A stretch of DNA of 64,000 bases from Candidatus Eiseniibacteriota bacterium (GCA_029262235.1 JAJCZU010000002.1:310001-374000); one strand, 5' to 3'; shown: positions 1-64,000, counted from the first letter of the stretch. Numbers and translations are program-made. The notes: a model not told the origin generated them from the letters alone.

Positions 1-1191
1 GGCGCGAGCACGGAAACGCTCGAACAGGCCGGAATCGAGAAAGCCGACCTCTTTATCGCCGTCACGAACCAGGACGAGGTCAACCTCGTGGCCTGTCTGC
101 TGGCCACCCAGTACAACGTGGGGCGCAAGATCGCGCGCGTCCGGTCGCTCGAATATCACGGCGGCAAGAGCCGGCTCGACGCCGGCGACTTCGGCATCGA
201 TCTTCTCATCAACCCCCAGCGGGTCGTGGCCGAGGAAATCGTGGACGCCGTCCGCTATACCAGCGCGAACGAAGTCTCCGAGTTCGCGGACGGCCGCATC
301 GTGTTTCTCGGCTATTCCATCGAGGAGAACAGCCCGGTGCAGGGCGTCGCTCTGAGCGACCTCGGCGAGATCCGCGGCATGTACCCCATCGTAATTGCCG
401 CGATCGACCGCAACGGGGAGACGATCATTCCCCGCGGCGACGATCGGATCGAAAAGGGCGATATCGTTTTTTTCGTCTGCAACAAGCGCGACCTTCCGTC
501 GGTTCGCTATCTCTTCGGCGTCGAGGCACGGGAAACGCGAAAGATCTTTCTGCTCGGAGGCGGTGGCGTCGGGCTGGCCGTCGCGCGGCTCCTTCACACC
601 TCCGGCTACGAGGTCAAGTTGATCGAGCAGAACGCCGATCGATGCAACGAACTGGCCGATGAGCTCGAAGGCGTTCTCATTCTGAACGCGGGCGCGACGG
701 ATATCGAAACGATGCTGACCGAGGGGATCGATGAAGCGGACGTGTTCATCGCCGTCACGAACGACGACCAGACGAACATTCTGAGCTCGCTTCTCGTGAA
801 GCGGCACGGCACGAAGCGCGTGATCGCCCTCGTCGATCAGCCCGAGCTGCTGCCGCTTGCGACTTCGATCGGGGTCGACGTAGCCATCAGTCCGCGCCTT
901 GCCACCGCGAGCGCGGTGCTCCGCTACGTGCGAAGCGGCGAAGTGCTGAAAGTGGCGCCTGTGGATCACGGGAACGCGGAAGTGCTCGAGGTCGTGATTC
1001 CCGAGAACAGCAAACTCGTCGGAAAGAAACTGATGGATGTCCGGTTCCCCGAAGGGGCGATCGTGGGCGCGATCATGCGCGGACAGGATGCTCACATTCC
1101 GGACGGCGCCGACATGCTGGAGCGAGGGGATCGCCTGATCGTCTTCGCGCTGCCGTCGGCCACGAAGAAAGTCGAACGATTCCTTTCCTGA
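1..1191 (+). CDS. trkA: TrkA, potassium uptake regulatory subunit (5' end missing)
   Basis: Cytoplasmic NAD(H)-binding RCK protein that gates the TrkH channel encoded next. The frame is open from base 1 (reads GASTETLEQAGIEKADLFIA), so the gene enters from the left edge; a GTG at 88 is internal. About 396 residues are present against roughly 450-460 for the family, so the first Rossmann glycine motif is lost. The second RCK domain is intact, with its glycine-rich LLGGGGVG loop near visible residue 184 and a C-terminal TrkA_C segment ending at SATKKVERFLS. TrkH begins 7 bp after the stop, so the two are co-transcribed. Confidence 0.95.
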   Translation, partial: GASTETLEQAGIEKADLFIAVTNQDEVNLVACLLATQYNVGRKIARVRSLEYHGGKSRLDAGDFGIDLLINPQRVVAEEIVDAVRYTSANEVSEFADGRIVFLGYSIEENSPVQGVALSDLGEIRGMYPIVIAAIDRNGETIIPRGDDRIEKGDIVFFVCNKRDLPSVRYLFGVEARETRKIFLLGGGGVGLAVARLLHTSGYEVKLIEQNADRCNELADELEGVLILNAGATDIETMLTEGIDEADVFIAVTNDDQTNILSSLLVKRHGTKRVIALVDQPELLPLATSIGVDVAISPRLATASAVLRYVRSGEVLKVAPVDHGNAEVLEVVIPENSKLVGKKLMDVRFPEGAIVGAIMRGQDAHIPDGADMLERGDRLIVFALPSATKKVERFLS

Positions 1192-1198
1192 GCAACCC

Positions 1199-2638
1199 AT
1201 GAATGTAAACGCAACTCTGAAAGCGCTCGGCGCGCTTCTGCTCTTCCTCGGGTTCATGCTGCTGACGCCGCTCCCGTTCTCCCTGTATTTCAAAGATGGT
1301 GCGGCCTACTCGTTTCTCCTCTCGGCAGTGGCCGCATTCGCCGCGGGCGCCGGGCTTTACTTCGCGATCCCGGGACCGATTCGCCTCAGCCATCGCGAAG
1401 GGTTCGCGATCGTTTCTCTCGGCTGGGTCGCGTTTGCCGTTTTCGGATCGCTCCCGTTCATGCTTTCCGGCGAGATCCCGCACCCGGTGGACGCGTTCTT
1501 CGAAGCGATGTCGGGCATCTCTACGACCGGCGCTACGGTGATCACGAACCTCGAACCCATCGCGAAGAGTATTCTCTTCTGGCGGGCCACGCTTCACTGG
1601 ATGGGGGGGATGGGGATCATCGTGCTTACGATTGCGGTGCTCCCGTTCCTGGGTGTCGGGGGGATGCAGCTCTTTCAGGCCGAAGTGCCGGGACCGACCG
1701 CCGATCGCCTGAGCCCGCGTATCCAGGACACCGCGAAGCTTCTCTGGGGCGTCTACTTCATATTCACGCTGGCCGAACTCCTGCTTCTGATGCTCGGGGG
1801 GATGTCGTTTTTCGAAGCCATCTGTCATGCGTTCGCCACGATGGCGACAGGCGGCTTTTCAACCGAGAACGCGAGCCTCGGCGGCTTCGACAGCGCGTAT
1901 CTGCAGTTCATCGTTGTCCTTTTCATGTTCCTCGCGGGGATCAACTTTTCGCTGCACTTCTATGCGCTGCGGGGCGCGGTCGGCAACTACTGGAAGAGTT
2001 CGGAGCTCAAGTTCTATCTCACGATCGTCGGCGCTTCGTTCGTCGTCGTGTTTCTCGGGAACGTGGCCGCCTACGAGTCGCATTTCCGAAACGCGCTCGA
2101 CTCGGCATTTCAGGTCATCGCGATCATTACGACAACGGGGTTCGTGACCGCCGACTATGAACTCTGGCCCGTGCTCAGCCAGTACGTACTCGTGTTTCTG
2201 ATGCTGCTCGGCGGCTGCGCGGGCTCTACCGCGGGGGGGATGAAGTGCGTCCGGCTGCTCCTTCTCATGAAGCACGCCTACCATCAGATCTTCCTGAACA
2301 TTCACCCGCGCGGCGTCCGCAACCTCAAGATCGATCACAAGACCGTGCCGAACGAAGTCATTCAGGGCGTGCTCGGATTCTTTGCGCTCTACATCGGGAT
2401 TTTCGTCGGTGGATCGATGGTCATGGCCTTTCTCGGACTCGACTTCATGACAGCCGCCGGTTCCGTGATCGCGTGTCTCGGGAACGTCGGGCCGGGGCTC
2501 GGCGAGGTAGGGCCGACCGACAACTTCGCACAGATTCCTGCTCTCGGAAAGCTCGTGCTGGCGGGGCTCATGCTGCTCGGTCGTCTCGAGATCTTCACGC
2601 TGATCGTGCTCGCTTTTCCGTCGTTCTGGAAGCGCTGA
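1199..2638 (+). CDS. trkH: TrkH potassium channel subunit
   Basis: Inner-membrane potassium-translocating subunit of the Trk system, 479 residues, normal for the family. The four pore loops are visible in order: STTGATV (about residue 105), MATGGFST (about 213), TTTGFVTAD (about 310) and CLGNVGPG (about 425). Each carries the selectivity-filter glycine. Multiple hydrophobic helices lie between them. It follows trkA by 7 bp and is regulated by TrkA binding nucleotide. No separate promoter is evident. Confidence 0.96.
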   Translation: MNVNATLKALGALLLFLGFMLLTPLPFSLYFKDGAAYSFLLSAVAAFAAGAGLYFAIPGPIRLSHREGFAIVSLGWVAFAVFGSLPFMLSGEIPHPVDAFFEAMSGISTTGATVITNLEPIAKSILFWRATLHWMGGMGIIVLTIAVLPFLGVGGMQLFQAEVPGPTADRLSPRIQDTAKLLWGVYFIFTLAELLLLMLGGMSFFEAICHAFATMATGGFSTENASLGGFDSAYLQFIVVLFMFLAGINFSLHFYALRGAVGNYWKSSELKFYLTIVGASFVVVFLGNVAAYESHFRNALDSAFQVIAIITTTGFVTADYELWPVLSQYVLVFLMLLGGCAGSTAGGMKCVRLLLLMKHAYHQIFLNIHPRGVRNLKIDHKTVPNEVIQGVLGFFALYIGIFVGGSMVMAFLGLDFMTAAGSVIACLGNVGPGLGEVGPTDNFAQIPALGKLVLAGLMLLGRLEIFTLIVLAFPSFWKR

Positions 2639-2745
2639 GAGACCGAAGCCGCGCCCTGTTCCGCCATTTTTCGTTGCGCGGACGGCCCTTATCTCGCACA
2701 CTGGAACAGGAAATATCCAGTAACTCCAACTGCCGAAAGAGATCC

Positions 2746-4659
2746 ATGGGCGAACAGGACGTAAAGTCCGCCGGCGGACACGAGGCACGACGCGCCTTCA
2801 TGAAGGCGCTTCTGAACGATCTGCGCGCTTTCGAGCACATGCTCGAGGCCGGCATGATCGAGTCCGGCGTGCGCCGGATCGGAGCCGAGCAGGAGATGTT
2901 CCTCGTGGACTCCGCCTGGCAGCCGTCCGCCTCCGCCGTCCAGATTCTCGAAGCGATGGGCGATCCCCATTTCACGACGGAACTCGCGCAGTTCAACCTG
3001 GAGTTCAACCTCGACCCGCTCGTGTTCGGCGGCGATTGTCTGAGCCGCATGGAAACGCAACTGAACGCGCTGCTCGACAAAGTACGGGCGGCGGCATCGA
3101 ACCTCGGAACGCAGATCGTTCTCGCGGGCATTCTGCCGACGCTGCGCCAGTCGCACCTCGGCATCGAGAACATGACGCCGAACCCCCGATATTACGCGCT
3201 GAACGATGCCCTTACTTCGCTCCGCGGTTCGGACTACGATCTGCGCATCAAGGGCGCGGATGAAATCCTCGTACGCCACAACTCGGTCATGTACGAAGCG
3301 TGCAACACGAGCTTTCAGGTCCACTTTCAAACGGGCCCGGACGAGTTCGCGAAGCTTTATAATGTAGCGCAGGCGGTCACGCCTCCCGTGATGGCGGCCG
3401 CCACGAACTCGCCGATCCTGTTCGGGCGCCGGCTCTGGAAGGAAACGCGGATCGCGCTCTTCCAGCAGGCCGTCGACACGCGCAGCAGCGGCAGCCACGC
3501 GCAGGAGCGGGAAGCGCGCGTTACGTTCGGGCGTCGCTGGCTCGACGAATCGGTGCTCGAAATCTTCCGCGAGGATATTGCGCGGTTCCGCGTCGTGCTG
3601 AGTTCGGATCAGTCGGACGATCCGTTTGCGGATCTGGCCAAAGGCATTGCTCCGCAGCTCCGGGCGCTCCGGCTTCACAACGGCACCGTTTATCGCTGGA
3701 ACCGCCCCTGTTACGGCATTCTCGACGGCGTTCCCCATATCCGGATCGAAAACCGCGTTCTCCCTGCCGGGCCGAGCATCCTCGACGAAGTCGCGAACGC
3801 CGCGTTCTGGTTCGGGCTGATGTCGGGAGTTTCGGACGAGTATCCCGATATTGCGAAGGTCCTCGATTTCGACGACGTGCGGAGCGATTTCACCGCCGCC
3901 GCCCGGCTCGGGCTCGACGCCCAGCTTTCGTGGGTCGAGAAGAAGTCGGTCCCTGCCGAAGAACTGATCTGCAAAGTCTTTCTGCCGCTCTCGCGTGAAG
4001 GTCTCAAGTCGCGCGGGATCGATTCGAGTTCGATCGACCGCTATCTGGGTGTGATCGAGGAACGAGTGGACGCCAAGAAAACCGGGGCTCACTGGACCAT
4101 GGGGTCGCTTTCCGCTCTCAAGGGATCACTCGGCGACCGCCTCACGGCGATTACGGCATCGATGGTGCGGAACCAGAAAGAGGGGACGCCGGTTGCCCAG
4201 TGGAAGCCGGCCTGCTTCGAAGACAGCGGCGCCTGGCGCCATAACTTCCTGCGGGTCGAACAGCTCATGCGGACCGACATCTTCACCGTGAACGAGGAAG
4301 AGATCGTGGATCTGGTCGCGAACCTGATGGACTGGGAAAAGATTCGCCACGTGCCTGTCGAAGACAATCAGAACCGGCTCGTGGGGCTCGTGTCCCATCG
4401 TTCCCTGCTTCGTTACCTTGCCAGCGAGCGACGTTCGAAGGACGAGTCGGTGCCGGTGCGCGAGATCATGCAGAAGAACCCGATCACCACCAGTCCCGAC
4501 GCCAGTACTCTCGAGGCCATGGAAGTCATGCGCCGTGCCCGGATCGGTTGCCTGCCCGTTGTGCGGGAGGGCCATCTCGTCGGACTTCTGACCGAGCGCG
4601 ACTTCATGGAGATCGCGGGTCAGCTGATCGAAGAGAAGCTGCGGGAAAGCAGCGGATAG
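2746..4659 (+). CDS. Glutamate-cysteine ligase (GCS2)-like protein with C-terminal CBS pair
   Basis: 637 residues. Residues about 15-490 look like a GCS2-type ATP-dependent carboxylate-amine ligase: an RRIGAEQEMFLVD segment near residue 45, LEFNLDP near 88, and RIENRVLPAGP near 335. Residues about 505-630 form two CBS domains (LMRTDIFTV and IMQKNPITTSPDASTLEAM), which usually sense adenine nucleotides. The family joins an amino acid to a glutamate carboxylate; the substrate here is unknown. The ATG at 2746 is chosen because it follows an AGAG element and starts the conserved region; a longer frame from 2245 would run inside trkH. An AstE/AspA-like gene follows after 11 bp. Confidence 0.8.
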   Translation: MGEQDVKSAGGHEARRAFMKALLNDLRAFEHMLEAGMIESGVRRIGAEQEMFLVDSAWQPSASAVQILEAMGDPHFTTELAQFNLEFNLDPLVFGGDCLSRMETQLNALLDKVRAAASNLGTQIVLAGILPTLRQSHLGIENMTPNPRYYALNDALTSLRGSDYDLRIKGADEILVRHNSVMYEACNTSFQVHFQTGPDEFAKLYNVAQAVTPPVMAAATNSPILFGRRLWKETRIALFQQAVDTRSSGSHAQEREARVTFGRRWLDESVLEIFREDIARFRVVLSSDQSDDPFADLAKGIAPQLRALRLHNGTVYRWNRPCYGILDGVPHIRIENRVLPAGPSILDEVANAAFWFGLMSGVSDEYPDIAKVLDFDDVRSDFTAAARLGLDAQLSWVEKKSVPAEELICKVFLPLSREGLKSRGIDSSSIDRYLGVIEERVDAKKTGAHWTMGSLSALKGSLGDRLTAITASMVRNQKEGTPVAQWKPACFEDSGAWRHNFLRVEQLMRTDIFTVNEEEIVDLVANLMDWEKIRHVPVEDNQNRLVGLVSHRSLLRYLASERRSKDESVPVREIMQKNPITTSPDASTLEAMEVMRRARIGCLPVVREGHLVGLLTERDFMEIAGQLIEEKLRESSG

Positions 4660-4670
4660 ACCAACACATC

Positions 4671-5834
4671 ATGGGCGAACGTATCATCGGCAGCTACCAC
4701 ACCGGGCTTCCCGGGCGCACATTTCTGGGCGTGGGAGGACTTCACGGGAACGAACCCGCGGGAGGCCTTGCGCTCAGCCGCGTAATCAACACACTCCGCG
4801 AACAATCGATACCCGTGCGCGGTCGCATCGTCGCGCTTTCGGGACACCTGGAAGCGCAGGCGCGCCACGTGCGTTTCATCGATGAAGATCTGAACAGGCT
4901 GTGGACGCCGGAGCGCGTGGCGCGCATCGTCGCCGGCGAGATCAGGACCGCGGAGGAACGGGAAGCGAGCGAACTCCTTGCTGCGTTCGAAACCGTGTTC
5001 GACGAAGCCGACGACGAAGTCATCTTCATGGATCTGCACACGACGTCCGCCGACGGGGACCCGTTCACTTTCGTAGGCGACACGCTTCGCAATCGCGAGC
5101 TCGCGCGCGACTTTCCCGTGCCCCTCATTTTCGGCCTCGAAGAGCAGCTCGACGGCGGGCTCACCGAATACCTCGGCAATCGCGGCTGCCGCACGATCGG
5201 ATTCGAAGGCGGGCAGCACGACGACCCTGCTGCGGTCGAATACAACGAAGCCGCGATCTGGATCGTGCTGACGACCGCCGGCATCGTTTCACGCGACCGC
5301 GTACCGCGCTATCAGGAGCTCGTGAGCAAACTGCGCGGCGCGACCGAGGGAAAGCCGTCGGTTCTCGAAATTCGTTATCGCTACCCGATTCACGTGCGCG
5401 AAGATTTCGAAATGCTGCCCGGATTTCGCAATTTCCAGCGCGTGAAACGGGATCAGCTCCTTGCGCGCGATCAAGGGTCGGAGGTGCGCGCCGAAGAGAC
5501 CGGCCGGATTCTGCTGCCGCTCTATCAGGCGCTCGGTACGGACGGCTTCTTCATCTCGCGCCCGTTCAACGCTTTCTGGCTCAGCGTCTCGGCCATGCTT
5601 CGCAAACTCCACTTCGACCGATGGGTCGTCCGCTTTCCCGGAGTCGGTCCCGAACCGGACTCGAATTACGTGCGCGTCGACCCGAGTGTCGCGCGCTGGT
5701 ACGTGATCGAAATCTTTCATCTGCTCGGCTTTCGCAAACATCGCCCGCGTGACGGCGTTCTGATCCTGTCGCGTCGCAAGTACGATCTGGAGGCGCCGTC
5801 GCGCGTCGAACCGCTGACGGGGGACATGCACTGA
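4671..5834 (+). CDS. Succinylglutamate desuccinylase/aspartoacylase-family zinc hydrolase
   Basis: 387 residues, cytoplasmic. Zinc-binding signatures of the M14-like AstE/AspA family are present: GLHGNEPAGG (His25, Glu28) and DLHTTS (His123). The family cleaves N-acyl or amide bonds of glutamate or aspartate derivatives. It has about 60-100 extra C-terminal residues compared with AstE, including an Arg/Lys-rich end (FRKHRPRDG). It sits between a GCS2-like ligase and a bacilliredoxin and overlaps the latter by one base (TGATG), so the three are probably one operon. The natural substrate cannot be read from sequence. Confidence 0.8.
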   Translation: MGERIIGSYHTGLPGRTFLGVGGLHGNEPAGGLALSRVINTLREQSIPVRGRIVALSGHLEAQARHVRFIDEDLNRLWTPERVARIVAGEIRTAEEREASELLAAFETVFDEADDEVIFMDLHTTSADGDPFTFVGDTLRNRELARDFPVPLIFGLEEQLDGGLTEYLGNRGCRTIGFEGGQHDDPAAVEYNEAAIWIVLTTAGIVSRDRVPRYQELVSKLRGATEGKPSVLEIRYRYPIHVREDFEMLPGFRNFQRVKRDQLLARDQGSEVRAEETGRILLPLYQALGTDGFFISRPFNAFWLSVSAMLRKLHFDRWVVRFPGVGPEPDSNYVRVDPSVARWYVIEIFHLLGFRKHRPRDGVLILSRRKYDLEAPSRVEPLTGDMH

Positions 5835-6196
5835 TGCGCACATCCGATCATGTACTTCCCGCCGACCCCGCTGCGGCGCTCACGACGCTGAGAGATCTGT
5901 CGAAGGATCGTGCGGTGCTCGTGTTCAAGCGAAGCGGCCGGTGCGGAATCAGCCACTGGGCGGAGTCGGAACTGGAGCAGTTTCTTCAGTCATACAAGGG
6001 CACGCTTCCCGAGCTCGTTTTTATCGACGTGCTGAAGGAGCGCTCGCTCGCGCGCGGCCTTACCGCGGAACTCGACCTCACGCACCAGTCGCCCCAGGCG
6101 CTTCTTTTTGCAGACGGGGAACTGAAATGGGCGCAAAGTCATCACGGACTCGATTCGGACGGATTCTCAGAAGCCATGGACAACCTGGCGCGTTGA
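5834..6196 (+). CDS. ytxJ: Bacilliredoxin-like protein YtxJ
   Basis: 120-residue thioredoxin-fold protein with a single active cysteine (Cys37) in FKRSGRCGIS, matching the KHSxxCPIS-type monothiol site of the YtxJ family. These proteins are linked to removal of bacillithiol from mixed disulfides. No signal peptide is present, so it is cytoplasmic. It overlaps the upstream hydrolase by one base and is probably the last gene of a GCS2-like/hydrolase/YtxJ operon, which suggests that operon concerns thiol or glutamyl-compound metabolism (inference). Confidence 0.85.
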   Translation: MRTSDHVLPADPAAALTTLRDLSKDRAVLVFKRSGRCGISHWAESELEQFLQSYKGTLPELVFIDVLKERSLARGLTAELDLTHQSPQALLFADGELKWAQSHHGLDSDGFSEAMDNLAR

Positions 6197-6207
6197 CTTT
6201 CGGCCGG

Positions 6208-7011
6208 ATGCGCATCCCCGTCCCCACGCTTCGCGCGATCCTCGCGGTTCCCGTTGTCTTTTCGTTCTCTGCGATCCTCGTACCTTTCCTGCTTCTGTTT
6301 CTCGATTGCGGACGCGAAACGAAAGAGAGCGTGTTCGTCTTCGCCGCCGCCTCGCTCACCCGTCCTCTTCGCGAGGTCGCCACTCTTTACGAATCACGTT
6401 ACCCGCACGAACGAATCGATCTGCAGTTCGCGGGCTCCCACGTTCTGGCCGCGCAGATTCGCGACGGAGCTCCGGCCGATCTGTATCTGGCGGCCGGCAG
6501 GGAGGCGCTGGCGGCGTTGCCGGAGAAGGCGCGCGCTTCGGAGCCGCTGCTGTTCGCGGAGTCCCGTCTTGCCTGGGTGTTCCGGAAGGGGCTCATGAGG
6601 CCCGCAAGCGTCACGGACTGGCTGCGGGAAGACGGCGGAACGCTTGTGATCGGCGTCAAAGACGTACCGGTGGGGCACTACGCGCGCACATATCTCGCGC
6701 GCCTCATGCCGGAAGAAGTGTGGGGCCGGCGGGTCGTGAGCCATGAGGCGGACGTCCGCTCCGTGTGGGGGAAAGTGATGCTCGGCGAGGCGGATGCGGG
6801 TATCGTCTACACGACGACGCCGGACGAAGGGCACGAGCTTACGGTGGTATCCGTGCCCGACTCACTCGGCCCGCGCGTCGAGTACCTCGCGGTTCTGCTC
6901 GAGAACGGCCGGAACGCGGCGGGGGCGGCTCGTTTTCTCGCATTTCTTACAGGAGAGGAGGGACGCGTGATCCTCGCGAAGAACGGTCTCGCACTCGGAG
7001 CATCACAGTGA
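6208..7011 (+). CDS. modA: Molybdate ABC transporter substrate-binding protein ModA
   Basis: 267 residues, exported. An N-terminal hydrophobic segment (about residues 10-32) ends at FLDCGRE, which may be a weak lipobox. The mature protein begins FVFAAASLTRPLREV, the typical ModA opening, with GSHVLAAQI and GAPADLYLAA motifs that form the oxyanion site. It captures molybdate or tungstate for ModB and ModC. The ATG at 6208 is chosen as first codon; an in-frame TTG at 6193 is possible. Its stop overlaps modB by 4 bp (GTGA). Confidence 0.9.
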   Translation: MRIPVPTLRAILAVPVVFSFSAILVPFLLLFLDCGRETKESVFVFAAASLTRPLREVATLYESRYPHERIDLQFAGSHVLAAQIRDGAPADLYLAAGREALAALPEKARASEPLLFAESRLAWVFRKGLMRPASVTDWLREDGGTLVIGVKDVPVGHYARTYLARLMPEEVWGRRVVSHEADVRSVWGKVMLGEADAGIVYTTTPDEGHELTVVSVPDSLGPRVEYLAVLLENGRNAAGAARFLAFLTGEEGRVILAKNGLALGASQ

Positions 7012-7805
7012 CCATGCTCTCGTCAACGCGGTCACCGCTCACGACTCTGTTCCGCGCGCTCGCCGGCATCCTCGTGCTCTTTCTGCTGCTGCCGCTGATT
7101 GCCGCGACGCTCCGGCTTCCGTGGGGGAGCATCGGCCGCTATCTGTCCGCGCCCGCGTTTCGTGAAGCGCTGTTTCTATCGTTCCTCGTTTCGACGATCG
7201 CACTCGTTCTCGTTGTCCTGCTCGGTTTTCCGCTTGCGTGGATTCTGGCGCACATGAAGGAGGGCCGCGCGGGACTGCTGCGCACTCTCGTAACGCTGCC
7301 GATGGTGCTGCCTCCGGTCGTGGCCGGTGTCGTTCTATTGTCGGCGTTCGGGAGAGAGGGATTGCTGGGCCCGCTGCTCGGCCTGCTGCAGATACAGATT
7401 CCGTTTCACATGAGCGGCGCGGTGCTTGCGGCCACGTTCGTGAGCGCGCCCTTTTTCGTGCTGACGGTAGAAGCCGGGCTGCGCGCGCTCGATCCCGGAC
7501 TCGACGGCGCGGCTGCCACACTCGGCGCGCGCGACTTCCGCATTCTGACGCGCATCACGATTCCGCAGCTCATCCCTTCGCTCGCCAGCGGTGCCGCGCT
7601 CAGCTGGGCGCGTGCTCTCGGCGAGTTCGGCGCCACGATCACGTTTGCGGGGAACGTGCGCGGGCGCACGCAGACATTGCCGCTTGCCGTTTACGAGATC
7701 CTGCAGACCGACTACGATGGGGCGATGGTCGCGAGCTTCGTACTGCTCGCGATCTCTCTGCTGGTACTCGTTTCGTTTCGCAGAAAATGGGGGAGGGGTG
7801 CATGA
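7008..7805 (+). CDS. modB: Molybdate ABC transporter permease ModB
   Basis: 265 residues with about five or six transmembrane helices. The permease EAA-type loop is visible: GARDFRILTRITIPQLIPSL followed by GEFGATITFAGN. The GTG at 7008 is preferred over the ATG at 7014 because a GGAG element lies 7 bases upstream of the GTG and it gives a 4-bp coupling overlap with modA. It overlaps modC by 4 bp (ATGA). Confidence 0.92.
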   Translation: MTMLSSTRSPLTTLFRALAGILVLFLLLPLIAATLRLPWGSIGRYLSAPAFREALFLSFLVSTIALVLVVLLGFPLAWILAHMKEGRAGLLRTLVTLPMVLPPVVAGVVLLSAFGREGLLGPLLGLLQIQIPFHMSGAVLAATFVSAPFFVLTVEAGLRALDPGLDGAAATLGARDFRILTRITIPQLIPSLASGAALSWARALGEFGATITFAGNVRGRTQTLPLAVYEILQTDYDGAMVASFVLLAISLLVLVSFRRKWGRGA

Positions 7806-8479
7806 GTCTCGCCGTCGACATCCGCGCGCAGCGCGGCACGTTCACGCTCGACGTGGCGTTCGAGTGCCCTGCCGGCGGGCGCGTGGCGATCCTCGGGCGG
7901 AACGGGTCCGGCAAGACGAGCCTCGTGCACGCGATCGCGGGACTTCTTCCGATCGAAAGCGGCTCGATCCGGTTCGGGGAGGAAACGTGGCTCGACAGCG
8001 AGAACCGTATCTTCGTGGCGCCGCCCGGGCGCAGCATCGGCGTGCTCTTCCAGGAACTCCGGCTCTTTCCTCATCTCACCGTGCTCGACAACATCATGTT
8101 CGGCCTTCGAGCGCGGGGGATTGCACCTCGTGAGGCGAAGGCCGAGGCCGAAAAATGGCTTCAGGAGGTGGGGCTTTCGGATCGGGCGAAACTGCTCCCC
8201 ACGACTCTTTCCGGAGGCGAAGCGCAGCGGGTCGCGCTCGTGAGGGCGATGGCCACGCGCCCGCAGATACTGCTGCTCGACGAACCGCTGGCGAGTATCG
8301 ATCAGGAGCTCCGGGCCCCCACGCTCCTGCTGATCAGGAACCTCGTCCGCGAGTACGAGGGGACCGTGCTGCTCGTGACCCACGACCCCGATCTCGCATC
8401 CTCGTTCGTGGACCGCTACATACTGCTCGAAAACGGTCGTATTCGCGGCCAGGGGCCCGTTTCCGACCTCGAAGCCTGA
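7802..8479 (+). CDS. modC: Molybdate ABC transporter ATP-binding protein ModC (short form)
   Basis: 225-residue ABC ATPase with Walker A GRNGSGKTS, signature LSGGEAQRVAL, Walker B LLLDEPLASID and the switch His in VTHD. It energises ModAB. E. coli ModC has about 350 residues because of a C-terminal TOBE (Mop) domain that binds molybdate; that domain is absent here and the gene stops soon after the ATPase core. Context with modA and modB makes the assignment firm, though tungstate could be the physiological oxyanion. Confidence 0.88.
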   Translation: MSLAVDIRAQRGTFTLDVAFECPAGGRVAILGRNGSGKTSLVHAIAGLLPIESGSIRFGEETWLDSENRIFVAPPGRSIGVLFQELRLFPHLTVLDNIMFGLRARGIAPREAKAEAEKWLQEVGLSDRAKLLPTTLSGGEAQRVALVRAMATRPQILLLDEPLASIDQELRAPTLLLIRNLVREYEGTVLLVTHDPDLASSFVDRYILLENGRIRGQGPVSDLEA

Positions 8480-8502
8480 CGCCCGCGAGCCCCCGCTCCC
8501 GT

Positions 8503-8531
8503 TTGTTCCATTTCCGGGCCCGGTGTACAAT
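8503..8531 (+). promoter_or_regulatory. Putative sigma70-type promoter for the box-gene block, leaderless geometry
   Basis: TTGTTC (8503-8508), a 17-base spacer, then TACAAT (8526-8531). The -10 box matches the consensus at 5 of 6 positions, the -35 at 3 of 6. The predicted start of transcription (about 8538) falls on or next to the ATG at 8539, so the mRNA would have almost no 5' leader. Position and spacing are seen; activity is inferred. Confidence 0.5.
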
Positions 8532-8538
8532 GGGCGCG

Positions 8539-9567
8539 ATGAAAGCCGTTGTCATACGCAAGCATGGCGGCCCGGACGCCCTCTCTTTCGAAGACGTGCC
8601 CGATCCCGTCGCGGGGCCCGGGGAAGTCGTCGTATCCGTACGCGCGGTGGGAATCAATCATCTGGACCTCTGGGTACGGAAGGGCGTGCCGGGACACGTG
8701 TTCCCGCTCCCGATGATCCCGGGGAACGACGTGGCCGGCGTGATCGAATCCGTCGGCGCCGGAGTCCGGAACGCGGAGCCCGGCGACGCCATTATCGTGG
8801 CGCCCGGAATCTCGTGCGGCGTCTGCATCGCCTGTCAGGAAGGGCGCGATCATCACTGCCCGCGCTACGGCATCCTGGGCGAAACGCGCGACGGCGGTTA
8901 CGCGGAACGCATTGCGGTTCCCTGCGCCAACGTAATGCCGAAACCGACGAATTTGTCGTTCGAAGAGGCGGCTTCGATGCCCCTCGCGTTTCTGACGGCC
9001 TGGCACATGCTTGTGGGGCGCGCGAAACTGCGGGCGAACGAAACGGTACTCGTGCAGGCGGCGGGCAGCGGCGTGAGTTCCGCTGCGGTGCAGATCGCGA
9101 AGCTGATGCACGCGGATGTCATCGCCACCGCCGGGAGCGAACAGAAGCGTGAGCAGGCGCGCGCGCTCGGCGCGGATCAAGTTCTCGATTCGCGCGACCC
9201 GGGCCTGGCGAAACAGGTGAAAGCGCTGACGAACGGGCGCGGGGCCGACGTCGTGATCGATCACGTGGGCGAGGCGACATGGGAAGCGAGTACGAAGTCG
9301 CTCGCGTGGCAGGGTCGTTTCGTGACCTGCGGGGCGACGACGGGAGCCAGCGTGAATCTGAATCTGAGCCACCTGTTCTTCAAGTCGCTCTCGATTCTCG
9401 GTTCGACGATGGGAAGCAAAGGGGAACTGCGCGAAATTCTGGCGCATGCGGAGCGGGGCCGGCTGAAGCCCGTGCTTGCCCGTTCACTGCCCCTGACCGA
9501 AGCAAGGGAAGCGCATCGCATGCTCGAAGCGCGCGAGGTGTTCGGAAAGCTGGTGCTCGTACCGTGA
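8539..9567 (+). CDS. MDR-family zinc-binding dehydrogenase/quinone oxidoreductase-like
   Basis: 342-residue medium-chain dehydrogenase/reductase that likely uses NAD(P)H. The four-cysteine structural zinc lobe is present (CGVCIACQEGRDHHC, near residues 94-108). The usual catalytic-zinc Cys and Gly-His-Glu are replaced (GINHLDLW, PGNDVAG), so it may reduce activated C=C or C=O bonds instead of oxidising an alcohol. The start MKAVVIRKHGG is typical; an ATG three codons earlier (8530) is inside the putative -10 box. It leads a string of overlapping genes and ends with a GTGA overlap with the next gene. Confidence 0.8.
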   Translation: MKAVVIRKHGGPDALSFEDVPDPVAGPGEVVVSVRAVGINHLDLWVRKGVPGHVFPLPMIPGNDVAGVIESVGAGVRNAEPGDAIIVAPGISCGVCIACQEGRDHHCPRYGILGETRDGGYAERIAVPCANVMPKPTNLSFEEAASMPLAFLTAWHMLVGRAKLRANETVLVQAAGSGVSSAAVQIAKLMHADVIATAGSEQKREQARALGADQVLDSRDPGLAKQVKALTNGRGADVVIDHVGEATWEASTKSLAWQGRFVTCGATTGASVNLNLSHLFFKSLSILGSTMGSKGELREILAHAERGRLKPVLARSLPLTEAREAHRMLEAREVFGKLVLVP

Positions 9568-10331
9568 CGTATCAAACGATTCGATTCGAAGAGAAGGACG
9601 GGGCCGGAGTCTGCACGTTCGATCGCCCGGATGTCAGGAACGCGCTGAACGAAGAGATGGTCGGCGAGATCCGTTCGCTGCTGCATGAAGTGACCGCGGG
9701 CGGAACGTGCCGCGCGCTCATTTTTACGGGCGCGGGCAGCTCGTTTCTTGCCGGCGCCGACATTGCCGAACTGCGCGAGCGCCGCGCGGGCGATGCCCTG
9801 AGAAGAATTAATGCCGCGCTCTTTCGCGAAGTGGAGCAGCTCGCGGTTCCCACGATTGCGGCCATTCATGGTTACGCGCTTGGCGGCGGTCTCGAATTCG
9901 CGCTCGCCTGCGACCTGCGTGTCGTGGCCGAAGACGCGAAGCTGGGACAGCCTGAAGTGGCGCTCGGCATCATGCCCGGCGCCGGGGCGACCTATCGCCT
10001 GCCCCGGATTGTGGGGCTCGGGCGGGCGAAGGAGCTGATTTACACAGGACGCATGATCGGCGGAGCGGAAGCGCTCGCGATGGGTCTCGCCAATCGCGTG
10101 GTCCCGCGCGAATCGGTGCTCGAGGAAGCGCGCTCTCTCGCGACCGCGATCGCGAAGAACGGCGCGCTGGCCGTGCGACTCGCGAAGACCGCTCTGAACC
10201 ACGCGCACGAACTCTCCACGGACGCCGGCCTGGCGCTCGAATCGGTTTCGCAGGCCGTGCTGTTCGATGATGACGAAAAAAACGAGCGGATGACCCGCTT
10301 TCTGGAACGGAAGCAAGCAAAGGAATCCTGA
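9564..10331 (+). CDS. Enoyl-CoA hydratase/isomerase
   Basis: 255-residue crotonase-fold protein. It keeps both acid residues of true hydratases: Glu in GGGLEFALACD and Glu in GQPEVALG, followed by MPGAGATYRLPR. It should hydrate a trans-2-enoyl-CoA, plausibly 2,3-dehydroadipyl-CoA in lower benzoyl-CoA breakdown. The GTG start overlaps the preceding stop by 4 bp and its own stop overlaps boxC by one base, so it is translationally coupled to both. Confidence 0.88.
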   Translation: MTYQTIRFEEKDGAGVCTFDRPDVRNALNEEMVGEIRSLLHEVTAGGTCRALIFTGAGSSFLAGADIAELRERRAGDALRRINAALFREVEQLAVPTIAAIHGYALGGGLEFALACDLRVVAEDAKLGQPEVALGIMPGAGATYRLPRIVGLGRAKELIYTGRMIGGAEALAMGLANRVVPRESVLEEARSLATAIAKNGALAVRLAKTALNHAHELSTDAGLALESVSQAVLFDDDEKNERMTRFLERKQAKES

Positions 10332-11992
10332 TGGAAGCGACGCAGAAAGATAAGCAGATGGTGCGCTTCGATACGCACCCCGACCGCTACAAACACTGGA
10401 AGTTGAGTTTCGACGGCAACACGGCCAAACTCGGCATGGACGTCGCCGAAGACGGCGGCCTGCGCGACGGCTACGCGCTCAAGATGAACTCGTACGACCT
10501 CAGCGTCGATATCGAACTTGCCGACGCGCTCGAACGCATCCGCTTCGAGCATCCGGAAGTGAAGGCGGTTCTCGTGACTTCGATGCTGGACCGCGCGTTC
10601 TGCGCCGGCGCGAACATCTTCATGCTCGGCAAAAGCGACCACGGATTCAAAGTGAACTTCTGCAAGTTCACGAACGAGACGCGATGCGGCATTGAAGACG
10701 CAAGCGAAACTTCCGATATCAAGTTTCTGTGCGCCGTAAACGGAATCTGCGCCGGGGGCGGCTACGAACTCGCGCTCGCCTGCGACGAGATCCATCTGAT
10801 CGACGACGGAAACTCGGCCGTCAGCCTGCCCGAAGTTCCGCTTCTCGGCGTGCTGCCCGGCACGGGCGGTCTTACGCGCGTGATCGACAAACGCAAAGTG
10901 CGACGCGACCGCGCCGACTTCTTCTCGACCGTGGCCGACGGCGTGAAGGGGAAGCGCGCGAAGGAGTGGGGCCTTGTCGACGACGTGTACATGGGAAGCA
11001 GGTACGAGGAACAGATCGTCGGCCGCGTGAAGGAACTCGCCGCGCAGTCGTCTCGCCCGGACGGGCTCACGGGGATCACGCTCGACCCGATCGAGATACC
11101 GAGCGACGGCAACGACATCGAACTCGAGTCCGTATCGTTCCGGTTCGACCGTGCGCAGCGCCTCGGTACACTGACCGTGCGAGGACCTTCGGGCGCGCAG
11201 CCGACCGACCCCGAAGCCATTCACGCGGCCGGGTCAGATTACTGGCCGCTTCGGGCGTTTCGTGAACTCGACCGTATTCTGCTGCATTTGCGCCTGAACG
11301 AACCGGAGATCGGGACCGTTCTCGTGAAAAGCGAAGGGGACGCAGCCGCGGTTCTGGCCGCGGATGCCGTGCTCGACAAACATCGCGATCACTGGCTCGT
11401 GAACGAAATCATCCAGTACATCAAACGAACGCTGAAGCGCGTCGATTACACGGCGAAAAGTTTTCTCGGCGTGATCGAGCCGGGCTCCTGTTTCGCGGGA
11501 ACGCTGCTCGAACTCATTCTTTGTTCCGATCGTTCCTATATGCTCGACGACCCGGATCGGCCGGTTGCGATCGACCTTTCCGTGATGAACGGCGGATCCT
11601 ATCCCATGGGCAACGGTCTTACGCGGCTTGCCACGCGCTTCCTGAATGATCCCGACAAGCCGGCAGAGTTGCTCGCGCATGGTGAAGCGTTCGACGCGCT
11701 CGAAGCGGAGGAATCCGGTCTTGTGACATTTGCGCCGGATGATATAGATTGGGATGACGATGTGCGTTTCGCGATCGAAGAGCGCACATCCCTTTCGCCG
11801 GACGCCCTGACCGGCATGGAAGCGAACCTGCGCTTCGGCGGTCCCGAGACGATGGAGACGAAGATCTTCGGTCGTCTGACCGCCTGGCAGAACTGGATAT
11901 TCCAGCGCCCGAACGCCGTTGGCGAACGGGGCGCTCTCAAGATTTACGGACAAGCGGGAATCAGGCCGGAGTTCGACTGGAGGAGAACCTAG
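10331..11992 (+). CDS. boxC: Benzoyl-CoA-dihydrodiol lyase BoxC
   Basis: 553 residues, the length of BoxC, a double-size crotonase-superfamily enzyme. BoxC opens the ring of 2,3-epoxybenzoyl-CoA to 3,4-dehydroadipyl-CoA semialdehyde and formate. Visible features are an N-terminal FDTHPDRYKHW segment, CAGANIFMLG (residues about 92-101), GGGYELALACDEIHLI, and a second crotonase-like region with EPGSCFAGTLLELIL near residue 380. BoxB begins 2 bp after its stop, the usual boxCB arrangement. Confidence 0.93.
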   Translation: MEATQKDKQMVRFDTHPDRYKHWKLSFDGNTAKLGMDVAEDGGLRDGYALKMNSYDLSVDIELADALERIRFEHPEVKAVLVTSMLDRAFCAGANIFMLGKSDHGFKVNFCKFTNETRCGIEDASETSDIKFLCAVNGICAGGGYELALACDEIHLIDDGNSAVSLPEVPLLGVLPGTGGLTRVIDKRKVRRDRADFFSTVADGVKGKRAKEWGLVDDVYMGSRYEEQIVGRVKELAAQSSRPDGLTGITLDPIEIPSDGNDIELESVSFRFDRAQRLGTLTVRGPSGAQPTDPEAIHAAGSDYWPLRAFRELDRILLHLRLNEPEIGTVLVKSEGDAAAVLAADAVLDKHRDHWLVNEIIQYIKRTLKRVDYTAKSFLGVIEPGSCFAGTLLELILCSDRSYMLDDPDRPVAIDLSVMNGGSYPMGNGLTRLATRFLNDPDKPAELLAHGEAFDALEAEESGLVTFAPDDIDWDDDVRFAIEERTSLSPDALTGMEANLRFGGPETMETKIFGRLTAWQNWIFQRPNAVGERGALKIYGQAGIRPEFDWRRT

Positions 11993-11993
11993 C

Positions 11994-13415
11994 ATGCTGT
12001 CTTCGGAACGGATTCCGAACAACGTCTACCTGAGCGACAACAAACGACTGCAGCGCGCGCTCGAGCGGTGGCAGCCGAAGTTTCTCGACTGGTGGAGGGA
12101 TATGGGGCCGGAAGGGTTCCAGGACGCGCACAAAGTCTACCTGCGAACGGCCATCAGCGCCGACGCCAAGGGGTGGGCGAACTTTGACTACGTGCGCATG
12201 CCCGAGTACCGCTGGGGAATCTTCCTTGCGGAACCGGAGCATGACCGCAAGATCGGGTTCGGCGACCTCATGGGGCGCGACGTCTGGCAGGAAGTGCCGG
12301 GTGAGTTCCGGAACCCGCTTCGCCGCCTGATCGTGACGCAGGGAGACACGGAGCCCGCCTCGGTCGAACAGCAGCGTCTGCTCGGGCAGAACTGTCCTTC
12401 GCTTTACGACCTCCGCAACATCTTCCAGGTGAACGTCGAAGAAGGGCGCCATCTGTGGGCCATGGTCTATCTGCTGCATTCGTACTTCGGTCGCGACGGT
12501 CGCGACGAAGGGGATGCGCTGCTCGAACGCACGTCCGGGAGCGAGGACAAGCCGCGCATCCTGAGCACGTTCAACGAGCCCATCACGAACTGGCTCGACT
12601 TCTACATGTTCGCGATGTTCACGGACCGCGACGGCAAGTACCAGCTGCTCGCGCTGGCCGAGTCGAGCTTCGATCCGCTGAGCCGCACCACGCGCTTCAT
12701 GCTCACGGAAGAAGCGCATCACATGTTTGTCGGCGAGACCGGAATCGCGCGCGTGATCGAGCGGTGCTGTCAGCTGCTGAAGGAATCGACCGGCATGGCG
12801 GAAGACGTGCGCAGGCTCGGGGGAATCGATCTTCCCACGATCCAGAAGCATCTGAACCTCTGGTTCACGCTCAGCCTCGATCTGTTCGGCGGGGAGATTT
12901 CTTCGAACGCCGCGTCGTTTTTCGCGAACGGTCTGAAAGGGCGTCCGCACGAGATGCGCTTCGAGGACCACGTGGCGAAGGAGGGGATCTACGATGTTCC
13001 CGTTCCTGAAAACGGCGATCTGAAGAACGAGTCGGTACCACTCAGAAACGCGATGAACGAAGTGAACCGCGACTCGTATATCGAAGACTGCGAGAAGGGG
13101 CTCGTGCGCTGGAACCGCGTGCTCGAAAAGTACGGCATGAGCGACCGCCTCTATCTTCCGAACAAGCGTTTCAATCGTCACATCGGAATCTATGCCGGCC
13201 ATCACTTCGATCCGCAGGGCCACCCGATCAGCGATGAGAAGTGGGAGCTTCACAGGGACGACTGGCTTCCGAGCGCGGCCGACAAGCGGTATATCGAAAG
13301 TCTGCAGGCATCGCCGGTGTTCGAGCCTGGCAAGATGGCGAACTGGATCGCGCCGCCCCGCCGCGGGATCAACGGCCAGCCGATCGACTTCGATTACGTG
13401 CGCGTGGAAGCGTAA
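11994..13415 (+). CDS. boxB: Benzoyl-CoA 2,3-epoxidase, diiron oxygenase subunit BoxB
   Basis: 473 residues, the expected size. BoxB is a diiron enzyme that epoxidises benzoyl-CoA with oxygen and electrons from BoxA. The two iron-binding ExxH-type motifs are seen as EEGRHLWAMVYLLHSYF (about residue 150) and TEEAHHMFVGE (about 240). A GGAGGAG ribosome binding site lies 8 bases before the ATG, which also begins the conserved MLSSERIPNNV. A BoxA reductase gene does not follow as it commonly does; the next gene is an amidohydrolase. Confidence 0.93.
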   Translation: MLSSERIPNNVYLSDNKRLQRALERWQPKFLDWWRDMGPEGFQDAHKVYLRTAISADAKGWANFDYVRMPEYRWGIFLAEPEHDRKIGFGDLMGRDVWQEVPGEFRNPLRRLIVTQGDTEPASVEQQRLLGQNCPSLYDLRNIFQVNVEEGRHLWAMVYLLHSYFGRDGRDEGDALLERTSGSEDKPRILSTFNEPITNWLDFYMFAMFTDRDGKYQLLALAESSFDPLSRTTRFMLTEEAHHMFVGETGIARVIERCCQLLKESTGMAEDVRRLGGIDLPTIQKHLNLWFTLSLDLFGGEISSNAASFFANGLKGRPHEMRFEDHVAKEGIYDVPVPENGDLKNESVPLRNAMNEVNRDSYIEDCEKGLVRWNRVLEKYGMSDRLYLPNKRFNRHIGIYAGHHFDPQGHPISDEKWELHRDDWLPSAADKRYIESLQASPVFEPGKMANWIAPPRRGINGQPIDFDYVRVEA

Positions 13416-13418
13416 GAA

Positions 13419-15125
13419 ATGACGAGGGTTGCGTTCCTGTTCGCGGCCCTTTTGACCCTGACATGTACTCCCGCCCCGAAGTTCGACATCGTGCTTCGGG
13501 GCGGTTTCGTTTATGACGGGACGGGCGCGCCGCCGGTGCGCGCGGACGTCGGCCTCCTGGGCGATCGGATCGTCGCGGTCGGGAACCTGGACGGTTTGCC
13601 GGCGGGAGAGATTCTCGATGTTACCGAACTCGCCGTCGCCCCCGGTTTTATCAACGTGCTGAGCTGGGCACCGCTGCCGCTGCTTGCGGACGGCCGCTCG
13701 TTCTCGGACCTCTATCAGGGCATCACGCTCGAAGTGTGCGGAGAGGGCTGGTCGGAAGGGCCCTTGAGCGACACGATGCGCGTGAAGAAAGTCCATGACC
13801 GGGACGGTGTGGTTCTGGAAAAGGCTCCCTGGATTACGCTCGCCGGGTTTCTCGAATATCTTGTCGACCGTGGTATCGCGTGCAACGTCGCTTCGTTCGT
13901 CGGCGCAGGGACGGTGCGCGAGCATGTACTCGGGTACGACAATCGGCCCCCGACCGGCGAAGAGCTTGCGCGCATGTGTGATCTCGTGCGCGACGCGATG
14001 ACGGAGGGTGCGCTCGGCGTCGCGTCGGCCCTCATCTATACGCCGGGACTTTACGCGGGCACGGAGGAACTGATCGCGCTGGCTTCTGTCGCGGCGGAGT
14101 ACGATGGCGTGTATGCGTCGCACCTGCGGAGCGAAGGGGACCGATTTCTCGAAGCACTTGACGAGTTTCTTCGCATCGTGCGCGAGTCGGGAGCGCGCGG
14201 CGAAGTCTACCATTTGAAAGCGGCAGGGCGTTCGAACTGGTCGAAGCTCGAAGACGCGATCGAAAAAATCGAGTCGGCCCGGGCGGAAGGGCTCGCCGTC
14301 GGCGCGGACATGTACTGTTACGAAGCGGCGTGGACAGGTCTCGACGCATCGATGCCGGAGTGGGTGCTTGCCGGCGGAAACGAGGCGTGGTTCGATCGGC
14401 TCGACGATCCCGGGACGGCCGATCGGCTCGAACGTGAACTGCGCGATCCCACATCTGAATTCGAGAGCTTCTATCGCATGGCGGGCTCTCCGGAAGCCGT
14501 GATGCTCGTCGGATTCCAAACGAAAGAGTATCGCGGGTATACGGGCATGACGCTGGCGGAAGTCGCGCGCATGCGGGGCGTGACGCCGGAACGGGCGATG
14601 ATCGATCTCGTGCGCGGTGACCGGAGCCGGGTCGGCACTGTCTATTTCGTCATGTCCGAAGAGAACGTCGCACGCAAGGTCGGGCTGCCCTTCATGAGCT
14701 TCGGCTCGGACGAGCGCTCTGTCGTGCCGGAAGGGGCGGTGCTCGAGAGCAATCGGCATCCGCGTGCGTACGGCAACGTCGCGCGGCTGCTCGGCCGCTT
14801 CGTGCGCGAGGAGGGCATGATGCCGCTCGAGGAGGCGATCCGAAAGCTGACGTCCATGCCCGCGCGCCACCTGGGCCTCGACGAGAGAGGGGAGCTTCGC
14901 GAGGGCTTCCATGCGGACGTCGTTGTCTTCGATCCGGAAACGATTGCGGACAAGGCGACGTACGCCGAGCCGCATCAGCTCGCTGTCGGAGTCAGTCACG
15001 TGATCGTGAACGGCACTCTCGTGCTGCGCGACGGCGAGTTTACGGGCGCGCTTCCGGGGCGTGTCGTGCGGGGCCCCGGCTACTCCGGGCGAGGGCTCGG
15101 TACCAACGACCCGGACACGAGGTAG
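13419..15125 (+). CDS. N-acyl-D-amino-acid deacylase-like amidohydrolase lipoprotein
   Basis: 568 residues. The N-terminus is a lipoprotein signal (LLTLTC, Cys about 16), so it acts in the envelope. Amidohydrolase features include FVYDGTGAPPVRADVG, the later EVYHLKAAG and ASHLRSEGD metal-ligand regions, FMSFGSDE, and a C-terminal beta sandwich (GFHADVVVFDPETI). The usual first metal motif PGFIDxHxH reads PGFINVLSW, without the HxH pair. It starts 3 bp after boxB, so it is co-transcribed with the aromatic genes, but no role in that pathway is evident. Confidence 0.75.
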   Translation: MTRVAFLFAALLTLTCTPAPKFDIVLRGGFVYDGTGAPPVRADVGLLGDRIVAVGNLDGLPAGEILDVTELAVAPGFINVLSWAPLPLLADGRSFSDLYQGITLEVCGEGWSEGPLSDTMRVKKVHDRDGVVLEKAPWITLAGFLEYLVDRGIACNVASFVGAGTVREHVLGYDNRPPTGEELARMCDLVRDAMTEGALGVASALIYTPGLYAGTEELIALASVAAEYDGVYASHLRSEGDRFLEALDEFLRIVRESGARGEVYHLKAAGRSNWSKLEDAIEKIESARAEGLAVGADMYCYEAAWTGLDASMPEWVLAGGNEAWFDRLDDPGTADRLERELRDPTSEFESFYRMAGSPEAVMLVGFQTKEYRGYTGMTLAEVARMRGVTPERAMIDLVRGDRSRVGTVYFVMSEENVARKVGLPFMSFGSDERSVVPEGAVLESNRHPRAYGNVARLLGRFVREEGMMPLEEAIRKLTSMPARHLGLDERGELREGFHADVVVFDPETIADKATYAEPHQLAVGVSHVIVNGTLVLRDGEFTGALPGRVVRGPGYSGRGLGTNDPDTR

Positions 15126-15129
15126 ACTC

Positions 15130-15711
15130 ATGCGCTACGACTCCGACATCGTCGTGATCGATCTCGAGGCAACAGCCGAAGCGCGCGGTCGCTTCAAGAT
15201 GAACGAGGCGAACATCATCGAGATCGGGGCGGTGCGACTCGACCGTCGCACGCTCGACGTCGTCGACACATTCAGCGAACTCATTCGCCCCCGCGATTAT
15301 CCGATCACGCCCTTCATCACGGAACTCACGGGCATTACGGATGAGATGCTGGCGGAGAAGGACACGTTCGACGGCGTCATCAAGCGCTTCATTGAGTGGT
15401 ACGGTCCGCGCAATCATGCGGTGCTGGCATCGTACGGCGTCTACTACGATATTCCGCTGCTCCGAACCGAATGCGCGCGCTTTCATATTACGTTCAAGGA
15501 GCACTGGGTGGGGGGCGCGATCGACGTCCGCACCGCGGCGCTGATCTGGCTTGCGGATCATCACGAAGCGACCGACGGCCTGACGATCGAGCGCGCCCTG
15601 AAGCTCATGGAGCTCGACCACCTGGGGCTCACGTTTCACCGCGCACTCGACGACGCGAAGGCCGGAGCCGCCATACTGCAGAAGGTGCATCTGGGAGAGG
15701 CGTCCGTATAG
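15130..15711 (+). CDS. DEDDh-type 3'-5' exonuclease
   Basis: 193-residue RNase T/DnaQ-like exonuclease. Exo I VVIDLEAT carries the Asp and Glu; Exo II is the ASYGVYYDIPLL region; Exo III is HRALDDAKAG with the His and Asp of the DEDDh class. It lacks any polymerase domain and probably trims single-stranded DNA or RNA. The ATG at 15130 precedes the conserved core directly; an upstream frame from 15061 runs inside the amidohydrolase gene. It is the last gene of the first catabolic transcription unit. Confidence 0.85.
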   Translation: MRYDSDIVVIDLEATAEARGRFKMNEANIIEIGAVRLDRRTLDVVDTFSELIRPRDYPITPFITELTGITDEMLAEKDTFDGVIKRFIEWYGPRNHAVLASYGVYYDIPLLRTECARFHITFKEHWVGGAIDVRTAALIWLADHHEATDGLTIERALKLMELDHLGLTFHRALDDAKAGAAILQKVHLGEASV

Positions 15712-15720
15712 CCTTTCCCC

Positions 15721-15749
15721 TTGCCTGGATCCGGTCGCAATCCTACACT
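15721..15749 (+). promoter_or_regulatory. Putative promoter of the second beta-oxidation operon
   Basis: TTGCCT (15721-15726), a 17-base spacer, TACACT (15744-15749), each 4 of 6 to consensus, in the 106-base gap between the exonuclease and the next crotonase gene. It predicts a leader of about 60 bases with GGGGG near 15808 as ribosome binding site. Confidence 0.5.
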
Positions 15750-15817
15750 CGAAGCTCCGCAGAAGCAGATTTCACGATCCGAAACGGACGAATCCGGGCA
15801 TTTCCGGGGGTAACGAT

Positions 15818-16621
15818 ATGACACAGAAAGAGGGCACGGCCCGCCTGGTGGACTACCGGGTGGAAGACGGCGTGGGCATTCTCACGCTGACCGATCCGCC
15901 CGCCAACACGTATACGTATGAAATGATGCAGCACTTCGACGAAGCAATTCTCGAAGCGCGCATGGACGAACGCGTTCACGTGATCATGGTGCGCGGCGAC
16001 GGCGAGAAGTTCTTCTGCGCCGGCGCGAACATCAACATGCTCACGACCGTGACACCGCAGTTCAAATACTATTTCTGCCTGCACGCGAACGAGACCATGT
16101 CGCGGCTCGAGCAGACACCGAAGCTCACGATTGCGGCGCTGAACGGACACACGGTGGGCGGCGGCCTCGAGGTCGCGCTTGCCTGCGACCTGCGCATCGC
16201 GCGCGAGGGCGGGGGCAAAATCGGACTTCCCGAGGTCAATCTCGGCGTGCTGCCCGGGACCGGCGGGACGCAAAGGCTCGCGCGCCTGATCGGGAAGTCG
16301 AAGGCGATCGAGCTCATGGCGCTCGGCTCGACGTTCTCGTTCGACGAAGGCGCCGCTCTCGGCCTCATCAACAAGATCCTGCCCGCGGGCAACTTCCAGG
16401 ATGACGCCATGGCGTACGCGAAGCAGTTCGTGCCGCCGGCGAAAGCCTCGAAGGCTGTCGGGCTGATCAAGCGCGCCGTCGTTTCAGGAATCGAAGTGCC
16501 GCTCGAATCGGGGCTGGCGCTCGAACGCGAACTGCAACAGCAGCTCTTCCAGAGCGAGGACTCCCGCGAGGGACTTCTCGCCTATGTGGAAAAGAGAAAA
16601 CCGGAGTTTCGAGGAAAATGA
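15818..16621 (+). CDS. Enoyl-CoA hydratase
   Basis: 267-residue crotonase-fold protein with both catalytic glutamates in place (GGGLEVALACD and GLPEVNLG) and CAGANINMLT for the oxyanion pocket. It is probably a 2-enoyl-CoA hydratase. First gene behind the putative promoter at 15721; its stop overlaps the aldehyde dehydrogenase start by 4 bp (ATGA). With the dehydrogenase and thiolase downstream it forms a complete beta-oxidation spiral. Confidence 0.88.
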   Translation: MTQKEGTARLVDYRVEDGVGILTLTDPPANTYTYEMMQHFDEAILEARMDERVHVIMVRGDGEKFFCAGANINMLTTVTPQFKYYFCLHANETMSRLEQTPKLTIAALNGHTVGGGLEVALACDLRIAREGGGKIGLPEVNLGVLPGTGGTQRLARLIGKSKAIELMALGSTFSFDEGAALGLINKILPAGNFQDDAMAYAKQFVPPAKASKAVGLIKRAVVSGIEVPLESGLALERELQQQLFQSEDSREGLLAYVEKRKPEFRGK

Positions 16622-18054
16622 GAACCGATCTGTTCATCAACAACGAATGGCGCAACGCGTCGGACGGCGGCACGTTCCCCGTGACGAACCCGGCGACTGA
16701 AGAAGTGCTCTGCAAAGTCGCGAAAGCGACGGACGCCGATGTCGACGCCGCGGTGCAGGCCGCACGCGCGTGCTTCGAGTCGAAAGAGTGGAAGCGGCTT
16801 TCCGCGCGCCGGCGCGGGGCCATGCTGCTGAAAGCGGGCGACCTGCTCGAGTCGCGCATCAAGGAGTTCGCAAAACTCGAGTCGCAGCACAACGGGAAAA
16901 CGTTCTTCGAAGCGAAGATCGAGATCTCGATGACGGTGTCGACCCTTCGGTACTATGGCGGGCTCGCCGACAAGATCGAAGGGAAGACCGTGCCGGTCGA
17001 AGGGCCGTTTCTCGTGTACACGCGGCGCGAACCGCTCGGCGTCGTGGGCGCGATCGTGCCGTGGAACTTCCCGCTGAACCTCGCGAGCTGGAAGTTTGCG
17101 CCGGCGCTTGCCGCCGGATGTACGGTCGTTTTAAAGCCCGCGTCCGAAACTCCGCTTACGGCGCTGCTCTTCGGCGAGATCATCCAGGAAGCCGGATTCC
17201 CGCCCGGCGCATTCAATGTGATTTCGGGCGGCGGTTCGACCGCGGGCATGTCACTCGTGAAACATCCTGGCGTCGACAAGATCGCGTTCACCGGTTCGAC
17301 CGAAGTCGGGCGCGTGATCATGAAAGAGGCGGCGAAGAGCAACAAGCGCCTTTCACTCGAACTCGGCGGCAAGAGCCCGAACGTGATTTTTGCCGACGCC
17401 GATATCGAGGCGGCGATCCGCGGCGCGCAGACCGGCATCTTCTACGGGAAGGGCGAAGTATGCGCGGCCGGTTCGCGGCTGCTCGTCGAAAAGAGCGTGC
17501 ACGACCAGGTCGTGGAGCAGCTTGCGGCGCGCGCGGCCAAACTCACGCCCGGCGATCCTCTCGCGAAAGAGACGCGCATGGGCGCCGTCGTCTCGCAGTC
17601 TCAGCAGGAGAGCGTGATGGGTTACGTCGCGCGCGGTGTCGAAGAGGGCGCGAAGCTCGTGGCCGGCGGGAAGAAGGCCCAGGTCGACGGCAAGGGGTAC
17701 TTCGTGGAGGCCACGGTCTTCGACAACGTCACTTCCGATATGACGATCGCGCGCGAAGAGATCTTCGGCCCGGTTCTTTCGGTGCTCGAGTTCGACGATT
17801 TCGATCAGGCGGCGCACATCGCGAACGAAACGGCGTACGGGCTTGCGGCCGGCATCTGGACGCGCGATATCGGAAAAGCGCATCGCCTGGCGCAGGAGAT
17901 TCAGGCCGGCACGGTGTGGATCAACGCGTACAACTATTACGATACGGCGGCGCCGTTCGGCGGCTTCAAGGCCTCCGGCTTCGGGCGCGAACTCGGGCGC
18001 GAGGCGATGGACGCCTATCTCGAAACGAAAACGGTCTGGGTGAACCTTGTCTGA
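16618..18054 (+). CDS. NAD(P)-dependent aldehyde dehydrogenase
   Basis: 478 residues, standard ALDH size. Key parts are PWNFPLNLASWKFAPAL (cofactor binding), the general-base Glu in LELGGKSPNVIF, the catalytic Cys in KGEVCAAGSR and the C-terminal GFKASGFGRELG. It resembles betaine/phenylacetaldehyde-type ALDHs and not the longer BoxD family. In this setting it could oxidise 3,4-dehydroadipyl-CoA semialdehyde, the BoxC product, but that substrate is inferred from neighbours only. The stop overlaps the thiolase start by 8 bp. Confidence 0.88.
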   Translation: MRTDLFINNEWRNASDGGTFPVTNPATEEVLCKVAKATDADVDAAVQAARACFESKEWKRLSARRRGAMLLKAGDLLESRIKEFAKLESQHNGKTFFEAKIEISMTVSTLRYYGGLADKIEGKTVPVEGPFLVYTRREPLGVVGAIVPWNFPLNLASWKFAPALAAGCTVVLKPASETPLTALLFGEIIQEAGFPPGAFNVISGGGSTAGMSLVKHPGVDKIAFTGSTEVGRVIMKEAAKSNKRLSLELGGKSPNVIFADADIEAAIRGAQTGIFYGKGEVCAAGSRLLVEKSVHDQVVEQLAARAAKLTPGDPLAKETRMGAVVSQSQQESVMGYVARGVEEGAKLVAGGKKAQVDGKGYFVEATVFDNVTSDMTIAREEIFGPVLSVLEFDDFDQAAHIANETAYGLAAGIWTRDIGKAHRLAQEIQAGTVWINAYNYYDTAAPFGGFKASGFGRELGREAMDAYLETKTVWVNLV

Positions 18055-19240
18055 GTCGTTCCTCTACGAGGCCGTGCGGACGCCGATCGGCACGCACGCC
18101 GGAGCGCTTGCGTCCGTGCGCCCGGACGATCTCGCGGCGATCGCAATCAAAGCCGCACTGGAACGGTCGGGCGCCGACCCGGCCGCGATCAGCGACGTCA
18201 TTCTGGGCTGCTCGAATCAGGCGGGCGAGGACAATCGAAACGTGGCGCGCATGGCCCTTCTGCTTGCGGGGCTTCCGATCGAAATTCCCGGCATGACGGT
18301 GAACCGTCTCTGCGGGTCCGGACTGCAGGCGGTCATCAGTGCCATGCACGCGATCCGGGCCGGCGAGGGTGAGCTGTTCGTCGCCGGCGGCGTCGAAAGC
18401 ATGTCCCGGGCGCCTTACGTTCAGCTGAAGTCCGGTGTGCCTTACGACCGCACAACTCCCTCGATCGCCGACTCCACCGTAGGCTGGCGCTTCGTAAACC
18501 CGCGCATGCATCGTGAGTGGACGATTTCGCTCGGCGACACGGCAGAGGTCGTGGCCGAGCGCTATCACATCACGCGTGAAGAGCAGGACGAGTTCGCGCT
18601 GGCGAGCCAGTCGAAGGCCGAGAGCGCGATCAAGGGCGGCGCATTCGCGGACGAAATCGTACCCGTACCCGTGCCGCAGCGAAAAGGCGATCCCGTGATC
18701 GTCGATACGGACGAACATCCGCGCTTCGGGATGACAATGAAGAAGCTCGCGCGCCTGCAGCCCGTATTCCGGCGCGAAGGAACGGTGACCGCCGGCAATG
18801 CGAGCGGCATCAACGACGGGGCCGCGGCCCTGATCGTCGCCGGTGAGCGCGAAGATCACGGCAAGCCGATCGCGCGCCTCGTTTCGTCGGCCGTCGCAGG
18901 CGTCGATCCCTCGTGCATGGGGCTCGGGCCGATTCCGGCAACCCGCCGGGCTCTGGAACGGGCGGGGCTTACGATCGGGGACATCGACCATGCCGAGATC
19001 AACGAAGCGTTTGCGGCGCAGGCGATCGCGTGCATGCGCGAACTCGGCCTGCCCGAAGAACGCGTGAATCCATACGGCGGCGCGATCGCAATCGGACATC
19101 CGCTCGGCGGCAGCGGCGCACGGATCCTCGTCACGCTCGCGCATGGCCTCAAACGAACCGGCAAACGATACGGCCTCGCGACGATGTGTATCGGCGTCGG
19201 GCAGGGAATCGCGCTGATCATCGAGGCGATCCACGACTGA
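18047..19240 (+). CDS. Thiolase (3-oxoadipyl-CoA or acetyl-CoA acyltransferase)
   Basis: 397 residues. Catalytic residues are Cys89 in NRLCGSGLQA, the His region NEAFAAQ, His in GGAIAIGHPLGGSG and Cys381 in MCIGVGQG. It cleaves 3-oxoacyl-CoA with CoA. Among degradative thiolases the sequence is most like PcaF/PaaJ, which release acetyl-CoA and succinyl-CoA from 3-oxoadipyl-CoA, in keeping with boxBC upstream. The TTG at 18047 is chosen because it opens the conserved LYEAVRTPIGTHAG block; translation is coupled by an 8-bp overlap. Confidence 0.9.
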   Translation: MSESFLYEAVRTPIGTHAGALASVRPDDLAAIAIKAALERSGADPAAISDVILGCSNQAGEDNRNVARMALLLAGLPIEIPGMTVNRLCGSGLQAVISAMHAIRAGEGELFVAGGVESMSRAPYVQLKSGVPYDRTTPSIADSTVGWRFVNPRMHREWTISLGDTAEVVAERYHITREEQDEFALASQSKAESAIKGGAFADEIVPVPVPQRKGDPVIVDTDEHPRFGMTMKKLARLQPVFRREGTVTAGNASGINDGAAALIVAGEREDHGKPIARLVSSAVAGVDPSCMGLGPIPATRRALERAGLTIGDIDHAEINEAFAAQAIACMRELGLPEERVNPYGGAIAIGHPLGGSGARILVTLAHGLKRTGKRYGLATMCIGVGQGIALIIEAIHD

Positions 19241-20040
19241 TGAAAACCTACGTGCGTTACGAGCAGGATGCGCAAGGCATCGCGACGATCACGCTCGACA
19301 GGCCGCGCACCCGAAACGCCTTTGACGACGTCATGGCCTCTCAGATGGTGGCGCGCTTTCGTGAGGCGACACGCGACCCGGACTGCCGGGTTCTGATCGT
19401 GACGGGGGCGGGCGATTCGTTCTGCGCCGGCGGCGATCTGCAGTATATGGAGAAAGCCGTCGCGGACGGCCGCACGGACGACGCGATGAAGCTCGTGCTG
19501 CGCGGCACGGAAGTCGTGCGACTCGTGCACGGAGCGCCGATGCCCGTGATCGCGGCGCTGAACGGGCCCGCTGTGGGCGGCGGAGCCTCGCTCGCGCTCG
19601 CATGCGACCTGCGCCTGGCGCGCGATGACGCGCGGATCCATTTGAGCTACGCGAAACTCGGACTCATTCCGGCATGGGGCGGGTCGTGGTTTCTTCCGTG
19701 CCTCGTCGGCGAGTCGAAAGCACTCGAGCTGCTTCTGGCCGCGGAGCCCGTCACAGCGTCGGAAGCATTGTCGCTCGGTCTCGTGAATGCCGTGTTCCCG
19801 CGGGAAGAGTGGGAAGCGGAGGTTCGCCGCCGGGCGCTTGCGATCGCGGAGCATCCGGCGGGCGCCGTTCGATCGATCAAACAGATGATTCACGCCTCGG
19901 CCGGGCGGCCGTTCGAACACGTGCTCGCCGTCGAGGAAAGGGAGCAGCGCGCGATGTTCGAGTCACCGGACGCGCGCGCACGACTCGCAGAAGCGGCGCG
20001 GCCCGGCCGACGCGAAACGAAAGACAGGAATCCTTCATGA
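19240..20040 (+). CDS. PaaG-like crotonase-superfamily protein with altered active site
   Basis: 266 residues, crotonase fold with the CoA-pocket motifs FCAGGDLQYM and GGGASLALACD. The hydratase glutamates are missing: GGGAS replaces GGGxE, and SYAKLGLIP replaces the QPE segment. The Asp used by PaaG-type isomerases in IPDxGG is Ala here (IPAWGGSWFLP). It may isomerise the double bond of dehydroadipyl-CoA by another residue or have lost activity. Overlaps thiolase by one base and the next gene by four, so it is firmly inside the operon. Confidence 0.8.
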   Translation: MKTYVRYEQDAQGIATITLDRPRTRNAFDDVMASQMVARFREATRDPDCRVLIVTGAGDSFCAGGDLQYMEKAVADGRTDDAMKLVLRGTEVVRLVHGAPMPVIAALNGPAVGGGASLALACDLRLARDDARIHLSYAKLGLIPAWGGSWFLPCLVGESKALELLLAAEPVTASEALSLGLVNAVFPREEWEAEVRRRALAIAEHPAGAVRSIKQMIHASAGRPFEHVLAVEEREQRAMFESPDARARLAEAARPGRRETKDRNPS

Positions 20041-20897
20041 GCCGATCAATCAAGAGAGTGGCCGTCATCGGCGCGGGCACCATGGGGCACGGCATCGCGC
20101 AGGTCGCGGCCATGGCGGGCTACGAGGTGTTCCTGACCGACACGAACGAAGAGGCGCTGAACAGCGCGCTTTCGCACATCACGGCGAATCTGCAGGCGGG
20201 CGTCGACCGCGGCGCGGTGTCGTCGGACCTCAAGGAAGTTACGATCAGCCGTCTCGCGATCGGGTCGCTTGCGGACGCGCTCGTGAAGGCGGACCTCGTC
20301 GTCGAGGCGATCGTGGAAGATCTCGCGATCAAGCAGGCGCTCATGCTCGACATCGAAAAGCGCGTCTCGAAAGAGACGATTCTGGCGAGCAACACTTCGT
20401 CGCTTCCGATTCACAAAATCGGTTCCGGGCTCGCTCATCCCGATCGCATGATCGGCATGCACTTCTTCAATCCCGTTCATATCATGAAGCTCGTCGAAGT
20501 CGTGGTGAGCGAGAAGACGAGCGCGAAAGTGCGGGATGCTGTCGTGGCGTGCGCCGAACGCATGGGCAAGGAGGCGATTGTCGTGAAAGACGTGCCCGGG
20601 TTCGCGACGAGCAGGCTCGGGGTGGTCATCGGCCTCGAGGCGATTCGCATGCTGGAGCAGGAGGTGGCCTCCGCCGAGGACATCGACAAAGCGATGGAGC
20701 TCGGATACAAGCATCCCATGGGACCGCTTCGCCTGACGGATCTCGTGGGGCTTGATGTGCGTCTGGCGATCGCGAAGATCCTGCACGAAGAACTCGGCGC
20801 GGAGCAGTTTCGTCCGCCCGCGCTTCTCGAAAAGAAAGTCGCGGACGGCGATCTCGGCAAGAAGACCGGCCGCGGCTTCTACAAATGGCCTGAATAA
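20037..20897 (+). CDS. 3-hydroxyacyl-CoA dehydrogenase (PaaH/Hbd type)
   Basis: 286 residues, the single-function form. NAD-binding GAGTMGHGIAQ lies near residue 12, catalytic Ser/His/Glu regions are SNTSSLPI and MHFFNPVHIMKLVEVV, and the C-terminal dimer domain ends GRGFYKWPE. It oxidises 3-hydroxyadipyl-CoA or 3-hydroxybutyryl-CoA to the 3-oxo form for the thiolase. ATGA overlap with the preceding gene; TAATG overlap with the following amidohydrolase. Confidence 0.92.
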   Translation: MSRSIKRVAVIGAGTMGHGIAQVAAMAGYEVFLTDTNEEALNSALSHITANLQAGVDRGAVSSDLKEVTISRLAIGSLADALVKADLVVEAIVEDLAIKQALMLDIEKRVSKETILASNTSSLPIHKIGSGLAHPDRMIGMHFFNPVHIMKLVEVVVSEKTSAKVRDAVVACAERMGKEAIVVKDVPGFATSRLGVVIGLEAIRMLEQEVASAEDIDKAMELGYKHPMGPLRLTDLVGLDVRLAIAKILHEELGAEQFRPPALLEKKVADGDLGKKTGRGFYKWPE

Positions 20898-21754
20898 TGG
20901 TTACGGATATCCACATCCACGTGCAGCCGTGGGACCAGCTGAAACCGGCGGTTCGTGAAGTGCTGCGCGCGGGACACGAGGATCACTGGGAGTTCCTGCA
21001 GTCGCTCGCGACGGATCCTTCGATCCTGCTTGCCGAGATGGACCGTTCCGGGATCGATCGCGTGGGGCTCGTGAACTACGTGAGCCCGGACGTCATGGGC
21101 TTCGACGATTCCACGAACGACTTCGTGGCCCGTTACGCGGCGCATGCGCCCGCGCGACTCCTTCCGATCGGGAGCGCGCATCCGAAGCACACGAAAGATC
21201 CCGTGGCTGCCGTCGACCGCCTCATCGATCTCGGGATCCGGTGCTTCAAGATCCATCCGTGTCACCAGGTTTTTCCCGCGAACGCCTACACCGAAGGACT
21301 GGGCGCGCTCGCGAAGATCTATGCGCGGTGCGAAGAGCGCGGACTACCCGTCATGATTCACACGGGAACGAGCATTTTCCCCGGCGCGCGTTCGAAGTAC
21401 GGGAAGCCGATGGAAATCGACGATGTGGCGATCGATTTCCCTGACCTTACGATTCTGATGGCGCACGGCGGCCGCCCGCTCTGGACCGACGAAGCGTTCT
21501 TCATTCTGCGGCGCCATCCGAACGTTCATCTCGATCTCTCGGGAATCCCGCCGAAGAAGCTGCTCACGTACTTTCCGCGCATCGAAGAACTCGCCGGACG
21601 CGTGCTCTGGGGCACGGACTGGCCGAGTCCGGGCGTCCGGAGCCTCGGATCGAATCTCGCGCAGTTCGAGGAACTGCCGCTTTCCGACACGTTCAAGCGG
21701 GGCGCTACCGTCGAGACGCCGCTCAGGCTTTTTCCGGTTCGTCCCGGAACTTGA
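20897..21754 (+). CDS. Amidohydrolase_2 (ACMSD-like) family protein
   Basis: 285-residue TIM-barrel metal hydrolase or decarboxylase. Metal ligands are seen as DIHIHVQP (HxH, residues 4-8), FKIHPC, MIHTGTS, MAHGGRP and GTDWPS. ACMSD-family enzymes decarboxylate or hydrate ring-cleavage products, so a role at the end of an aromatic route is plausible but unproven. It overlaps the dehydrogenase stop by one base. Its 3' end overlaps the convergent msrB by 32 bp. Confidence 0.8.
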
Positions 21755-22136
21755 GCGAAGCGGAATTGATGCAGTAGCGAAGTCCGGTCGGAGGCGGACC
21801 GTCGTCGAAGAGATGGCCGAGATGCGCTTCGCAGGCCGCGCAGACGACTTCACTTCGCTTCATGCCGAACGAAACGTCGGTTTTCAGCGCCACGGCGTCC
21901 TCCTCGATCGGCCGCCAGTAGCTGGGCCACCCGGATCCCGAGTCGTATTTCTCATCCGATCGGAAAAGCGGTGTTTCACAGCAGGCGCACGTATAGACGC
22001 CCGGCTTCTTGCTGTCCCAGAAACACCCCGTGAACGCGCGCTCCGTGCCGCCCTTGCGTGCCACGTTGTACTGCTCTTCGGTCAGCTCCCTGCGCCACTC
22101 TTCTTCGCTCTTCCGAATTTGCTTTTTCTCGCTCAC
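21723..22136 (-). CDS. msrB: Peptide methionine-(R)-sulfoxide reductase MsrB
   Basis: 137 residues, full length. Zinc-site cysteines are CACCETP and [10 protein letters not shown]; the catalytic Cys is in [11 protein letters not shown], and GSGWPSYW is the conserved substrate face. No signal peptide, so cytoplasmic repair of oxidised methionine. It is transcribed divergently from the SppA-like gene and converges on the amidohydrolase, overlapping it by 32 bp. Confidence 0.95.
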
Positions 22137-22210
22137 TTTTCGCCGTACCCTTTCTCAGAATGCCGCTCGCGGCCGAATCCCCACAATGTCTGTACAGAGG
22201 TGATATACGA

Positions 22211-24787
22211 ATGAAACGAAACGCACGCACGCTCATCGGTGCGCTCCTTTTTCCCCTGCTCGTTCTCTCGCCGGTCGAAACCGCGCGCGCGGACGAGACT
22301 GCTCGACTCCCAGACTACCACACGGGCAGTGATCAGGTTCCCCAGACGCCGTCCGTTTCAGGCGGAGCGGTGGGCGCATTCGCGAATCCCGCGTCGTGGG
22401 CGACGACCGAGCGTGGCGAGGCCGCGTTCTGGTGGAACGATCGTTCCGTGCGGGAGGGGAACCTCGACAACTACGGCTTCTCGCTCGGACGCGGACTCGG
22501 CTTCGCGATGCAGCGCAATCAGATGGGCGGGCCCGAAGAGAGCTTCGCCGTATTCGACTATCAGCTCGGGTTCGCTTCGGGAAATCGCGCGGGGCATTTC
22601 GGCGTTGCCTATCAGTGGTCGGGCGGCGACGACGAGCGCATCGGGCGCGAAAGGGTCGTAAAAATCGGGTCGATCAGCCGTCCCGGCCGGTACCTGTCGT
22701 ACGGCATGGCGGGACACTTTTCGACGGAATCCCCTGAGCGTCTCGGCGTGTTCGACTTCGGAGTCCGTCCGATTCTCGGGAAGCCGCTTCTCACGCTGTT
22801 TTCGGACTACTCCGTGCGAAACGGCGAGAAGATCGACGAGGGGCGATGGGGCGCCGGGTTCGAAGTGCGGCCGTACCGCGGAATTCATGTAGGTATGAAG
22901 TTGCGCGACGCCACGGGCGCCGACGACTATGCGTACAGCCTGAATCTCGGTCTCACGCTCGGCGGCAGCGGATTTCACGTGCTTCCGAGCTACGACAAAG
23001 ACGGCGAGCGCCGCACGTCCGAAGGGCTGCGACCGACGACGTATCTCGTACGCATGGATCCGCCGTATCAGGGGCTCCCGGTCGCGAACTGGATCCGCAA
23101 GGCCGTCGACAGCAACCGCTACGTTGAAATGGATCTTCGCGATCGTGCGCTCGTGTATCAGACCGCGCAATGGTTCGACGCCGATCGCATTGCCTGGCTC
23201 GATCTCGCGCGTAGTCTCGAACACGTTCGTGATGACGCGGCCATCCGCGGGATCGCGATCAATCTCGCAGGGTTCCGGGGCAGCCCGGTCATGCTGTGGG
23301 AGTTCCGTGAGAAGCTGCGCGAACTGCAGAGCGCGGGCAAGGAAGTGCTGATCCACATGGAACGCGGCCAGATGGCCCTCTATTATCTCGCCTCCGTCGC
23401 GGACGACATTTCGCTCGATCCGCAGGGCGATCTGCTGCTCCCCGGCCTCGCGCTGCAGCGCACGTACATGAAGAGCGCGCTCGACAAGATCGGTCTCGGG
23501 TTTCACGAGTTCCGGTACTTCGAGTACAAGACCGCGGTCAACCCGCTTGCTCGGAACGAGATGTCCGAAGGGGACAAGGAACAGCTCGGGCGAATCGTCG
23601 ACGTGATCTATGAAACGTGGCGCGAGGGTATTTGCGAAGGCCGCGGATTCGACAACGCCTATTTCGATTCGATGGTCGAAGAGGCGGCCCTCGTGACCGC
23701 GCGCGACGCGATCCAATGGAAGCTCGTCGATCGCCTCGGGCGCTGGGACGAACTCGGCAAGTGGCTCGAAAAGGAGAGGGGCGGTGCCCGTCTCGGCCCG
23801 TTGCCGTTCGACCGCGATCGCCAGATTCATCCTGACGAGCGCTGGGGACGTCCGAAGGAGCTCGCGATCGTGTATGCCGTCGGGCCTTGCGACATGGATT
23901 CGGGAATTCGCGGACGGGATACGTCGAAGCATCTGCGGGATCTAGCGGATCGCAGGGACGTGGCGGCTGTCGTGCTGCGCGCGGACTCGCCGGGCGGCGA
24001 CCCGCTGCCGAGCGATCTCGTAGCAGCCGGGATGCGCAAGAACCGCAAGGAAGGGAAGCCGGTCGTTGTCACCCAGGGGAACGTGGCCGCTTCGGGCGGC
24101 TACTGGATCAGCATGCCGGGCGACGCGATCTTCACCGGGCCGCTCACGATCACGGGTTCGATCGGCGTGATCTCGGGGTGGGTGTACGACAACGGTGTCG
24201 GCGAGAAAACCGGCTTCCGGGCCGAGGGCCCGCAGCGCGGCTCGCACAGCGACCTCTTCACCGGTATCCGCTTCCCGCTCGTCGGCAAGATTCCGGCGCG
24301 TGACGTCACTCCCGAAGAAGAGTCCCGGATCAAGACACTCACGCTTCAGGTTTACGGCAATTTCGTCGGCACCGTCGCGAAGGACCGCGACCTCGACAGC
24401 GCCGGCGTTCACGCAATTGCGCAGGGGCGCGTGTGGATGGGCCGAGACGCGATCGAGCGCGGCCTCTGCGACCGTACGGGTTCGTTCACGGACGCCATTC
24501 TCGACGCGAAACGGCGCGCCGGCCTCTCGCCCGACGAGGAAGTGATCTTCAGCGAGTTCCCGGAACGCGAACGCTTCCGGCTGCCGCAGATTCTGCCGGA
24601 CATCCCCGGTATGGGAATGCTCTATACCGCATGGAATCATTTCTGGCCGCGGAGCACGTCTGCTGTATCATCAGTGAAGCCTGACTACGCGATGACGTAT
24701 CTGGAGAGCGTTCTCGGCGCTCACGGGAATCCGCTCACAGTCGTTCCCCCTGAGTTGCTTCTCGAAGACTGGTTCGTGACCGAGTAA
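22211..24787 (+). CDS. sppA: Signal peptide peptidase SppA fused to an N-terminal barrel-like domain
   Basis: 858 residues. Residues 1-27 are a signal peptide ending ARADE. Residues about 45-275 show short alternating polar/hydrophobic strands with aromatic ends (YGFSLGRGLGFAM, GHFGVAYQWSGG, GFEVRPYRGIHVGMKL), as in an outer-membrane barrel. Residues about 300-780 are a tandem S49 protease of the 67K SppA type, with catalytic Lys440 in EYKTAVNP and nucleophile Ser628 in NVAASGGYW. E. coli SppA lacks the N-terminal part. ATG at 22211 follows AGAGGTGA by about 8-10 bases. Expected in the envelope; the barrel is inferred from pattern only. Confidence 0.8.
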   Translation: MKRNARTLIGALLFPLLVLSPVETARADETARLPDYHTGSDQVPQTPSVSGGAVGAFANPASWATTERGEAAFWWNDRSVREGNLDNYGFSLGRGLGFAMQRNQMGGPEESFAVFDYQLGFASGNRAGHFGVAYQWSGGDDERIGRERVVKIGSISRPGRYLSYGMAGHFSTESPERLGVFDFGVRPILGKPLLTLFSDYSVRNGEKIDEGRWGAGFEVRPYRGIHVGMKLRDATGADDYAYSLNLGLTLGGSGFHVLPSYDKDGERRTSEGLRPTTYLVRMDPPYQGLPVANWIRKAVDSNRYVEMDLRDRALVYQTAQWFDADRIAWLDLARSLEHVRDDAAIRGIAINLAGFRGSPVMLWEFREKLRELQSAGKEVLIHMERGQMALYYLASVADDISLDPQGDLLLPGLALQRTYMKSALDKIGLGFHEFRYFEYKTAVNPLARNEMSEGDKEQLGRIVDVIYETWREGICEGRGFDNAYFDSMVEEAALVTARDAIQWKLVDRLGRWDELGKWLEKERGGARLGPLPFDRDRQIHPDERWGRPKELAIVYAVGPCDMDSGIRGRDTSKHLRDLADRRDVAAVVLRADSPGGDPLPSDLVAAGMRKNRKEGKPVVVTQGNVAASGGYWISMPGDAIFTGPLTITGSIGVISGWVYDNGVGEKTGFRAEGPQRGSHSDLFTGIRFPLVGKIPARDVTPEEESRIKTLTLQVYGNFVGTVAKDRDLDSAGVHAIAQGRVWMGRDAIERGLCDRTGSFTDAILDAKRRAGLSPDEEVIFSEFPERERFRLPQILPDIPGMGMLYTAWNHFWPRSTSAVSSVKPDYAMTYLESVLGAHGNPLTVVPPELLLEDWFVTE

Positions 24788-24799
24788 TCGATCGAGGGA

Positions 24800-24829
24800 G
24801 GAGTTTCGTTGATGGGAGTTTCGTTGATG
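24800..24829 (+). repeat. 15-bp tandem duplication of ribosome binding site plus start codon
   Basis: GGAGTTTCGTTGATG occurs twice, exactly, at 24800-24814 and 24815-24829. Each copy holds a GGAG Shine-Dalgarno element and an ATG 8 bases on; because the unit is 15 bases, both ATGs are in the same frame. The downstream protein could start at either, differing by five residues. Confidence 0.85.
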
Positions 24830-25990
24830 AATGAAGGAGCTGCACGCGACCGAAGAGTGACCTGGATTCTGCGGGGAGCGTTTTTCGCGTCTCTTGTCAC
24901 CTTTGCGTTCTTTACGGGCCGGTCGGTCGACGCGATTCCGCGCTACTCGGCGGAGTACGGGCAGCGATGCGCGCTTTGTCACGTGAACCCTTCGGGCGGC
25001 GGCCTTCGCACGAGTTACGCCAGTCAATTTCTGGTGCCGACGGAAATGGTGTCCAACCCGTTCGACATGGAAGAGCTCGGCGGGATCGATCCTCAGATCA
25101 ACGATCACATCACGATCGGAACGGACGTGCGCACGATCGCGCGTTACTCGCGTGACGACGCGCAGCGGCCGCTCAATAACTTCTTCCAGATGCAGGGTGA
25201 TCTTTACCTCTCGTTTCAGGGAGGCGAGAAGTTCACGATCTACCTCGACCGCGGGCAGAGTACGACGTACGAGCTCTTCGGCATGGCCCAGGTTCTGCCG
25301 TATACAGGCTATGTAAAGGTGGGGCGCTTCACGCCGGCCTACGGCTGGAAGTTCGCGGACCACAACGCGTTCGTGCGCGAGCGCCTCGGGTTTCTCCCGC
25401 CGGCGCACACCGATGTGGGCGTGGAACTCGGCATCTTTCCCGGGGACATGACGATTCAGGCTGCGCTTCTGAACGGCAACGAAGGGTCCACCCTCGACAC
25501 GAACGATGAACCCTCGTTTGCCGCGCGCGCCGGCCAGCGATGGAATCACGGCGACTTCGGGATCTTCCTCGGGGGCTCCTATCAGTACGACGCCGAGCGC
25601 CCGTTCGTCGCCGGCGACGCCATGGCCAGGAACCAGGCGGGCCCGTTCGGGTACTTGAACTACAAGCGCGTGACCTGGCTCGGCGAGGTCGACTGGGTGA
25701 ACCGCGACCTGCCCGACTCCGACGAGGCGATCACGTCTTTCATCATGTCTCACGAAGTGGCCGTGCACGCGATGGGCGGACTCGACTTCGTGGGCGGTTT
25801 CAGCTACATGGATCCCGATGTCGACCTGAAGACGGGGACATGGTCGCGCTGGAGCGGGGGCGTGGAATGGTTCGTGAACCCGTTCCTGATCGTGAGCGGT
25901 CTCGTGCAGTCGTATCAGGCGGAAGAGGGCGACGCGATCACGGAAGAGGAATACGAGCAGGCCGTGCTCCAGGCCCACTTCCTTTACTAG
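24812..25990 (+). CDS. Porin-like outer-membrane protein with an N-terminal CxxCH haem motif
   Basis: 392 residues. A signal sequence (hydrophobic about residues 18-35) ends near VDA-IP. Just after it comes CALCHVNPSGGG (Cys53, Cys56, His57), a c-type haem attachment motif, followed by about 300 residues of barrel-like strands (GYVKVGRFTPAYGWKF, FGIFLGGSYQYD, FVGGFSYMDPDVDL) ending QAHFLY with a C-terminal aromatic typical of outer-membrane proteins. It could carry electrons or bind haem at the outer membrane; no known family was recognised with certainty. The upstream gap to sppA is 24 bp and YceI follows after 21 bp. Confidence 0.7.
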   Translation: MGVSLMNEGAARDRRVTWILRGAFFASLVTFAFFTGRSVDAIPRYSAEYGQRCALCHVNPSGGGLRTSYASQFLVPTEMVSNPFDMEELGGIDPQINDHITIGTDVRTIARYSRDDAQRPLNNFFQMQGDLYLSFQGGEKFTIYLDRGQSTTYELFGMAQVLPYTGYVKVGRFTPAYGWKFADHNAFVRERLGFLPPAHTDVGVELGIFPGDMTIQAALLNGNEGSTLDTNDEPSFAARAGQRWNHGDFGIFLGGSYQYDAERPFVAGDAMARNQAGPFGYLNYKRVTWLGEVDWVNRDLPDSDEAITSFIMSHEVAVHAMGGLDFVGGFSYMDPDVDLKTGTWSRWSGGVEWFVNPFLIVSGLVQSYQAEEGDAITEEEYEQAVLQAHFLY

Positions 25991-26011
25991 CGCTCCGGAA
26001 AGCGAGAAGAC

Positions 26012-26638
26012 ATGAAACAGTTTGCGATTCTGAGCGCGATCTTTTGCGCGGTGCTCTTCATGGCGGGACCAGGGTATGCCGACGACGAAGTGTACAAAGT
26101 CGATGCGGAAGCGAGTGAAGTCCGCTTCGATTCGAAAGCACCCATGGAGTCCTTTCACGGCGAAACGAACGCTGTTTCGGGATTCGTGCGTTTCGATGAC
26201 GACAATCTCGGGAACCTGCATCTCAAGGTCGAAGTCGACCTGACCCAGCTCAGCACCGGCATCAAGATGCGCGACAAGCACATGCGCGAAAACCATCTGC
26301 ATACCGACAAATATCCGCTGGCCGTGTTCGAAAGCCGCGCTCTGGCGAAAGGATCGTCCCGCCCGCTCGTGGCAAACGAGACGACATCGCTCGTGCTTCA
26401 GGGCACGTTCACGATGCACGGCGTGAAGCGCGAGATGGCGATTCCGATCGAAGTGCGCAAAGTAACGGCCGGACAGCGTCCCGGTGATAACGACGCCTCG
26501 CCGCACATCGAGGTCCTGTCGGTTTTCTCGATCGAGCTCGACGCTTTCGAGATTCCGCGGCCGAAGTTCCTCGTGCTGAAGCTCGACGAAACCCAGAGAA
26601 TCACGCTCCGCCTCCGGCTCGTAAAAGGAGCCGTGTAG
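26012..26638 (+). CDS. YceI-family periplasmic protein
   Basis: 208 residues with signal peptide (ends GYADDE). The mature part is a YceI lipocalin-like fold: YKVDAEASEVRFDSKAPM at the start, LSTGIKMRDKHMRENHLHTDKYP in the middle, and LVLQGTFTMHGVKREM. Family members bind isoprenoid-type ligands in the periplasm. It sits 21 bp after the CxxCH porin-like gene, so the two may act together. A GC-rich gap with a promoter for the glycogen genes follows. Confidence 0.85.
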   Translation: MKQFAILSAIFCAVLFMAGPGYADDEVYKVDAEASEVRFDSKAPMESFHGETNAVSGFVRFDDDNLGNLHLKVEVDLTQLSTGIKMRDKHMRENHLHTDKYPLAVFESRALAKGSSRPLVANETTSLVLQGTFTMHGVKREMAIPIEVRKVTAGQRPGDNDASPHIEVLSVFSIELDAFEIPRPKFLVLKLDETQRITLRLRLVKGAV

Positions 26639-26679
26639 CCCGAAAGCGAGCGCGTGCGGCTGCCGCTCCCGGCCCGCGC

Positions 26680-26709
26680 TGGACAGATCCGGCGCTCATC
26701 CGGCATACT
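26680..26709 (+). promoter_or_regulatory. Putative promoter of the alpha-glucan operon
   Basis: TGGACA (26680-26685), an 18-base spacer, CATACT (26704-26709). Both boxes match well. A GAAGGAG ribosome binding site follows at about 26720, ahead of the glgA ATG at 26737. Confidence 0.55.
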
Positions 26710-26736
26710 TCCCTTCACTGAAGGAGTTGCCGTTTC

Positions 26737-28206
26737 ATGCACATTCTGTTTGCTTCATCCGAAGTCGATCCCTACGCGAAAACCGGCGGCCTGGCCGACG
26801 TAGCCGCCGCTCTTCCGAAGGCGCTGGCCGCGCGCGGTCATACGCTTTCTGTCGTCGTTCCGTTCTATCAGGTGGTGCGTGACGGCGATTTCGCCCTGCG
26901 CGATACCGGCTGGTCGTTCTCCGTGCCGATGGAGGGGCGCACCGAAGTCGCGCACATTCTGAGTTCCACGGAAGAGGAGCCGGGGCACACCGTTTACTTC
27001 GTGCGGAACCCGCGCTTTTTCGAGCAGGGCGACGGGATCTACGGCGACGAGCACGGCGATTATCCGAATCAGTGCGAGCGCTTCGTGTTTCTCTGCAAGG
27101 CCACGCTCGAACTCGCGCGCAAGATCGGGCGCCCGGTCGACGTGCTGCACGCCAACGACTGGCAGACGGCGCTGCTTCCGATCTATCGTGACGCCTGGTA
27201 CGCGGACTCCGACATCCTCCGGGGCGCGAAGACCGTACTCACGGTGCATAATCTCGCCTATCAGGGCGGCTTTCCCGAGGATCAGTTCAAGCTGACGGGT
27301 CTTCCCCAGTCGTATTACGACGCGGGCCGGGGCCTCGAGTTCTTCAATTATATGAGCCTGCTGAAAGGCGGGCTGCAATTCGCGGACGCCATCACCACGG
27401 TAAGTCCGCGCTACGCGCGTGAGATCCAGTCCGAGGCGTTCGGGTGCGGCCTCGACGGCGTGCTGCGCACGCGGAGCGAACGGCTGATCGGCATTCTGAA
27501 CGGCATTGACGAAGACGTATGGAACCCGAAGACGGATCCGCACATCGCGGCGCCTTTCAGCGCGGCGAAGACGGCGGGCAAAAAGAAGTGCAAAGCCGAG
27601 CTGCAGGAGATCTGCGGCTTCGAACAGAACCCGCAGGTGCCGCTGCTCGGTCTGATCAGCCGGCTCGTGGATCAGAAGGGGCTCGATCTCGTGGCAGGCG
27701 CCGTGAGCCGGCTTGCGGGCCGGCCGTTTCAGTTCGTGCTGCTCGGAACCGGCGCGCCGAAATACCATCACTACTTCAAACAGTGGGAGGCGCGCGCGCC
27801 GAAGCAGTTCCGCGCGTTTCTGACATTCGACAACGCGCTCGCGCACAAGATCGAAGCCGGCGCCGACCTCTTCCTGATGCCGTCGCGGTACGAACCGTGC
27901 GGCCTGAACCAGATGTACAGCCTGCGCTACGGAACGCTTCCGATCGTGCGGGAGACCGGCGGCCTGGCGGATACCGTAGTCAACTACGATCCCGCGAATG
28001 ACGAAGACAAGTCCGCGAACGGTTTCTCGTTCGCGCCTTATACCGTGGACGCACTGACCGACGCGATCGAACGCGCATTCGCGATCTACCCCGACCGGCG
28101 CCTCTGGCTGAGTCTCATGAAGCGCGGTATGCGGCAGGACTGGTCGTGGGGGCGGAGCGCGGCTCTCTACGAAGAACTCTATCAAAGAGTGAAGGCACTC
28201 GCATGA
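26737..28206 (+). CDS. glgA: Glycogen synthase GlgA (GT5)
   Basis: 489 residues, normal GlgA size. The ADP-glucose contact KTGGLADV is at residues 11-18, HANDWQTALLP lies near 143, and the C-terminal domain shows SRLVDQKGLDL and SRYEPCGLNQMYSLRYGTLPIVRETGGL. It elongates alpha-1,4-glucan from ADP-glucose in the cytoplasm. It opens an operon with a GH57 glucanotransferase (4-bp ATGA overlap), a DUF4912 gene and a GH57 branching enzyme. Confidence 0.96.
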   Translation: MHILFASSEVDPYAKTGGLADVAAALPKALAARGHTLSVVVPFYQVVRDGDFALRDTGWSFSVPMEGRTEVAHILSSTEEEPGHTVYFVRNPRFFEQGDGIYGDEHGDYPNQCERFVFLCKATLELARKIGRPVDVLHANDWQTALLPIYRDAWYADSDILRGAKTVLTVHNLAYQGGFPEDQFKLTGLPQSYYDAGRGLEFFNYMSLLKGGLQFADAITTVSPRYAREIQSEAFGCGLDGVLRTRSERLIGILNGIDEDVWNPKTDPHIAAPFSAAKTAGKKKCKAELQEICGFEQNPQVPLLGLISRLVDQKGLDLVAGAVSRLAGRPFQFVLLGTGAPKYHHYFKQWEARAPKQFRAFLTFDNALAHKIEAGADLFLMPSRYEPCGLNQMYSLRYGTLPIVRETGGLADTVVNYDPANDEDKSANGFSFAPYTVDALTDAIERAFAIYPDRRLWLSLMKRGMRQDWSWGRSAALYEELYQRVKALA

Positions 28207-30410
28207 CACCCGCAAACACCACGCGCAAACGGACGCGTTTTTCTCTCGTTCTTCACGCGCATCAGCCCACAGGCAATTTCGATTTCGTGTTTCGCGAGAA
28301 CTTCGAAAAGTGTTACGACCCGCTTCTTCAGGTGATCGAATCGCATCCCACGCTTCCGGTCAGCCTGCACTTCAGCGGTATTCTGCTCGAATGGCTCGCG
28401 CATCATGAGCCCACGTACATGGCGCGGCTGCGCGCTCTTGTCGACAACGGGCGCGTGGAGCTTATCGGCAGCGGCTTCGGCGAACCGATTCTCGTGATGC
28501 TGAACGAGGCGGACCGCCGCGGGCAGATGACGGCCATGAACGACTACCTCGAAGAACAGTTCGGCGAGCGTCCGAAGGGGATGTGGCTGACCGAGCGCGT
28601 CTGGGAGCAGGGCCTCGCGCACGACATCGCCGAATCCGGCCTCCAGTACACGCTCGTCGACGACACGCACTTCGTGATGGCGGGTTTGCGCGATCACGAT
28701 CTGAACGCCTCCTACATCACAGAGGATCGCGGCTCCACGATACGGCTGTTCCCATCGAGTGAAAAACTTCGCTACTACATTCCGTTTCAGAAGGTGAGCG
28801 ACACGATTGCGTTTCTCGAGTCGAACGCGAGCGACGACGAATCGGCGCTTTTCGTATACGGCGACGACGCCGAGAAGTTCGGCGCCTGGCCGGGCACTTT
28901 CGAACATGTCTTCGAGAAGAAATGGCTGACACGTTTCTTCGACGCGCTCGCGAATTCGGAAACGATCGAGATGATGAAGATCACGGACGCTCTCGACGTT
29001 CCGCCGCGCGGCAAACTCTTCCTGCCGGACGCCAGCTATCGCGAAATGATGGAGTGGGCGCTGCCTTTCGACGCGCGCCGCGAGTTCGTGAAGGCGCGCG
29101 ATCTCTGTGAGCGCGTGAACGCGGACGCGCCCTTCGACCCCGGCGTTTTTCTGCGTGGCGGAACATGGCGCACGTTCCTGGCGAAGTATCCCGAGTCGGG
29201 GGCGATGCAGGGGAAGATGCTCGAAGTTTCGCGTCGCATCGCACAGCTCCCTGAGGGGGAAGTGCGCGCGCAGGCGACCGCCGAGCTTTACAGAGCCCAG
29301 TGCAACTGCGCGTACTGGCACGGCGTGTTCGGCGGGCTCTACCTGCCGCACCTGCGTTTCGCCGTGTTCCAGAAGCTGCTCGCGGCGGAACAGATTGTGG
29401 ACAGCGCCACCCGACCGCCGGGCGCGTGGGTCGATACAATGGTGACCGATGTCGACCGCGACGGCTACCTCGAGATCGCGCTCGCGTCCGACAGGCTCGG
29501 CGTGCTGGTTCATCCGCGCCGCGGCGGCCATATCGTGGCGATCGACGAAAAGCGGCGCGGCATCCCGCTCACGGCGGCGCTCTCGCGTCGCCCCGAGGTG
29601 TATCACGAAGAGATCGCGGCGCTCGGCGCGAAGATCCCCGAAGAGGCTGCCGTGCCCGCAACTGCCGGCCACGCATCCGACGACGAAGGCACGGTCGCGA
29701 GCATCCACGATCAGATCGTCATGAAGGAAGAAGGCCTCGACAAGCTTCTCGTGTACGACGCGTACCAGCGCGAGGGCGCGATCGATCATTTCTTCGATTC
29801 CGCCACGACCCGCGAGGAATGGGACGCCGATCAGGCGCGTGCGGAGCGCGGCGATTTCGTCGAAGGACAGTACAAATCCGCCGTGGATCCGTCGCCGGCT
29901 TCCGTCTGCGCGAAACTGCACAGGGACGGCACCGTGCGGACGAAGAACGGCCCGATTCCGGTGCGCATCGAGAAGGAATTCACGCTCGGCGCCGGGAACG
30001 ATACGTTCAACATCAGCTACGCGATCGAAAACCGCGGCGATACGGTGCTCGAGACCGTGTTCGGGTGCGAGTTTCTGCTCGCGCTCCTTGCGGGCGACGC
30101 CCACGACCGCCGTTTGCTTGCCGGGGAAGAAGAGCTCGGCCCGCTCCGCAGCGGGCACGACGTGACCGGCGCCACCAGCGTGTCCGCCCGCGACGAATGG
30201 CTCGATGTACGCGCCGGGCTTTCGTTCGCGAAACCGACCGACGTCTGGATCGTGCCCATCCAGACCGTGTCGCATTCGGAATCGGGCTTCGAATCGGTGT
30301 ATCAGGCAACGGCGTTCATGCCGCGCTGGAAGCTCAAGCTGAAGCCGGGCGATACGTGGGTGCGCGAGATCAAGTTCTTTGCGTTTCATGCGCGCGGGGA
30401 GATTGCGTGA
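28203..30410 (+). CDS. GH57 4-alpha-glucanotransferase/amylase-like
   Basis: 735 residues. The N-terminal GH57 barrel opens FSLVLHAHQPTGNFD; the catalytic nucleophile is probably Glu131 in WLTERVWEQG and the acid Asp221 or Asp222 in YGDDAEKFG. Downstream regions match the DUF1925/DUF1926 accessory domains seen in archaeal-type 4-alpha-glucanotransferases. It would transfer or hydrolyse maltodextrin segments in the cytoplasm; no signal peptide. The ATG at 28203 overlaps glgA by 4 bp; the 3' end overlaps the DUF4912 gene by 4 bp. Confidence 0.88.
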   Translation: MTPANTTRKRTRFSLVLHAHQPTGNFDFVFRENFEKCYDPLLQVIESHPTLPVSLHFSGILLEWLAHHEPTYMARLRALVDNGRVELIGSGFGEPILVMLNEADRRGQMTAMNDYLEEQFGERPKGMWLTERVWEQGLAHDIAESGLQYTLVDDTHFVMAGLRDHDLNASYITEDRGSTIRLFPSSEKLRYYIPFQKVSDTIAFLESNASDDESALFVYGDDAEKFGAWPGTFEHVFEKKWLTRFFDALANSETIEMMKITDALDVPPRGKLFLPDASYREMMEWALPFDARREFVKARDLCERVNADAPFDPGVFLRGGTWRTFLAKYPESGAMQGKMLEVSRRIAQLPEGEVRAQATAELYRAQCNCAYWHGVFGGLYLPHLRFAVFQKLLAAEQIVDSATRPPGAWVDTMVTDVDRDGYLEIALASDRLGVLVHPRRGGHIVAIDEKRRGIPLTAALSRRPEVYHEEIAALGAKIPEEAAVPATAGHASDDEGTVASIHDQIVMKEEGLDKLLVYDAYQREGAIDHFFDSATTREEWDADQARAERGDFVEGQYKSAVDPSPASVCAKLHRDGTVRTKNGPIPVRIEKEFTLGAGNDTFNISYAIENRGDTVLETVFGCEFLLALLAGDAHDRRLLAGEEELGPLRSGHDVTGATSVSARDEWLDVRAGLSFAKPTDVWIVPIQTVSHSESGFESVYQATAFMPRWKLKLKPGDTWVREIKFFAFHARGEIA

Positions 30411-30838
30411 ATGCGAATGCCAAAGCGAAACTTCGCGGCGAAGACCGCGTCGACATCCTGGTAAGGGCGCCGGGCAGCCTGTTCGTCTACTGGACTCTCG
30501 ACGGTCCGTCGTCGCGCGCCGAACGCGACGCGATCGGCGACGTCGCCTTCTTCGATCGCGCCTGGGTTCTTCGTATCGAGAATGTCGACCGCAATGAACG
30601 CTTCGATCTTCCCGTCGACCCCCATGCCGGCAGAATCCATGTCGATGTGACCCCCGGATTTCACTACAGAGCCGACCTCGGACTCGCCACGCTCACACCG
30701 GCCGAACCGTTCGCGCCCGCCACATCCGAACTGCCCTGCGCGCCCGCGCCGGCCATACCCGCGACCGTCGTTCCCGTCGGGCTCGTGTCCTCGGCGTTTC
30801 GCGCCATGCTCGGCTCCCCCACAAGCTGGGTGGAATAA
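30407..30838 (+). CDS. DUF4912 domain protein
   Basis: 143 residues, GTG start in a GTGA overlap. Residues about 14-90 show the DUF4912 pattern: VDILVRAPGSLFVYWTLDG, then FDRAWVLRIENVDR and FHYRADLGL. The domain is small and all-beta, probably carbohydrate- or protein-binding. A Pro/Ala-rich tail (FAPATSELPCAPAPAIPAT) follows. Its place between two GH57 genes suggests an accessory role in alpha-glucan handling. Confidence 0.7.
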   Translation: MNANAKAKLRGEDRVDILVRAPGSLFVYWTLDGPSSRAERDAIGDVAFFDRAWVLRIENVDRNERFDLPVDPHAGRIHVDVTPGFHYRADLGLATLTPAEPFAPATSELPCAPAPAIPATVVPVGLVSSAFRAMLGSPTSWVE

Positions 30839-30840
30839 CC

Positions 30841-32415
30841 GTGAGCGCGCGCAATCCCGCCGGCACGCCAGGCTTCGCGCTTCATCTGCATGCGCACCTT
30901 CCGTATGTCCGTCACCGCGACGCCGGCACCTTCGCCGAAGACTGGCTCTTCGAGGCGCTCGTCGAATGCTATGTGCCGCTGCTTGCGAGCTGGAAACATC
31001 TTGCGGACGAAGGAATCCCGTTTCACATTCATCTCAGCATGACGCCCACCCTTCTCGCCATGATCGAGGATCCCGTGATCGGGATTCGATTCGAGAAGTA
31101 CATCACAGACAGGCTGTCGCTTCTCGAAGACGAAGCGAACCGCGGCGTTCCTGAAATTGCCGAAGCCATCACGCTTTATCGTCGCCGCCTGACACTTGCC
31201 CGCCGCGTCTGGGACGGCGCCGAGGGCGACATCACACGCCTCGTACGCGAGCTGACCGCGAGCGGCCACCTTACGCTGCTCGCCTCGGCCGCCACCCACG
31301 CGCTCCTGCCCGTTCTCGCCACCGATGAAATGCGCCGCCTCCAGATCGCGCTCGGCATCGCCGAGCACGTGCGCGCTTTCGGTGACCGGCCCGCCGGTTT
31401 CTGGCTCCCCGAATGCGGATACGGCGCCGGAGTCGACGCCGCCCTCGCCGACGAGGGGATCAAGTACACGATTCTCGAGGCGCACGGAATCGCCGGCGGG
31501 TTACCCGGCGGAACGCCCGCAGGGGAGGCGATCTCGTGCCCGAACGGCGTGGTCGCGTTTCCGCGTGACGGCGAGCTTTCGGGCAAGGTCTGGAATCGCG
31601 AAGGCGGCTATCCCGGTGACGGCCGCTACCGCGACTTCTATCGCGATCTCGGCTACGACGATCCCGCCCGCGCGGCCCGCATTCTCGACGGGTTCGACGC
31701 GCCCCGCCCCACCGGCCTCAAGTTTCACCGCATCACCAGTGTCGAGATCCCTTCCGCGAAAAAGGAGCCGTACTCACCGCGCGAGGCGCGCCTTGCCACG
31801 CAATATCATGCCGCCCATTTTCTCGACTGTATCAAGACCCGCAGCTCCGAACTGGCGAAGCAGTCGCCCGGCTCCATTCCGCTCGCGGCGTTCGATGCGG
31901 AACTCTTCGGACACTGGTGGTTCGAGGGGCCGTGGTTTCTCGAGTCCGTGATCCGCGCCGCGCATCTCAGCGAGATCGAAATGCACTCACTCGACGCGGC
32001 CCGAAGACGCGCGCCCGCCCGCGTCGTGCGCCCCTCGCCGTCATCGTGGGGGAGCGGAGGATACTTCGAGACCTGGATCGATCCTGCCAACGACTGGATG
32101 TATCCCGCGCTGCACCGCATTGAGCGCGGTCTCGCGCGCGACCTGCGCGGACCCGCGCGCAACGACGCCCCCAATCTCGTGCCGGCCGTCCGCGAACTGA
32201 TGCTTGCCCAGGCCAGCGACTGGGCGTTCCTGATCAAGGCCGGCAACGTGGCCGAGTACGCCCGCAGCCGTTTCCTCGAGCATGAAGGAGAGGCAGTCTA
32301 CCTCGCCGAATCCCGCGACCCCGAAGATCCCCGCCCGTTCCTGTTTCCCGAGCTCGCCGCCGTTCTCGAGCGCGTACGAAGGGAATGGAATGTAAGGCAG
32401 TTTGCGGGCAGATAA
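30841..32415 (+). CDS. GH57 1,4-alpha-glucan branching enzyme (DUF1957 type)
   Basis: 524 residues, GTG start 2 bp after the DUF4912 stop. GH57 motifs are LHLHAHLPYVRH (residues about 13-24), FWLPECGYG with probable nucleophile Glu191, and FDAELFGHWWFEGP with catalytic Asp352. The C-terminal DUF1957-type helical domain is visible (SDWAFLIKAGNVAEYARSRF). This family introduces alpha-1,6 branches into glycogen, matching glgA at the operon head. Last gene of the operon. Confidence 0.9.
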   Translation: MSARNPAGTPGFALHLHAHLPYVRHRDAGTFAEDWLFEALVECYVPLLASWKHLADEGIPFHIHLSMTPTLLAMIEDPVIGIRFEKYITDRLSLLEDEANRGVPEIAEAITLYRRRLTLARRVWDGAEGDITRLVRELTASGHLTLLASAATHALLPVLATDEMRRLQIALGIAEHVRAFGDRPAGFWLPECGYGAGVDAALADEGIKYTILEAHGIAGGLPGGTPAGEAISCPNGVVAFPRDGELSGKVWNREGGYPGDGRYRDFYRDLGYDDPARAARILDGFDAPRPTGLKFHRITSVEIPSAKKEPYSPREARLATQYHAAHFLDCIKTRSSELAKQSPGSIPLAAFDAELFGHWWFEGPWFLESVIRAAHLSEIEMHSLDAARRRAPARVVRPSPSSWGSGGYFETWIDPANDWMYPALHRIERGLARDLRGPARNDAPNLVPAVRELMLAQASDWAFLIKAGNVAEYARSRFLEHEGEAVYLAESRDPEDPRPFLFPELAAVLERVRREWNVRQFAGR

Positions 32416-32429
32416 GGATCGGAAGGAAC

Positions 32430-32530
32430 GTGAGGCGGAAGGGGCTTCCCCCCGTCCGCTCGACCTGGCCAACTGGCCACCACGGAGGCCTCGCGGACTC
32501 CGGGAACCCCTTCCGCCCCCGCTCCTTCAC
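32430..32530. repeat. 101-bp inverted-repeat element, copy A
   Basis: Begins GTGAGGCGGAAGGGG and ends with the near-reverse-complement (CCCCTTCCGCC then TCCTTCAC), so it can fold on itself. The interior holds TGGCCAACTGGCCA, with two copies of the self-complementary TGGCCA. An almost identical 101-bp copy is at 35204-35304 and a half copy at 35104. Confidence 0.85.
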
Positions 32531-32540
32531 GCTCTTTAGT

Positions 32541-32600
32541 AGAGGGCGAGGGGGAGAAGAGGCGGAGGGGGAAGAGCGGAGGGCGAGGGGAGAAGAGGCG
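32541..32600 (+). repeat. Polypurine tract
   Basis: About 60 bases, nearly all A or G on the plus strand (AGAGGGCGAGGGGGAGAAGA and onward), directly after repeat copy A. Similar tracts follow copy C (about 35319-35353) and the palindrome at 50686. Confidence 0.7.
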
Positions 32601-32653
32601 TTTCCTGGCCTTGCGTGCCAACTGACCTGTTCCGGGCGGGACGTTGGCGGGTG

Positions 32654-32662
32654 TGGTAAAAT
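32654..32662 (+). promoter_or_regulatory. Putative extended -10 promoter of the M4 protease gene
   Basis: TGG-TAAAAT: an extended TGn motif at 32654 in front of a 5-of-6 -10 box (32657-32662), with no clear -35. It predicts a 5' leader of about 60 bases ahead of the TTG start at 32730. Confidence 0.45.
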
Positions 32663-32729
32663 GGCAGGACCGATGCGCTCACGCGCATATTGTGTCTGAT
32701 CGATTCCAAGGTTCCGGGAGAGTCTCACT

Positions 32730-35102
32730 TTGTTTGGCCGTTTTACGCTTTCGCTTGCCTCGATTCTTATCCTTATAACAACGACGCTCGTGCGTGCGGA
32801 TGTCATCGCGTACCGAAGTGCTGTGACGGATCGTGTGACGACTCTGCGCATGCCGGGCGTGTCGACGAAGGTCGCGACGAGAGCGCGGATCACGGCCGAC
32901 GACGCACGCGCGATCGCTGATGCATTCCTCGCGGAGAACAGTGCGACTGTCGGCCTCGTGAACGCGAGCGCGCAGCTCCGCTACATCGAAACGCGCCAGG
33001 ACCAGCTCGGACTTTCCCACGTTATCTATCACCAGCAGCATCGAGGCATCGTCGTTCGGAATGCCGGAGTACGCGTGCATTTGAACCAGAGCGGCGAAGT
33101 CTATCTTGCGTCGCCGAACGTCGTGACCGATCTCCCGGTTGACGTGACTCCGCACGTTGCATTCGATGTTGCGCGTGAGACGGCAGAAGCAGCCGCCCGG
33201 AATCTGCTTCCCGCGTTCGACGATGTCGACGCTGTTATCGAAACACCCCCGCTTGTGCTGCTGCCGCTGGGTATCAGTCGCAATGAGGCCGCGGACGATA
33301 CGCGCCTCGTATGGGAGTTCCATGTGACGTTCCCGAAGTGCGAGCATGACGAGTGCGAGAGCTTCGGCGCATATGTCTCGATTGATGCTCAGAGTTCCGA
33401 AACGCTTAGTGTCATCCGCGATTGGCACAGCTTGAATCGAAAAGTGTATGACTGTTCGAAACAGCCGAATGACACAGTCTGCTATGTAGACTCGCCGGGA
33501 TTGAGCGGCTATGTACACGGGCGAAGCGACTCAGCGCCCGCACGAGGACCACACAACAACCCAGGAGTGCCCCAGTTCGGAAGCACGGATGTTGATCAGG
33601 CTCATGATCTTGCGCTTGCGATGCATAGCTTTACTCAAACGAAGTTTGGCTTGAACGGCGCCAATAATATGGGCGGCATCAGAAATAAGATCGGGGAGCA
33701 GCATCTAACCTTGGTGGCGGTGCATGCTGAAGGATGGGATGCTCAGCAGGCGGGATACTGCCCCGGTTCTGCAGCGCTCAGTAGCCTGTATACGGTCTTC
33801 CTGTGCAGGGAAACCGCCCTCGAAGACGTGGTTGGACACGAGTACGGTCATGCACTTGTGAACTGGGCGTTTCCTGTAGGCAGCACTGCTCTCGGAGTTG
33901 ACCTTTCAAATGTCGAAACGAGAGCATTAGATGAGTCTCACTCAGACATTATGGGAGAGGCATTTGAATTCGACCAATTGGGATTCACTGACTGGATAGC
34001 TGGCACCAATACTCCCGGACTCCCATGGCGCGATCTCGTGAACCCCAATGAATTTGCGAATGATAGCGGTCGTAGATTTGCTGCACGTCAATATGATCAG
34101 TACATTGACTGCGGCGGAGTGAGCGGAGGAGCCTACTACTCAAACTCCACGGTCTACTCGCACGCGATGTATCTCGCGTCGGAAGGCGGTGAGATGAACG
34201 GATGCGAAATCGCGGGGCAGGGCATGGACTTCGTGAATCAGATCTATCACCGGGCCTGGCGGACCTACTTCAGCCGCAGCCAAAACTTCGACACCGCGGA
34301 CGACAGGCTACTGCAGGCGTGCAGCGACCTCTACGATTCGACGGCGTGCGGGGAACTGGCAAAGGCGCTGCAGGCAGTGGAGGCGGATCAGGTCGGGATC
34401 TGCGACGATCCGCAGGGGGCGGCGGGTGAGCAGGCGCCGGCGTGCGCGGTGAATCACTGCGGAACGGTTACGACGACGGAGTCGGACGCGACACCGAGCG
34501 TGAGTTTCCAGGTTGGCGAGGCGGTCTGGCTATCGCTTGCGGGCGGCACGCCGAACCGGGATGTCGATTTCGTGCTCGCGCCGCATGACGCGGCCCGCCC
34601 GATATGGGACGACCTCGAAACGCAGGCTCTGTCGCCATCGAGCGGCACGCTCGACTCGACCGGCGCGCTTTTCGCGTATTTTTTCACGGCCTCGGCCGAA
34701 GACACGTTCGACGTAATTGTTGACGGGAACCAGGATGGCAACTATCAGCCGTGGGCCGACGAAACGGTGACGATCATCGTTGCGGGCTTCGCGACAGACG
34801 TGCCGGGCGGCGCGGTGCCATCCGCGCACGTGCTCCGGTCCGTCCGCCCGAATCCGTTCAACCCTACGATGAACTTTTCGCTCCGCCTCAGCGAGACCTC
34901 GCGCCTGCAACTCACGATCTACGACACCGCCGGTCGCGCGGTCCGCACTCTCGCGCGCGAATCCGCGCTCGCCCCCGGCGACTACGACTTCACCTGGGAC
35001 GGCACGGACGAATCCGGCGCGCCGATCGCGTCCGGCCTCTATCTCTTTCGCATCGAAACCGCCCGCGGCTCCGAGTTCGGCAAGATCACGCTATTGAAGT
35101 AG
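32730..35102 (+). CDS. Secreted M4 (thermolysin-type) metalloprotease with FlgD-like C-terminal tail
   Basis: 790 residues. Signal peptide 1-23; FTP/PepSY-type propeptide about 45-240; catalytic domain with zinc motif HEYGH (His370, Glu371, His374) and third ligand likely Glu402 in LDESHSDIMGE. About 575-690 is a beta-rich linker; about 705-790 is a FlgD-like Ig domain opening VRPNPFNPTMNF and ending FGKITLLK, a sorting or anchoring tail common in FCB-related bacteria. TTG start follows GGGAG by about 9 bases; no ATG is available. The stretch 33400-34130 is visibly less GC-rich than both ends. Flanked on both sides by the 101-bp repeat element. Confidence 0.9.
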   Translation: MFGRFTLSLASILILITTTLVRADVIAYRSAVTDRVTTLRMPGVSTKVATRARITADDARAIADAFLAENSATVGLVNASAQLRYIETRQDQLGLSHVIYHQQHRGIVVRNAGVRVHLNQSGEVYLASPNVVTDLPVDVTPHVAFDVARETAEAAARNLLPAFDDVDAVIETPPLVLLPLGISRNEAADDTRLVWEFHVTFPKCEHDECESFGAYVSIDAQSSETLSVIRDWHSLNRKVYDCSKQPNDTVCYVDSPGLSGYVHGRSDSAPARGPHNNPGVPQFGSTDVDQAHDLALAMHSFTQTKFGLNGANNMGGIRNKIGEQHLTLVAVHAEGWDAQQAGYCPGSAALSSLYTVFLCRETALEDVVGHEYGHALVNWAFPVGSTALGVDLSNVETRALDESHSDIMGEAFEFDQLGFTDWIAGTNTPGLPWRDLVNPNEFANDSGRRFAARQYDQYIDCGGVSGGAYYSNSTVYSHAMYLASEGGEMNGCEIAGQGMDFVNQIYHRAWRTYFSRSQNFDTADDRLLQACSDLYDSTACGELAKALQAVEADQVGICDDPQGAAGEQAPACAVNHCGTVTTTESDATPSVSFQVGEAVWLSLAGGTPNRDVDFVLAPHDAARPIWDDLETQALSPSSGTLDSTGALFAYFFTASAEDTFDVIVDGNQDGNYQPWADETVTIIVAGFATDVPGGAVPSAHVLRSVRPNPFNPTMNFSLRLSETSRLQLTIYDTAGRAVRTLARESALAPGDYDFTWDGTDESGAPIASGLYLFRIETARGSEFGKITLLK

Positions 35103-35103
35103 C

Positions 35104-35163
35104 GTGAGGCGGAAGGGGGTTCCCCCCGTCCGCTCGACCTGGCCAACTGGCCACCACGGAGGA
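35104..35163. repeat. Inverted-repeat element, half copy B
   Basis: First 60 bases or so of the element, starting one base after the protease stop, identical to copy C except one base, then replaced by a short GAAGAGTGTGTAG direct repeat (two copies around 35165-35197) before copy C starts exactly 100 bases later. Confidence 0.85.
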
Positions 35164-35203
35164 AGAGAAGAGTGTGTAGATGGAGAAGAGTGTGTAGGGT
35201 TGC

Positions 35204-35304
35204 GTGAGGCGGAAGGGGGTTCCCCCCGTTCGCTCGACCTGGCCAACTGGCCACCACGGAGGCCTCGCTCACTCCGGGAACCCCTTCCGCCCCCGCTCCT
35301 TCAC
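35204..35304. repeat. 101-bp inverted-repeat element, copy C
   Basis: Full-length copy, same length and ends as copy A at 32430, with only a few base changes. Followed by CTCTTT and a purine-rich run, as copy A is. Confidence 0.85.
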
Positions 35305-35483
35305 TCTCTTTGTCGATAGCGAGAAGAAGCGGAGGGAAGAGGAGGCGGGAGGAAGGCCCCAACGGGCACCGGAAAACCTGCGAGCTCCAGGGACTGCCGG
35401 CCGTCCGAGGCCACCCTCAATCACGCTCTGAAATTGTTTAGTTGTTGATCAACGGCAAGAATTGCATGTTGGAGGTGGGGTAG

Positions 35484-35523
35484 TTCTTTCTCTTCTCTTC
35501 TCTTCTCTTCTATTACTTCTTCT
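35484..35523 (+). repeat. TTCTC pyrimidine microsatellite
   Basis: Four or more TCTTC/TTCTC units in a 40-base pyrimidine run between the repeat elements and the AGCS gene. May vary in length between strains. Confidence 0.6.
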
Positions 35524-35551
35524 CAAACGTGATCTCGAGTGACGCGAAAGA

Positions 35552-35622
35552 GGGCAGGGTTCCCGGAGCCACGAGCCCCATTGGCCGTACGCCAGGGCGA
35601 GTGGCGGAGGGAATCCTGCCCC
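35552..35622. repeat. Inverted repeat, possible terminator or REP-like element
   Basis: GGGCAGGGTTCCC (35552-35564) pairs with GGGAATCCTGCCCC (35609-35622) around a 44-base loop. It lies 38 bases past the AGCS stop on the minus strand and could terminate that transcript. The sequence differs from the 101-bp element. Confidence 0.5.
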
Positions 35623-35660
35623 TTCGCGCATACTCAAGATCGCGGGCCTCACACCCTCTT

Positions 35661-37325
35661 CTACTTATACGGCGTGTGCGTCCGCGAGAAGTAATCCTTC
35701 GTCAGTCGATTGACGGTCGGCAGCAGGAGTACGATCGCGATCAGGTTCGGAATCGTCATGAGGCCGAGGGCGACGTCGCCGAATCCCCAGACGAACTCGA
35801 GTGGCACGATGGCGCCGAGGAAGTGCATGATCAGGAACATGATCTTGTAGGGAACGACCATGCCGCTTCCGAAGAGGTAGGTGGTGGCGCGGTCGCCGTA
35901 GTACGACCAGCTGATTGCTGTTGATACGCCGAAGAGCAGGACGGAGAGGGTCACGATGTAATGGCCCCAGTTGCCGAGGGGGGCGAGGCCGCGCTGGAAG
36001 CCCCAGGCGGTGAGTACGGAGCCGTTCTGGGCCATCGCGCCGCGGATTTCGAGGTCGGGGAGGCCGTCGAAGTCGATGTTGCCGTCGGTGACGCGGATGG
36101 TGCCGCTCCAGTCTGCGTCGTCCCGGGTAATGCGTGCGTTCGTCACCACGGAATGATTGCGTATGAAAGAGGCGCCGCGGGGGGTGCCGGCGACGACTTC
36201 GAGAGTGCCGTCGAATCGGTCGGCGTCGCGAAGAACGCCGTTCGCGTGTACGTCGCTTTCGGAGGTCAGCACGGTAAGCCCGGCCTGGACTCCGATGGAA
36301 AGCATGTCGTCTTTGCGGTCGGACCAGACGTTGGTCGAGAGAATAACGAGTCCCGTGATCGTGCAGATAACGAGCGTGTCGATGAAGGGCCCGAGCATGG
36401 CGACTACGCCTTCGCGTACGGGTTCGTCGGTCTTGGCGGCGGCGTGTGCGATGGGTGCGGAGCCCTGGCCGGACTCGTTGGAAAAGAGGCCGCGCTTGAC
36501 GCCCCAGGTGAGCATGAAGATGAACGAACCGCCCGCGAAGCCGCCGAGCTTGGCGGCGGGCTGGAACGCGGATTCGATGATGGTGCCGAAGAGGCCGGGA
36601 ATCGCGGCGGCGTGGGTGAGAAGGACGAAGAGCCCGCCTGAGACATAAATGACGGCCATGAGGGGGGCGAGTTTCGATGTGACGGCGCCGATTCTGCGGA
36701 TGCCGCCGAGGATCACGGCGCCGACGATGGCGACGGTGATGGCGCCGGTGAGCCAGGTGGCGATGCCGAGGTCGGCGCGCATCTGGTCGGCGATCGTAAA
36801 GGCCTGCACGGCGTTCCCCGATCCGAAGCTGGCCAGGATGGCGCAGCCGGCGAAGAAGACGGCCAGGGGCTTCCAGGCGGGGCCGAGGCCCTTCTCTATG
36901 TAGTACATCGGGCCGCCGGACGCCTCGCCGTTCGGCAGGATCGTCCGGTACTCCATCGCGAGGGTGCATTCGACGAACTTGAGCGCCATGCCGAATACGG
37001 CGGTCACCCACATCCAGAAAAGCGCGCCGGGCCCGCCGTAGTGAATCGCGGTGGCTACACCGGCGATGTTCCCGATGCCGACCGTGGCCGAAAGCGCCGT
37101 GGTGAGCGCCTGGAAATGCGTGATGTCGCCTGCGTCGTCGGGGTTGTCGTACTTGCCGCGGACAACGGCGAAACCGTGCGCGAGCCGCCGGACCTGAATC
37201 GCACCCATGTAAAGCGTGGTGATGAGACCCACACCGAGCAGGAGCAGCACCAGGATCGGCGCTTCACTCGGCCACGCCCAGACGTAACCCGATAAAGTAT
37301 TGGCGAACGAAGTCAGTGATTCCAC
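35661..37325 (-). CDS. AGCS-family sodium:amino acid symporter with a periplasmic-loop insertion
   Basis: 554 residues; typical AGCS members have about 450-480. Inner-membrane carrier taking up alanine or glycine with sodium. Family motifs include ATVGIGNIAGVATAI, ASGGPMYYIEKGLG, GSGNAVQAF and GLFSNESGQGSAPIAHAAA. Residues about 333-433 form a hydrophilic insertion rich in Asp/Thr (DADWSGTIRVTDGNIDFDG) between two membrane helices, where normal members have a short loop. It lies 106 bp after hflC on the same strand and could be co-transcribed. Confidence 0.9.
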   Translation of the reverse strand: MESLTSFANTLSGYVWAWPSEAPILVLLLLGVGLITTLYMGAIQVRRLAHGFAVVRGKYDNPDDAGDITHFQALTTALSATVGIGNIAGVATAIHYGGPGALFWMWVTAVFGMALKFVECTLAMEYRTILPNGEASGGPMYYIEKGLGPAWKPLAVFFAGCAILASFGSGNAVQAFTIADQMRADLGIATWLTGAITVAIVGAVILGGIRRIGAVTSKLAPLMAVIYVSGGLFVLLTHAAAIPGLFGTIIESAFQPAAKLGGFAGGSFIFMLTWGVKRGLFSNESGQGSAPIAHAAAKTDEPVREGVVAMLGPFIDTLVICTITGLVILSTNVWSDRKDDMLSIGVQAGLTVLTSESDVHANGVLRDADRFDGTLEVVAGTPRGASFIRNHSVVTNARITRDDADWSGTIRVTDGNIDFDGLPDLEIRGAMAQNGSVLTAWGFQRGLAPLGNWGHYIVTLSVLLFGVSTAISWSYYGDRATTYLFGSGMVVPYKIMFLIMHFLGAIVPLEFVWGFGDVALGLMTIPNLIAIVLLLPTVNRLTKDYFSRTHTPYK

Positions 37326-37361
37326 GAAACCCCCGGCGGTTTCGGCTTCCTGCGAATGCGA

Positions 37362-37421
37362 AGCCTGTTTTCAGCCTGCTTTCAGCCTGCTTTGCCTGCC
37401 TGTTTTCAGCCTGGTTGCAGC
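37362..37421. repeat. Short direct repeats of TTTCAGCCTG
   Basis: Between hflC and the AGCS gene, TTTTCAGCCTG or TTTCAGCCTG recurs three times with degenerate copies (TTGCCTGCCTG, GGTTGCAGCC) in 60 bases. It looks like local slippage amplification. Confidence 0.7.
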
Positions 37422-37431
37422 CCTTTGAAGC

Positions 37432-38367
37432 CTATTTAATTTCCTCGAGATAGCGGAAGAACTCGCCGTCTGTGCTCGTAACGAATGTCGTGTTCGAATC
37501 GATCGTGAGAGGATAGCGCGTCATGGTTTCGACGAACGCATAGAAGTCGGGATCGCGCTGGTACGCGCTCGCGTAGATGTTCGCCGCTTCGGCGTCGGCT
37601 TTCCCCTTGATCTCTTCGGCCGTCTTGTACGCCTCGGAAATGATGCGCTTCAGTTCCTTCTCTTTCTCGCCGCGAATTTCCGCGGATCGCCCTTTCCCTT
37701 CGGAGCGGGACTTTTCGGCAATCTGCAGTCGCTCCGAAATCATGCGGTCGTAGACTTTGCGCCGCACCTCTTCGATATAATTGATGCGTTTGATTCGCAC
37801 ATCGACGAGCTCGATACCGAGCGAGGGCGTATTGACCGACGCGCGCTGCAGAATGAGCTGCGAGATCGCCTCGCGCCCCATGCGGATCTGTACCTGCGGC
37901 GGCGCGTTCCCGGAGCGCTCGGAGACCGTGTCGACAGGAAGCACCCGGTCGGTCGCGCGCACGATTTCGATCAGCGGGAAGTTCGCGATGGCGTTCCGTG
38001 TTTCGCCGTCGAGAATATCGTCGAGGCGCGACTGCGCGCCGCGTTCGTCACGCACGCTCTGGAAGAACAGAAGCGGGTCGGCGATGCGCCAGCGCGCGTA
38101 GGTGTCGACGTGAATGTACTTCTTGTCCTGGGTCGGGATCTGGTTCGGGAAGCCGTCCCACTCGAGCCAGCGCTTGTCGAACGTGTTCACTTTCTGAATG
38201 AACGGGATCTTCCAGTGAAGCCCGGCCTCGGTAATCGCGCCGCCGACCGGTTTCCCGAACTGCGTCACGATGACCTGTTCCGTTTCGTTTACGACGTAAA
38301 GTGTTCCGCTTACGACGAGAAGTGCGGCGAAGAGAATCGCGGCGAGAATGTATCCTGCGTACTTCAT
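37432..38367 (-). CDS. hflC: HflC, membrane protease modulator
   Basis: 311-residue SPFH/band-7 protein with one N-terminal membrane helix (residues about 5-25). It forms a cage with HflK around the FtsH protease and limits its access to substrates. The SPFH core spans about 28-210 and is followed by a charged coiled coil (EKSRSEGKGRSAEIRGEKEK). The end YPLTIDSNTTFVTSTDGEFFRYL is typical of HflC. Start overlaps hflK by 4 bp. Confidence 0.93.
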   Translation of the reverse strand: MKYAGYILAAILFAALLVVSGTLYVVNETEQVIVTQFGKPVGGAITEAGLHWKIPFIQKVNTFDKRWLEWDGFPNQIPTQDKKYIHVDTYARWRIADPLLFFQSVRDERGAQSRLDDILDGETRNAIANFPLIEIVRATDRVLPVDTVSERSGNAPPQVQIRMGREAISQLILQRASVNTPSLGIELVDVRIKRINYIEEVRRKVYDRMISERLQIAEKSRSEGKGRSAEIRGEKEKELKRIISEAYKTAEEIKGKADAEAANIYASAYQRDPDFYAFVETMTRYPLTIDSNTTFVTSTDGEFFRYLEEIK

Positions 38368-39344
38368 TTTACGATCCCTTCTCCGAGCGGAAGGAGGGGG
38401 ACCATGTTTTTGATGTCCTTGTCGAGAATGATCTTCCTGTCGACGTTCCGCAGTACCTCGGTCATCGTTTCGAGATAGATCCGGCGCCGCGTGACTTCGG
38501 GCGCCTTCTTGTACTCGGTGAGAAGCGCGGTGAAGCGGGCAATGTCACCCTTGGCGCGGTTCACGCGGTCGAGCGCGTACCCTTCGGCGGCCAGGATCGT
38601 CGCCTGCGCCTCGCCTTTCGCACGCGGAATCTCCTTGTTGTAATCGGACTGCGCTTCGTTGATCAGCTTCTCCTTCTCCTGAATCGCGTTGTTCACTTCA
38701 TTGAAGGAGGGCTGGACCGGCTCGGGCGGGTTCACGTCCTGCAGCACGACGACCTGCACGTCGACGCCGAGCTCGTACTGATCGCAGAGTTCCTGCATGT
38801 GAACCTTCAGCTGATCGGCGATTTCCTCACGCCCGGTCGTCAGCACTTCGTTCACGCTGCGGTCGCCCACGAGGCTCCGCATGATCGCTTCGCTCATATC
38901 GCGAAACGTTTCCTGCGGCGAACGCACTCGGAACAGGAACGACACCGGGTCGGCAATCTTGTACTGCACGATCCACTCGACGAGCGCCGAGTTCAGATCG
39001 CCCGTAAGCATCAGTTCCTCTTCCTGAAAGTCCTTGTTCGAATACTGGGTGCGGGCGCCGGCCTGAATCGTCCGGAAACCGAACTCTTCCTTCAGCTGAC
39101 GGCGAACCGGTACCTTGTAGACCTTGTCGATGCCGATCGGGAGCCGGAAGTGAAGCCCGGGCTCGGTGGTGCGCGTGTAGCGGCCGAGAGTCAGCACGAC
39201 GCCGACCTCTTCGGGCTCGACCGTATAGACGCTGGAAACGACAGCGACTGCGATGATGGCAATGAGCGCGAAGCCGGCCACTTTGCGGCCGTCGAACTTG
39301 ATCGAATTGACGTCGATGTTAATTGGACGTCCCTGTTGACGCAT
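38364..39344 (-). CDS. hflK: HflK, membrane protease modulator
   Basis: 326 residues, partner of HflC. One membrane helix at about 20-38 (KVAGFALIAIIAVAVVSSVY), then the SPFH domain (EPEEVGVVLTLGRYTRTTEPGL) and a long Ala/Lys/Glu coiled coil. E. coli HflK has a Gly-rich N-terminal tail that is short here. GGAGG ribosome binding site 6 bases before the ATG. Driven by the TTGACA promoter just upstream. Confidence 0.93.
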   Translation of the reverse strand: MRQQGRPINIDVNSIKFDGRKVAGFALIAIIAVAVVSSVYTVEPEEVGVVLTLGRYTRTTEPGLHFRLPIGIDKVYKVPVRRQLKEEFGFRTIQAGARTQYSNKDFQEEELMLTGDLNSALVEWIVQYKIADPVSFLFRVRSPQETFRDMSEAIMRSLVGDRSVNEVLTTGREEIADQLKVHMQELCDQYELGVDVQVVVLQDVNPPEPVQPSFNEVNNAIQEKEKLINEAQSDYNKEIPRAKGEAQATILAAEGYALDRVNRAKGDIARFTALLTEYKKAPEVTRRRIYLETMTEVLRNVDRKIILDKDIKNMVPLLPLGEGIVK

Positions 39345-39374
39345 GGAATTCCTCCGTTGAGCGGGATCTTACGA

Positions 39375-39403
39375 ACGGTAGGAGAGGGGCGGGATGGTGT
39401 CAA
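39375..39403 (-). promoter_or_regulatory. Strong putative sigma70 promoter for hflKC
   Basis: On the minus strand TTGACA (complement of 39398-39403), a 17-base spacer, TACCGT (39375-39380). The -35 box is a perfect consensus match. Transcription would begin near 39368, about 25 bases before the hflK ATG. Confidence 0.6.
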
Positions 39404-39443
39404 GGACCATCCCCCCGCGGGGTACCCTCCGGGCCGCGAATTT

Positions 39444-39451
39444 GCTATGGT
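39444..39451 (+). promoter_or_regulatory. Putative extended -10 promoter for the adenosine deaminase gene
   Basis: TGC-TATGGT (extended TGn plus -10 box) with no obvious -35. Leader of about 27 bases contains GGAGGGG ahead of the ATG at 39485. Confidence 0.4.
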
Positions 39452-39484
39452 TCCCCTAACCGTAACGATGGAGGGGACACCCCA

Positions 39485-40516
39485 ATGCAGAACTGGAGCC
39501 GGGAAGACAGAATCGCGTTTCTCGCCGAGCTGCCGCTCGTGGATCTTCACAGGCACTTCGACGGGTCGGTGCGACCGCAGACACTCTGGAATCTTTCGCA
39601 AACGTATTACTCGGCTATCCCGGGACTCGATTTCGACGGATTCCGCGCGAAGCTGACGTACGATCCGGAAAAGGACTCGACGCTGCTCGACTATCTCGAC
39701 AAGTTCCACATTCCCCTGCAATACACCCAGTTCTTCGATAACATTCAAACGATTGCCGAAGAGATTGCGGACGACGCGTACGCCGAAGGTATCCGTCTGC
39801 TCGAGCTGCGCATCAACCCGACGATTCATCGCCGCGCCGGGCTCACATCGCGCCAGTGCCTGACGGCCGTGCGCAAGGGATTGCGCGCGAGTCAGAAGCG
39901 CCACCCCGATCTCCAGGTCGGCATTATCGTGATCGCGATGAGGAACCACGGCGGGAACATGGCGAAAATCCTGCTGCGCGAAGTGGTGGGGGAGAAGATG
40001 GAGTGGCACAGCGACATCGGCGTCGTCGGTTACGACATCGCCGGGCCCGAGCGGCCGTTTCCGCCGCTGCTGTTCGAAGAGCCGTTCAAGCTCGCGAAGA
40101 AGATGGGGTTCAAGCGCACGGTGCATGCGGGCGAAGACGAAGGGCCGCACGCCGTGTGGCAGGCGATCGACCTGCTCGACGCGAATCGCATCGGACACGG
40201 GACGAGCGCCGCCCTGGACCCGAAGCTCGTGAAGCGCCTGGCGGCCGATCAGATTGCGGTGGAAGTGTGCATGACGTCGAACCTGCAGACCGGGGCCGTG
40301 AAGGACTTGAAGGAACACCCGCTCCCGTTGTTTCTGGAAGCGGGCATTCCCGTCTGTATCTCGACCGATAACCCGACCGTTTCCGGCGTCACGCTGCGCG
40401 ACGAGTACCTGCTTGCAATTGAACTGTTCGGGCTCTCGGAAGCCGACGTTCGCAAGCTCGTGCGCTTTTCACACGAGCACGCGTTCATCCCGAGTAAGGC
40501 GCCCCTTCCCGCTTAG
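39485..40516 (+). CDS. add: Adenosine deaminase
   Basis: 343 residues, cytoplasmic zinc enzyme converting adenosine to inosine. Metal and catalytic motifs: DLHRHFDGS (HxH), TVHAGEDEGP with His and Glu, RIGHGTS with His, and CISTDNPTVSG with the paired Asp. Length fits the family. The ATG at 39485 begins QNWSREDRIAFLAELPLVDLH; earlier in-frame codons are in the promoter zone. The last 32 bp overlap the convergent tricorn-type gene. Confidence 0.93.
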   Translation: MQNWSREDRIAFLAELPLVDLHRHFDGSVRPQTLWNLSQTYYSAIPGLDFDGFRAKLTYDPEKDSTLLDYLDKFHIPLQYTQFFDNIQTIAEEIADDAYAEGIRLLELRINPTIHRRAGLTSRQCLTAVRKGLRASQKRHPDLQVGIIVIAMRNHGGNMAKILLREVVGEKMEWHSDIGVVGYDIAGPERPFPPLLFEEPFKLAKKMGFKRTVHAGEDEGPHAVWQAIDLLDANRIGHGTSAALDPKLVKRLAADQIAVEVCMTSNLQTGAVKDLKEHPLPLFLEAGIPVCISTDNPTVSGVTLRDEYLLAIELFGLSEADVRKLVRFSHEHAFIPSKAPLPA

Positions 40517-43500
40517 CGGTTTCTGCCCCGACCTGCTTGAGCAGCTCTTCGATCGCGCGCTCGATCTGGTTGTCGCGCCCGCGCGCGAATTCTTCGGGGA
40601 TCGACGGCACGTAGATGTCGGGCACCACGCCGTTGTTCTCGAGATTCTCGCCGTTCATCCGATACCACCCCGTTCCCGGAATACGAAACACGGTGCCGTC
40701 GATCAGCGGCACGTTGTTCGTGCCGATCACGGCGCCGTACGTGGGAACGCCCATGATCGTGCCGAGTTCGCGCGCCCGGAACGCGGCCGGGAAGATCTCG
40801 CCGTCCGAGTAGCTGCGTTCGTTGATGAGACAGACGACCGGCTTCTCGTAGCGCGTGTACGGGTTGTAGTTGTCTTCGCGATCGCGGGATCTGTTGATGC
40901 CGTAGGCGCGCCTCTGCAGAATCGTAATCACCTGGTCGTGCACCGAGCCGCCGTTATTGAAGCGGACGTCGAGAATGAGGGCGTCCTTGTCGCCCGCTTC
41001 GGACCAGAGTTCCTTCTCGAATTTCGCCATGTCGCCGCTGCCCATCGCCCGCATGTGCAGATAGCCCACGCGGCCGTTTGACAGTTTTTCGACGAGCGCG
41101 CGATTGTCCGTCACCCAGTTTTCGTAGAGCAGGTTGCGGCGGGCGAATTGTGAAATGGCGTCCAGCGTGACCGTGCGCCTCGCGCGCCCCGCCGGGTCGC
41201 TGGCGACTTCGAGGTCGATCTTCTCGCCGGCCAGGTGATTCCAGAGCGCGTAGTAATTCGTTTTCGCGCCGATCTCTTTGCCGTCGACCGCGAGGATGTA
41301 CTCGCCCGGGCGAAGCGCGACGTCTTCACGTTCTCCGGGGCCGTCGCGATACACTTTCGCAATTTTGACGCCCGGGCCTTTGTAAGCGTTGTCGATCACG
41401 ATGCCGGCGTCGGCCGTGGCGTCGTCGCTCGAGCCGGGCAGGAAGACGCCGAGATGCGAAGCTGAAAGTTCGCCGATCATCTCGAGCACCACGTCGCGCC
41501 ATTCTTCCTGCGTGTAGGCGGCGAGTGCGCGCGGGCGATAGATCTCTTTCAGCGCTGTCCAGTCGGCGCCGTGAAAGTCCTCGTCATAGAACCCGTCCTG
41601 GATCAGCGTCCACGCCTCTTCGAACTTCTGCTCGGCTTCGGCCGCGAGATCCACCGTGTACTTCGCCTCGAACTTCACCGTTTCGGGGTCGCCGTCTCCC
41701 TTGACGCCCTTCAGCGCGAGGCGCTTGATCTGACCGACGGCCGAAAGATAAAGGAGCGCTTTGCCGTCATTCGTGAACGCAAGCCGCCCCGTGCCGCCAT
41801 CGGCCACTTTCTCGAGCTTGTCGCCCTTCTCGTTCACGAGCCAGATGTCGTTCAAGCCGAGCTGGTTCGAGACAACGGCGTAATGCGTGCCGCTCCCCGT
41901 AACCGTGAACGTATTGTAGCCGCCCGAGAGCCGGGTCACGTTGTGAACGCGTTCGTGCAGTCCGTCGAAGTCGATCTTGACGACAGGGGGGGCTTTCTTC
42001 TTGTCCTTGTCTTTGTCCGCCTTCTCGTCTTTCTTGTCGTCCTTCGCGTCGTCCTCTGCCTTTGCGCGTTCTTTCCGCTCGCTTTCCGTCAGCAGTTCTT
42101 CGGCCTTCGTAAGGTTCACGTAGCGGAGCCACAGATTGCCGTAGTCGTCGCGGCTCGCGAACGCGAGGCGGCGTCCGTCGTCCGTCCAGAAGGGGGAGTA
42201 GTCGTCGAGCGGGCTTCGCGAAACGTTGTGCAGCGTGCCGCCGTCGGCGGAAATGATCTCGACGTCCTCGAGCGATCCCAGATTCGAGCGTGAAACGGCG
42301 ATCCATTTCGAATCCGGCGACCAGCGCGTGTAGACGACGTCGGCGCGATCGATCAGCACTTTCTGCTGCGAGCCGTTGCGATTCATCGTCCAGGCTTTGT
42401 TCGGGCCGCGGCGAAACGCGATCTTCGCGCCGTCGGGGGAGGGAACGGGGGCGTAGTCGTTCTCGGGCGTGTTCGTGAGCGCAGTGGTGCGCGTTTTCCT
42501 GCTGTGCGTAAGTCGTTTCTCGTCCGGGTCGGTCGACTCCACGCGATAGATGTCCGTGTTCCCGGTCGCATCCGAAACGTAGAGCAGTGAGAGCCCGTCC
42601 GCGTCCCAGGCGATGTCGCGCTCACGCGCCGGCGTATTCGTAAGCCGCCGAATGCGATCGGTCCCTTCGCCGTCTTCCAGATCCATCGCAAAGACTTCGC
42701 CGTGCACGATGAACGCGATCGCCGACTCGTCGGGCGAGAGCGCGAACTCGGTGGCGTTCTTCGTCTCCGCGTGATTTTCGACGAGATTCCATTTGTCGTC
42801 GCTTCGCACCACGACTTCGATGGCGCGCGGCGCGGAGCCGTCCGTCGCGAGCGTCCAGAGCTTCCCCGCGCGCTCGTACACGATCGTGCTGCCGTCGCGG
42901 GAAATCGATGCGTATTCGATCGAAAAATCCGTGTGTTTCGTGAGCTGCTTCGGCGCACCCGTGATCTTCGGCGGGTCGGCTGAGCGATCGATCACGGCCT
43001 GCCAGATGTTCGCCACGCTGTCTTCGCGCTCCGAGACGAAGTAAAGCGAGCGGTCGTCGGCGCTCCACATCGGGAAGTCGTCGTCGCCGTTCCAGTCGGT
43101 CGCCAGGATGTGATCGCCGCCGTCCCACGAACGAAGCATGATGTCACGACTGGCCGCGCCTCGATAATGCTTCCGCCACCAGGGCGTGTACCCCTTCGTC
43201 CAGGCGACCCAGCGTCCGTCGGGCGAAACCGCCGCGTTGAATGCGACCTCCTCGACGAGCGCCTGCGGGTGCAGCGCGTTGTCGTCGGTGCGAAACACAT
43301 AAGGCCAGCGCGAGTCGCGCGCCGATAGAAACAGCACCGACTTGCCGTCGGGCGTCCAGCCGAGCGCGAAGTCGTTGATCGAATGAAACGTTTTGCGATC
43401 GGGGCGCCCGCCGCTTCGCGCGATCACGAACACGTCGTCGTTGCCGTGACGGTCCGACGTAAACGCGAGGCGCGTGCCGTCCGGCGACCATGTCGGCGCC

Positions 43501-43718
43501 TGATCGTACGCTTCATGAACCGTGATGCGGTCGGCCTCACCGCCCGCCGCCGGCACGACCCAGAGGTCGCCCATATAACTGAAGGCGATTTCGCTCGCGT
43601 CGGGAGAAATGCTCGGATGCTGGGCGCCGATAATCGGGCCGTCGAGGGCCTCCGCGCCTGCTGGCAGAAGAAGGGCCAGAGTCAGTAAGACCGTCGCCCC
43701 CTGTTTCCCTGTGTTCAT
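40485..43718 (-). CDS. Tricorn-type S41 protease with signal peptide
   Basis: 1077 residues. Signal peptide 1-25, so periplasmic or secreted, unlike the archaeal cytoplasmic tricorn. Residues about 30-680 hold beta-propeller PD40 repeats (ISPDASEIAFS, WSPDGTRLAFTSDR, VSPDGRWVAWT, WTDDGRRLAFASR). A Lys/Asp-rich linker follows near 545-580. About 690-770 is the core domain with ASHLGVF, about 775-860 a PDZ domain, then the S41 domain with probable nucleophile Ser971 in NERSYSDGEIFP. It would degrade peptides; M3 and M32 peptidases nearby could act downstream. AGGAAGG precedes the ATG. Confidence 0.9.
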   Translation of the reverse strand: MNTGKQGATVLLTLALLLPAGAEALDGPIIGAQHPSISPDASEIAFSYMGDLWVVPAAGGEADRITVHEAYDQAPTWSPDGTRLAFTSDRHGNDDVFVIARSGGRPDRKTFHSINDFALGWTPDGKSVLFLSARDSRWPYVFRTDDNALHPQALVEEVAFNAAVSPDGRWVAWTKGYTPWWRKHYRGAASRDIMLRSWDGGDHILATDWNGDDDFPMWSADDRSLYFVSEREDSVANIWQAVIDRSADPPKITGAPKQLTKHTDFSIEYASISRDGSTIVYERAGKLWTLATDGSAPRAIEVVVRSDDKWNLVENHAETKNATEFALSPDESAIAFIVHGEVFAMDLEDGEGTDRIRRLTNTPARERDIAWDADGLSLLYVSDATGNTDIYRVESTDPDEKRLTHSRKTRTTALTNTPENDYAPVPSPDGAKIAFRRGPNKAWTMNRNGSQQKVLIDRADVVYTRWSPDSKWIAVSRSNLGSLEDVEIISADGGTLHNVSRSPLDDYSPFWTDDGRRLAFASRDDYGNLWLRYVNLTKAEELLTESERKERAKAEDDAKDDKKDEKADKDKDKKKAPPVVKIDFDGLHERVHNVTRLSGGYNTFTVTGSGTHYAVVSNQLGLNDIWLVNEKGDKLEKVADGGTGRLAFTNDGKALLYLSAVGQIKRLALKGVKGDGDPETVKFEAKYTVDLAAEAEQKFEEAWTLIQDGFYDEDFHGADWTALKEIYRPRALAAYTQEEWRDVVLEMIGELSASHLGVFLPGSSDDATADAGIVIDNAYKGPGVKIAKVYRDGPGEREDVALRPGEYILAVDGKEIGAKTNYYALWNHLAGEKIDLEVASDPAGRARRTVTLDAISQFARRNLLYENWVTDNRALVEKLSNGRVGYLHMRAMGSGDMAKFEKELWSEAGDKDALILDVRFNNGGSVHDQVITILQRRAYGINRSRDREDNYNPYTRYEKPVVCLINERSYSDGEIFPAAFRARELGTIMGVPTYGAVIGTNNVPLIDGTVFRIPGTGWYRMNGENLENNGVVPDIYVPSIPEEFARGRDNQIERAIEELLKQVGAETAKREGAPYSG

Positions 43719-43771
43719 TGTGGTGTTCCTTCCTGGGCTGATGGCAGCTTCGATAAAAGACGAAATCAGGG

Positions 43772-45148
43772 CTAGTCGCCGATGTAACCGAGTCCGCGCA
43801 GTTTTTCGATCTCGGCATCGCTCAGGGTGCGGTCACGCCCGGGAGCCTGGCCCGAGGTCGCCAGTCTGCGGCTTACTTCGAGTGCTTCTTTCAATGTGGC
43901 AAGCCGTGCCGTGTCCTGCGAAGCCAGATTCGCCGATTCCAAAGGGTCCCGGGACAGATCGAAGAGCTCCTGTTCGCCGCTCCTCCGATCCTCGATCAGT
44001 TTCCAGCCATCCAGAATGATGGCGTGATAGTCGTCTCCTTTGACTTCCTGCTCGACCATCCCCACGGTCTTCTCCGTTTCGAGATAGATCGCGCCCCGGG
44101 TCGACGTGGCGCGCCCTTCCACCAGGTCGGCAAGGGAACGGAACTGGACGGCGTCCTGATTCCGTGGCAACCCCGCAAGCTCCCGAATCGTCGGTGCGAG
44201 CGAGCCGATGGAAACCGGGTCCGCCACACGCCGCGCCGCGCCACCGGGAACGCGAATCAGCATGGGAACCCGGACGACTTCTTCATAGAGAGTCTTTCTG
44301 TGCCCGATCCGGCCGTGGTCCAGAAACTCCTCGCCATGGTCGCTCGCGAAAACAATCACCGTTTCCTCGTCCAGACCATGCTTGCGAAGCGCCGCGACGA
44401 GCCTGCCGATTCCGGCGTCCGTATGCCGGATCTCTTCATCGTACAGGTCCAGCAGGTACTGGAGTTCGTCATCCTGCAGCGAATGACGAATGGCGCGGAT
44501 GTCGCCGTACTCCTGCTTGCCGTCGAGACGCCCGGCATGGGGAGCGGCAAAGTCGATGTCCGGATGATCTTTATAATTGAAGTGAGGGTCGAAGTAGTGA
44601 ACGAAGAGGAAGAACGGAGTCTTCCTTTTCTGTGTGAACTGCTCGATGCGCGCGATCGCCAGGTCGGTCACGCCCTCCGTGGAAATCGCTTCGTGCCCGA
44701 GGGCGTTCTTCGAGTCGAAAGCCGCAAACCCCTGATCGAAACCATGTTTCTCGTCCACGAACGTATGGCTTACGACCGCCGCCGTCTGAAAACCGGAGGC
44801 CGCGAATCCTTCGGCAAGCGTTTCCAGTTCCGGCGCCAGGGTCCGGCTGATTTCCGTGGCCTTATGACTGCTCGGATACATTCCCGTCATGATGGACGCC
44901 ACGGCGGGCATGGTCCATGAAGACGTCGAGTACGCCCGCTCGAACACGCACGCCTGGCCGGCCAGGCTGTCGAGAGCGGGAGTGGTGGGGCGCTCTGCGC
45001 CGTAGAGGCTCATTCTGTCGGGGCGAAGTGTATCGACGACGATCAGCAGCACGTTCGGCGCTTTCGTCTCCGGCGCGCATGACAGGATCATGAGAGAGAG
45101 AACCGGCACGAAGGCCGGCAGCTTCCGGTTCGAAAAATTCATCGTCAT
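43772..45148 (-). CDS. Sulfatase-superfamily lipoprotein
   Basis: 458 residues. Lipobox ILSC with Cys24, so anchored in the envelope. The alkaline-phosphatase fold is clear: VLLIVVDTLRPDRMS, FFLFVHYFDPHFNY, ASDHGEEFLDHGRIGH and a C-terminal LRGLGYIGD. The sulfatase signature position that carries Cys or Ser (CxPSR) reads TMPAVAS with Thr79, so no formylglycine can form. It may be a phosphohydrolase or phosphotransferase. ATG at 45148 chosen; frame continues to a TTG at 45169. Gap of 53 bp to the tricorn-type gene on the same strand. Confidence 0.85.
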   Translation of the reverse strand: MTMNFSNRKLPAFVPVLSLMILSCAPETKAPNVLLIVVDTLRPDRMSLYGAERPTTPALDSLAGQACVFERAYSTSSWTMPAVASIMTGMYPSSHKATEISRTLAPELETLAEGFAASGFQTAAVVSHTFVDEKHGFDQGFAAFDSKNALGHEAISTEGVTDLAIARIEQFTQKRKTPFFLFVHYFDPHFNYKDHPDIDFAAPHAGRLDGKQEYGDIRAIRHSLQDDELQYLLDLYDEEIRHTDAGIGRLVAALRKHGLDEETVIVFASDHGEEFLDHGRIGHRKTLYEEVVRVPMLIRVPGGAARRVADPVSIGSLAPTIRELAGLPRNQDAVQFRSLADLVEGRATSTRGAIYLETEKTVGMVEQEVKGDDYHAIILDGWKLIEDRRSGEQELFDLSRDPLESANLASQDTARLATLKEALEVSRRLATSGQAPGRDRTLSDAEIEKLRGLGYIGD

Positions 45149-45182
45149 GCGCTTTCTGCGGACAGCCAATCGGTCTCTTGCG

Positions 45183-45212
45183 TTGAGCGCTCATCATGAT
45201 AACTCATATGCT
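45183..45212 (+). promoter_or_regulatory. Putative promoter for the MoaD-MoaE gene
   Basis: TTGAGC (45183-45188), 18-base spacer, TATGCT (45207-45212) in the divergent gap between the sulfatase-like gene and the molybdopterin synthase gene. Leader of about 55 bases includes AGGAGG at 45256. Confidence 0.45.
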
Positions 45213-45273
45213 ATTCTCAGGCGATGAGTGTCGGCAGAACTCGCGGAGATTCGGCAGGAGGAACGTGTCACAG

Positions 45274-46038
45274 ATGATTTCGATTTCGGTCCGCTATTTC
45301 GGCCCTTCGGCCGACGCCGCGGGGCGTGAGCGGGAAGAGCGGTCGCTCCCGGCCGGGAGCACGCTGGCCGCTCTCTCGGAGGCGATTTACGGCGAGTATC
45401 CCGCGCTTCGGAAAGCCGCGCGCTCGATCCGCTTCGCGGTGAATCAGGAGTACGCGAACGACGACGTGCCGCTTTCCGATGGCGATGAAGTCGCCGTCAT
45501 CCCGCCGGTTGCAGGCGGGGCGGGCGATGATGCGGATGCGGCTGCCGGCGACAGTGCCGCCCACGGCTCTGGCGACCCGGTTCATGTCGCGATGCAGGAA
45601 GCTAGAATCGACCCCGCGGCGCTCGAGCGTTTCGTGGCCTCGCACGAAGCCGGCGCGATTGCGACGTTTCTCGGTACCGTGCGTGGGGAACGTGGCGGAG
45701 CCGGCGGCGCGGACGACGAACTCCTGGCCCTCGAGTACACGGCTTATGGGGAGATGGCGCTCAAAAAGATGCGCGCGATCTGCGAGGCGGCGCGCGCGAA
45801 GCACGACCTGATCGCGGTCGCCGCGGTGCATCGCACGGGTCGCCTGGAGCTGGGCGAAGCGTCGATTGCCGTGGCCGTGTCGTCGGGGCATCGCGCGGAG
45901 GCGTTCGCGGGTTGCCGGTACGTGATCGACACGCTGAAAGTGGAAGTGCCGATCTGGAAGAAGGAACACTGGTCGAGCGGCGAAACGAGCTGGGTCGATC
46001 CCACCGCGCCGGCACAGAAGGGAGCCCCCGATGCCTGA
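45274..46038 (+). CDS. moaX: Molybdopterin synthase, MoaD-MoaE fusion
   Basis: 254 residues. Residues 1-82 are MoaD (ISVRYFGPSADAAGRE, ending VIPPVAGG with Gly81-Gly82). An Asp/Ala-rich linker (about 83-100) follows. Residues about 103-250 are MoaE (AGAIATFLGTVRGERG, HRTGRLELGEASIAVAV, VPIWKKEHWSSGETSW). The enzyme adds two sulfurs to precursor Z to make molybdopterin. An internal Gly-Gly would need cleavage to form the thiocarboxylate. GTG at 45265 is an alternative start only 3 bases from AGGAGG. Serves molybdenum imported by modABC. Confidence 0.9.
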   Translation: MISISVRYFGPSADAAGREREERSLPAGSTLAALSEAIYGEYPALRKAARSIRFAVNQEYANDDVPLSDGDEVAVIPPVAGGAGDDADAAAGDSAAHGSGDPVHVAMQEARIDPAALERFVASHEAGAIATFLGTVRGERGGAGGADDELLALEYTAYGEMALKKMRAICEAARAKHDLIAVAAVHRTGRLELGEASIAVAVSSGHRAEAFAGCRYVIDTLKVEVPIWKKEHWSSGETSWVDPTAPAQKGAPDA

Positions 46039-46696
46039 GTCAGCCGCGAAGCGCAGGGAACGCGCAGGCAAGATACTGACGGAACTGAAGAAGCTCTACT
46101 CCGGCGCCGACTGCGCGCTGCATCACAAGAGCGCGCTCGAGCTCCTGGTCGCCACCATTCTCTCCGCGCAGAGCACGGATGAGAACGTGAACCGCGTGAC
46201 GAAGGATCTCTTCAAGAAGTACAAGAAGCCTGCGGACTATCTCGCCGTGCCGGTCGAAGAGCTCGAAGAGGACATTCGGTCCACGGGGTTCTATCGTCAG
46301 AAAACGAAGAGTGTGCGCGCGATGTCCCAGGCGCTGCTCGACGACTTCGGCGGCAAAGTGCCGGACGAGATGGACGATCTCATCAAGCTTCGGGGCGTCG
46401 CCCGCAAGACTGCGAATGTGGTGCTCGGCACGTGGTTCAAGAAAAACGAGGGGATCGCGGTCGACACGCACGTGGGACGGCTCGCGCATCGCTGGGAGCT
46501 CACGCCGAACAGCAAAGACAGTAAAGATGCGGTGAAGATCGAGAAGGACCTCATGGATACGTTTGCGCGGGACGACTGGACGTTCGTGAGCCACGCCACG
46601 ATTCTGCACGGCCGTCAGGTGTGCGGCGCGAAGAAACCGGACTGCAAATCGTGCACGCTGCGCAAGCTCTGCCCGTCCGTCGACCAGTTTCTGTAG
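46031..46696 (+). CDS. nth: Endonuclease III
   Basis: 221-residue HhH-GPD DNA glycosylase/AP lyase for oxidised pyrimidines. Helix-hairpin-helix with catalytic Lys is LRGVARKTANVVLG; catalytic Asp is in VDTHVGRLAHR. The 4Fe-4S cluster ligands are C-x6-C-x2-C-x5-C at the C-terminus (VCGAKKPDCKSCTLRKLC). Its start overlaps the MoaD-MoaE stop by 8 bp. A hairpin follows 43 bases after the stop. Confidence 0.95.
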   Translation: MPESAAKRRERAGKILTELKKLYSGADCALHHKSALELLVATILSAQSTDENVNRVTKDLFKKYKKPADYLAVPVEELEEDIRSTGFYRQKTKSVRAMSQALLDDFGGKVPDEMDDLIKLRGVARKTANVVLGTWFKKNEGIAVDTHVGRLAHRWELTPNSKDSKDAVKIEKDLMDTFARDDWTFVSHATILHGRQVCGAKKPDCKSCTLRKLCPSVDQFL

Positions 46697-46739
46697 GCGG
46701 CTGCCCGCCGGCACCACCTCGAAAACCCACATAAAAAGA

Positions 46740-46822
46740 AAACGGCGCGTGCCGGAAGAGGGGAGCCTCCCACCGAATCACATTCGGTGAGCCGGGAGAC
46801 CTGTCTTCAACACGCGCCGTTT
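46740..46822 (-). terminator. Nested hairpin with T tract (terminator or structured RNA)
   Basis: AAACGGCGCGTG (46740-46751) pairs perfectly with CACGCGCCGTTT (46811-46822), a 12-bp stem. Inside is a second perfect 8-bp stem CACCGAAT/ATTCGGTG (46771-46778, 46782-46789) with a 3-base loop, flanked by further pairing segments (GGGAG/CTCCC, GAAGA/TCTTC). On the minus strand the outer stem runs straight into TTTTCTTTTTAT, as an intrinsic terminator. A plain terminator would not need the conserved-looking interior. Confidence 0.7.
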
Positions 46823-46846
46823 CTATATAGACGTTCGGAAGCGTGC

Positions 46847-46948
46847 TTACGCGCCCCAGCCGAACTGTGACAGAAACGCCATCAGGGCGCGGAACGCTTC
46901 GATGATTTCATCTCCGATGAACCATGCCATTCTAGTAAGGCTTTCCAT
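46847..46948 (-). CDS. 33-residue hydrophobic/amphipathic peptide
   Basis: 33 codons between the M3 peptidase and endonuclease III genes. Reads MESLTRMAWFIGDEIIEAF then RALMAFLSQFGWGA. A GGAAGGA ribosome binding site lies 8 bases before the ATG on the minus strand, which is good support for translation. The middle can form a helix with acidic and hydrophobic faces; two Trp near the ends would suit a membrane interface. The nested hairpin begins 24 bases after its stop. No family recognised; could be a signalling, toxin or leader peptide. Confidence 0.55.
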   Translation of the reverse strand: MESLTRMAWFIGDEIIEAFRALMAFLSQFGWGA

Positions 46949-47066
46949 GTTGTCAGTCCTTCCGCGGCGGGGTGCGCCGCACGATGTGCCGGTCGTTCAG
47001 GGGTAGTCCGGCTATCACCCTCGATCGAAATCCCGCTTGCTACTTACACAACGAGCGAGACGGGAA

Positions 47067-48944
47067 CTACGAACGCTTTTCTTTTTCCGCGAGCAGCTTC
47101 TCCAGGTCGTCCACGAGATCCGAAAGCAGATCGCATGTGTCCTGAATCGGGCCGGGGGTCGTTAAGTCGACGCCCGCCGTCTTCAGGAGCTCGGCCGGAT
47201 AGTCGCTCGAACCGGACTTCAGAAACGTGAGGTACTTCTCCAGAGCGCCAGGCTCCTCGTCGAGGATCTTCTTCGCGAAGGCCGTGGCAGCAGCGTACGA
47301 AGTAGCATATTTGTAAACGTAGTAATTGCGATAGAAATGGCCGATGCGGCCCCAGCCCGTGCCCGCCACTTCGCCGTAGTGGGTCTGCGGACCGCCGTGC
47401 TTCTTGATCAGATCGTGATAGATCTCGTTCAGCGCGTTCACCGAAAGCGCTTCGCCCGCTTCGAGCCGCTCATGCGCCGTCTTTTCGAACTCCGAGAACA
47501 TGACCTGCGTGTACACGGTGCCCATGATCTGCTTGATGTAGAAGTTCGTCAGGAAGATCTTCTTGTCGAGATCCTTCTCATTGCGAAGCATGTGGTTCAG
47601 CAGGATCGCTTCGTTCGTCGTGGAAGCGACTTCGGCTACGAATGTGGTGTAGTCGGCGTAAACCTGCGGCTGCGCGTTCATCGAGTACCACGTGTGCAGC
47701 GCATGGCCGATTTCGTGGGCGAGCGTCGAGACGTCCTCGAGCTTGTTCTGATAGTTCAGCAGCATGTACGGGCCGCCGAGTGCCTGCCCGCCCCAGCTGT
47801 AGGCGCCCGAGCGCTTGCCTTCGTTTTCGTAGACGTCGATCCAGCGCGAGTTGAACGCCTTGTGGAGCGCCGCCTGGTAATCTTCGCCGAGCGGCACGAG
47901 GCCGTTCATGACGATTCCGATCGCTTCGTCGTACGGAATATCGACGTCGACGTCCGGAATGAGCGGCACGTAGGTGTCCCAGTGCTGCAGCGTGTCGAGT
48001 TCCATGATGCGCGCACGGATCGCGTTGTATCGATAGACCGGGTCGAGATTCGCGTTCACCGTTTCGATCAGGTTCTCGAGCAGCTCCACCTCTACGTTGT
48101 CCGAGAACGTCGCGCGCTGGGCGCACGATTCGAAGCCGCGCGCCTTCGCGACGAACCAGTCGCCCTTCATCGAGCCGTCGAGCGCCGCCGCGTTCGCGTT
48201 CACGTACTTGCCGTACCCTTCATAGTAGACCTCATACGCGCGCTCCCGCGTCGCGCGGTCCGGGTCGGCCATGTACGTGCCGTAGCGCGCCTGCGTCATT
48301 TCGACTTCGTTTCCTTCGGAATCGAGAAACGTGCCGAACTTGAGGTCGGCGTTCGTCATCTGGCCGAAGATCGTTCTCGGCGCGGCGGTCACGTCGCCGG
48401 CGAGGGAGAGAATGCGCTCTTCCTTTTCGCTCAGGATGTGCGCGGCCGTACGAAACAGGTTGTGATAGTGATGGCGATAAAGGGCCAGGTCTTCGTTCTT
48501 CTTCATGAACCCGTCGATCTTCTTCTGACCGACCGCGAGGAGCTCGGGCTCCACCCACGATGTAGCCGCCGAGATCTTGGTTCCGAGACCCTGCGCCTTC
48601 TGCCAGCGCTCGTTGTTATCGGAGTCTGCCATGTTCACGTGGTGCGACTGACCGGCGTAAACGTAGAGCCGTTCGAAAAGATACGACATGCGCTCTGAAG
48701 CCTTGTGATAGCCGAGCAGAACCTGCGGCGAATCGCCCAGCTTCCCCTTGAACGCTTCGACTTCGGGGATCAGGCTCACGATTTCGTCGTATTCCTCGTT
48801 CCAGGCTTCCGACGAGTCATAAACCCGGGTCAGGTCCCACTTGTACTTCTCTTCGACGTCTTCGCGCTGCACGGCGGCCTGGGCAAAGACGAGAGTCGGC
48901 ATGACGAGGATCAGCAATGCGAATCCTGCGATTCGTTTCCACAT
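47067..48944 (-). CDS. pepF: Exported oligoendopeptidase F (M3 family)
   Basis: 625 residues. N-terminal signal peptide (residues 1-22, ending VFAQA) means periplasmic or secreted, whereas classical PepF is cytoplasmic. Zinc motif HEIGH near residue 410 (TLAHEIGHALHTW), with the third ligand Glu about 25 residues later in FVAEVASTTNEA. Cleaves short peptides. Start preceded by AAGGAAA on the minus strand. It diverges from the M32 carboxypeptidase gene, so the 219-bp gap holds promoters for both. Confidence 0.92.
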   Translation of the reverse strand: MWKRIAGFALLILVMPTLVFAQAAVQREDVEEKYKWDLTRVYDSSEAWNEEYDEIVSLIPEVEAFKGKLGDSPQVLLGYHKASERMSYLFERLYVYAGQSHHVNMADSDNNERWQKAQGLGTKISAATSWVEPELLAVGQKKIDGFMKKNEDLALYRHHYHNLFRTAAHILSEKEERILSLAGDVTAAPRTIFGQMTNADLKFGTFLDSEGNEVEMTQARYGTYMADPDRATRERAYEVYYEGYGKYVNANAAALDGSMKGDWFVAKARGFESCAQRATFSDNVEVELLENLIETVNANLDPVYRYNAIRARIMELDTLQHWDTYVPLIPDVDVDIPYDEAIGIVMNGLVPLGEDYQAALHKAFNSRWIDVYENEGKRSGAYSWGGQALGGPYMLLNYQNKLEDVSTLAHEIGHALHTWYSMNAQPQVYADYTTFVAEVASTTNEAILLNHMLRNEKDLDKKIFLTNFYIKQIMGTVYTQVMFSEFEKTAHERLEAGEALSVNALNEIYHDLIKKHGGPQTHYGEVAGTGWGRIGHFYRNYYVYKYATSYAAATAFAKKILDEEPGALEKYLTFLKSGSSDYPAELLKTAGVDLTTPGPIQDTCDLLSDLVDDLEKLLAEKEKRS

Positions 48945-49072
48945 AGTCAGTTTCCTTACAGTTTCGGGTTCTCAGGGGCGCGACTCGTTCGCGCGTTTCG
49001 GATGGGGTTCAAAACCGCACTCAGACTATCCCAAAACCCTCCTGAGCGCAAGCCCCGGGGCCGCCCGCCCGC

Positions 49073-49102
49073 TGGACGAAACCACCGGCCGTGCGGCATA
49101 AT
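49073..49102 (+). promoter_or_regulatory. Putative promoter for the M32 carboxypeptidase gene
   Basis: TGGACG (49073-49078), 18-base spacer, CATAAT (49097-49102). The leader of about 55 bases has a run of 10 A just before AAGGAG. Confidence 0.5.
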
Positions 49103-49163
49103 CACGGCCTCACTAGTAAGACCGCGAAACGGGGGTAAAACCCGCAAAAAAAAAGGAGTCCGC

Positions 49164-50669
49164 ATGTCGATTCAGGAGAAATACGACTCTTTTGTCGAAT
49201 ACACGCGCGAGCTGTCGGCGCTGGATGCCGCCGAAAGCCTGCTCGCGTGGGATCAGCAGACGTACATGCCGCCGATGGGGGCGGAGTCGAAGTCGCGCCA
49301 GCTGGCGACGCTTTCGGGCATTCATCATGACATGCTCGTGAGCGACACGATGAAGCGCCATCTCGATGAGCTCGCGAACGGCGATCTCGACAAACTCGGC
49401 GAAGACGCCCGTGTGAACGTCCGCGAGATGAAGCGCGCCTACGACCACGCGAGCCGGGTGCCGACGAAGCTCGTGCGCGATATTGCGCGGGCGCAGTCGC
49501 TCGGCATGGAAGCGTGGGCCGAGGCGCGCGAGAAATCAGACTACAAGATCTTCGCTCCGTGGCTCGAGAAGCTGCTGAAACTCAAGTGTGAGCAGGCCGA
49601 CGCAATCGGTTACGAAGAATCACGTTACGACGCGCTTCACGACGAGTTCGAGATGGGGAGCACGGCGAAGCGGATCACGTCTGTTTTCGCGAAGCTGCGC
49701 GACGAACTCGTGCCGCTGGTCGACCGCATCGTAAACAGCGACGTCGCGAAGGCGCAGAAGATCCCGGCGCGTGACTACCCGCGCGCGAAGCAGGAGGCCC
49801 TCGGGCGCGAGCTGCTGACCGCGATCGGGTTCGACTGGAAAGCCGGCCGTATCGACGTTTCCGCGCACCCGTTCTGCACCGGCAACCTGCACGATGTGCG
49901 TCTCACCACCCGTTATAATGAGAAGGATCTCACGCAGGCGCTGTTCGGTCTCATGCACGAAGGGGGCCACGGGCTCTACGAGCAGGGCTTCGACCCCGCG
50001 CACCAGGGGACCCCGCGCGCCCAGGCCGTTTCGCTCGGCATTCACGAGTCGCAGTCGCTCATGTGGGAGAACATCGTGGGCCGCGATCGCGGCTTCTGGA
50101 AGTTCGCCTACCCGAAGCTGCAGAAGCACTTCGCCCCCACGTTCGATTCCGTGTCGCCCGAGGAGTGGTACAAGGAGATCAACAAGGTCGAGCGCTCTTT
50201 CATTCGGGTTGAAGCAGACGAAGTAACCTATTGTCTTCACGTCATTTTGCGCTTCGAGCTCGAGGTCGAAATGATCGAAGGCCGGCTGCCCGTGAAGGAC
50301 ATTCCCGAAGCGTGGAACGCCAAGATGAAGGACTTTCTCGGGATCACGCCGAAGAACGATGCCGAGGGATGTCTGCAGGACATTCACTGGTCGCACGGCA
50401 TCTTCGGCTACTTCCCGACCTACGCGCTCGGGTACCTGTATTCCGCGCAGTTCTATAACCAGGCGAAGAAGGATCTGCCGGGTGTGGAAGACGACTACGC
50501 GAAGGGCGAGTTCGGAAGATTGCTCGGGTGGCTGAGAAAGAACATTCATCAGCGGGGCATGACGTACGCGCCGCATGATCTCGTGAAGGTCGTGACGGGG
50601 GAAGAGCTGGATACGAAGTATCTGATTGATTATTTGACGAAGAAATATACGCCGATTTACGAGCTTTAG
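49164..50669 (+). CDS. M32 carboxypeptidase (Taq type)
   Basis: 501 residues, standard for M32. Zinc motif HEGGH at residues 265-269, then the family motif HESQSLMWEN and IRVEADEVTY. It removes C-terminal residues from peptides; no signal peptide, so cytoplasmic. ATG at 49164 is 5 bases after AAGGAG and begins MSIQEKYDSFVEYTRELSAL. Neighbouring M3 and tricorn-type genes suggest a peptide-utilisation group. Confidence 0.94.
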   Translation: MSIQEKYDSFVEYTRELSALDAAESLLAWDQQTYMPPMGAESKSRQLATLSGIHHDMLVSDTMKRHLDELANGDLDKLGEDARVNVREMKRAYDHASRVPTKLVRDIARAQSLGMEAWAEAREKSDYKIFAPWLEKLLKLKCEQADAIGYEESRYDALHDEFEMGSTAKRITSVFAKLRDELVPLVDRIVNSDVAKAQKIPARDYPRAKQEALGRELLTAIGFDWKAGRIDVSAHPFCTGNLHDVRLTTRYNEKDLTQALFGLMHEGGHGLYEQGFDPAHQGTPRAQAVSLGIHESQSLMWENIVGRDRGFWKFAYPKLQKHFAPTFDSVSPEEWYKEINKVERSFIRVEADEVTYCLHVILRFELEVEMIEGRLPVKDIPEAWNAKMKDFLGITPKNDAEGCLQDIHWSHGIFGYFPTYALGYLYSAQFYNQAKKDLPGVEDDYAKGEFGRLLGWLRKNIHQRGMTYAPHDLVKVVTGEELDTKYLIDYLTKKYTPIYEL

Positions 50670-50685
50670 GGTCGGAGGGGAAGGA

Positions 50686-50760
50686 GCGGAATCAGATTCC
50701 CCTCGCCCCTCGCCCGGGGCGTCCGGCCACGGGACTCGGGGCTCGGGGAACCGATCCCGC
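50686..50760. repeat. Palindromic element, possible terminator
   Basis: GCGGAATCAGATTCCCC near 50686 pairs with GGGGAACCGATCCCGC (ends 50760), with an inner CGCCCCTCGCCCGGGGCG-type pairing. Located just after the M32 stop; may end that transcript. Same layout (palindrome then polypurine run) as the elements at 32430 and 35204 but a different sequence. Confidence 0.5.
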
Positions 50761-50793
50761 TTTCCCCGCCGCCAAAACTCGGAAACCGGACTT

Positions 50794-50870
50794 GAGGATG
50801 GGGGAGAGGGGAAGGCGGGAAGAGAAGAGAAAGAGAAGAGAAGAGCGGAACGGAGAAGAGAGAAGAGGGA
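50794..50870 (+). repeat. Polypurine tract
   Basis: About 77 bases, nearly all purine on the plus strand, built of GAAGAGA-like units, ending in the GGGAG that serves as ribosome binding site for the next gene. Confidence 0.7.
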
Positions 50871-50879
50871 GTGGCGGCA

Positions 50880-51554
50880 ATGGCGAGGCTCCGTGTGAAT
50901 TGTTTCTCGCTCTCGCTCGACGGGTATGGAGCGGGACGGGATCAGTCGCTCGAGAACCCGATGGGCGCAGGCGGGATGGCGCTGCACGAATGGGTCTTCC
51001 CGACGAAGACATTCCAGGCGATGCACGGGAATCTCGTCGACGGCGAGGGGGCGGGCGGCGGCACGACGGGCGTCGATGACGATTTCGCGGCGCGCGGGTT
51101 CGAGAACGTCGGCGCGTGGATCCTCGGTCGCAACATGTTCGGGCCGGTCCGCGGCAAGTGGAAGGACGACGACTGGAAGGGGTGGTGGGGCGACGATCCT
51201 CCGTATCACACGCCGGTCTTCGTGCTGACGCACCATGCGCGCAAGCCCATTGCGATGCAGGGCGGGACGACGTTTCATTTCGTGACGGACGGTGCGCGCG
51301 CGGCGCTCGATCGGGCGCTCGACGCGGCCGGTGGCCGGGACGTTCGTGTCGGCGGCGGCGTTGCGACGATCCGGCAGTATCTCGAAGCCGGCCTGGTCGA
51401 CGAAATGCATCTCGCGATCGGACCGGCGCTGCTGGGGAGCGGAGAGCACCTGCTCACCGGCATCGATCTTGCGGCGCTCTGCTACGAAACGAGCGAGCAT
51501 GTAGCGGGGCCGGGCGTTACGCACTTCGTCGTCACGAAGCGCGGGCAGCGCTGA
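50880..51554 (+). CDS. Dihydrofolate reductase/RibD C-terminal-family protein
   Basis: 224 residues. Family features: LRVNCFSLSLDGYGAG at the N-terminus, GAWILGRNMFGPVRG in the middle, VFVLTHHARKP and the NADPH-loop RVGGGVATIRQYLEAGLVDEMHLAIGPALLGSG. A stand-alone reductase of unknown substrate. ATG at 50880 lies 9 bases after GGGAG; a GTG three codons upstream is also in frame. First of a run of small single-domain genes. Confidence 0.85.
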   Translation: MARLRVNCFSLSLDGYGAGRDQSLENPMGAGGMALHEWVFPTKTFQAMHGNLVDGEGAGGGTTGVDDDFAARGFENVGAWILGRNMFGPVRGKWKDDDWKGWWGDDPPYHTPVFVLTHHARKPIAMQGGTTFHFVTDGARAALDRALDAAGGRDVRVGGGVATIRQYLEAGLVDEMHLAIGPALLGSGEHLLTGIDLAALCYETSEHVAGPGVTHFVVTKRGQR

Positions 51555-51640
51555 GCACGTTAGGCACGCTGAACACGCCAGGCAGCGCCAGGCACGTTGG
51601 GCGCGCTGAGCGCGCCAGGTACGTTAATCTCGTTACGCAC
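51555..51640 (+). repeat. Degenerate 30-bp direct repeats
   Basis: Two and a half copies of a unit like GCACGTTAGGCACGCTGAAC-ACGCCAGGCA: one at 51555, a second at about 51590 (GCACGTTGGGCGCGCTGAGC), then a partial copy. It fills the gap between the reductase and SRPBCC genes. Confidence 0.65.
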
Positions 51641-51659
51641 GTAGAGAGAGGGAGAGGTC

Positions 51660-52097
51660 ATGAAGGAACTCAAGTACTCGGTGAAGATTGCGGCACCGCG
51701 GGACAAGGTCTGGGCGAAGATGACGGAGGCGGATTCGTATCGCGCGTGGGCGAAGGCGTTCTCGCCGAACTCGCAGTTCGAGGGCGAGTGGAAGCAGGGC
51801 GCGAAGATGAAGTTCTTCGACCCCGACATGGGCGGCACGGTCGCGGACCTCACGAAGATCGTGCCGGGGCAGCACATCCACGCGGAGCATGTCGCGCTGC
51901 TGAAGAAGGACGGCACTTCGTACACGGACGGCGAGATGGCGGACAAGTGGATCGGGGCCACGGAGACGTACTCGCTCGAGGAGAAGGACGGCGCGACCGA
52001 GCTTCACGTGCGCGTTAAGACGCACGAGGATTTTGCGGCGATGTTCGACGGCGGCTGGCCGACGGCGCTCGAGACGCTGAAGGGGCTCTGCGAGTAG
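51660..52097 (+). CDS. SRPBCC (AHSA1-like) domain protein
   Basis: 145 residues. ELKYSVKIAAPRDKVWAKMT is the typical opening of START/Bet v1-like (SRPBCC) proteins and MFDGGWPTALETLKGL is the typical C-terminal helix. These bind hydrophobic ligands or partner proteins; no function can be assigned. GAGAGGGAGAGG provides the ribosome binding site. Confidence 0.8.
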   Translation: MKELKYSVKIAAPRDKVWAKMTEADSYRAWAKAFSPNSQFEGEWKQGAKMKFFDPDMGGTVADLTKIVPGQHIHAEHVALLKKDGTSYTDGEMADKWIGATETYSLEEKDGATELHVRVKTHEDFAAMFDGGWPTALETLKGLCE

Positions 52098-52190
52098 ACG
52101 CGGTTCAGGACGATCGAGGTTAAACAAGGCGATCAATATGCGCGCGGCGCGGGCCGCGTACGGCATGGACCTATAGAAGGAGATTCTCAA

Positions 52191-52814
52191 TTGGCTCTCA
52201 AAGTAATCGGCGTCGGCGTCGGTCGAACCGGCACGTATTCGCTCAAGCTCGGGCTCAATCAGCTCGGACTAGGCCCGTGCTACCACATGGAAGAAGTGCT
52301 GCATAAGATGCCCGTACACGTACCGCTCTGGAACGCGGCACTCGACGGCCACCCGGACTGGGCCGCGATTTACGACGGCTACGCAAGCACGGTCGACTGG
52401 CCAACCGCCGCATTCTATCGCGAACTGCTCGCGGCGCACCCGAAGGCAAAGTTCGTGCTCACGCATCGCAGCCCCGAGAGCTGGGCGGACAGTTTCGGTT
52501 CCACGATCTACAAGCTGCTGGCGGGAAGGGAACAGGCCCCGCCCGAGATGAGGGAGTGGCTCGAGATGGCGGTCCGCGTCATTGTGAAATCGGGATTCCC
52601 GGAGGGCCTCGACCGTGACGGCCTCATGAAAGCATTCACGGCGCATAATGAAGCCGTAAAGAGCGCGATCCCGGCCGATCAGCTGCTCGTGTATCAGGTC
52701 AAGGAAGGGTGGGGGCCGCTCTGCGAGTTTCTCGGCGCGCCTGTTCCCGACGGAGCGTTTCCGCGCTCGAATGACCGGAGCGAATTCTGGGACCTCGTGC
52801 AGGGGAAGAAGTAG
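52191..52814 (+). CDS. Sulfotransferase-like P-loop protein
   Basis: 207 residues, TTG start behind AAGGAGA with a 7-base spacer. The N-terminal GVGVGRTGTYSLKLGL is a 5'-phosphosulfate-binding loop and FVLTHRSPESWADSFGSTI the 3'-phosphate-binding motif of the Sulfotransfer_4 type. It may transfer sulfate from PAPS, although many members of this small family are uncharacterised. Stand-alone gene. Confidence 0.75.
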   Translation: MALKVIGVGVGRTGTYSLKLGLNQLGLGPCYHMEEVLHKMPVHVPLWNAALDGHPDWAAIYDGYASTVDWPTAAFYRELLAAHPKAKFVLTHRSPESWADSFGSTIYKLLAGREQAPPEMREWLEMAVRVIVKSGFPEGLDRDGLMKAFTAHNEAVKSAIPADQLLVYQVKEGWGPLCEFLGAPVPDGAFPRSNDRSEFWDLVQGKK

Positions 52815-52872
52815 AGCCCCTGCGGCGCACTTGGTCCGCGCGTGGACGACGCATTTCTGACAGGAGAGATCG

Positions 52873-53226
52873 ATGTCTGAAAAAGGCAAGATCAGCTACA
52901 TAGAGTTCCCGGCGCGCGACATCGCGGCGACGAAAGCTTTCTTCGAAGCCGCGTTCGGCTGGTCGTTCACGGACTACGGACCCGACTACACATCATTCAA
53001 TGCCGACGGGATCGACGGCGGCGGTTTCTACAAGTCGGAGCAGGCCGGTAAGGCCGCCGCCGGCAGCGCGCTCATCGTTCTGTACAGCGCCGATCTCGAA
53101 GCGACCCAGGCCGACGTCGAAAAAGCCGGCGGCAAGATCGTAAAGCCGATTTTCGCGTTCCCCGGCGGCCGGCGGTTCCATTTCACCGAGCCGAGCGGGA
53201 ACGAACTCGCCGTATGGAGCGAGTGA
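52873..53226 (+). CDS. VOC (glyoxalase-like) family protein
   Basis: 117 residues, one VOC unit: ISYIEFPARDIAATKAFFEAAFGWSF at the start, GGRRFHFTEPSGNELAVWSE at the end. Metal or ligand pocket residues are present but the substrate is unknown. GACAGGAGAG ribosome binding site. Confidence 0.85.
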   Translation: MSEKGKISYIEFPARDIAATKAFFEAAFGWSFTDYGPDYTSFNADGIDGGGFYKSEQAGKAAAGSALIVLYSADLEATQADVEKAGGKIVKPIFAFPGGRRFHFTEPSGNELAVWSE

Positions 53227-53263
53227 TAGAGAAAGCACACACCAGAGCCGTGAGGAGGCGCCC

Positions 53264-53734
53264 TTGAACAGTCTCGTGAAGAACGAAATGCATATCCTCA
53301 AGGAGACCGAGGGGCTCCGCATCGAACTCCTGGCGATCCTGAGCGACGACGATCTCACCTTCGCGCTTCCCGGAAACTCCACCCTCGGCGAACTCTGCCG
53401 CGAGATCGGCGAAACGCAACACGACTATATTGACTCCTTCAAAACTTTCGAGTTAAAGTTCCAGCACAAAAGCAAAGAGCACGAGATCGACCACTCCGTG
53501 GAGAAGCTCAAGCTCTGGTACGCCGCGCTCGACCGCGAGCTGCACAACACCCTCGAGGCGATGTCCGAAGACGACGTCGCGAAGATGGTGAAGCGCCCCG
53601 GCTTCGAGATCCCCGTGCGCGTGCAGTTCCACATCTATCGCGAAGCGATCCTGATCTTCGCCGCGAAGGCGAGCGTCTACCTGCGCGCGATGGGGCGGGA
53701 GCTGCCGGGCAAGTGGGGGCACTGGGTGGGGTGA
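53264..53734 (+). CDS. DinB-like four-helix protein
   Basis: 156 residues, TTG start behind GAGGAGG. Helical sequence with LGELCREIGETQHDYIDSFK and RVQFHIYREAILIFAAKAS, which resembles DinB/YfiT-like metal-binding bundles. The assignment rests on overall pattern. Marks the left side of the lower-GC island that begins about 53740. Confidence 0.6.
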   Translation: MNSLVKNEMHILKETEGLRIELLAILSDDDLTFALPGNSTLGELCREIGETQHDYIDSFKTFELKFQHKSKEHEIDHSVEKLKLWYAALDRELHNTLEAMSEDDVAKMVKRPGFEIPVRVQFHIYREAILIFAAKASVYLRAMGRELPGKWGHWVG

Positions 53735-53775
53735 GGGGGGGCGACAACCTCCAGTACTCTATTGAAAAGGCGATC

Positions 53776-54459
53776 ATGGACTCATTGAATACTTTAATTG
53801 TCGGTGTTGGCGGCTCACCAGGTTGGCTCGTAGTAGCGCATCATGTGAGCACCATTGTAGTCGCGATTGCGGCTCTTGTCGGGCTACTCTCTCTAGTATT
53901 TGCACAACGGGAGATGGTGATCCGCTCACGGAGAGAGTCTGTCATTCTTGCTGCCGAGATTTGTGAACGTTGGGCCGATCGGCTAATCGAGGAGTGTGGG
54001 AACAACCTGCTCGACTTGGGGCGGAAGATCAAGATTCAGGACTGGGGATTGAGTAATCACCACTTCCGCCCTGGATCACTAGTGCAGGAATCAGATGCGA
54101 GCGAATGGATCAAGCAGGTTCATGAAACCAACAGTTTGAATGAAGTTGCTCGAGTTGCCAACCGGCTTGAAGGTTTTGCAGTCTATTTCACTAGCGGTGC
54201 TGCGGATGAAGAGATAGCATTTTCTTCGATGGGCCCACTGTTTTGTGGTTGGATTCGAAACCTCTCTCCCTTCCTTGTCTTGGCACGGAGCCAATCCAAG
54301 GAAACACTAACATCGGGCAGCTATGAGAGTGTCGTACGTCTATATGACTTGTGGGCAAGACGTATGACCAAGTCCCAGTTGGAAGAAGCCGCCTCTCGTA
54401 CAGGGGCAGAGCTGGAAGCCTTGGGCGATGTGTCAGCAATCAAACCGATTGGAACATGA
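53776..54459 (+). CDS. Hypothetical membrane-anchored protein of the graspetide island
   Basis: 227 residues. One clear membrane helix at about 20-45 (VSTIVVAIAALVGLLSLVFA), then a cytoplasmic helical domain with charged residues and no known motif. The overall build resembles DUF4760-like proteins but this is not certain. Codon use is AT-richer than in flanking genes. 115 bp before the candidate RiPP precursor, so it may belong to that cluster or be an independent passenger. Confidence 0.6.
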   Translation: MDSLNTLIVGVGGSPGWLVVAHHVSTIVVAIAALVGLLSLVFAQREMVIRSRRESVILAAEICERWADRLIEECGNNLLDLGRKIKIQDWGLSNHHFRPGSLVQESDASEWIKQVHETNSLNEVARVANRLEGFAVYFTSGAADEEIAFSSMGPLFCGWIRNLSPFLVLARSQSKETLTSGSYESVVRLYDLWARRMTKSQLEEAASRTGAELEALGDVSAIKPIGT

Positions 54460-54534
54460 CGATTAATGAGCAATGTGAGCGAGGATGTAGAGAATAATCC
54501 TCCTCGGAGTATTTCGCCTATTTGATTTCATTGT

Positions 54535-54545
54535 TGCTCGGAGCA
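54535..54545. promoter_or_regulatory. Small inverted repeat upstream of the precursor gene, possible operator
   Basis: TGCTCGGAGCA: five base pairs around one base, 28 bases before the 54574 ATG. A second imperfect palindrome AATAATCCTCCTCGGAGTATT lies just upstream (about 54492-54512). Either may bind a regulator; no clear promoter hexamers were found. Confidence 0.3.
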
Positions 54546-54573
54546 GCACAACTCATCAAAGAAGGAGACCAGC

Positions 54574-54783
54574 ATGTTTGTTGAGCACCCACTGATCGAG
54601 CGAGCTCAGAGATACCGGCGTCGAGTTGTCGATCTGGCGCCCCATGGCTGTGCCTATGACGCCTCCGTCGGTGCGTGGCGAGTTATTAGTACGGGCGTGC
54701 TATGGGTTGATACGCCTGGCCGCGAAGGCCCTCACACTAAGAAGCAAGACATCGAGACAGGTGAGGATCAGAAAGGTGAGTGA
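54574..54783 (+). CDS. Candidate precursor peptide of an ATP-grasp-modified RiPP (graspetide)
   Basis: 69 residues. Strong AAGGAGA ribosome binding site 7 bases before ATG. N-terminal half is a basic, likely helical leader (HPLIERAQRYRRRVVDL), with AYDASVGAWRV near 32-42. The last 20 residues (GPHTKKQDIETGEDQKGE region) are rich in Thr, Lys, Glu and Asp, the side chains that graspetide ligases join as lactones or lactams. The ATP-grasp gene starts 6 bp after the stop, the usual precursor-maturase order. No similarity was confirmed by search, so this is a position- and composition-based call. Confidence 0.6.
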   Translation: MFVEHPLIERAQRYRRRVVDLAPHGCAYDASVGAWRVISTGVLWVDTPGREGPHTKKQDIETGEDQKGE

Positions 54784-54789
54784 CTAACA

Positions 54790-55776
54790 ATGCCCGCTAA
54801 GTCAGCGAGTCTCTACCCGCAGATTCTCTTGCTCGCAAGTCGCTACGACCTAACCTGCGATTATGTCGTTTCGCAGTTGATGCGCAAGTCGGTTCCCTAC
54901 CTCCGGATCAATACGGAGGATCTCCCCACCTCTACTGTAGAACTGGATCCTGTTCTAAGGCGACTTATGATCGAGTACGGCGGTAGGAGATACTATGTTA
55001 CTCCAGATAGCCTTCGATCCGTGTTTTTCAGGCGCCCCGTTTTCCTTCGCGACTATGGGGACGAACAGAGATCGCCCGCGGAGCGATTCTCACGACTTCA
55101 GTGGGCCGCGTTTATCCAGAACCTCATGCTCTTCGACGAGGCTTGTTGGCTTAACTCTCCCGCCGCCACATATCGAGCAGAGCATAAAGCCGTCCAACTC
55201 TCGGTAGCAGCCCAGTTGGGTTTCGCCGTTCCAGAAACGCGAGTGACGAATGCGCCACACTCGGAACTTCTGAGTACGGCGTGCAGCCGTGTGGCTCTCA
55301 AGGGACTAGACACCGTTCTCCTTCGGGACGATGGTCTTGAGATATTCGGGTTCACGACACTTGAGTCCTCTTCGGCTTTGGAACCCAGCGGTTGGAGATC
55401 GGCTCCAGGCATGATTCAGGCTGCCTTATCAAACAAGCTCGACATCCGAGTAACGGTCGTCGAGGATCGAGTTTTTGCTGCGAGTATTTCGGCGAATGGA
55501 CAGCCAATCGATGGAGATTGGCGAACACACAAGCTCGGTGCCCAGTTCTCCGCAATTGAACTACCAGAAGAGACAGCCCAGCGGTGTCGACAATTAGTCA
55601 AATCACTCGGCTTACTATTCGGCGGAATTGATCTCGCGCTATGTAACGATGAATACTACTTCCTAGAAGTGAATCCTACAGGTGAATGGGGCTGGCTTGT
55701 CGATGCGGCAGAGCTTCCTATAGACGCTGCCATTGCCAACACCCTTACCAAGGGAGATCGTTTGCATGTGGGCTGA
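54790..55776 (+). CDS. Graspetide-type ATP-grasp ligase (MvdC/MvdD/TgmB-like)
   Basis: 328 residues, typical for this family. N-terminal pre-ATP-grasp region (ILLLASRYDLTCDYVVSQL, LRINTEDLP, SVFFRRPVF), then ATP-binding Lys in VALKGLDTVLL, the family motif DIRVTVVEDRVFAASI followed by DWRTHKLG, and the metal-binding end FGGIDLALCNDEYYFLEVNPTGEWGWL (Glu293, Asn295). Such enzymes use ATP to form ester or amide links between Asp/Glu and Thr/Ser/Lys of a precursor peptide. Expected substrate is the 69-residue product encoded 6 bp upstream. Its stop overlaps the next gene by 11 bp. Confidence 0.85.
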   Translation: MPAKSASLYPQILLLASRYDLTCDYVVSQLMRKSVPYLRINTEDLPTSTVELDPVLRRLMIEYGGRRYYVTPDSLRSVFFRRPVFLRDYGDEQRSPAERFSRLQWAAFIQNLMLFDEACWLNSPAATYRAEHKAVQLSVAAQLGFAVPETRVTNAPHSELLSTACSRVALKGLDTVLLRDDGLEIFGFTTLESSSALEPSGWRSAPGMIQAALSNKLDIRVTVVEDRVFAASISANGQPIDGDWRTHKLGAQFSAIELPEETAQRCRQLVKSLGLLFGGIDLALCNDEYYFLEVNPTGEWGWLVDAAELPIDAAIANTLTKGDRLHVG

Positions 55777-56395
55777 ACTCCTGACATGGATTGATTCTGT
55801 GCTGTTGGGTTCAGTGTTCACCTTGTGCCGGGCGAACAGCACCGTTCAGAAGAAGATCGATCAGTGCCGCATAGAGCAGTTTGATAATGACGAGCGACTA
55901 AAGCACTCGAAACAAGTCGTTGATGCGCGGCTATCCGGATCGATCGAGCGTCTTGAGAGAATCGAAAATAAGGCCATGGGGACCCTCCTCGGTGTGGCTG
56001 TAGCGGTCGCCTTGCTTGGGGCAGCGACTGGCATCCTAGGCTCCGATGGAATGATTGCGAACGAACCTCTATGGCTTCGGATCGTTGCGGCTGCGCTCCT
56101 TCTCATTTCGATGACATTGCTGTTCGGCAGCGGATTCTTAGCCTTGGGGGCATACAAAGTCGGCCAAGTGTACCGCCCGACCATGTTTGACCAAGAGCCA
56201 CTTGCGGAGGAGGAACACGAGCGAAAGATGGTTCTGCTTTGCATTGAGCAGAACGACCGTGCGGCGACATTGCGATCCAATCGGCTTTCGGCTTCATTCT
56301 GTTGCCTCAGAAACGGTCTCGCAACGGTCTTGCTCCTGGGAGTATTCATCGTTATCGTTACCCTCGTGACGGGGGACACATGTAGACCTACTTAA
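55766..56395 (+). CDS. Hypothetical membrane protein of the graspetide island
   Basis: 209 residues. N-terminal polar coiled-coil stretch (about 30-75), then membrane helices at about 73-93, 103-133 and 184-206. No transporter or peptidase motif was recognised. The ATG at 55766 overlaps the ATP-grasp stop by 11 bp, so it is translated from the same mRNA and could be an export, immunity or membrane-tethering partner. Confidence 0.65.
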   Translation: MWAELLTWIDSVLLGSVFTLCRANSTVQKKIDQCRIEQFDNDERLKHSKQVVDARLSGSIERLERIENKAMGTLLGVAVAVALLGAATGILGSDGMIANEPLWLRIVAAALLLISMTLLFGSGFLALGAYKVGQVYRPTMFDQEPLAEEEHERKMVLLCIEQNDRAATLRSNRLSASFCCLRNGLATVLLLGVFIVIVTLVTGDTCRPT

Positions 56396-56463
56396 TAAAC
56401 TACTGAAGCCGTCGGTTTCCTTCGTCGTCAACACGCTTTCGGCAATGCACTAGGGGATCAAGC

Positions 56464-57339
56464 ATGCCCGAGCATCCACTTTCTTCGTATGATGAAATCC
56501 ACAAGCAGTTTGATCCGCATTTCTTTGTGGACTATGCGCTCTTCAGCGGTTCCTTGCGCCACTACATCGCAAAGTCGCTTGAGGACTTGTTGAAGGCTAA
56601 CATCAATGACTCTCATCGTAGGCTCTTCATTGTCGGCCTGTATCGTGAGGAGTACGCCGGATACGAGGATGTTGGCGCTATAGTTGCTTCACTTATTCGA
56701 TATCACAGAAAAGAGCTGACGTACCCGATAGAAGGAATGCTGCGGTACAAGCCCGATGCAGTCATCTTGGAGAAACTGTTTCGTCGCTACGACATAAAGT
56801 CCGCTGATGACCTGTATGTCGGTTTAGGCTTGGAGGAGTGGATTCCGACCAATTGGGGATCGGTTCATCCGCGTATCGATTGCGCTAAGGTCTTGCAGCG
56901 AATGTGCCGGTTTATCTTTCTAGACTGCCAAGCGAATCAGAAACGGTACGGGATAGACGCCTACAACAGAATCAAGCACGGACTAGCGTTCGTCCCCAAC
57001 GGCAACCGCTACCTGATCAGTCTTCCGAACGCGCCAGCTGTACTAGTCGCCAACCGTCAATCTCAATCAGATCCCTATGTGCTCCTCGGCCTTCCCATGG
57101 ATGATTCATCCTTGGCAGAGCGTGCAAGGCTCGTCGAGTTCATTCAGTCGACACTTCGTGCGCTTGTGTCATTTTATTTGATTGGTAACTACTCAGAGTT
57201 TCTTCGAGAGACTCGAGAGATCGTCCCCGCTTCCCGTATCTTTGACTTTCCATCGCTTGTGTCCGTGAGGGACTTTCTAGTTCAACTAACCGAAAATCCG
57301 GATTCTCCGCCAACAATGCCGCGACCCCGGGGGCTCTGA
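56464..57339 (+). CDS. Hypothetical protein with a KH-type helix motif, graspetide island
   Basis: 291 residues, no signal peptide. Helical, with alternating acidic and aromatic segments. YNRIKHGLAFVPNG near residues 161-174 resembles the N-x-x-K-H helix of some HEPN-like proteins, but the resemblance is short. AGGGGAT precedes the ATG. Same low-GC composition as the ATP-grasp gene and 68 bp downstream of the membrane protein. Function unknown. Confidence 0.6.
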   Translation: MPEHPLSSYDEIHKQFDPHFFVDYALFSGSLRHYIAKSLEDLLKANINDSHRRLFIVGLYREEYAGYEDVGAIVASLIRYHRKELTYPIEGMLRYKPDAVILEKLFRRYDIKSADDLYVGLGLEEWIPTNWGSVHPRIDCAKVLQRMCRFIFLDCQANQKRYGIDAYNRIKHGLAFVPNGNRYLISLPNAPAVLVANRQSQSDPYVLLGLPMDDSSLAERARLVEFIQSTLRALVSFYLIGNYSEFLRETREIVPASRIFDFPSLVSVRDFLVQLTENPDSPPTMPRPRGL

Positions 57340-57400
57340 AAGCTCTTCAGTCGTGCTGCGTTGCTCAACTCACAAACGTTCAACCGACAAGGAACACACC

Positions 57401-57649
57401 ATGGTGACTGAACCTGCACTTTCCGACCAGATCGCCGGCGCCCGGGCGTATGAAGCCCTGCATGTACCGGCGCTGTTCCGTCAGTGGTGCCCGCGGGTGC
57501 TCGATGCTGCGGGCGTCGGGCCCGGCCAACGGGTCCTGGGCCAGGGAGCGGTTGTCTTGCACTCATGGTGGGGGCTGAATCCCTCTTTCAAGGCTCTGCT
57601 CAGGCGCCAGAGTAAGTTCGTTCCTTACCAGGGGAGTACCACACAATGA
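57401..57649 (+). pseudogene. Chimeric remnant: methyltransferase N-terminus joined to a dienelactone-hydrolase-like fragment
   Basis: 82 codons behind AAGGAAC. Residues 1-46 (AYEALHVPALFRQWCPRVLD and AAGVGPGQRVL) match the start of class I SAM methyltransferases, but the expected motif DVACGTG is missing. Instead the frame reads GAVVLHSWWGLNPSFKALL, like the N-terminal strand of dienelactone hydrolases, and stops soon after. Most likely an internal deletion fused two decayed genes. The stop overlaps the next ATG. Confidence 0.6.
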
Positions 57650-58170
57650 ACAACAAGCGATTAGGGCTGCTCGCGTCGGTGAGCCTTGTTATCGGCGGAA
57701 TATTGGGGATGGTCGGTTCCTTTTCACCGTCGACTGTGCGTGGCATCGCCTGGGGGGTGGATGGCACCGCACTTGTAGTGGGCGCGGCACTTCTGGCGGT
57801 GCACCACATCAGGCTTGGCCACGAGCAACTGGCGGCCGGATTTATCGTATTCGCCGCCGGTCAAACGTTAGTAGTTTCAGGTTCGGCTATGGACCTGGCA
57901 GCGAGCTCTCCGTCGTTTGGAGCGGGCGCCGGGCTTTGGGCCGCGGGACTGGCGCTGGTAAGTGCTTCGTCGGCAATGCCGGCCTTCGTAAGAATTACGG
58001 GCGCGATTGCATCGGTCATGTTTGCGGTAGCCGCGCTTCAGATCTATGCCGGTACTGAGCTGACCCCGCTATCGAAGCCTCTGCCCTTCGGTGCGTACCC
58101 GTTTCTGGTCCTCACGCTGTTCGGCTGGGCGTGGGATCACTACCGGGCCACGTCCGTAAATCCTGAATAG
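57646..58170 (+). CDS. Hypothetical integral membrane protein
   Basis: 174 residues, five or six predicted membrane helices covering most of the length (LLASVSLVIGGILGMVGSF, ALVVGAALLAVHHI, GLWAAGLALVSASSAMPAF, FLVLTLFGWAWDHY). No family recognised. 4-bp overlap with the remnant upstream, so its original partner may have been lost. Confidence 0.65.
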   Translation: MNNKRLGLLASVSLVIGGILGMVGSFSPSTVRGIAWGVDGTALVVGAALLAVHHIRLGHEQLAAGFIVFAAGQTLVVSGSAMDLAASSPSFGAGAGLWAAGLALVSASSAMPAFVRITGAIASVMFAVAALQIYAGTELTPLSKPLPFGAYPFLVLTLFGWAWDHYRATSVNPE

Positions 58171-58201
58171 CAATGCGCAGTATCGACATCAGGAGGTTTC
58201 C

Positions 58202-58651
58202 GTGAGCTCGATCCCCCGCCCCGATCTTTCGGCCCGACCGCTCCAGGTAACGTGCGAACACACGGTGCACGCCGGCCCCGAAGAAGTCTACGCCGCCTGG
58301 ACCACGCGCTTCGACGCCTGGTTCGCCGAGCCCGGAACGCTGGTTCTGGTGCCGGAGCCCGGGCGGCCCTACTTCTTCTACAACCGGAATGACTGGGGCC
58401 GACATCCTCACTACGGCCGAATTCTGGAAGTGAGAGAGAACCGGCTCGTCGAAATGACGTGGATGACAGGCAACGGGACCGCCGAGGGGACGGAGGGAGC
58501 CGAGACGGTCCTTCGGGTCGAGCTCGTTCCGAGGGGCGAGGCCACCGACGTTCGCCTGACGCACGCAGGCTTCGTCTCCGAGAAGTCCCGCGAAGGTCAC
58601 GGGGAGAACTGGCCGCTGGCGCTCGAGATCCTGAACGAAGCGATCGCGTGA
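58202..58651 (+). CDS. SRPBCC (AHSA1-like) domain protein
   Basis: 149 residues, GTG start behind AGGAGG. Features: LQVTCEHTVHAGPEEVYAAWTTRFDAWF, a TLVLVPEPGRPYFF strand, VRLTHAGF and a C-terminal ENWPLALEILNEAI helix. Ligand-binding family; role unknown. Different from the 51660 protein, so not a recent duplicate. Confidence 0.8.
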   Translation: MSSIPRPDLSARPLQVTCEHTVHAGPEEVYAAWTTRFDAWFAEPGTLVLVPEPGRPYFFYNRNDWGRHPHYGRILEVRENRLVEMTWMTGNGTAEGTEGAETVLRVELVPRGEATDVRLTHAGFVSEKSREGHGENWPLALEILNEAIA

Positions 58652-58772
58652 TAGATTGGGATGCGTGTTCGGGTGCCGGTGACCGCACTTTCGGAATCGC
58701 GCCCACCTCCAGGTCCCGGGCCGGGGCAGGAAAGTAGTCAAAGTGGTAAAACGCGTTTTGCAGGAGTTCCAG

Positions 58773-59402
58773 GTGAGACCGCGAACTCGAACGCTCTTCG
58801 TCGCACTCGCTTTGAGTCTGGCGCAACCCCAGCCGGTGGAAAGCCAGGGGGTCTACCTGGGCGCTCGCGGCGGCATCAGCGTCACCGATTACTCATTTCC
58901 CCATCTCTCCGAAGACTGGCGCAGCGGGGTTGTGGCAGGAGCCTTCCTGGCTATTCCTGTTCGGCCCCAGGTTTCATTGCAGCCCGAGCTGTCATGGGTG
59001 CGGAAGGGCGCAGATTGGTTCAGTGAGGGCAGGGGCCCCACTCGGGCTGAGTTGGACTATGCGGCCGCAACGACTCTCGTTCGCCTGTCTTTGCCGCTGA
59101 GGAATTTCTCTGTGAGTGTGCTTGGGGGCCCCTGGGTTGGGATACTGGCGAGGTGTGGCACCGACGGGGATGAGGCCGGAGACTGTGATTCCGTTTTCGG
59201 CAGCGACCAGCATCGCAATACTGACTTCGGATACGACGTCGGCCTGGGGGCGGCTTTTCATACCGGTTCGTTGGTCGTTCAACTCGAGTTTCGTCGGTCT
59301 CGCGGTGTGTCGCGGCTTCTGAAGGACAGGGCCCGAGACAACCCAACCACAGAAAGTACCCAACTCTCTCTCGCGCTCGGGTACCGAGTTTGGGGAGGCT
59401 GA
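58773..59402 (+). CDS. Small outer-membrane beta-barrel protein
   Basis: 209 residues with signal peptide (hydrophobic TLFVALALSLA, cut near VESQG). Then about eight strands: GVYLGARGGISVTDYSF, GVVAGAFLAIPV, SLQPELSWVRKG, LVQLEFRRSRG and C-terminal TQLSLALGYRVWGG. Resembles PorT/OmpX-type barrels. GTG at 58773 chosen since AGGAG lies 6 bases upstream; an earlier GTG at 58743 has no such site. Confidence 0.7.
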   Translation: MRPRTRTLFVALALSLAQPQPVESQGVYLGARGGISVTDYSFPHLSEDWRSGVVAGAFLAIPVRPQVSLQPELSWVRKGADWFSEGRGPTRAELDYAAATTLVRLSLPLRNFSVSVLGGPWVGILARCGTDGDEAGDCDSVFGSDQHRNTDFGYDVGLGAAFHTGSLVVQLEFRRSRGVSRLLKDRARDNPTTESTQLSLALGYRVWGG

Positions 59403-59483
59403 ACTCACCAAGCGATTGCTACGCAGGCTACGGAACTTTTGATGAAACGATAGCGGGCTTCAATACTTTTAAGGATCATTATC

Positions 59484-59864
59484 TTGGACCAGACCCCCGA
59501 CACGCGGCCCCACGACACCGGAAGCCTTCTGACTCCCACGAAAGCGGTACTCATCGGCCATCGACGTATCAGCTTGCCCGCGCTCGCAATCCTTGGTGCG
59601 GTCGGCCTGGCTGGGTATGCCCTGTTCGGGACCCGTGCACTCGCACCTTCGCTCCTGGTGGGAATCGCCCCTGGCTGGATCTGGTGGTCCTACGCCGTGC
59701 CTCGGTGGCGCGACTGGGTGGAAGCCGAGGGGATCACGGAAGCCTCGATCTACGCGACAGCTGTGAATCTTGGGCTGGTCTTCCCGAAGGGCTTTCTGCT
59801 GGAGAGTACCGAGTTTCGCCGCCGCGACGGCACAAGAGGCTGGCGGACAGACCCCTCGGCCTGA
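59484..59864 (+). CDS. Hypothetical membrane protein
   Basis: 126 residues, TTG start 7 bases after AAGGAT. Two hydrophobic segments (SLPALAILGAVGLAGYALFG and LLVGIAPGWIWWSYAV) then a soluble tail. No family recognised. Confidence 0.5.
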   Translation: MDQTPDTRPHDTGSLLTPTKAVLIGHRRISLPALAILGAVGLAGYALFGTRALAPSLLVGIAPGWIWWSYAVPRWRDWVEAEGITEASIYATAVNLGLVFPKGFLLESTEFRRRDGTRGWRTDPSA

Positions 59865-59959
59865 ACTTCTGAACTCGTCGAGTCGAGCGCCGCCTAACCG
59901 CAGCTTATGCGGGAGCGTTTTACCAATAGAGAGTTCTTGAAGGAAGGGCAGGGTGATCG

Positions 59960-60280
59960 ATGATCGCACGAGTTTGGAACGGCAGGACTCCTCTTGAGAA
60001 AGCCGACGAGTATCTCGCGTTTCTTAAAGAGCGCGCTGTACCTGACTACTCGGGAGTCGAAGGGTGTCTCGGAGTCTACGTCCTGCGCCGGGACAAAGAA
60101 GATGCGGCGCACTTTCAGACGTTGACGTTCTGGGTGTCGGAGGAAGCAATCCGTGCGTTCGCGGGAGATGAAGTGCTCAAGGCGAAGTACTACCCCGAAG
60201 ATGACGAATTTCTGCTGGAGTTCGAGCCGGAAGTACTGCATTTCGAGGTTACGGAGGGCGTCAAGCTGAGGACGGAATAA
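59960..60280 (+). CDS. Antibiotic biosynthesis monooxygenase (ABM)-like protein
   Basis: 106 residues, dimeric alpha-beta barrel pattern: MIARVWNGRTPLEKADEYLA, GCLGVYVLRRDKED and FQTLTFWVSEEAIRAFAGDE. Family members include small monooxygenases and haem-degrading proteins; specific role unknown. A GCAGGGTGA ribosome binding site lies upstream. Confidence 0.75.
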   Translation: MIARVWNGRTPLEKADEYLAFLKERAVPDYSGVEGCLGVYVLRRDKEDAAHFQTLTFWVSEEAIRAFAGDEVLKAKYYPEDDEFLLEFEPEVLHFEVTEGVKLRTE

Positions 60281-60299
60281 CAAGTCGTTCAACCTGACA

Positions 60300-60332
60300 G
60301 CCGCCCGCAGCAAAACGTCAGGGTCAGGCGGC
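60300..60332 (+). terminator. Hairpin after the ABM-like gene
   Basis: GCCGCC (60300-60305) pairs with GGCGGC (60327-60332), followed by CTTTGC. A competing stem is CCTGAC/GTCAGG (60293-60298, 60318-60323). Weak as an intrinsic terminator because the T run is short. Confidence 0.3.
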
Positions 60333-60384
60333 CTTTGCAATCTAGAATTCGCTCGTACACTGATATCCAGCGCCAGGCGGAATC

Positions 60385-60699
60385 ATGAAAATTCCCAGAC
60401 TTTTCCCCATTCTGAGCGTGCCGCTCCTGTCGGTTGCTTTTCTTCTTGCGATTGGCTCTGCCTCAGGAGGAGATCAATTGGATCTGCCTAAGATGAACGA
60501 CTTCGCTCTCAGCTATACCAGTGCCTGGAGCAGTCAAGACCCGGCCCGCGTTGCGGCGCATTACGCCGAAAACGGCTCACTCCGGATCAACGAGAACGAG
60601 CCTTCGGTTGGTCGTGATCAGCTCGAAGCTACGGCCACGAGCTTCATGACCGAGCTGCCCGACATGATGCTCACGACAGAAAGCACGAGGTCATGCTGA
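60385..60699 (+). pseudogene. Truncated SnoaL/NTF2-like secreted protein
   Basis: 104 codons. Signal peptide (about 1-28, LSVPLLSVAFLLAIGSASGG), then the SnoaL start YTSAWSSQDPARVAAHYAENG and VGRDQLEATATSFMTELPD. The family continues about 50 more residues; here homology stops at MMLTTES and the frame ends five codons later. The following bases belong in another frame to a hydrolase fragment, so this is the 5' half of a deletion fusion. Confidence 0.6.
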
Positions 60700-60896
60700 A
60701 AGACTATCCCCATGCAAACCCGATCCGCATCGGTTTCGGTGAGAACGACAGCCAGTCGCCTCCCGCATTCGCGGCGTACCTGAGAAGCTTCGTCAACAAG
60801 CCCAACATCACATACAAAGTGATACCGGATGTCGGCCACATCGTGGGGGAGTACAACCGGGAGTACATGGACTGCTTATTCGGCGAGTTCGAGTAG
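60678..60896 (+). pseudogene. C-terminal fragment of an alpha/beta hydrolase
   Basis: In a different frame from the SnoaL-like part: RKHEVMLKDYPHANP, IRIGFGENDSQSPPAF, ending YKVIPDVGHIVGEYNREYM. DVGH matches the catalytic-His region of alpha/beta hydrolases; the nucleophile half is absent. An ATG at 60693 has no ribosome binding site. Probably the 3' half of the same deletion event. Confidence 0.5.
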
Positions 60897-61010
60897 ATGG
60901 GCTGGTCGGCACCGCAGGCCCGCGGCTGAAAGCAACGTTATACAGCAGACTGTTGTAGATCGAATCTGAGGGAAGATCAAACCAACGTAATGTCAACCAG
61001 GAGGCGAACC

Positions 61011-61808
61011 ATGAGTGACCCCTTTGTCTCACGCGTCGGCGGAATCCTCAGCGGCGACATTGCCGTTCCCGAACACGAACGTGAAGTGCGCTTCTACTCG
61101 CGTGTACTCACCACGGGCGAGAATCCGCTCTGGCGCGAGGATCTGATGAACAACCGGGGCATGCCGATCATCGGCCTCAGCCCGGCCGGCACGGAGACTG
61201 CCGGCCTTCCGCTCCAATGGATGCCGCACATCATGGTTGCCGATGTCGCAGCCAGTGCGAAGCGTGCGCTCGATCTGGGCGGGAGTGAGCTCATGCACGG
61301 CAAAGACGACGATGGAAAGAGCCAGTGGGCGGTGCTGCTCGATCCGAATGGCGCGGCGTTCGGGATCATCCCGGTCGTTTCCGCGGAGGATATGCCCGCG
61401 ACCGATGACGGCGCATCGGGCGACGCTTCGGCGAGTGTGGGTTGCATCGCCTGGATCGACCTGACGGTCTCGGGCGCCTCGGCAACCCGTGACTTCTACG
61501 CCCGGGTCGTTGGCTGGTCGGTGCAGGACGTCGAGATGGAGGACGGAAGCGAGCGTTACGCCGACTACAACATGATCGGGAGTGACGGGGACCCGGCGGC
61601 GGGAGTCTGTCATGCGCGCGGCGTGAACCGGGGGCTTCCGCCTGTCTGGATGATCTACCTTCCCGTTGGCGACCTGGCCGAAAGTCTCCGTCGCGTGCGG
61701 GAGTGCGGGGGCAAGGTCTTGAAGACGACACGGGGGGCGGACGGGGAGTACGCCTATGCGGCTGTTCAGGATCCGGTGGGGGCGTGCCTGGCGCTGGTGC
61801 CGGGATAG
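61011..61808 (+). CDS. Two-domain VOC (glyoxalase-like) protein
   Basis: 265 residues, two VOC units: residues about 10-125 (DIAVPEHEREVRFYSRVLTTG, DPNGAAFGIIPVV) and about 145-264 (WIDLTVSGASATRDFYARVVGW, QDPVGACLALVPG). AGGAGGCGAACC gives a strong ribosome binding site. Such proteins resemble the CFP-30B/hydroxylase type; substrate unknown. Confidence 0.85.
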   Translation: MSDPFVSRVGGILSGDIAVPEHEREVRFYSRVLTTGENPLWREDLMNNRGMPIIGLSPAGTETAGLPLQWMPHIMVADVAASAKRALDLGGSELMHGKDDDGKSQWAVLLDPNGAAFGIIPVVSAEDMPATDDGASGDASASVGCIAWIDLTVSGASATRDFYARVVGWSVQDVEMEDGSERYADYNMIGSDGDPAAGVCHARGVNRGLPPVWMIYLPVGDLAESLRRVRECGGKVLKTTRGADGEYAYAAVQDPVGACLALVPG

Positions 61809-61916
61809 AGCAGGTGTGAGTGCCGCGCAAGCTCGCAAGGATATTTGATATCGTAGTTCTGTATGCTTCTAGTCAGGCGGCAACATGGGACCGACCAACC
61901 ACACAGGAGAGATCCA

Positions 61917-62348
61917 TTGGCCGACAATGCGAAGACCACAGCGGCGACGATGATCCCGACCATGCGATACAACGATGCAGCGGCAGCCATCGCGTGGCTC
62001 TGCGAGGCGTTCGGATTCGAGAAGCACCTGGTCGTGCCCGGTGAAGACGGCACAATCGCCCACGCACAGCTCGTCTTCGGAAACGGAATGGTAATGCTCG
62101 GCTCCGCGCACGCCAGCGAGTTCGACAATCTTCAGAAGCCGCCGAGCGCTCTGGGTGGTGCCGTATCGCAGAGCCCGTACATCATCGTCGACGACGCCGA
62201 CAGACACTACGCACGAGCTGTCGCGGCGGGCGCGGAGATCGTGCGTGAAATCAAGGACGAGGACTACGGGGGCCGGGGCTACACTTGCCGCGATCCCGAA
62301 GGGCACGTCTGGAACTTCGGCTCCTACGATCCCTGGGCCTCCGCCTGA
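61917..62348 (+). CDS. VOC family protein (PhnB/glyoxalase-like)
   Basis: 143 residues, TTG start 6 bases after AGGAGA. Typical of one-domain proteins of the PhnB/bleomycin-resistance type: PTMRYNDAAAAIAWLCEAFG, LVFGNGMVMLGSA and GYTCRDPEGHVWNFGSYDPW. Third VOC gene in 10 kb but not closely similar to the other two. Confidence 0.85.
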   Translation: MADNAKTTAATMIPTMRYNDAAAAIAWLCEAFGFEKHLVVPGEDGTIAHAQLVFGNGMVMLGSAHASEFDNLQKPPSALGGAVSQSPYIIVDDADRHYARAVAAGAEIVREIKDEDYGGRGYTCRDPEGHVWNFGSYDPWASA

Positions 62349-62485
62349 CATGCGCTTGCAGCGGCTCGTTGACTGGGAGGGGCGACTTCAGGTTTCGGCT
62401 TTCAGGAGCTTCGGTGGGGAATCGCTGTCACGCCAGGCCGGCTCGGGACTGAGCAATGACGTCAGCTGGACAAAGGATGTGTCTC

Positions 62486-62989
62486 GTGAACGACAATCAG
62501 CCGCCAGTCGTGCCATCCAGTGAGCCGGAATCTCTCACTGACAAGGGCAAGACGGGCCGGTTCTGGCAGGTTTTCTGGCTTACATTCCTTGTCGTATCGC
62601 TCGCCTACGCCTGGTACTCCTTCTATGCGCCATCCGTTGGCGGTGCCTGGGCTGCTGACTATGCGACGGCACAAAAACAGGCCGCCGAATCTGACAAACC
62701 GATCATTGTCTTTTTCACTGCGAAGTGGTGCTCTCCCTGCCGGATCATGAAACGTGAAGTCTGGGCGGATGATCAGGTGATGGCTGCGGTCAACGAAGGG
62801 TTCATTGCGGTGGCGATTGATGTGGATGACCCTGACGCAGCTGCAACAGTGGCTCGTTACGGCGTTGGTGTCACGCCGACGACCATCATCACGGATGCAA
62901 AAGGAAATGTCCTGCAGAATCGACAAGGGCGGATAAGCAAGGCTGACTTTCTTGCAATGTGCTGCCCCGGGCATCAGGCAACATCGTAA
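62486..62989 (+). CDS. Membrane-anchored thioredoxin-like protein
   Basis: 167 residues. One membrane helix at about 25-45 (FWQVFWLTFLVVSLAYAWY), then a thioredoxin fold facing the periplasm, with active site KWCSPCRIMK and the cis-Pro in GVTPTTII. Likely a disulfide reductant or isomerase. GTG at 62486 chosen, 9 bases after AAGG; an in-frame ATG at 62477 is the alternative. Confidence 0.8.
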   Translation: MNDNQPPVVPSSEPESLTDKGKTGRFWQVFWLTFLVVSLAYAWYSFYAPSVGGAWAADYATAQKQAAESDKPIIVFFTAKWCSPCRIMKREVWADDQVMAAVNEGFIAVAIDVDDPDAAATVARYGVGVTPTTIITDAKGNVLQNRQGRISKADFLAMCCPGHQATS

Positions 62990-62999
62990 GGGCCGATCA

Positions 63000-63533
63000 G
63001 TGCATGTAGTATTCATTCATGGCCCGGCTGCTGCGGGCAAATTCACGATCGGCTCGATGCTGAGCAGGCGAACGGGCCTGCCCCTCTTTCATAACCATCT
63101 CACTGTCGATCTCGCCAAGGTCCTGTTCGACTTTGGAACCGAGGGATTCAACCGCCTCCGGGCGGAGATCTGGAGGTCAGCCTTTAGAGAGGCTGCAGCG
63201 GCGAGGCGATCTTTCATCTTTACGTTTCACCCCGAAGCAACAGTGAGTCCGATACTCATTGTTGATCTCGTCGCGATCGTCGAGCAAGCGGGCGGCCGAG
63301 TACATTTCGTCGAGCTGATGTGCTCGACCTCCGGAATACTGGAGCGCCTGAGTAACGAGTCGCGCACACGCTTCGGGAAACTCACAGACAAGAAGCTGTA
63401 TACTGAGATTCAGCGCGAGGGCGGCTTCCAGTTTCCACCGCTCCCAACACCTGTCGTGACAATTGATACCGAGATTGTTGGAGCTGAGGATGCTGCAGTC
63501 GAGATCGAGAACGCGCTTTCAAAAGTGGTCTGA
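63000..63533 (+). CDS. Small P-loop ATPase/kinase-like protein
   Basis: 177 residues, GTG start behind AAGGG. Walker A is GPAAAGKFT at about residue 8-16, with Lys kept but the following Ser/Thr replaced by Phe then Thr. FIFTFHPEA may be the second strand. Resembles shikimate/adenylate kinase-like AAA_33 proteins found in defence or repair contexts; function unknown. Confidence 0.7.
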   Translation: MHVVFIHGPAAAGKFTIGSMLSRRTGLPLFHNHLTVDLAKVLFDFGTEGFNRLRAEIWRSAFREAAAARRSFIFTFHPEATVSPILIVDLVAIVEQAGGRVHFVELMCSTSGILERLSNESRTRFGKLTDKKLYTEIQREGGFQFPPLPTPVVTIDTEIVGAEDAAVEIENALSKVV

Positions 63534-63642
63534 CAACTCGCTGAGCTCTGGAGGTCAGGCGAGCAGGTTGCTGGCAAAGGTAGCCGGACTACGGAGTGAA
63601 TTCGGCGGCGTGATCGCTCGGGCGGAGTCGGAGAGCTCCCGG

Positions 63643-63671
63643 ATGAATCTGAGCCGACGATGGCGTATACT
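63643..63671 (+). promoter_or_regulatory. Putative promoter of the two-gene nucleotidyltransferase module
   Basis: TATACT (63666-63671) is a 5-of-6 -10 box; ATGAAT 17 bases upstream is a weak -35. The ATG at 63680 is 8 bases after the -10, so the message would be leaderless or nearly so. Confidence 0.4.
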
Positions 63672-63679
63672 GTCGCTCT

Positions 63680-63883
63680 ATGGACACTCGTGCTGAAGCC
63701 GCCGACCTACAGGCTCGCATTCACCGCAATCTCTCGGGATCAGAGCGCCTGCTCATTGCGATGCAGATGAGCGTGGCGGCCCGCGATCTGGCTTTGTCCC
63801 GGCTCCGGCTGGAGCATCCGGAATGCGATGAGGCCGCGCTCCTGCGATTGTATCTGCATCTCCAGTTCGGTATCCCGGTATGA
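63680..63883 (+). CDS. Small helical protein paired with a nucleotidyltransferase
   Basis: 67 residues, all-helical, charged (AEAADLQARIHRNLSGSERL then MQMSVAARDLALSRLRLEH). It overlaps the next gene by 4 bp (ATGA). Such short genes before an AbiEii-like nucleotidyltransferase are common, and the pair may act as antitoxin and toxin, but no family was confirmed. Confidence 0.6.
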   Translation: MDTRAEAADLQARIHRNLSGSERLLIAMQMSVAARDLALSRLRLEHPECDEAALLRLYLHLQFGIPV

Positions 63884-64000
63884 ACCCGGACGATATCCTC
63901 GGGCGAGTCGTGGGAGCCCTCGACAAAGCTGGAATCCCCTACATGCTGACGGGGTCGTTCGCGAGCTCCTTCCATGGCGTGCCCCGGGCAAGCCAGGACA
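63880..64000 (+). CDS. AbiEii-like nucleotidyltransferase (3' end missing)
   Basis: 40 codons visible before the right edge. DDILGRVVGALDKAGIPYML then TGSFASSFHGVPRASQD matches the N-terminal helix and GS motif of minimal nucleotidyltransferases; the catalytic Asp pair would follow just beyond the window. Confidence 0.6.
   Translation, partial: MNPDDILGRVVGALDKAGIPYMLTGSFASSFHGVPRASQD

What the first reader, a model, noticed from the sequence alone, without database searches (positions are those of the whole stretch)
53776..57339. Candidate new graspetide (ATP-grasp-modified RiPP) cluster on a low-GC island
An MvdC/MvdD/TgmB-type ATP-grasp ligase (54790-55776) follows a 69-residue small gene by 6 bp and overlaps a membrane protein gene by 11 bp. 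A further unrecognised gene lies 68 bp downstream and a membrane-anchored one 115 bp upstream. All are AT-richer than the surrounding genes, suggesting transfer. No canonical microviridin-type transporter or acetyltransferase is present, so the partner set is unusual. Ligase family membership is read from motifs; cluster function is inferred.
Basis: partly seen in the sequence, partly recalled or inferred. Interest (0 to 1): 0.82.

Follow-up and report, generated by a model that had tools for sequence, protein, structure and literature searches.

The report
Mobile three-gene graspetide module, possible phage-defence
This is a compact travelling unit of three bacterial genes, a small peptide, an enzyme predicted to tie the peptide's side chains into rings and a membrane protein, whose 15-residue peptide tip is almost unchanged across distant phyla and which often sits among anti-phage genes, so it may be a peptide-based phage defence that nobody has described.

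Summary
Window 54574-56395 holds a 69-aa precursor, a graspetide-type ATP-grasp ligase and an overlapping three-helix membrane protein. The same three genes, in the same order, occur in every relative found with intact flanks (about 20 loci: Proteobacteria, Gemmatimonadetes, Acidobacteria, Aminicenantes, plasmids, two prophages). All precursors end in (T/S)KKxDxETGED(Q/L)KG(E/Q/Y)-stop; this core stays about 83% identical while leader (33%), ligase (47%) and membrane protein (26%) diverge. A search with the core motif alone recovered the ligase and membrane gene. The ligases form one clade (100/100), apart from MvdC/D, TgmB and thuringinin-type ligases. The two outer genes in the finding (DUF4760; 291 aa) are not part of the module. 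In two bacteria of different orders the module is a 1.8-kb block, 96.5% identical, with unrelated flanks and an attC-like site, as in an integron cassette. Neighbours include Thoeris, AbiD, AbiE, SIR2/Dsr1 and restriction genes; matched control regions gave only one helicase-type and two mad3 hits. Best reading: a new graspetide family whose cross-linked peptide works inside the cell with its membrane partner, most likely in phage defence. Anatomy and mobility are shown; chemistry is inferred; defence is a hypothesis (about 50%).

The parts
54574..54783 (+). Precursor peptide, 69 aa; leader with conserved H5, L7, A11, P23, YD28-29, G33, W35
   Evidence: Aligned with 20 orthologues (A5); no Pfam, NCBIfam, PADLOC or PHROG match; AF2 gives a weak beta hairpin in the leader (26-29/34-37) and a disordered core
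54736..54780 (+). Core peptide TKKQDIETGEDQKGE at the extreme C terminus: invariant donors K56, K57, T62, K67 (T55 is T or S) and acceptors D59, E61, E64, D65
   Evidence: Positions invariant in 22 precursors with synonymous codon variation; L040 adds a 23rd
54790..55776 (+). Graspetide-type ATP-grasp ligase, 328 aa
   Evidence: TIGR04187 196 bits, MvdC 145, MvdD 109, RimK family 41; phmmer best PDB hits AMdnB 7m4s 1.3e-29 and 5ig8; one clade with all ligases beside this core, 100/100
55766..56395 (+). Membrane protein, 209 aa: cytosolic helices then about three transmembrane segments (hydropathy peaks about 69-97, 100-130, 176-207); invariant K69, nearly invariant R62 and R182/G184
   Evidence: Orthologue in every intact relative (A4, A8); AF2 pLDDT 86; hydropathy
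53776..54459 (+). DUF4760 gene: same low-GC island, NOT part of the conserved module
   Evidence: PF15956 28.4 bits; absent beside 20 relatives except an unaligned DUF4760 gene about 1.5 kb upstream in L022
56464..57339 (+). 291-aa orphan gene: same low-GC island, NOT part of the conserved module
   Evidence: No family match; no homologue in relatives or plasmids

Best explanation
A self-contained, horizontally moving three-gene RiPP module. The leader presents the C-terminal core to the ATP-grasp ligase, which joins the invariant Lys/Thr side chains (K56, K57, T62, K67) to the invariant Asp/Glu side chains (D59, E61, E64, D65) through omega-amide and omega-ester bonds, giving a tightly knotted, Lys-rich graspetide. 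No protease or exporter is conserved with it, so the product most likely stays in the cell and acts with, or on, the co-translated membrane protein. Most likely role: phage defence, with the membrane protein as the effector (depolarisation, lysis or arrest) and the modified peptide as its regulator or ligand. Shown: gene set, conservation, clade, mobility, genomic setting. Inferred: cross-linking chemistry. Hypothesis: defence role and division of labour. My separate odds: three-gene module 0.97; graspetide chemistry 0.85; phage defence about 0.5.
For: Precursor, ligase and membrane gene co-occur in all relatives with an intact ligase and enough flank, and no fourth gene is shared. The core motif alone finds the same trio in a Mu-like prophage. 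Core 83%, leader 33%, ligase 47%, membrane protein 26% mean pairwise identity. Ligase scores far above RimK and is related to solved graspetide synthetases. PADLOC and RefSeq neighbours: Thoeris ThsA+ThsB (L017), AbiD (L024), type I restriction (L012), methyltransferase+Vsr (L014), Dsr1-like (L008, L015), PD-Lambda-4_A (L016), cll (L020), AbiE and ABC-3C (L005/L006). Nine control regions on the same contigs gave only one UvrD-type helicase match and two mad3 matches. The module sits as cargo in prophages and as an attC-flanked block; integrons are reported reservoirs of anti-phage cassettes (PMC12409362).
Against: No biochemical or phage data. No PADLOC model matches the module. Fisher test of 5-6 of 9 loci against 0 of 9 controls gives p = 0.03-0.009, but it is not significant if the control helicase and mad3 hits are counted as two loci (0.15-0.33). 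The window's own island has no recognised defence gene. Defence islands also collect plasmid-maintenance and bacteriocin genes. The membrane protein has no match to a known effector fold, and PycTM similarity is not significant.
Confidence: 0.52

Rival explanations
1. A secreted graspetide antimicrobial or protease inhibitor: the ligase cyclises the core, a host protease and exporter release it, and the membrane protein is exporter or immunity protein.
For: Known graspetides include protease inhibitors; Makarova et al. propose transport for the thuringinin-locus membrane proteins, and the sister thuringinin-like loci carry distant homologues of this protein.
Against: No transporter, protease or GG motif in the cassette; an almost invariant core is unlike an antimicrobial under diversifying selection; three TM helices with no ATPase is a poor exporter.
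Confidence: 0.22
2. A selfish addiction or toxin-antitoxin-like module: the membrane protein is toxic and the modified peptide (or the reverse) neutralises it, stabilising plasmids, prophages and integron arrays.
For: Small, self-sufficient, mobile; on plasmids, prophages and an integron-like site.
Against: Three genes including an ATP-consuming ligase is heavy for an addiction module; decayed copies persist (L009 and L027 ligases cut short beside IS elements; L006 membrane gene annotated as two fragments).
Confidence: 0.13
3. The ligase does not cyclise: it adds amino acids to the peptide (RimK-like tailing) or joins it to another molecule, making a cofactor or a tagged peptide.
For: Pfam places the domain in the RimK ATP-grasp family; an invariant core is also seen in RiPP-derived cofactors (own knowledge).
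Against: RimK model 41 bits against 109-196 for graspetide ligase models; full-length similarity to AMdnB; core rich in matched donors and acceptors; no oxidoreductase partner.
Confidence: 0.08

Closest known systems
Thuringinin-like graspetide loci (Lee groups 3/5/6; Makarova cluster 13 precursors with cluster 18 membrane proteins); here L010, L011, L031, L032, L036, L037
   Same: Same gene order precursor-ligase-membrane protein; distantly related membrane protein (hhalign Prob 85, E 6e-6); nearest ligase relatives in the tree, weakly supported at 87/95
   Different: Those precursors hold several Thr/Glu/Asp-rich repeats; here one Lys-rich, nearly invariant C-terminal core with another leader. 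Ligase clade separated by a stem of 1.41 changes per site. That L010/L011 belong to clusters 13/18 was not tested.
Microviridin MvdC/MvdD and TgmB (fuscimiditide/graspimiditide type) synthetases
   Same: ATP-grasp fold, EVNPTGEW-type active-site motif, small precursor upstream
   Different: Scores below all three curated cut-offs (196/350, 145/425, 109/475); no transporter, acetyltransferase or methyltransferase; no PFFARFL leader
Small membrane-effector defence systems (Pycsar PycTM, SLATT-type)
   Same: Small cassette, helical membrane protein with a K-containing motif before TM1, defence-island setting
   Different: No PycTM profile match and only 5% hhalign probability to one PycTM; no nucleotide cyclase; SLATT families were checked only through the Pfam scan

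Membership tests
Graspetide biosynthetic cluster | ATP-grasp ligase of the graspetide synthetase superfamily | tested here: met
   all 19 ligases match TIGR04187/04185/04184 below 1e-10
Graspetide biosynthetic cluster | Adjacent precursor with conserved leader and a core holding donors (S/T/K) and acceptors (D/E) | tested here: met
   four invariant donors and four invariant acceptors
Graspetide biosynthetic cluster | Side-chain macrolactone/macrolactam, -18 Da per link | not testable with these tools
   Needs co-expression and mass spectrometry
Graspetide biosynthetic cluster | Leader motif Phhx(1,2)h (seen in about half of known precursors; not obligatory) | tested here: not met
   Leader conserves HxL...A...P..A.YD...G.W instead (criterion)
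MvdC / MvdD / TgmB ligase families | Curated NCBIfam cut-off | tested here: not met
   145/425, 109/475, 196/350 bits
RimK / small-molecule ligases | RimK family cut-off (143 bits) | tested here: not met
   41 bits; only 3 of 19 reach 1e-10; no RimK sequence was placed in the tree
Anti-phage defence system | Known PADLOC model | tested here: not met
   no match at E up to 10
Anti-phage defence system | Recurrent location among defence genes beyond background | tested here: inconclusive
   5-6 of 9 loci vs helicase/mad3 hits only in controls, plus L005/6, L008, L012, L014
Anti-phage defence system | Protects cells from phage | not testable with these tools
   Plaque assay needed
Pycsar PycTM effector | PF18967 match | tested here: not met
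Integron gene cassette (relatives L019, L023, not the window) | attC site at the 3' end and cassette-exact homology borders | tested here: met
   Only attC-like matches in 17 loci lie at the cassette end; DNA hairpins z about -4; homology block 1832 bp; integrase not sought

The most novel reading that the evidence does not exclude
The first graspetide-based intracellular immune system: a cross-linked peptide with a nearly invariant (T/S)KKxDxETGEDQKG core, made by its own ATP-grasp ligase, controls a membrane effector and protects bacteria (and prophage carriers) from phage; the module moves between phyla as a streamlined unit, including in an integron-cassette form.
Probability: 0.45. Interest if true: 0.92.

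Novelty: new variant of a known kind. Interest (0 to 1): 0.74.

Why it matters
Graspetides are known mainly as protease inhibitors or as orphan clusters, and their natural roles are mostly unknown. A family with a core fixed across phyla, a dedicated membrane partner and a defence-island or prophage address suggests an intracellular role that can be tested directly with a 1.8-kb construct. It would also join two fields, RiPP chemistry and anti-phage immunity, and give a small Lys-rich multi-macrocycle scaffold for peptide engineering.

Tried and rejected
The four-partner cluster (DUF4760, 291 aa): rejected, not conserved. RimK-type function: not favoured. Pycsar PycTM homology of the membrane protein: suggestive register, not significant. 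Structure searches of the membrane model against PDB and BFVD: nothing significant. AF2 of the precursor: low-confidence hairpin, core disordered. E. coli genomes: no DNA match with the Lelliottia cassette. Single-protein scan of viral contigs: none; the alignment and the core pattern each gave one prophage. Empty-site test in sister genomes: impossible, the flanking genes are absent there. Flanking repeats or a tRNA at the window island: none convincing. Literature: no paper in the library joins graspetides with anti-phage defence; one metatranscriptome study links RiPPs in general with phage (PMC11118758). Whether this core equals one of the numbered graspetide groups (24 earlier plus 19 new in PMC13097080) could not be settled: motifs are in figures and supplements.

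Full report
OBSERVATION. The membrane gene starts at ATG 55766, overlapping the ligase by 11 bp; the start fits the closest relative, L012. The five genes have GC3 of 0.50-0.61 against 0.77-0.87 for the nearest upstream genes. None of the six other genomes of the family and phylum holds a ligase relative, so transfer is likely.

LIGASE. NCBIfam ranks TIGR04187 (TgmB type, 196 bits), MvdC (145), MvdD (109), grasp-with-spasm (58) and RimK family (41), each below its curated cut-off. The best solved relatives are AMdnB (7m4s) and 5ig8 over the full length. The ligase therefore belongs to the graspetide synthetases but to none of the named families.

RELATIVES. Plasmid, genome and viral scans gave 22 relatives: alphaproteobacterial and other plasmids, Proteobacteria, Gemmatimonadetes, Acidobacteria, Aminicenantes and two prophage contigs. 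Every intact one has the order precursor, ligase, membrane protein, with short gaps or overlaps. All-against-all comparison of flanking proteins found no fourth gene shared beyond near-copies of one locus. The window's DUF4760 and 291-aa genes are absent beside the relatives. In L009 an IS66 element cuts the ligase, and in L027 the ligase frame is short and followed by an IS630 transposase. L022 reaches only part of the membrane gene because its contig ends.

CORE. All precursors end in (T/S)KKxDxETGED(Q/L)KG(E/Q/Y)-stop. Synonymous codons vary at every invariant position, so the constraint is on the protein. Mean pairwise identity is 83% for the last 15 residues, 33% for the leader, 47% for the ligase and 26% for the membrane protein. 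A DNA pattern for ETGEDQKG alone found one viral contig, and it carries the ligase (38% identity) and membrane gene next door. That is a reciprocal test of the link, because the earlier scans used the ligase.

TREE. With 12 other graspetide ligases as outgroups, the 19 ligases beside this core form one clade (100/100, stem 1.41), apart from MvdC/MvdD, TgmB and thuringinin-like ligases. The latter are the nearest, weakly (87/95). Their loci have the same layout, with repeat-bearing precursors and a distantly homologous membrane protein (hhalign Prob 85, E 6e-6). Makarova et al. 2022 (PMC8939145) noted an uncharacterised membrane cluster specific to thuringinin loci and guessed at transport.

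MEMBRANE PROTEIN. No Pfam family. AF2 gives a confident helical model (pLDDT 86); hydropathy shows about three membrane segments. K69 is invariant, R62 and R182/G184 nearly so. No PDB or BFVD match.

MOBILITY. Marinomonas L019 and a Piscirickettsiaceae MAG L023 share a block of exactly 1832 bp at 96.5% identity, from 32 bp before the precursor to 25 bp after the membrane gene; flanks are unrelated. The block begins beside GTTA and ends in ACATAACAAG followed by different attC-like hairpins ending in GGCGTTA; these are the only such matches in 17 loci, both at the cassette end. This looks like an integron gene cassette carrying all three genes; no integrase was sought. L007 and L018 also share little more than the cassette.

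SETTING. PADLOC or RefSeq neighbours within about 6 kb: ThsA+ThsB (L017), AbiD (L024), type I restriction (L012), methyltransferase+Vsr (L014), Dsr1-like (L008, L015), PD-Lambda-4_A (L016), a PD-T4-6-like kinase (L018; kinases are generic), cll (L020), AbiE and ABC-3C (L005/L006). L025 and L040 are prophage cargo, and L013 has a phage lysozyme next door. Nine 13-kb control regions on the same contigs gave one UvrD-type helicase match and two mad3 matches. Counting only specific defence genes, 5-6 of 9 against 0 of 9 gives p = 0.03-0.009; counting the control hits as two loci removes significance. So the association is suggestive, not proven. A review summarises that 16 of 179 V. cholerae integron cassettes showed anti-phage activity (PMC12409362).

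MECHANISM. Inferred: leader-guided cross-linking of four invariant donors to four invariant acceptors. With no exporter or protease, the product probably stays inside and works with the membrane protein. A near-fixed core argues for a constant partner, not for a diversifying toxin. Defence is the best-supported role but unproven; a secreted antimicrobial, an addiction module and a non-cyclising ligase remain as rivals.

NOVELTY. No family model knows the precursor or the membrane protein, no held paper prints the core, and none links graspetides to anti-phage defence. Published surveys list 24 earlier and 19 new graspetide groups (PMC13097080), whose motif figures and supplements I could not read, so the sequence family may already carry a number. 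Filed as a new variant of a known kind.

Noticed in passing
L031, L032, L036, L037 (2522-3490), L010, L011: A sister set of cassettes: repeat-core thuringinin-like precursor, ligase and a membrane protein with an ERxR...KA motif, on proteobacterial plasmids and in two phage records (Leptospira phage LalZ_80412 and an unverified phage scaffold).
   Followed up: partly
L023 5074-5183 and 7574-7691; L019 7574-7672: attC-like sites and further GGCGTTATAG ends suggest chromosomal integron arrays in a Piscirickettsiaceae (Methylophagaceae) MAG and in Marinomonas sp. SBI8L.
   Followed up: partly
L020 9442-12302: P4-satellite-like setting with a RES-domain gene, a T4-beta-like protein and a cll homologue beside the cassette in Lelliottia.
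   Followed up: partly
L022 3759-4313 and window 53776-54459: A DUF4760 protein lies upstream of the cassette in two of the loci (1.5 kb and 114 bp away); the two proteins did not align by tblastn.
   Followed up: partly
L009 4747-7441, L027 5192-6643, L006 4927-5611: Decayed copies: ligase cut by IS66 (Mesorhizobium), short ligase frame followed by IS630 (Xenorhabdus plasmid), membrane gene annotated as two fragments (Martelella).
   Followed up: no
L003 35-1123: A microviridin-type precursor with PFFERFL leader and about a dozen YPSD-type core repeats in one genome (G133).
   Followed up: no
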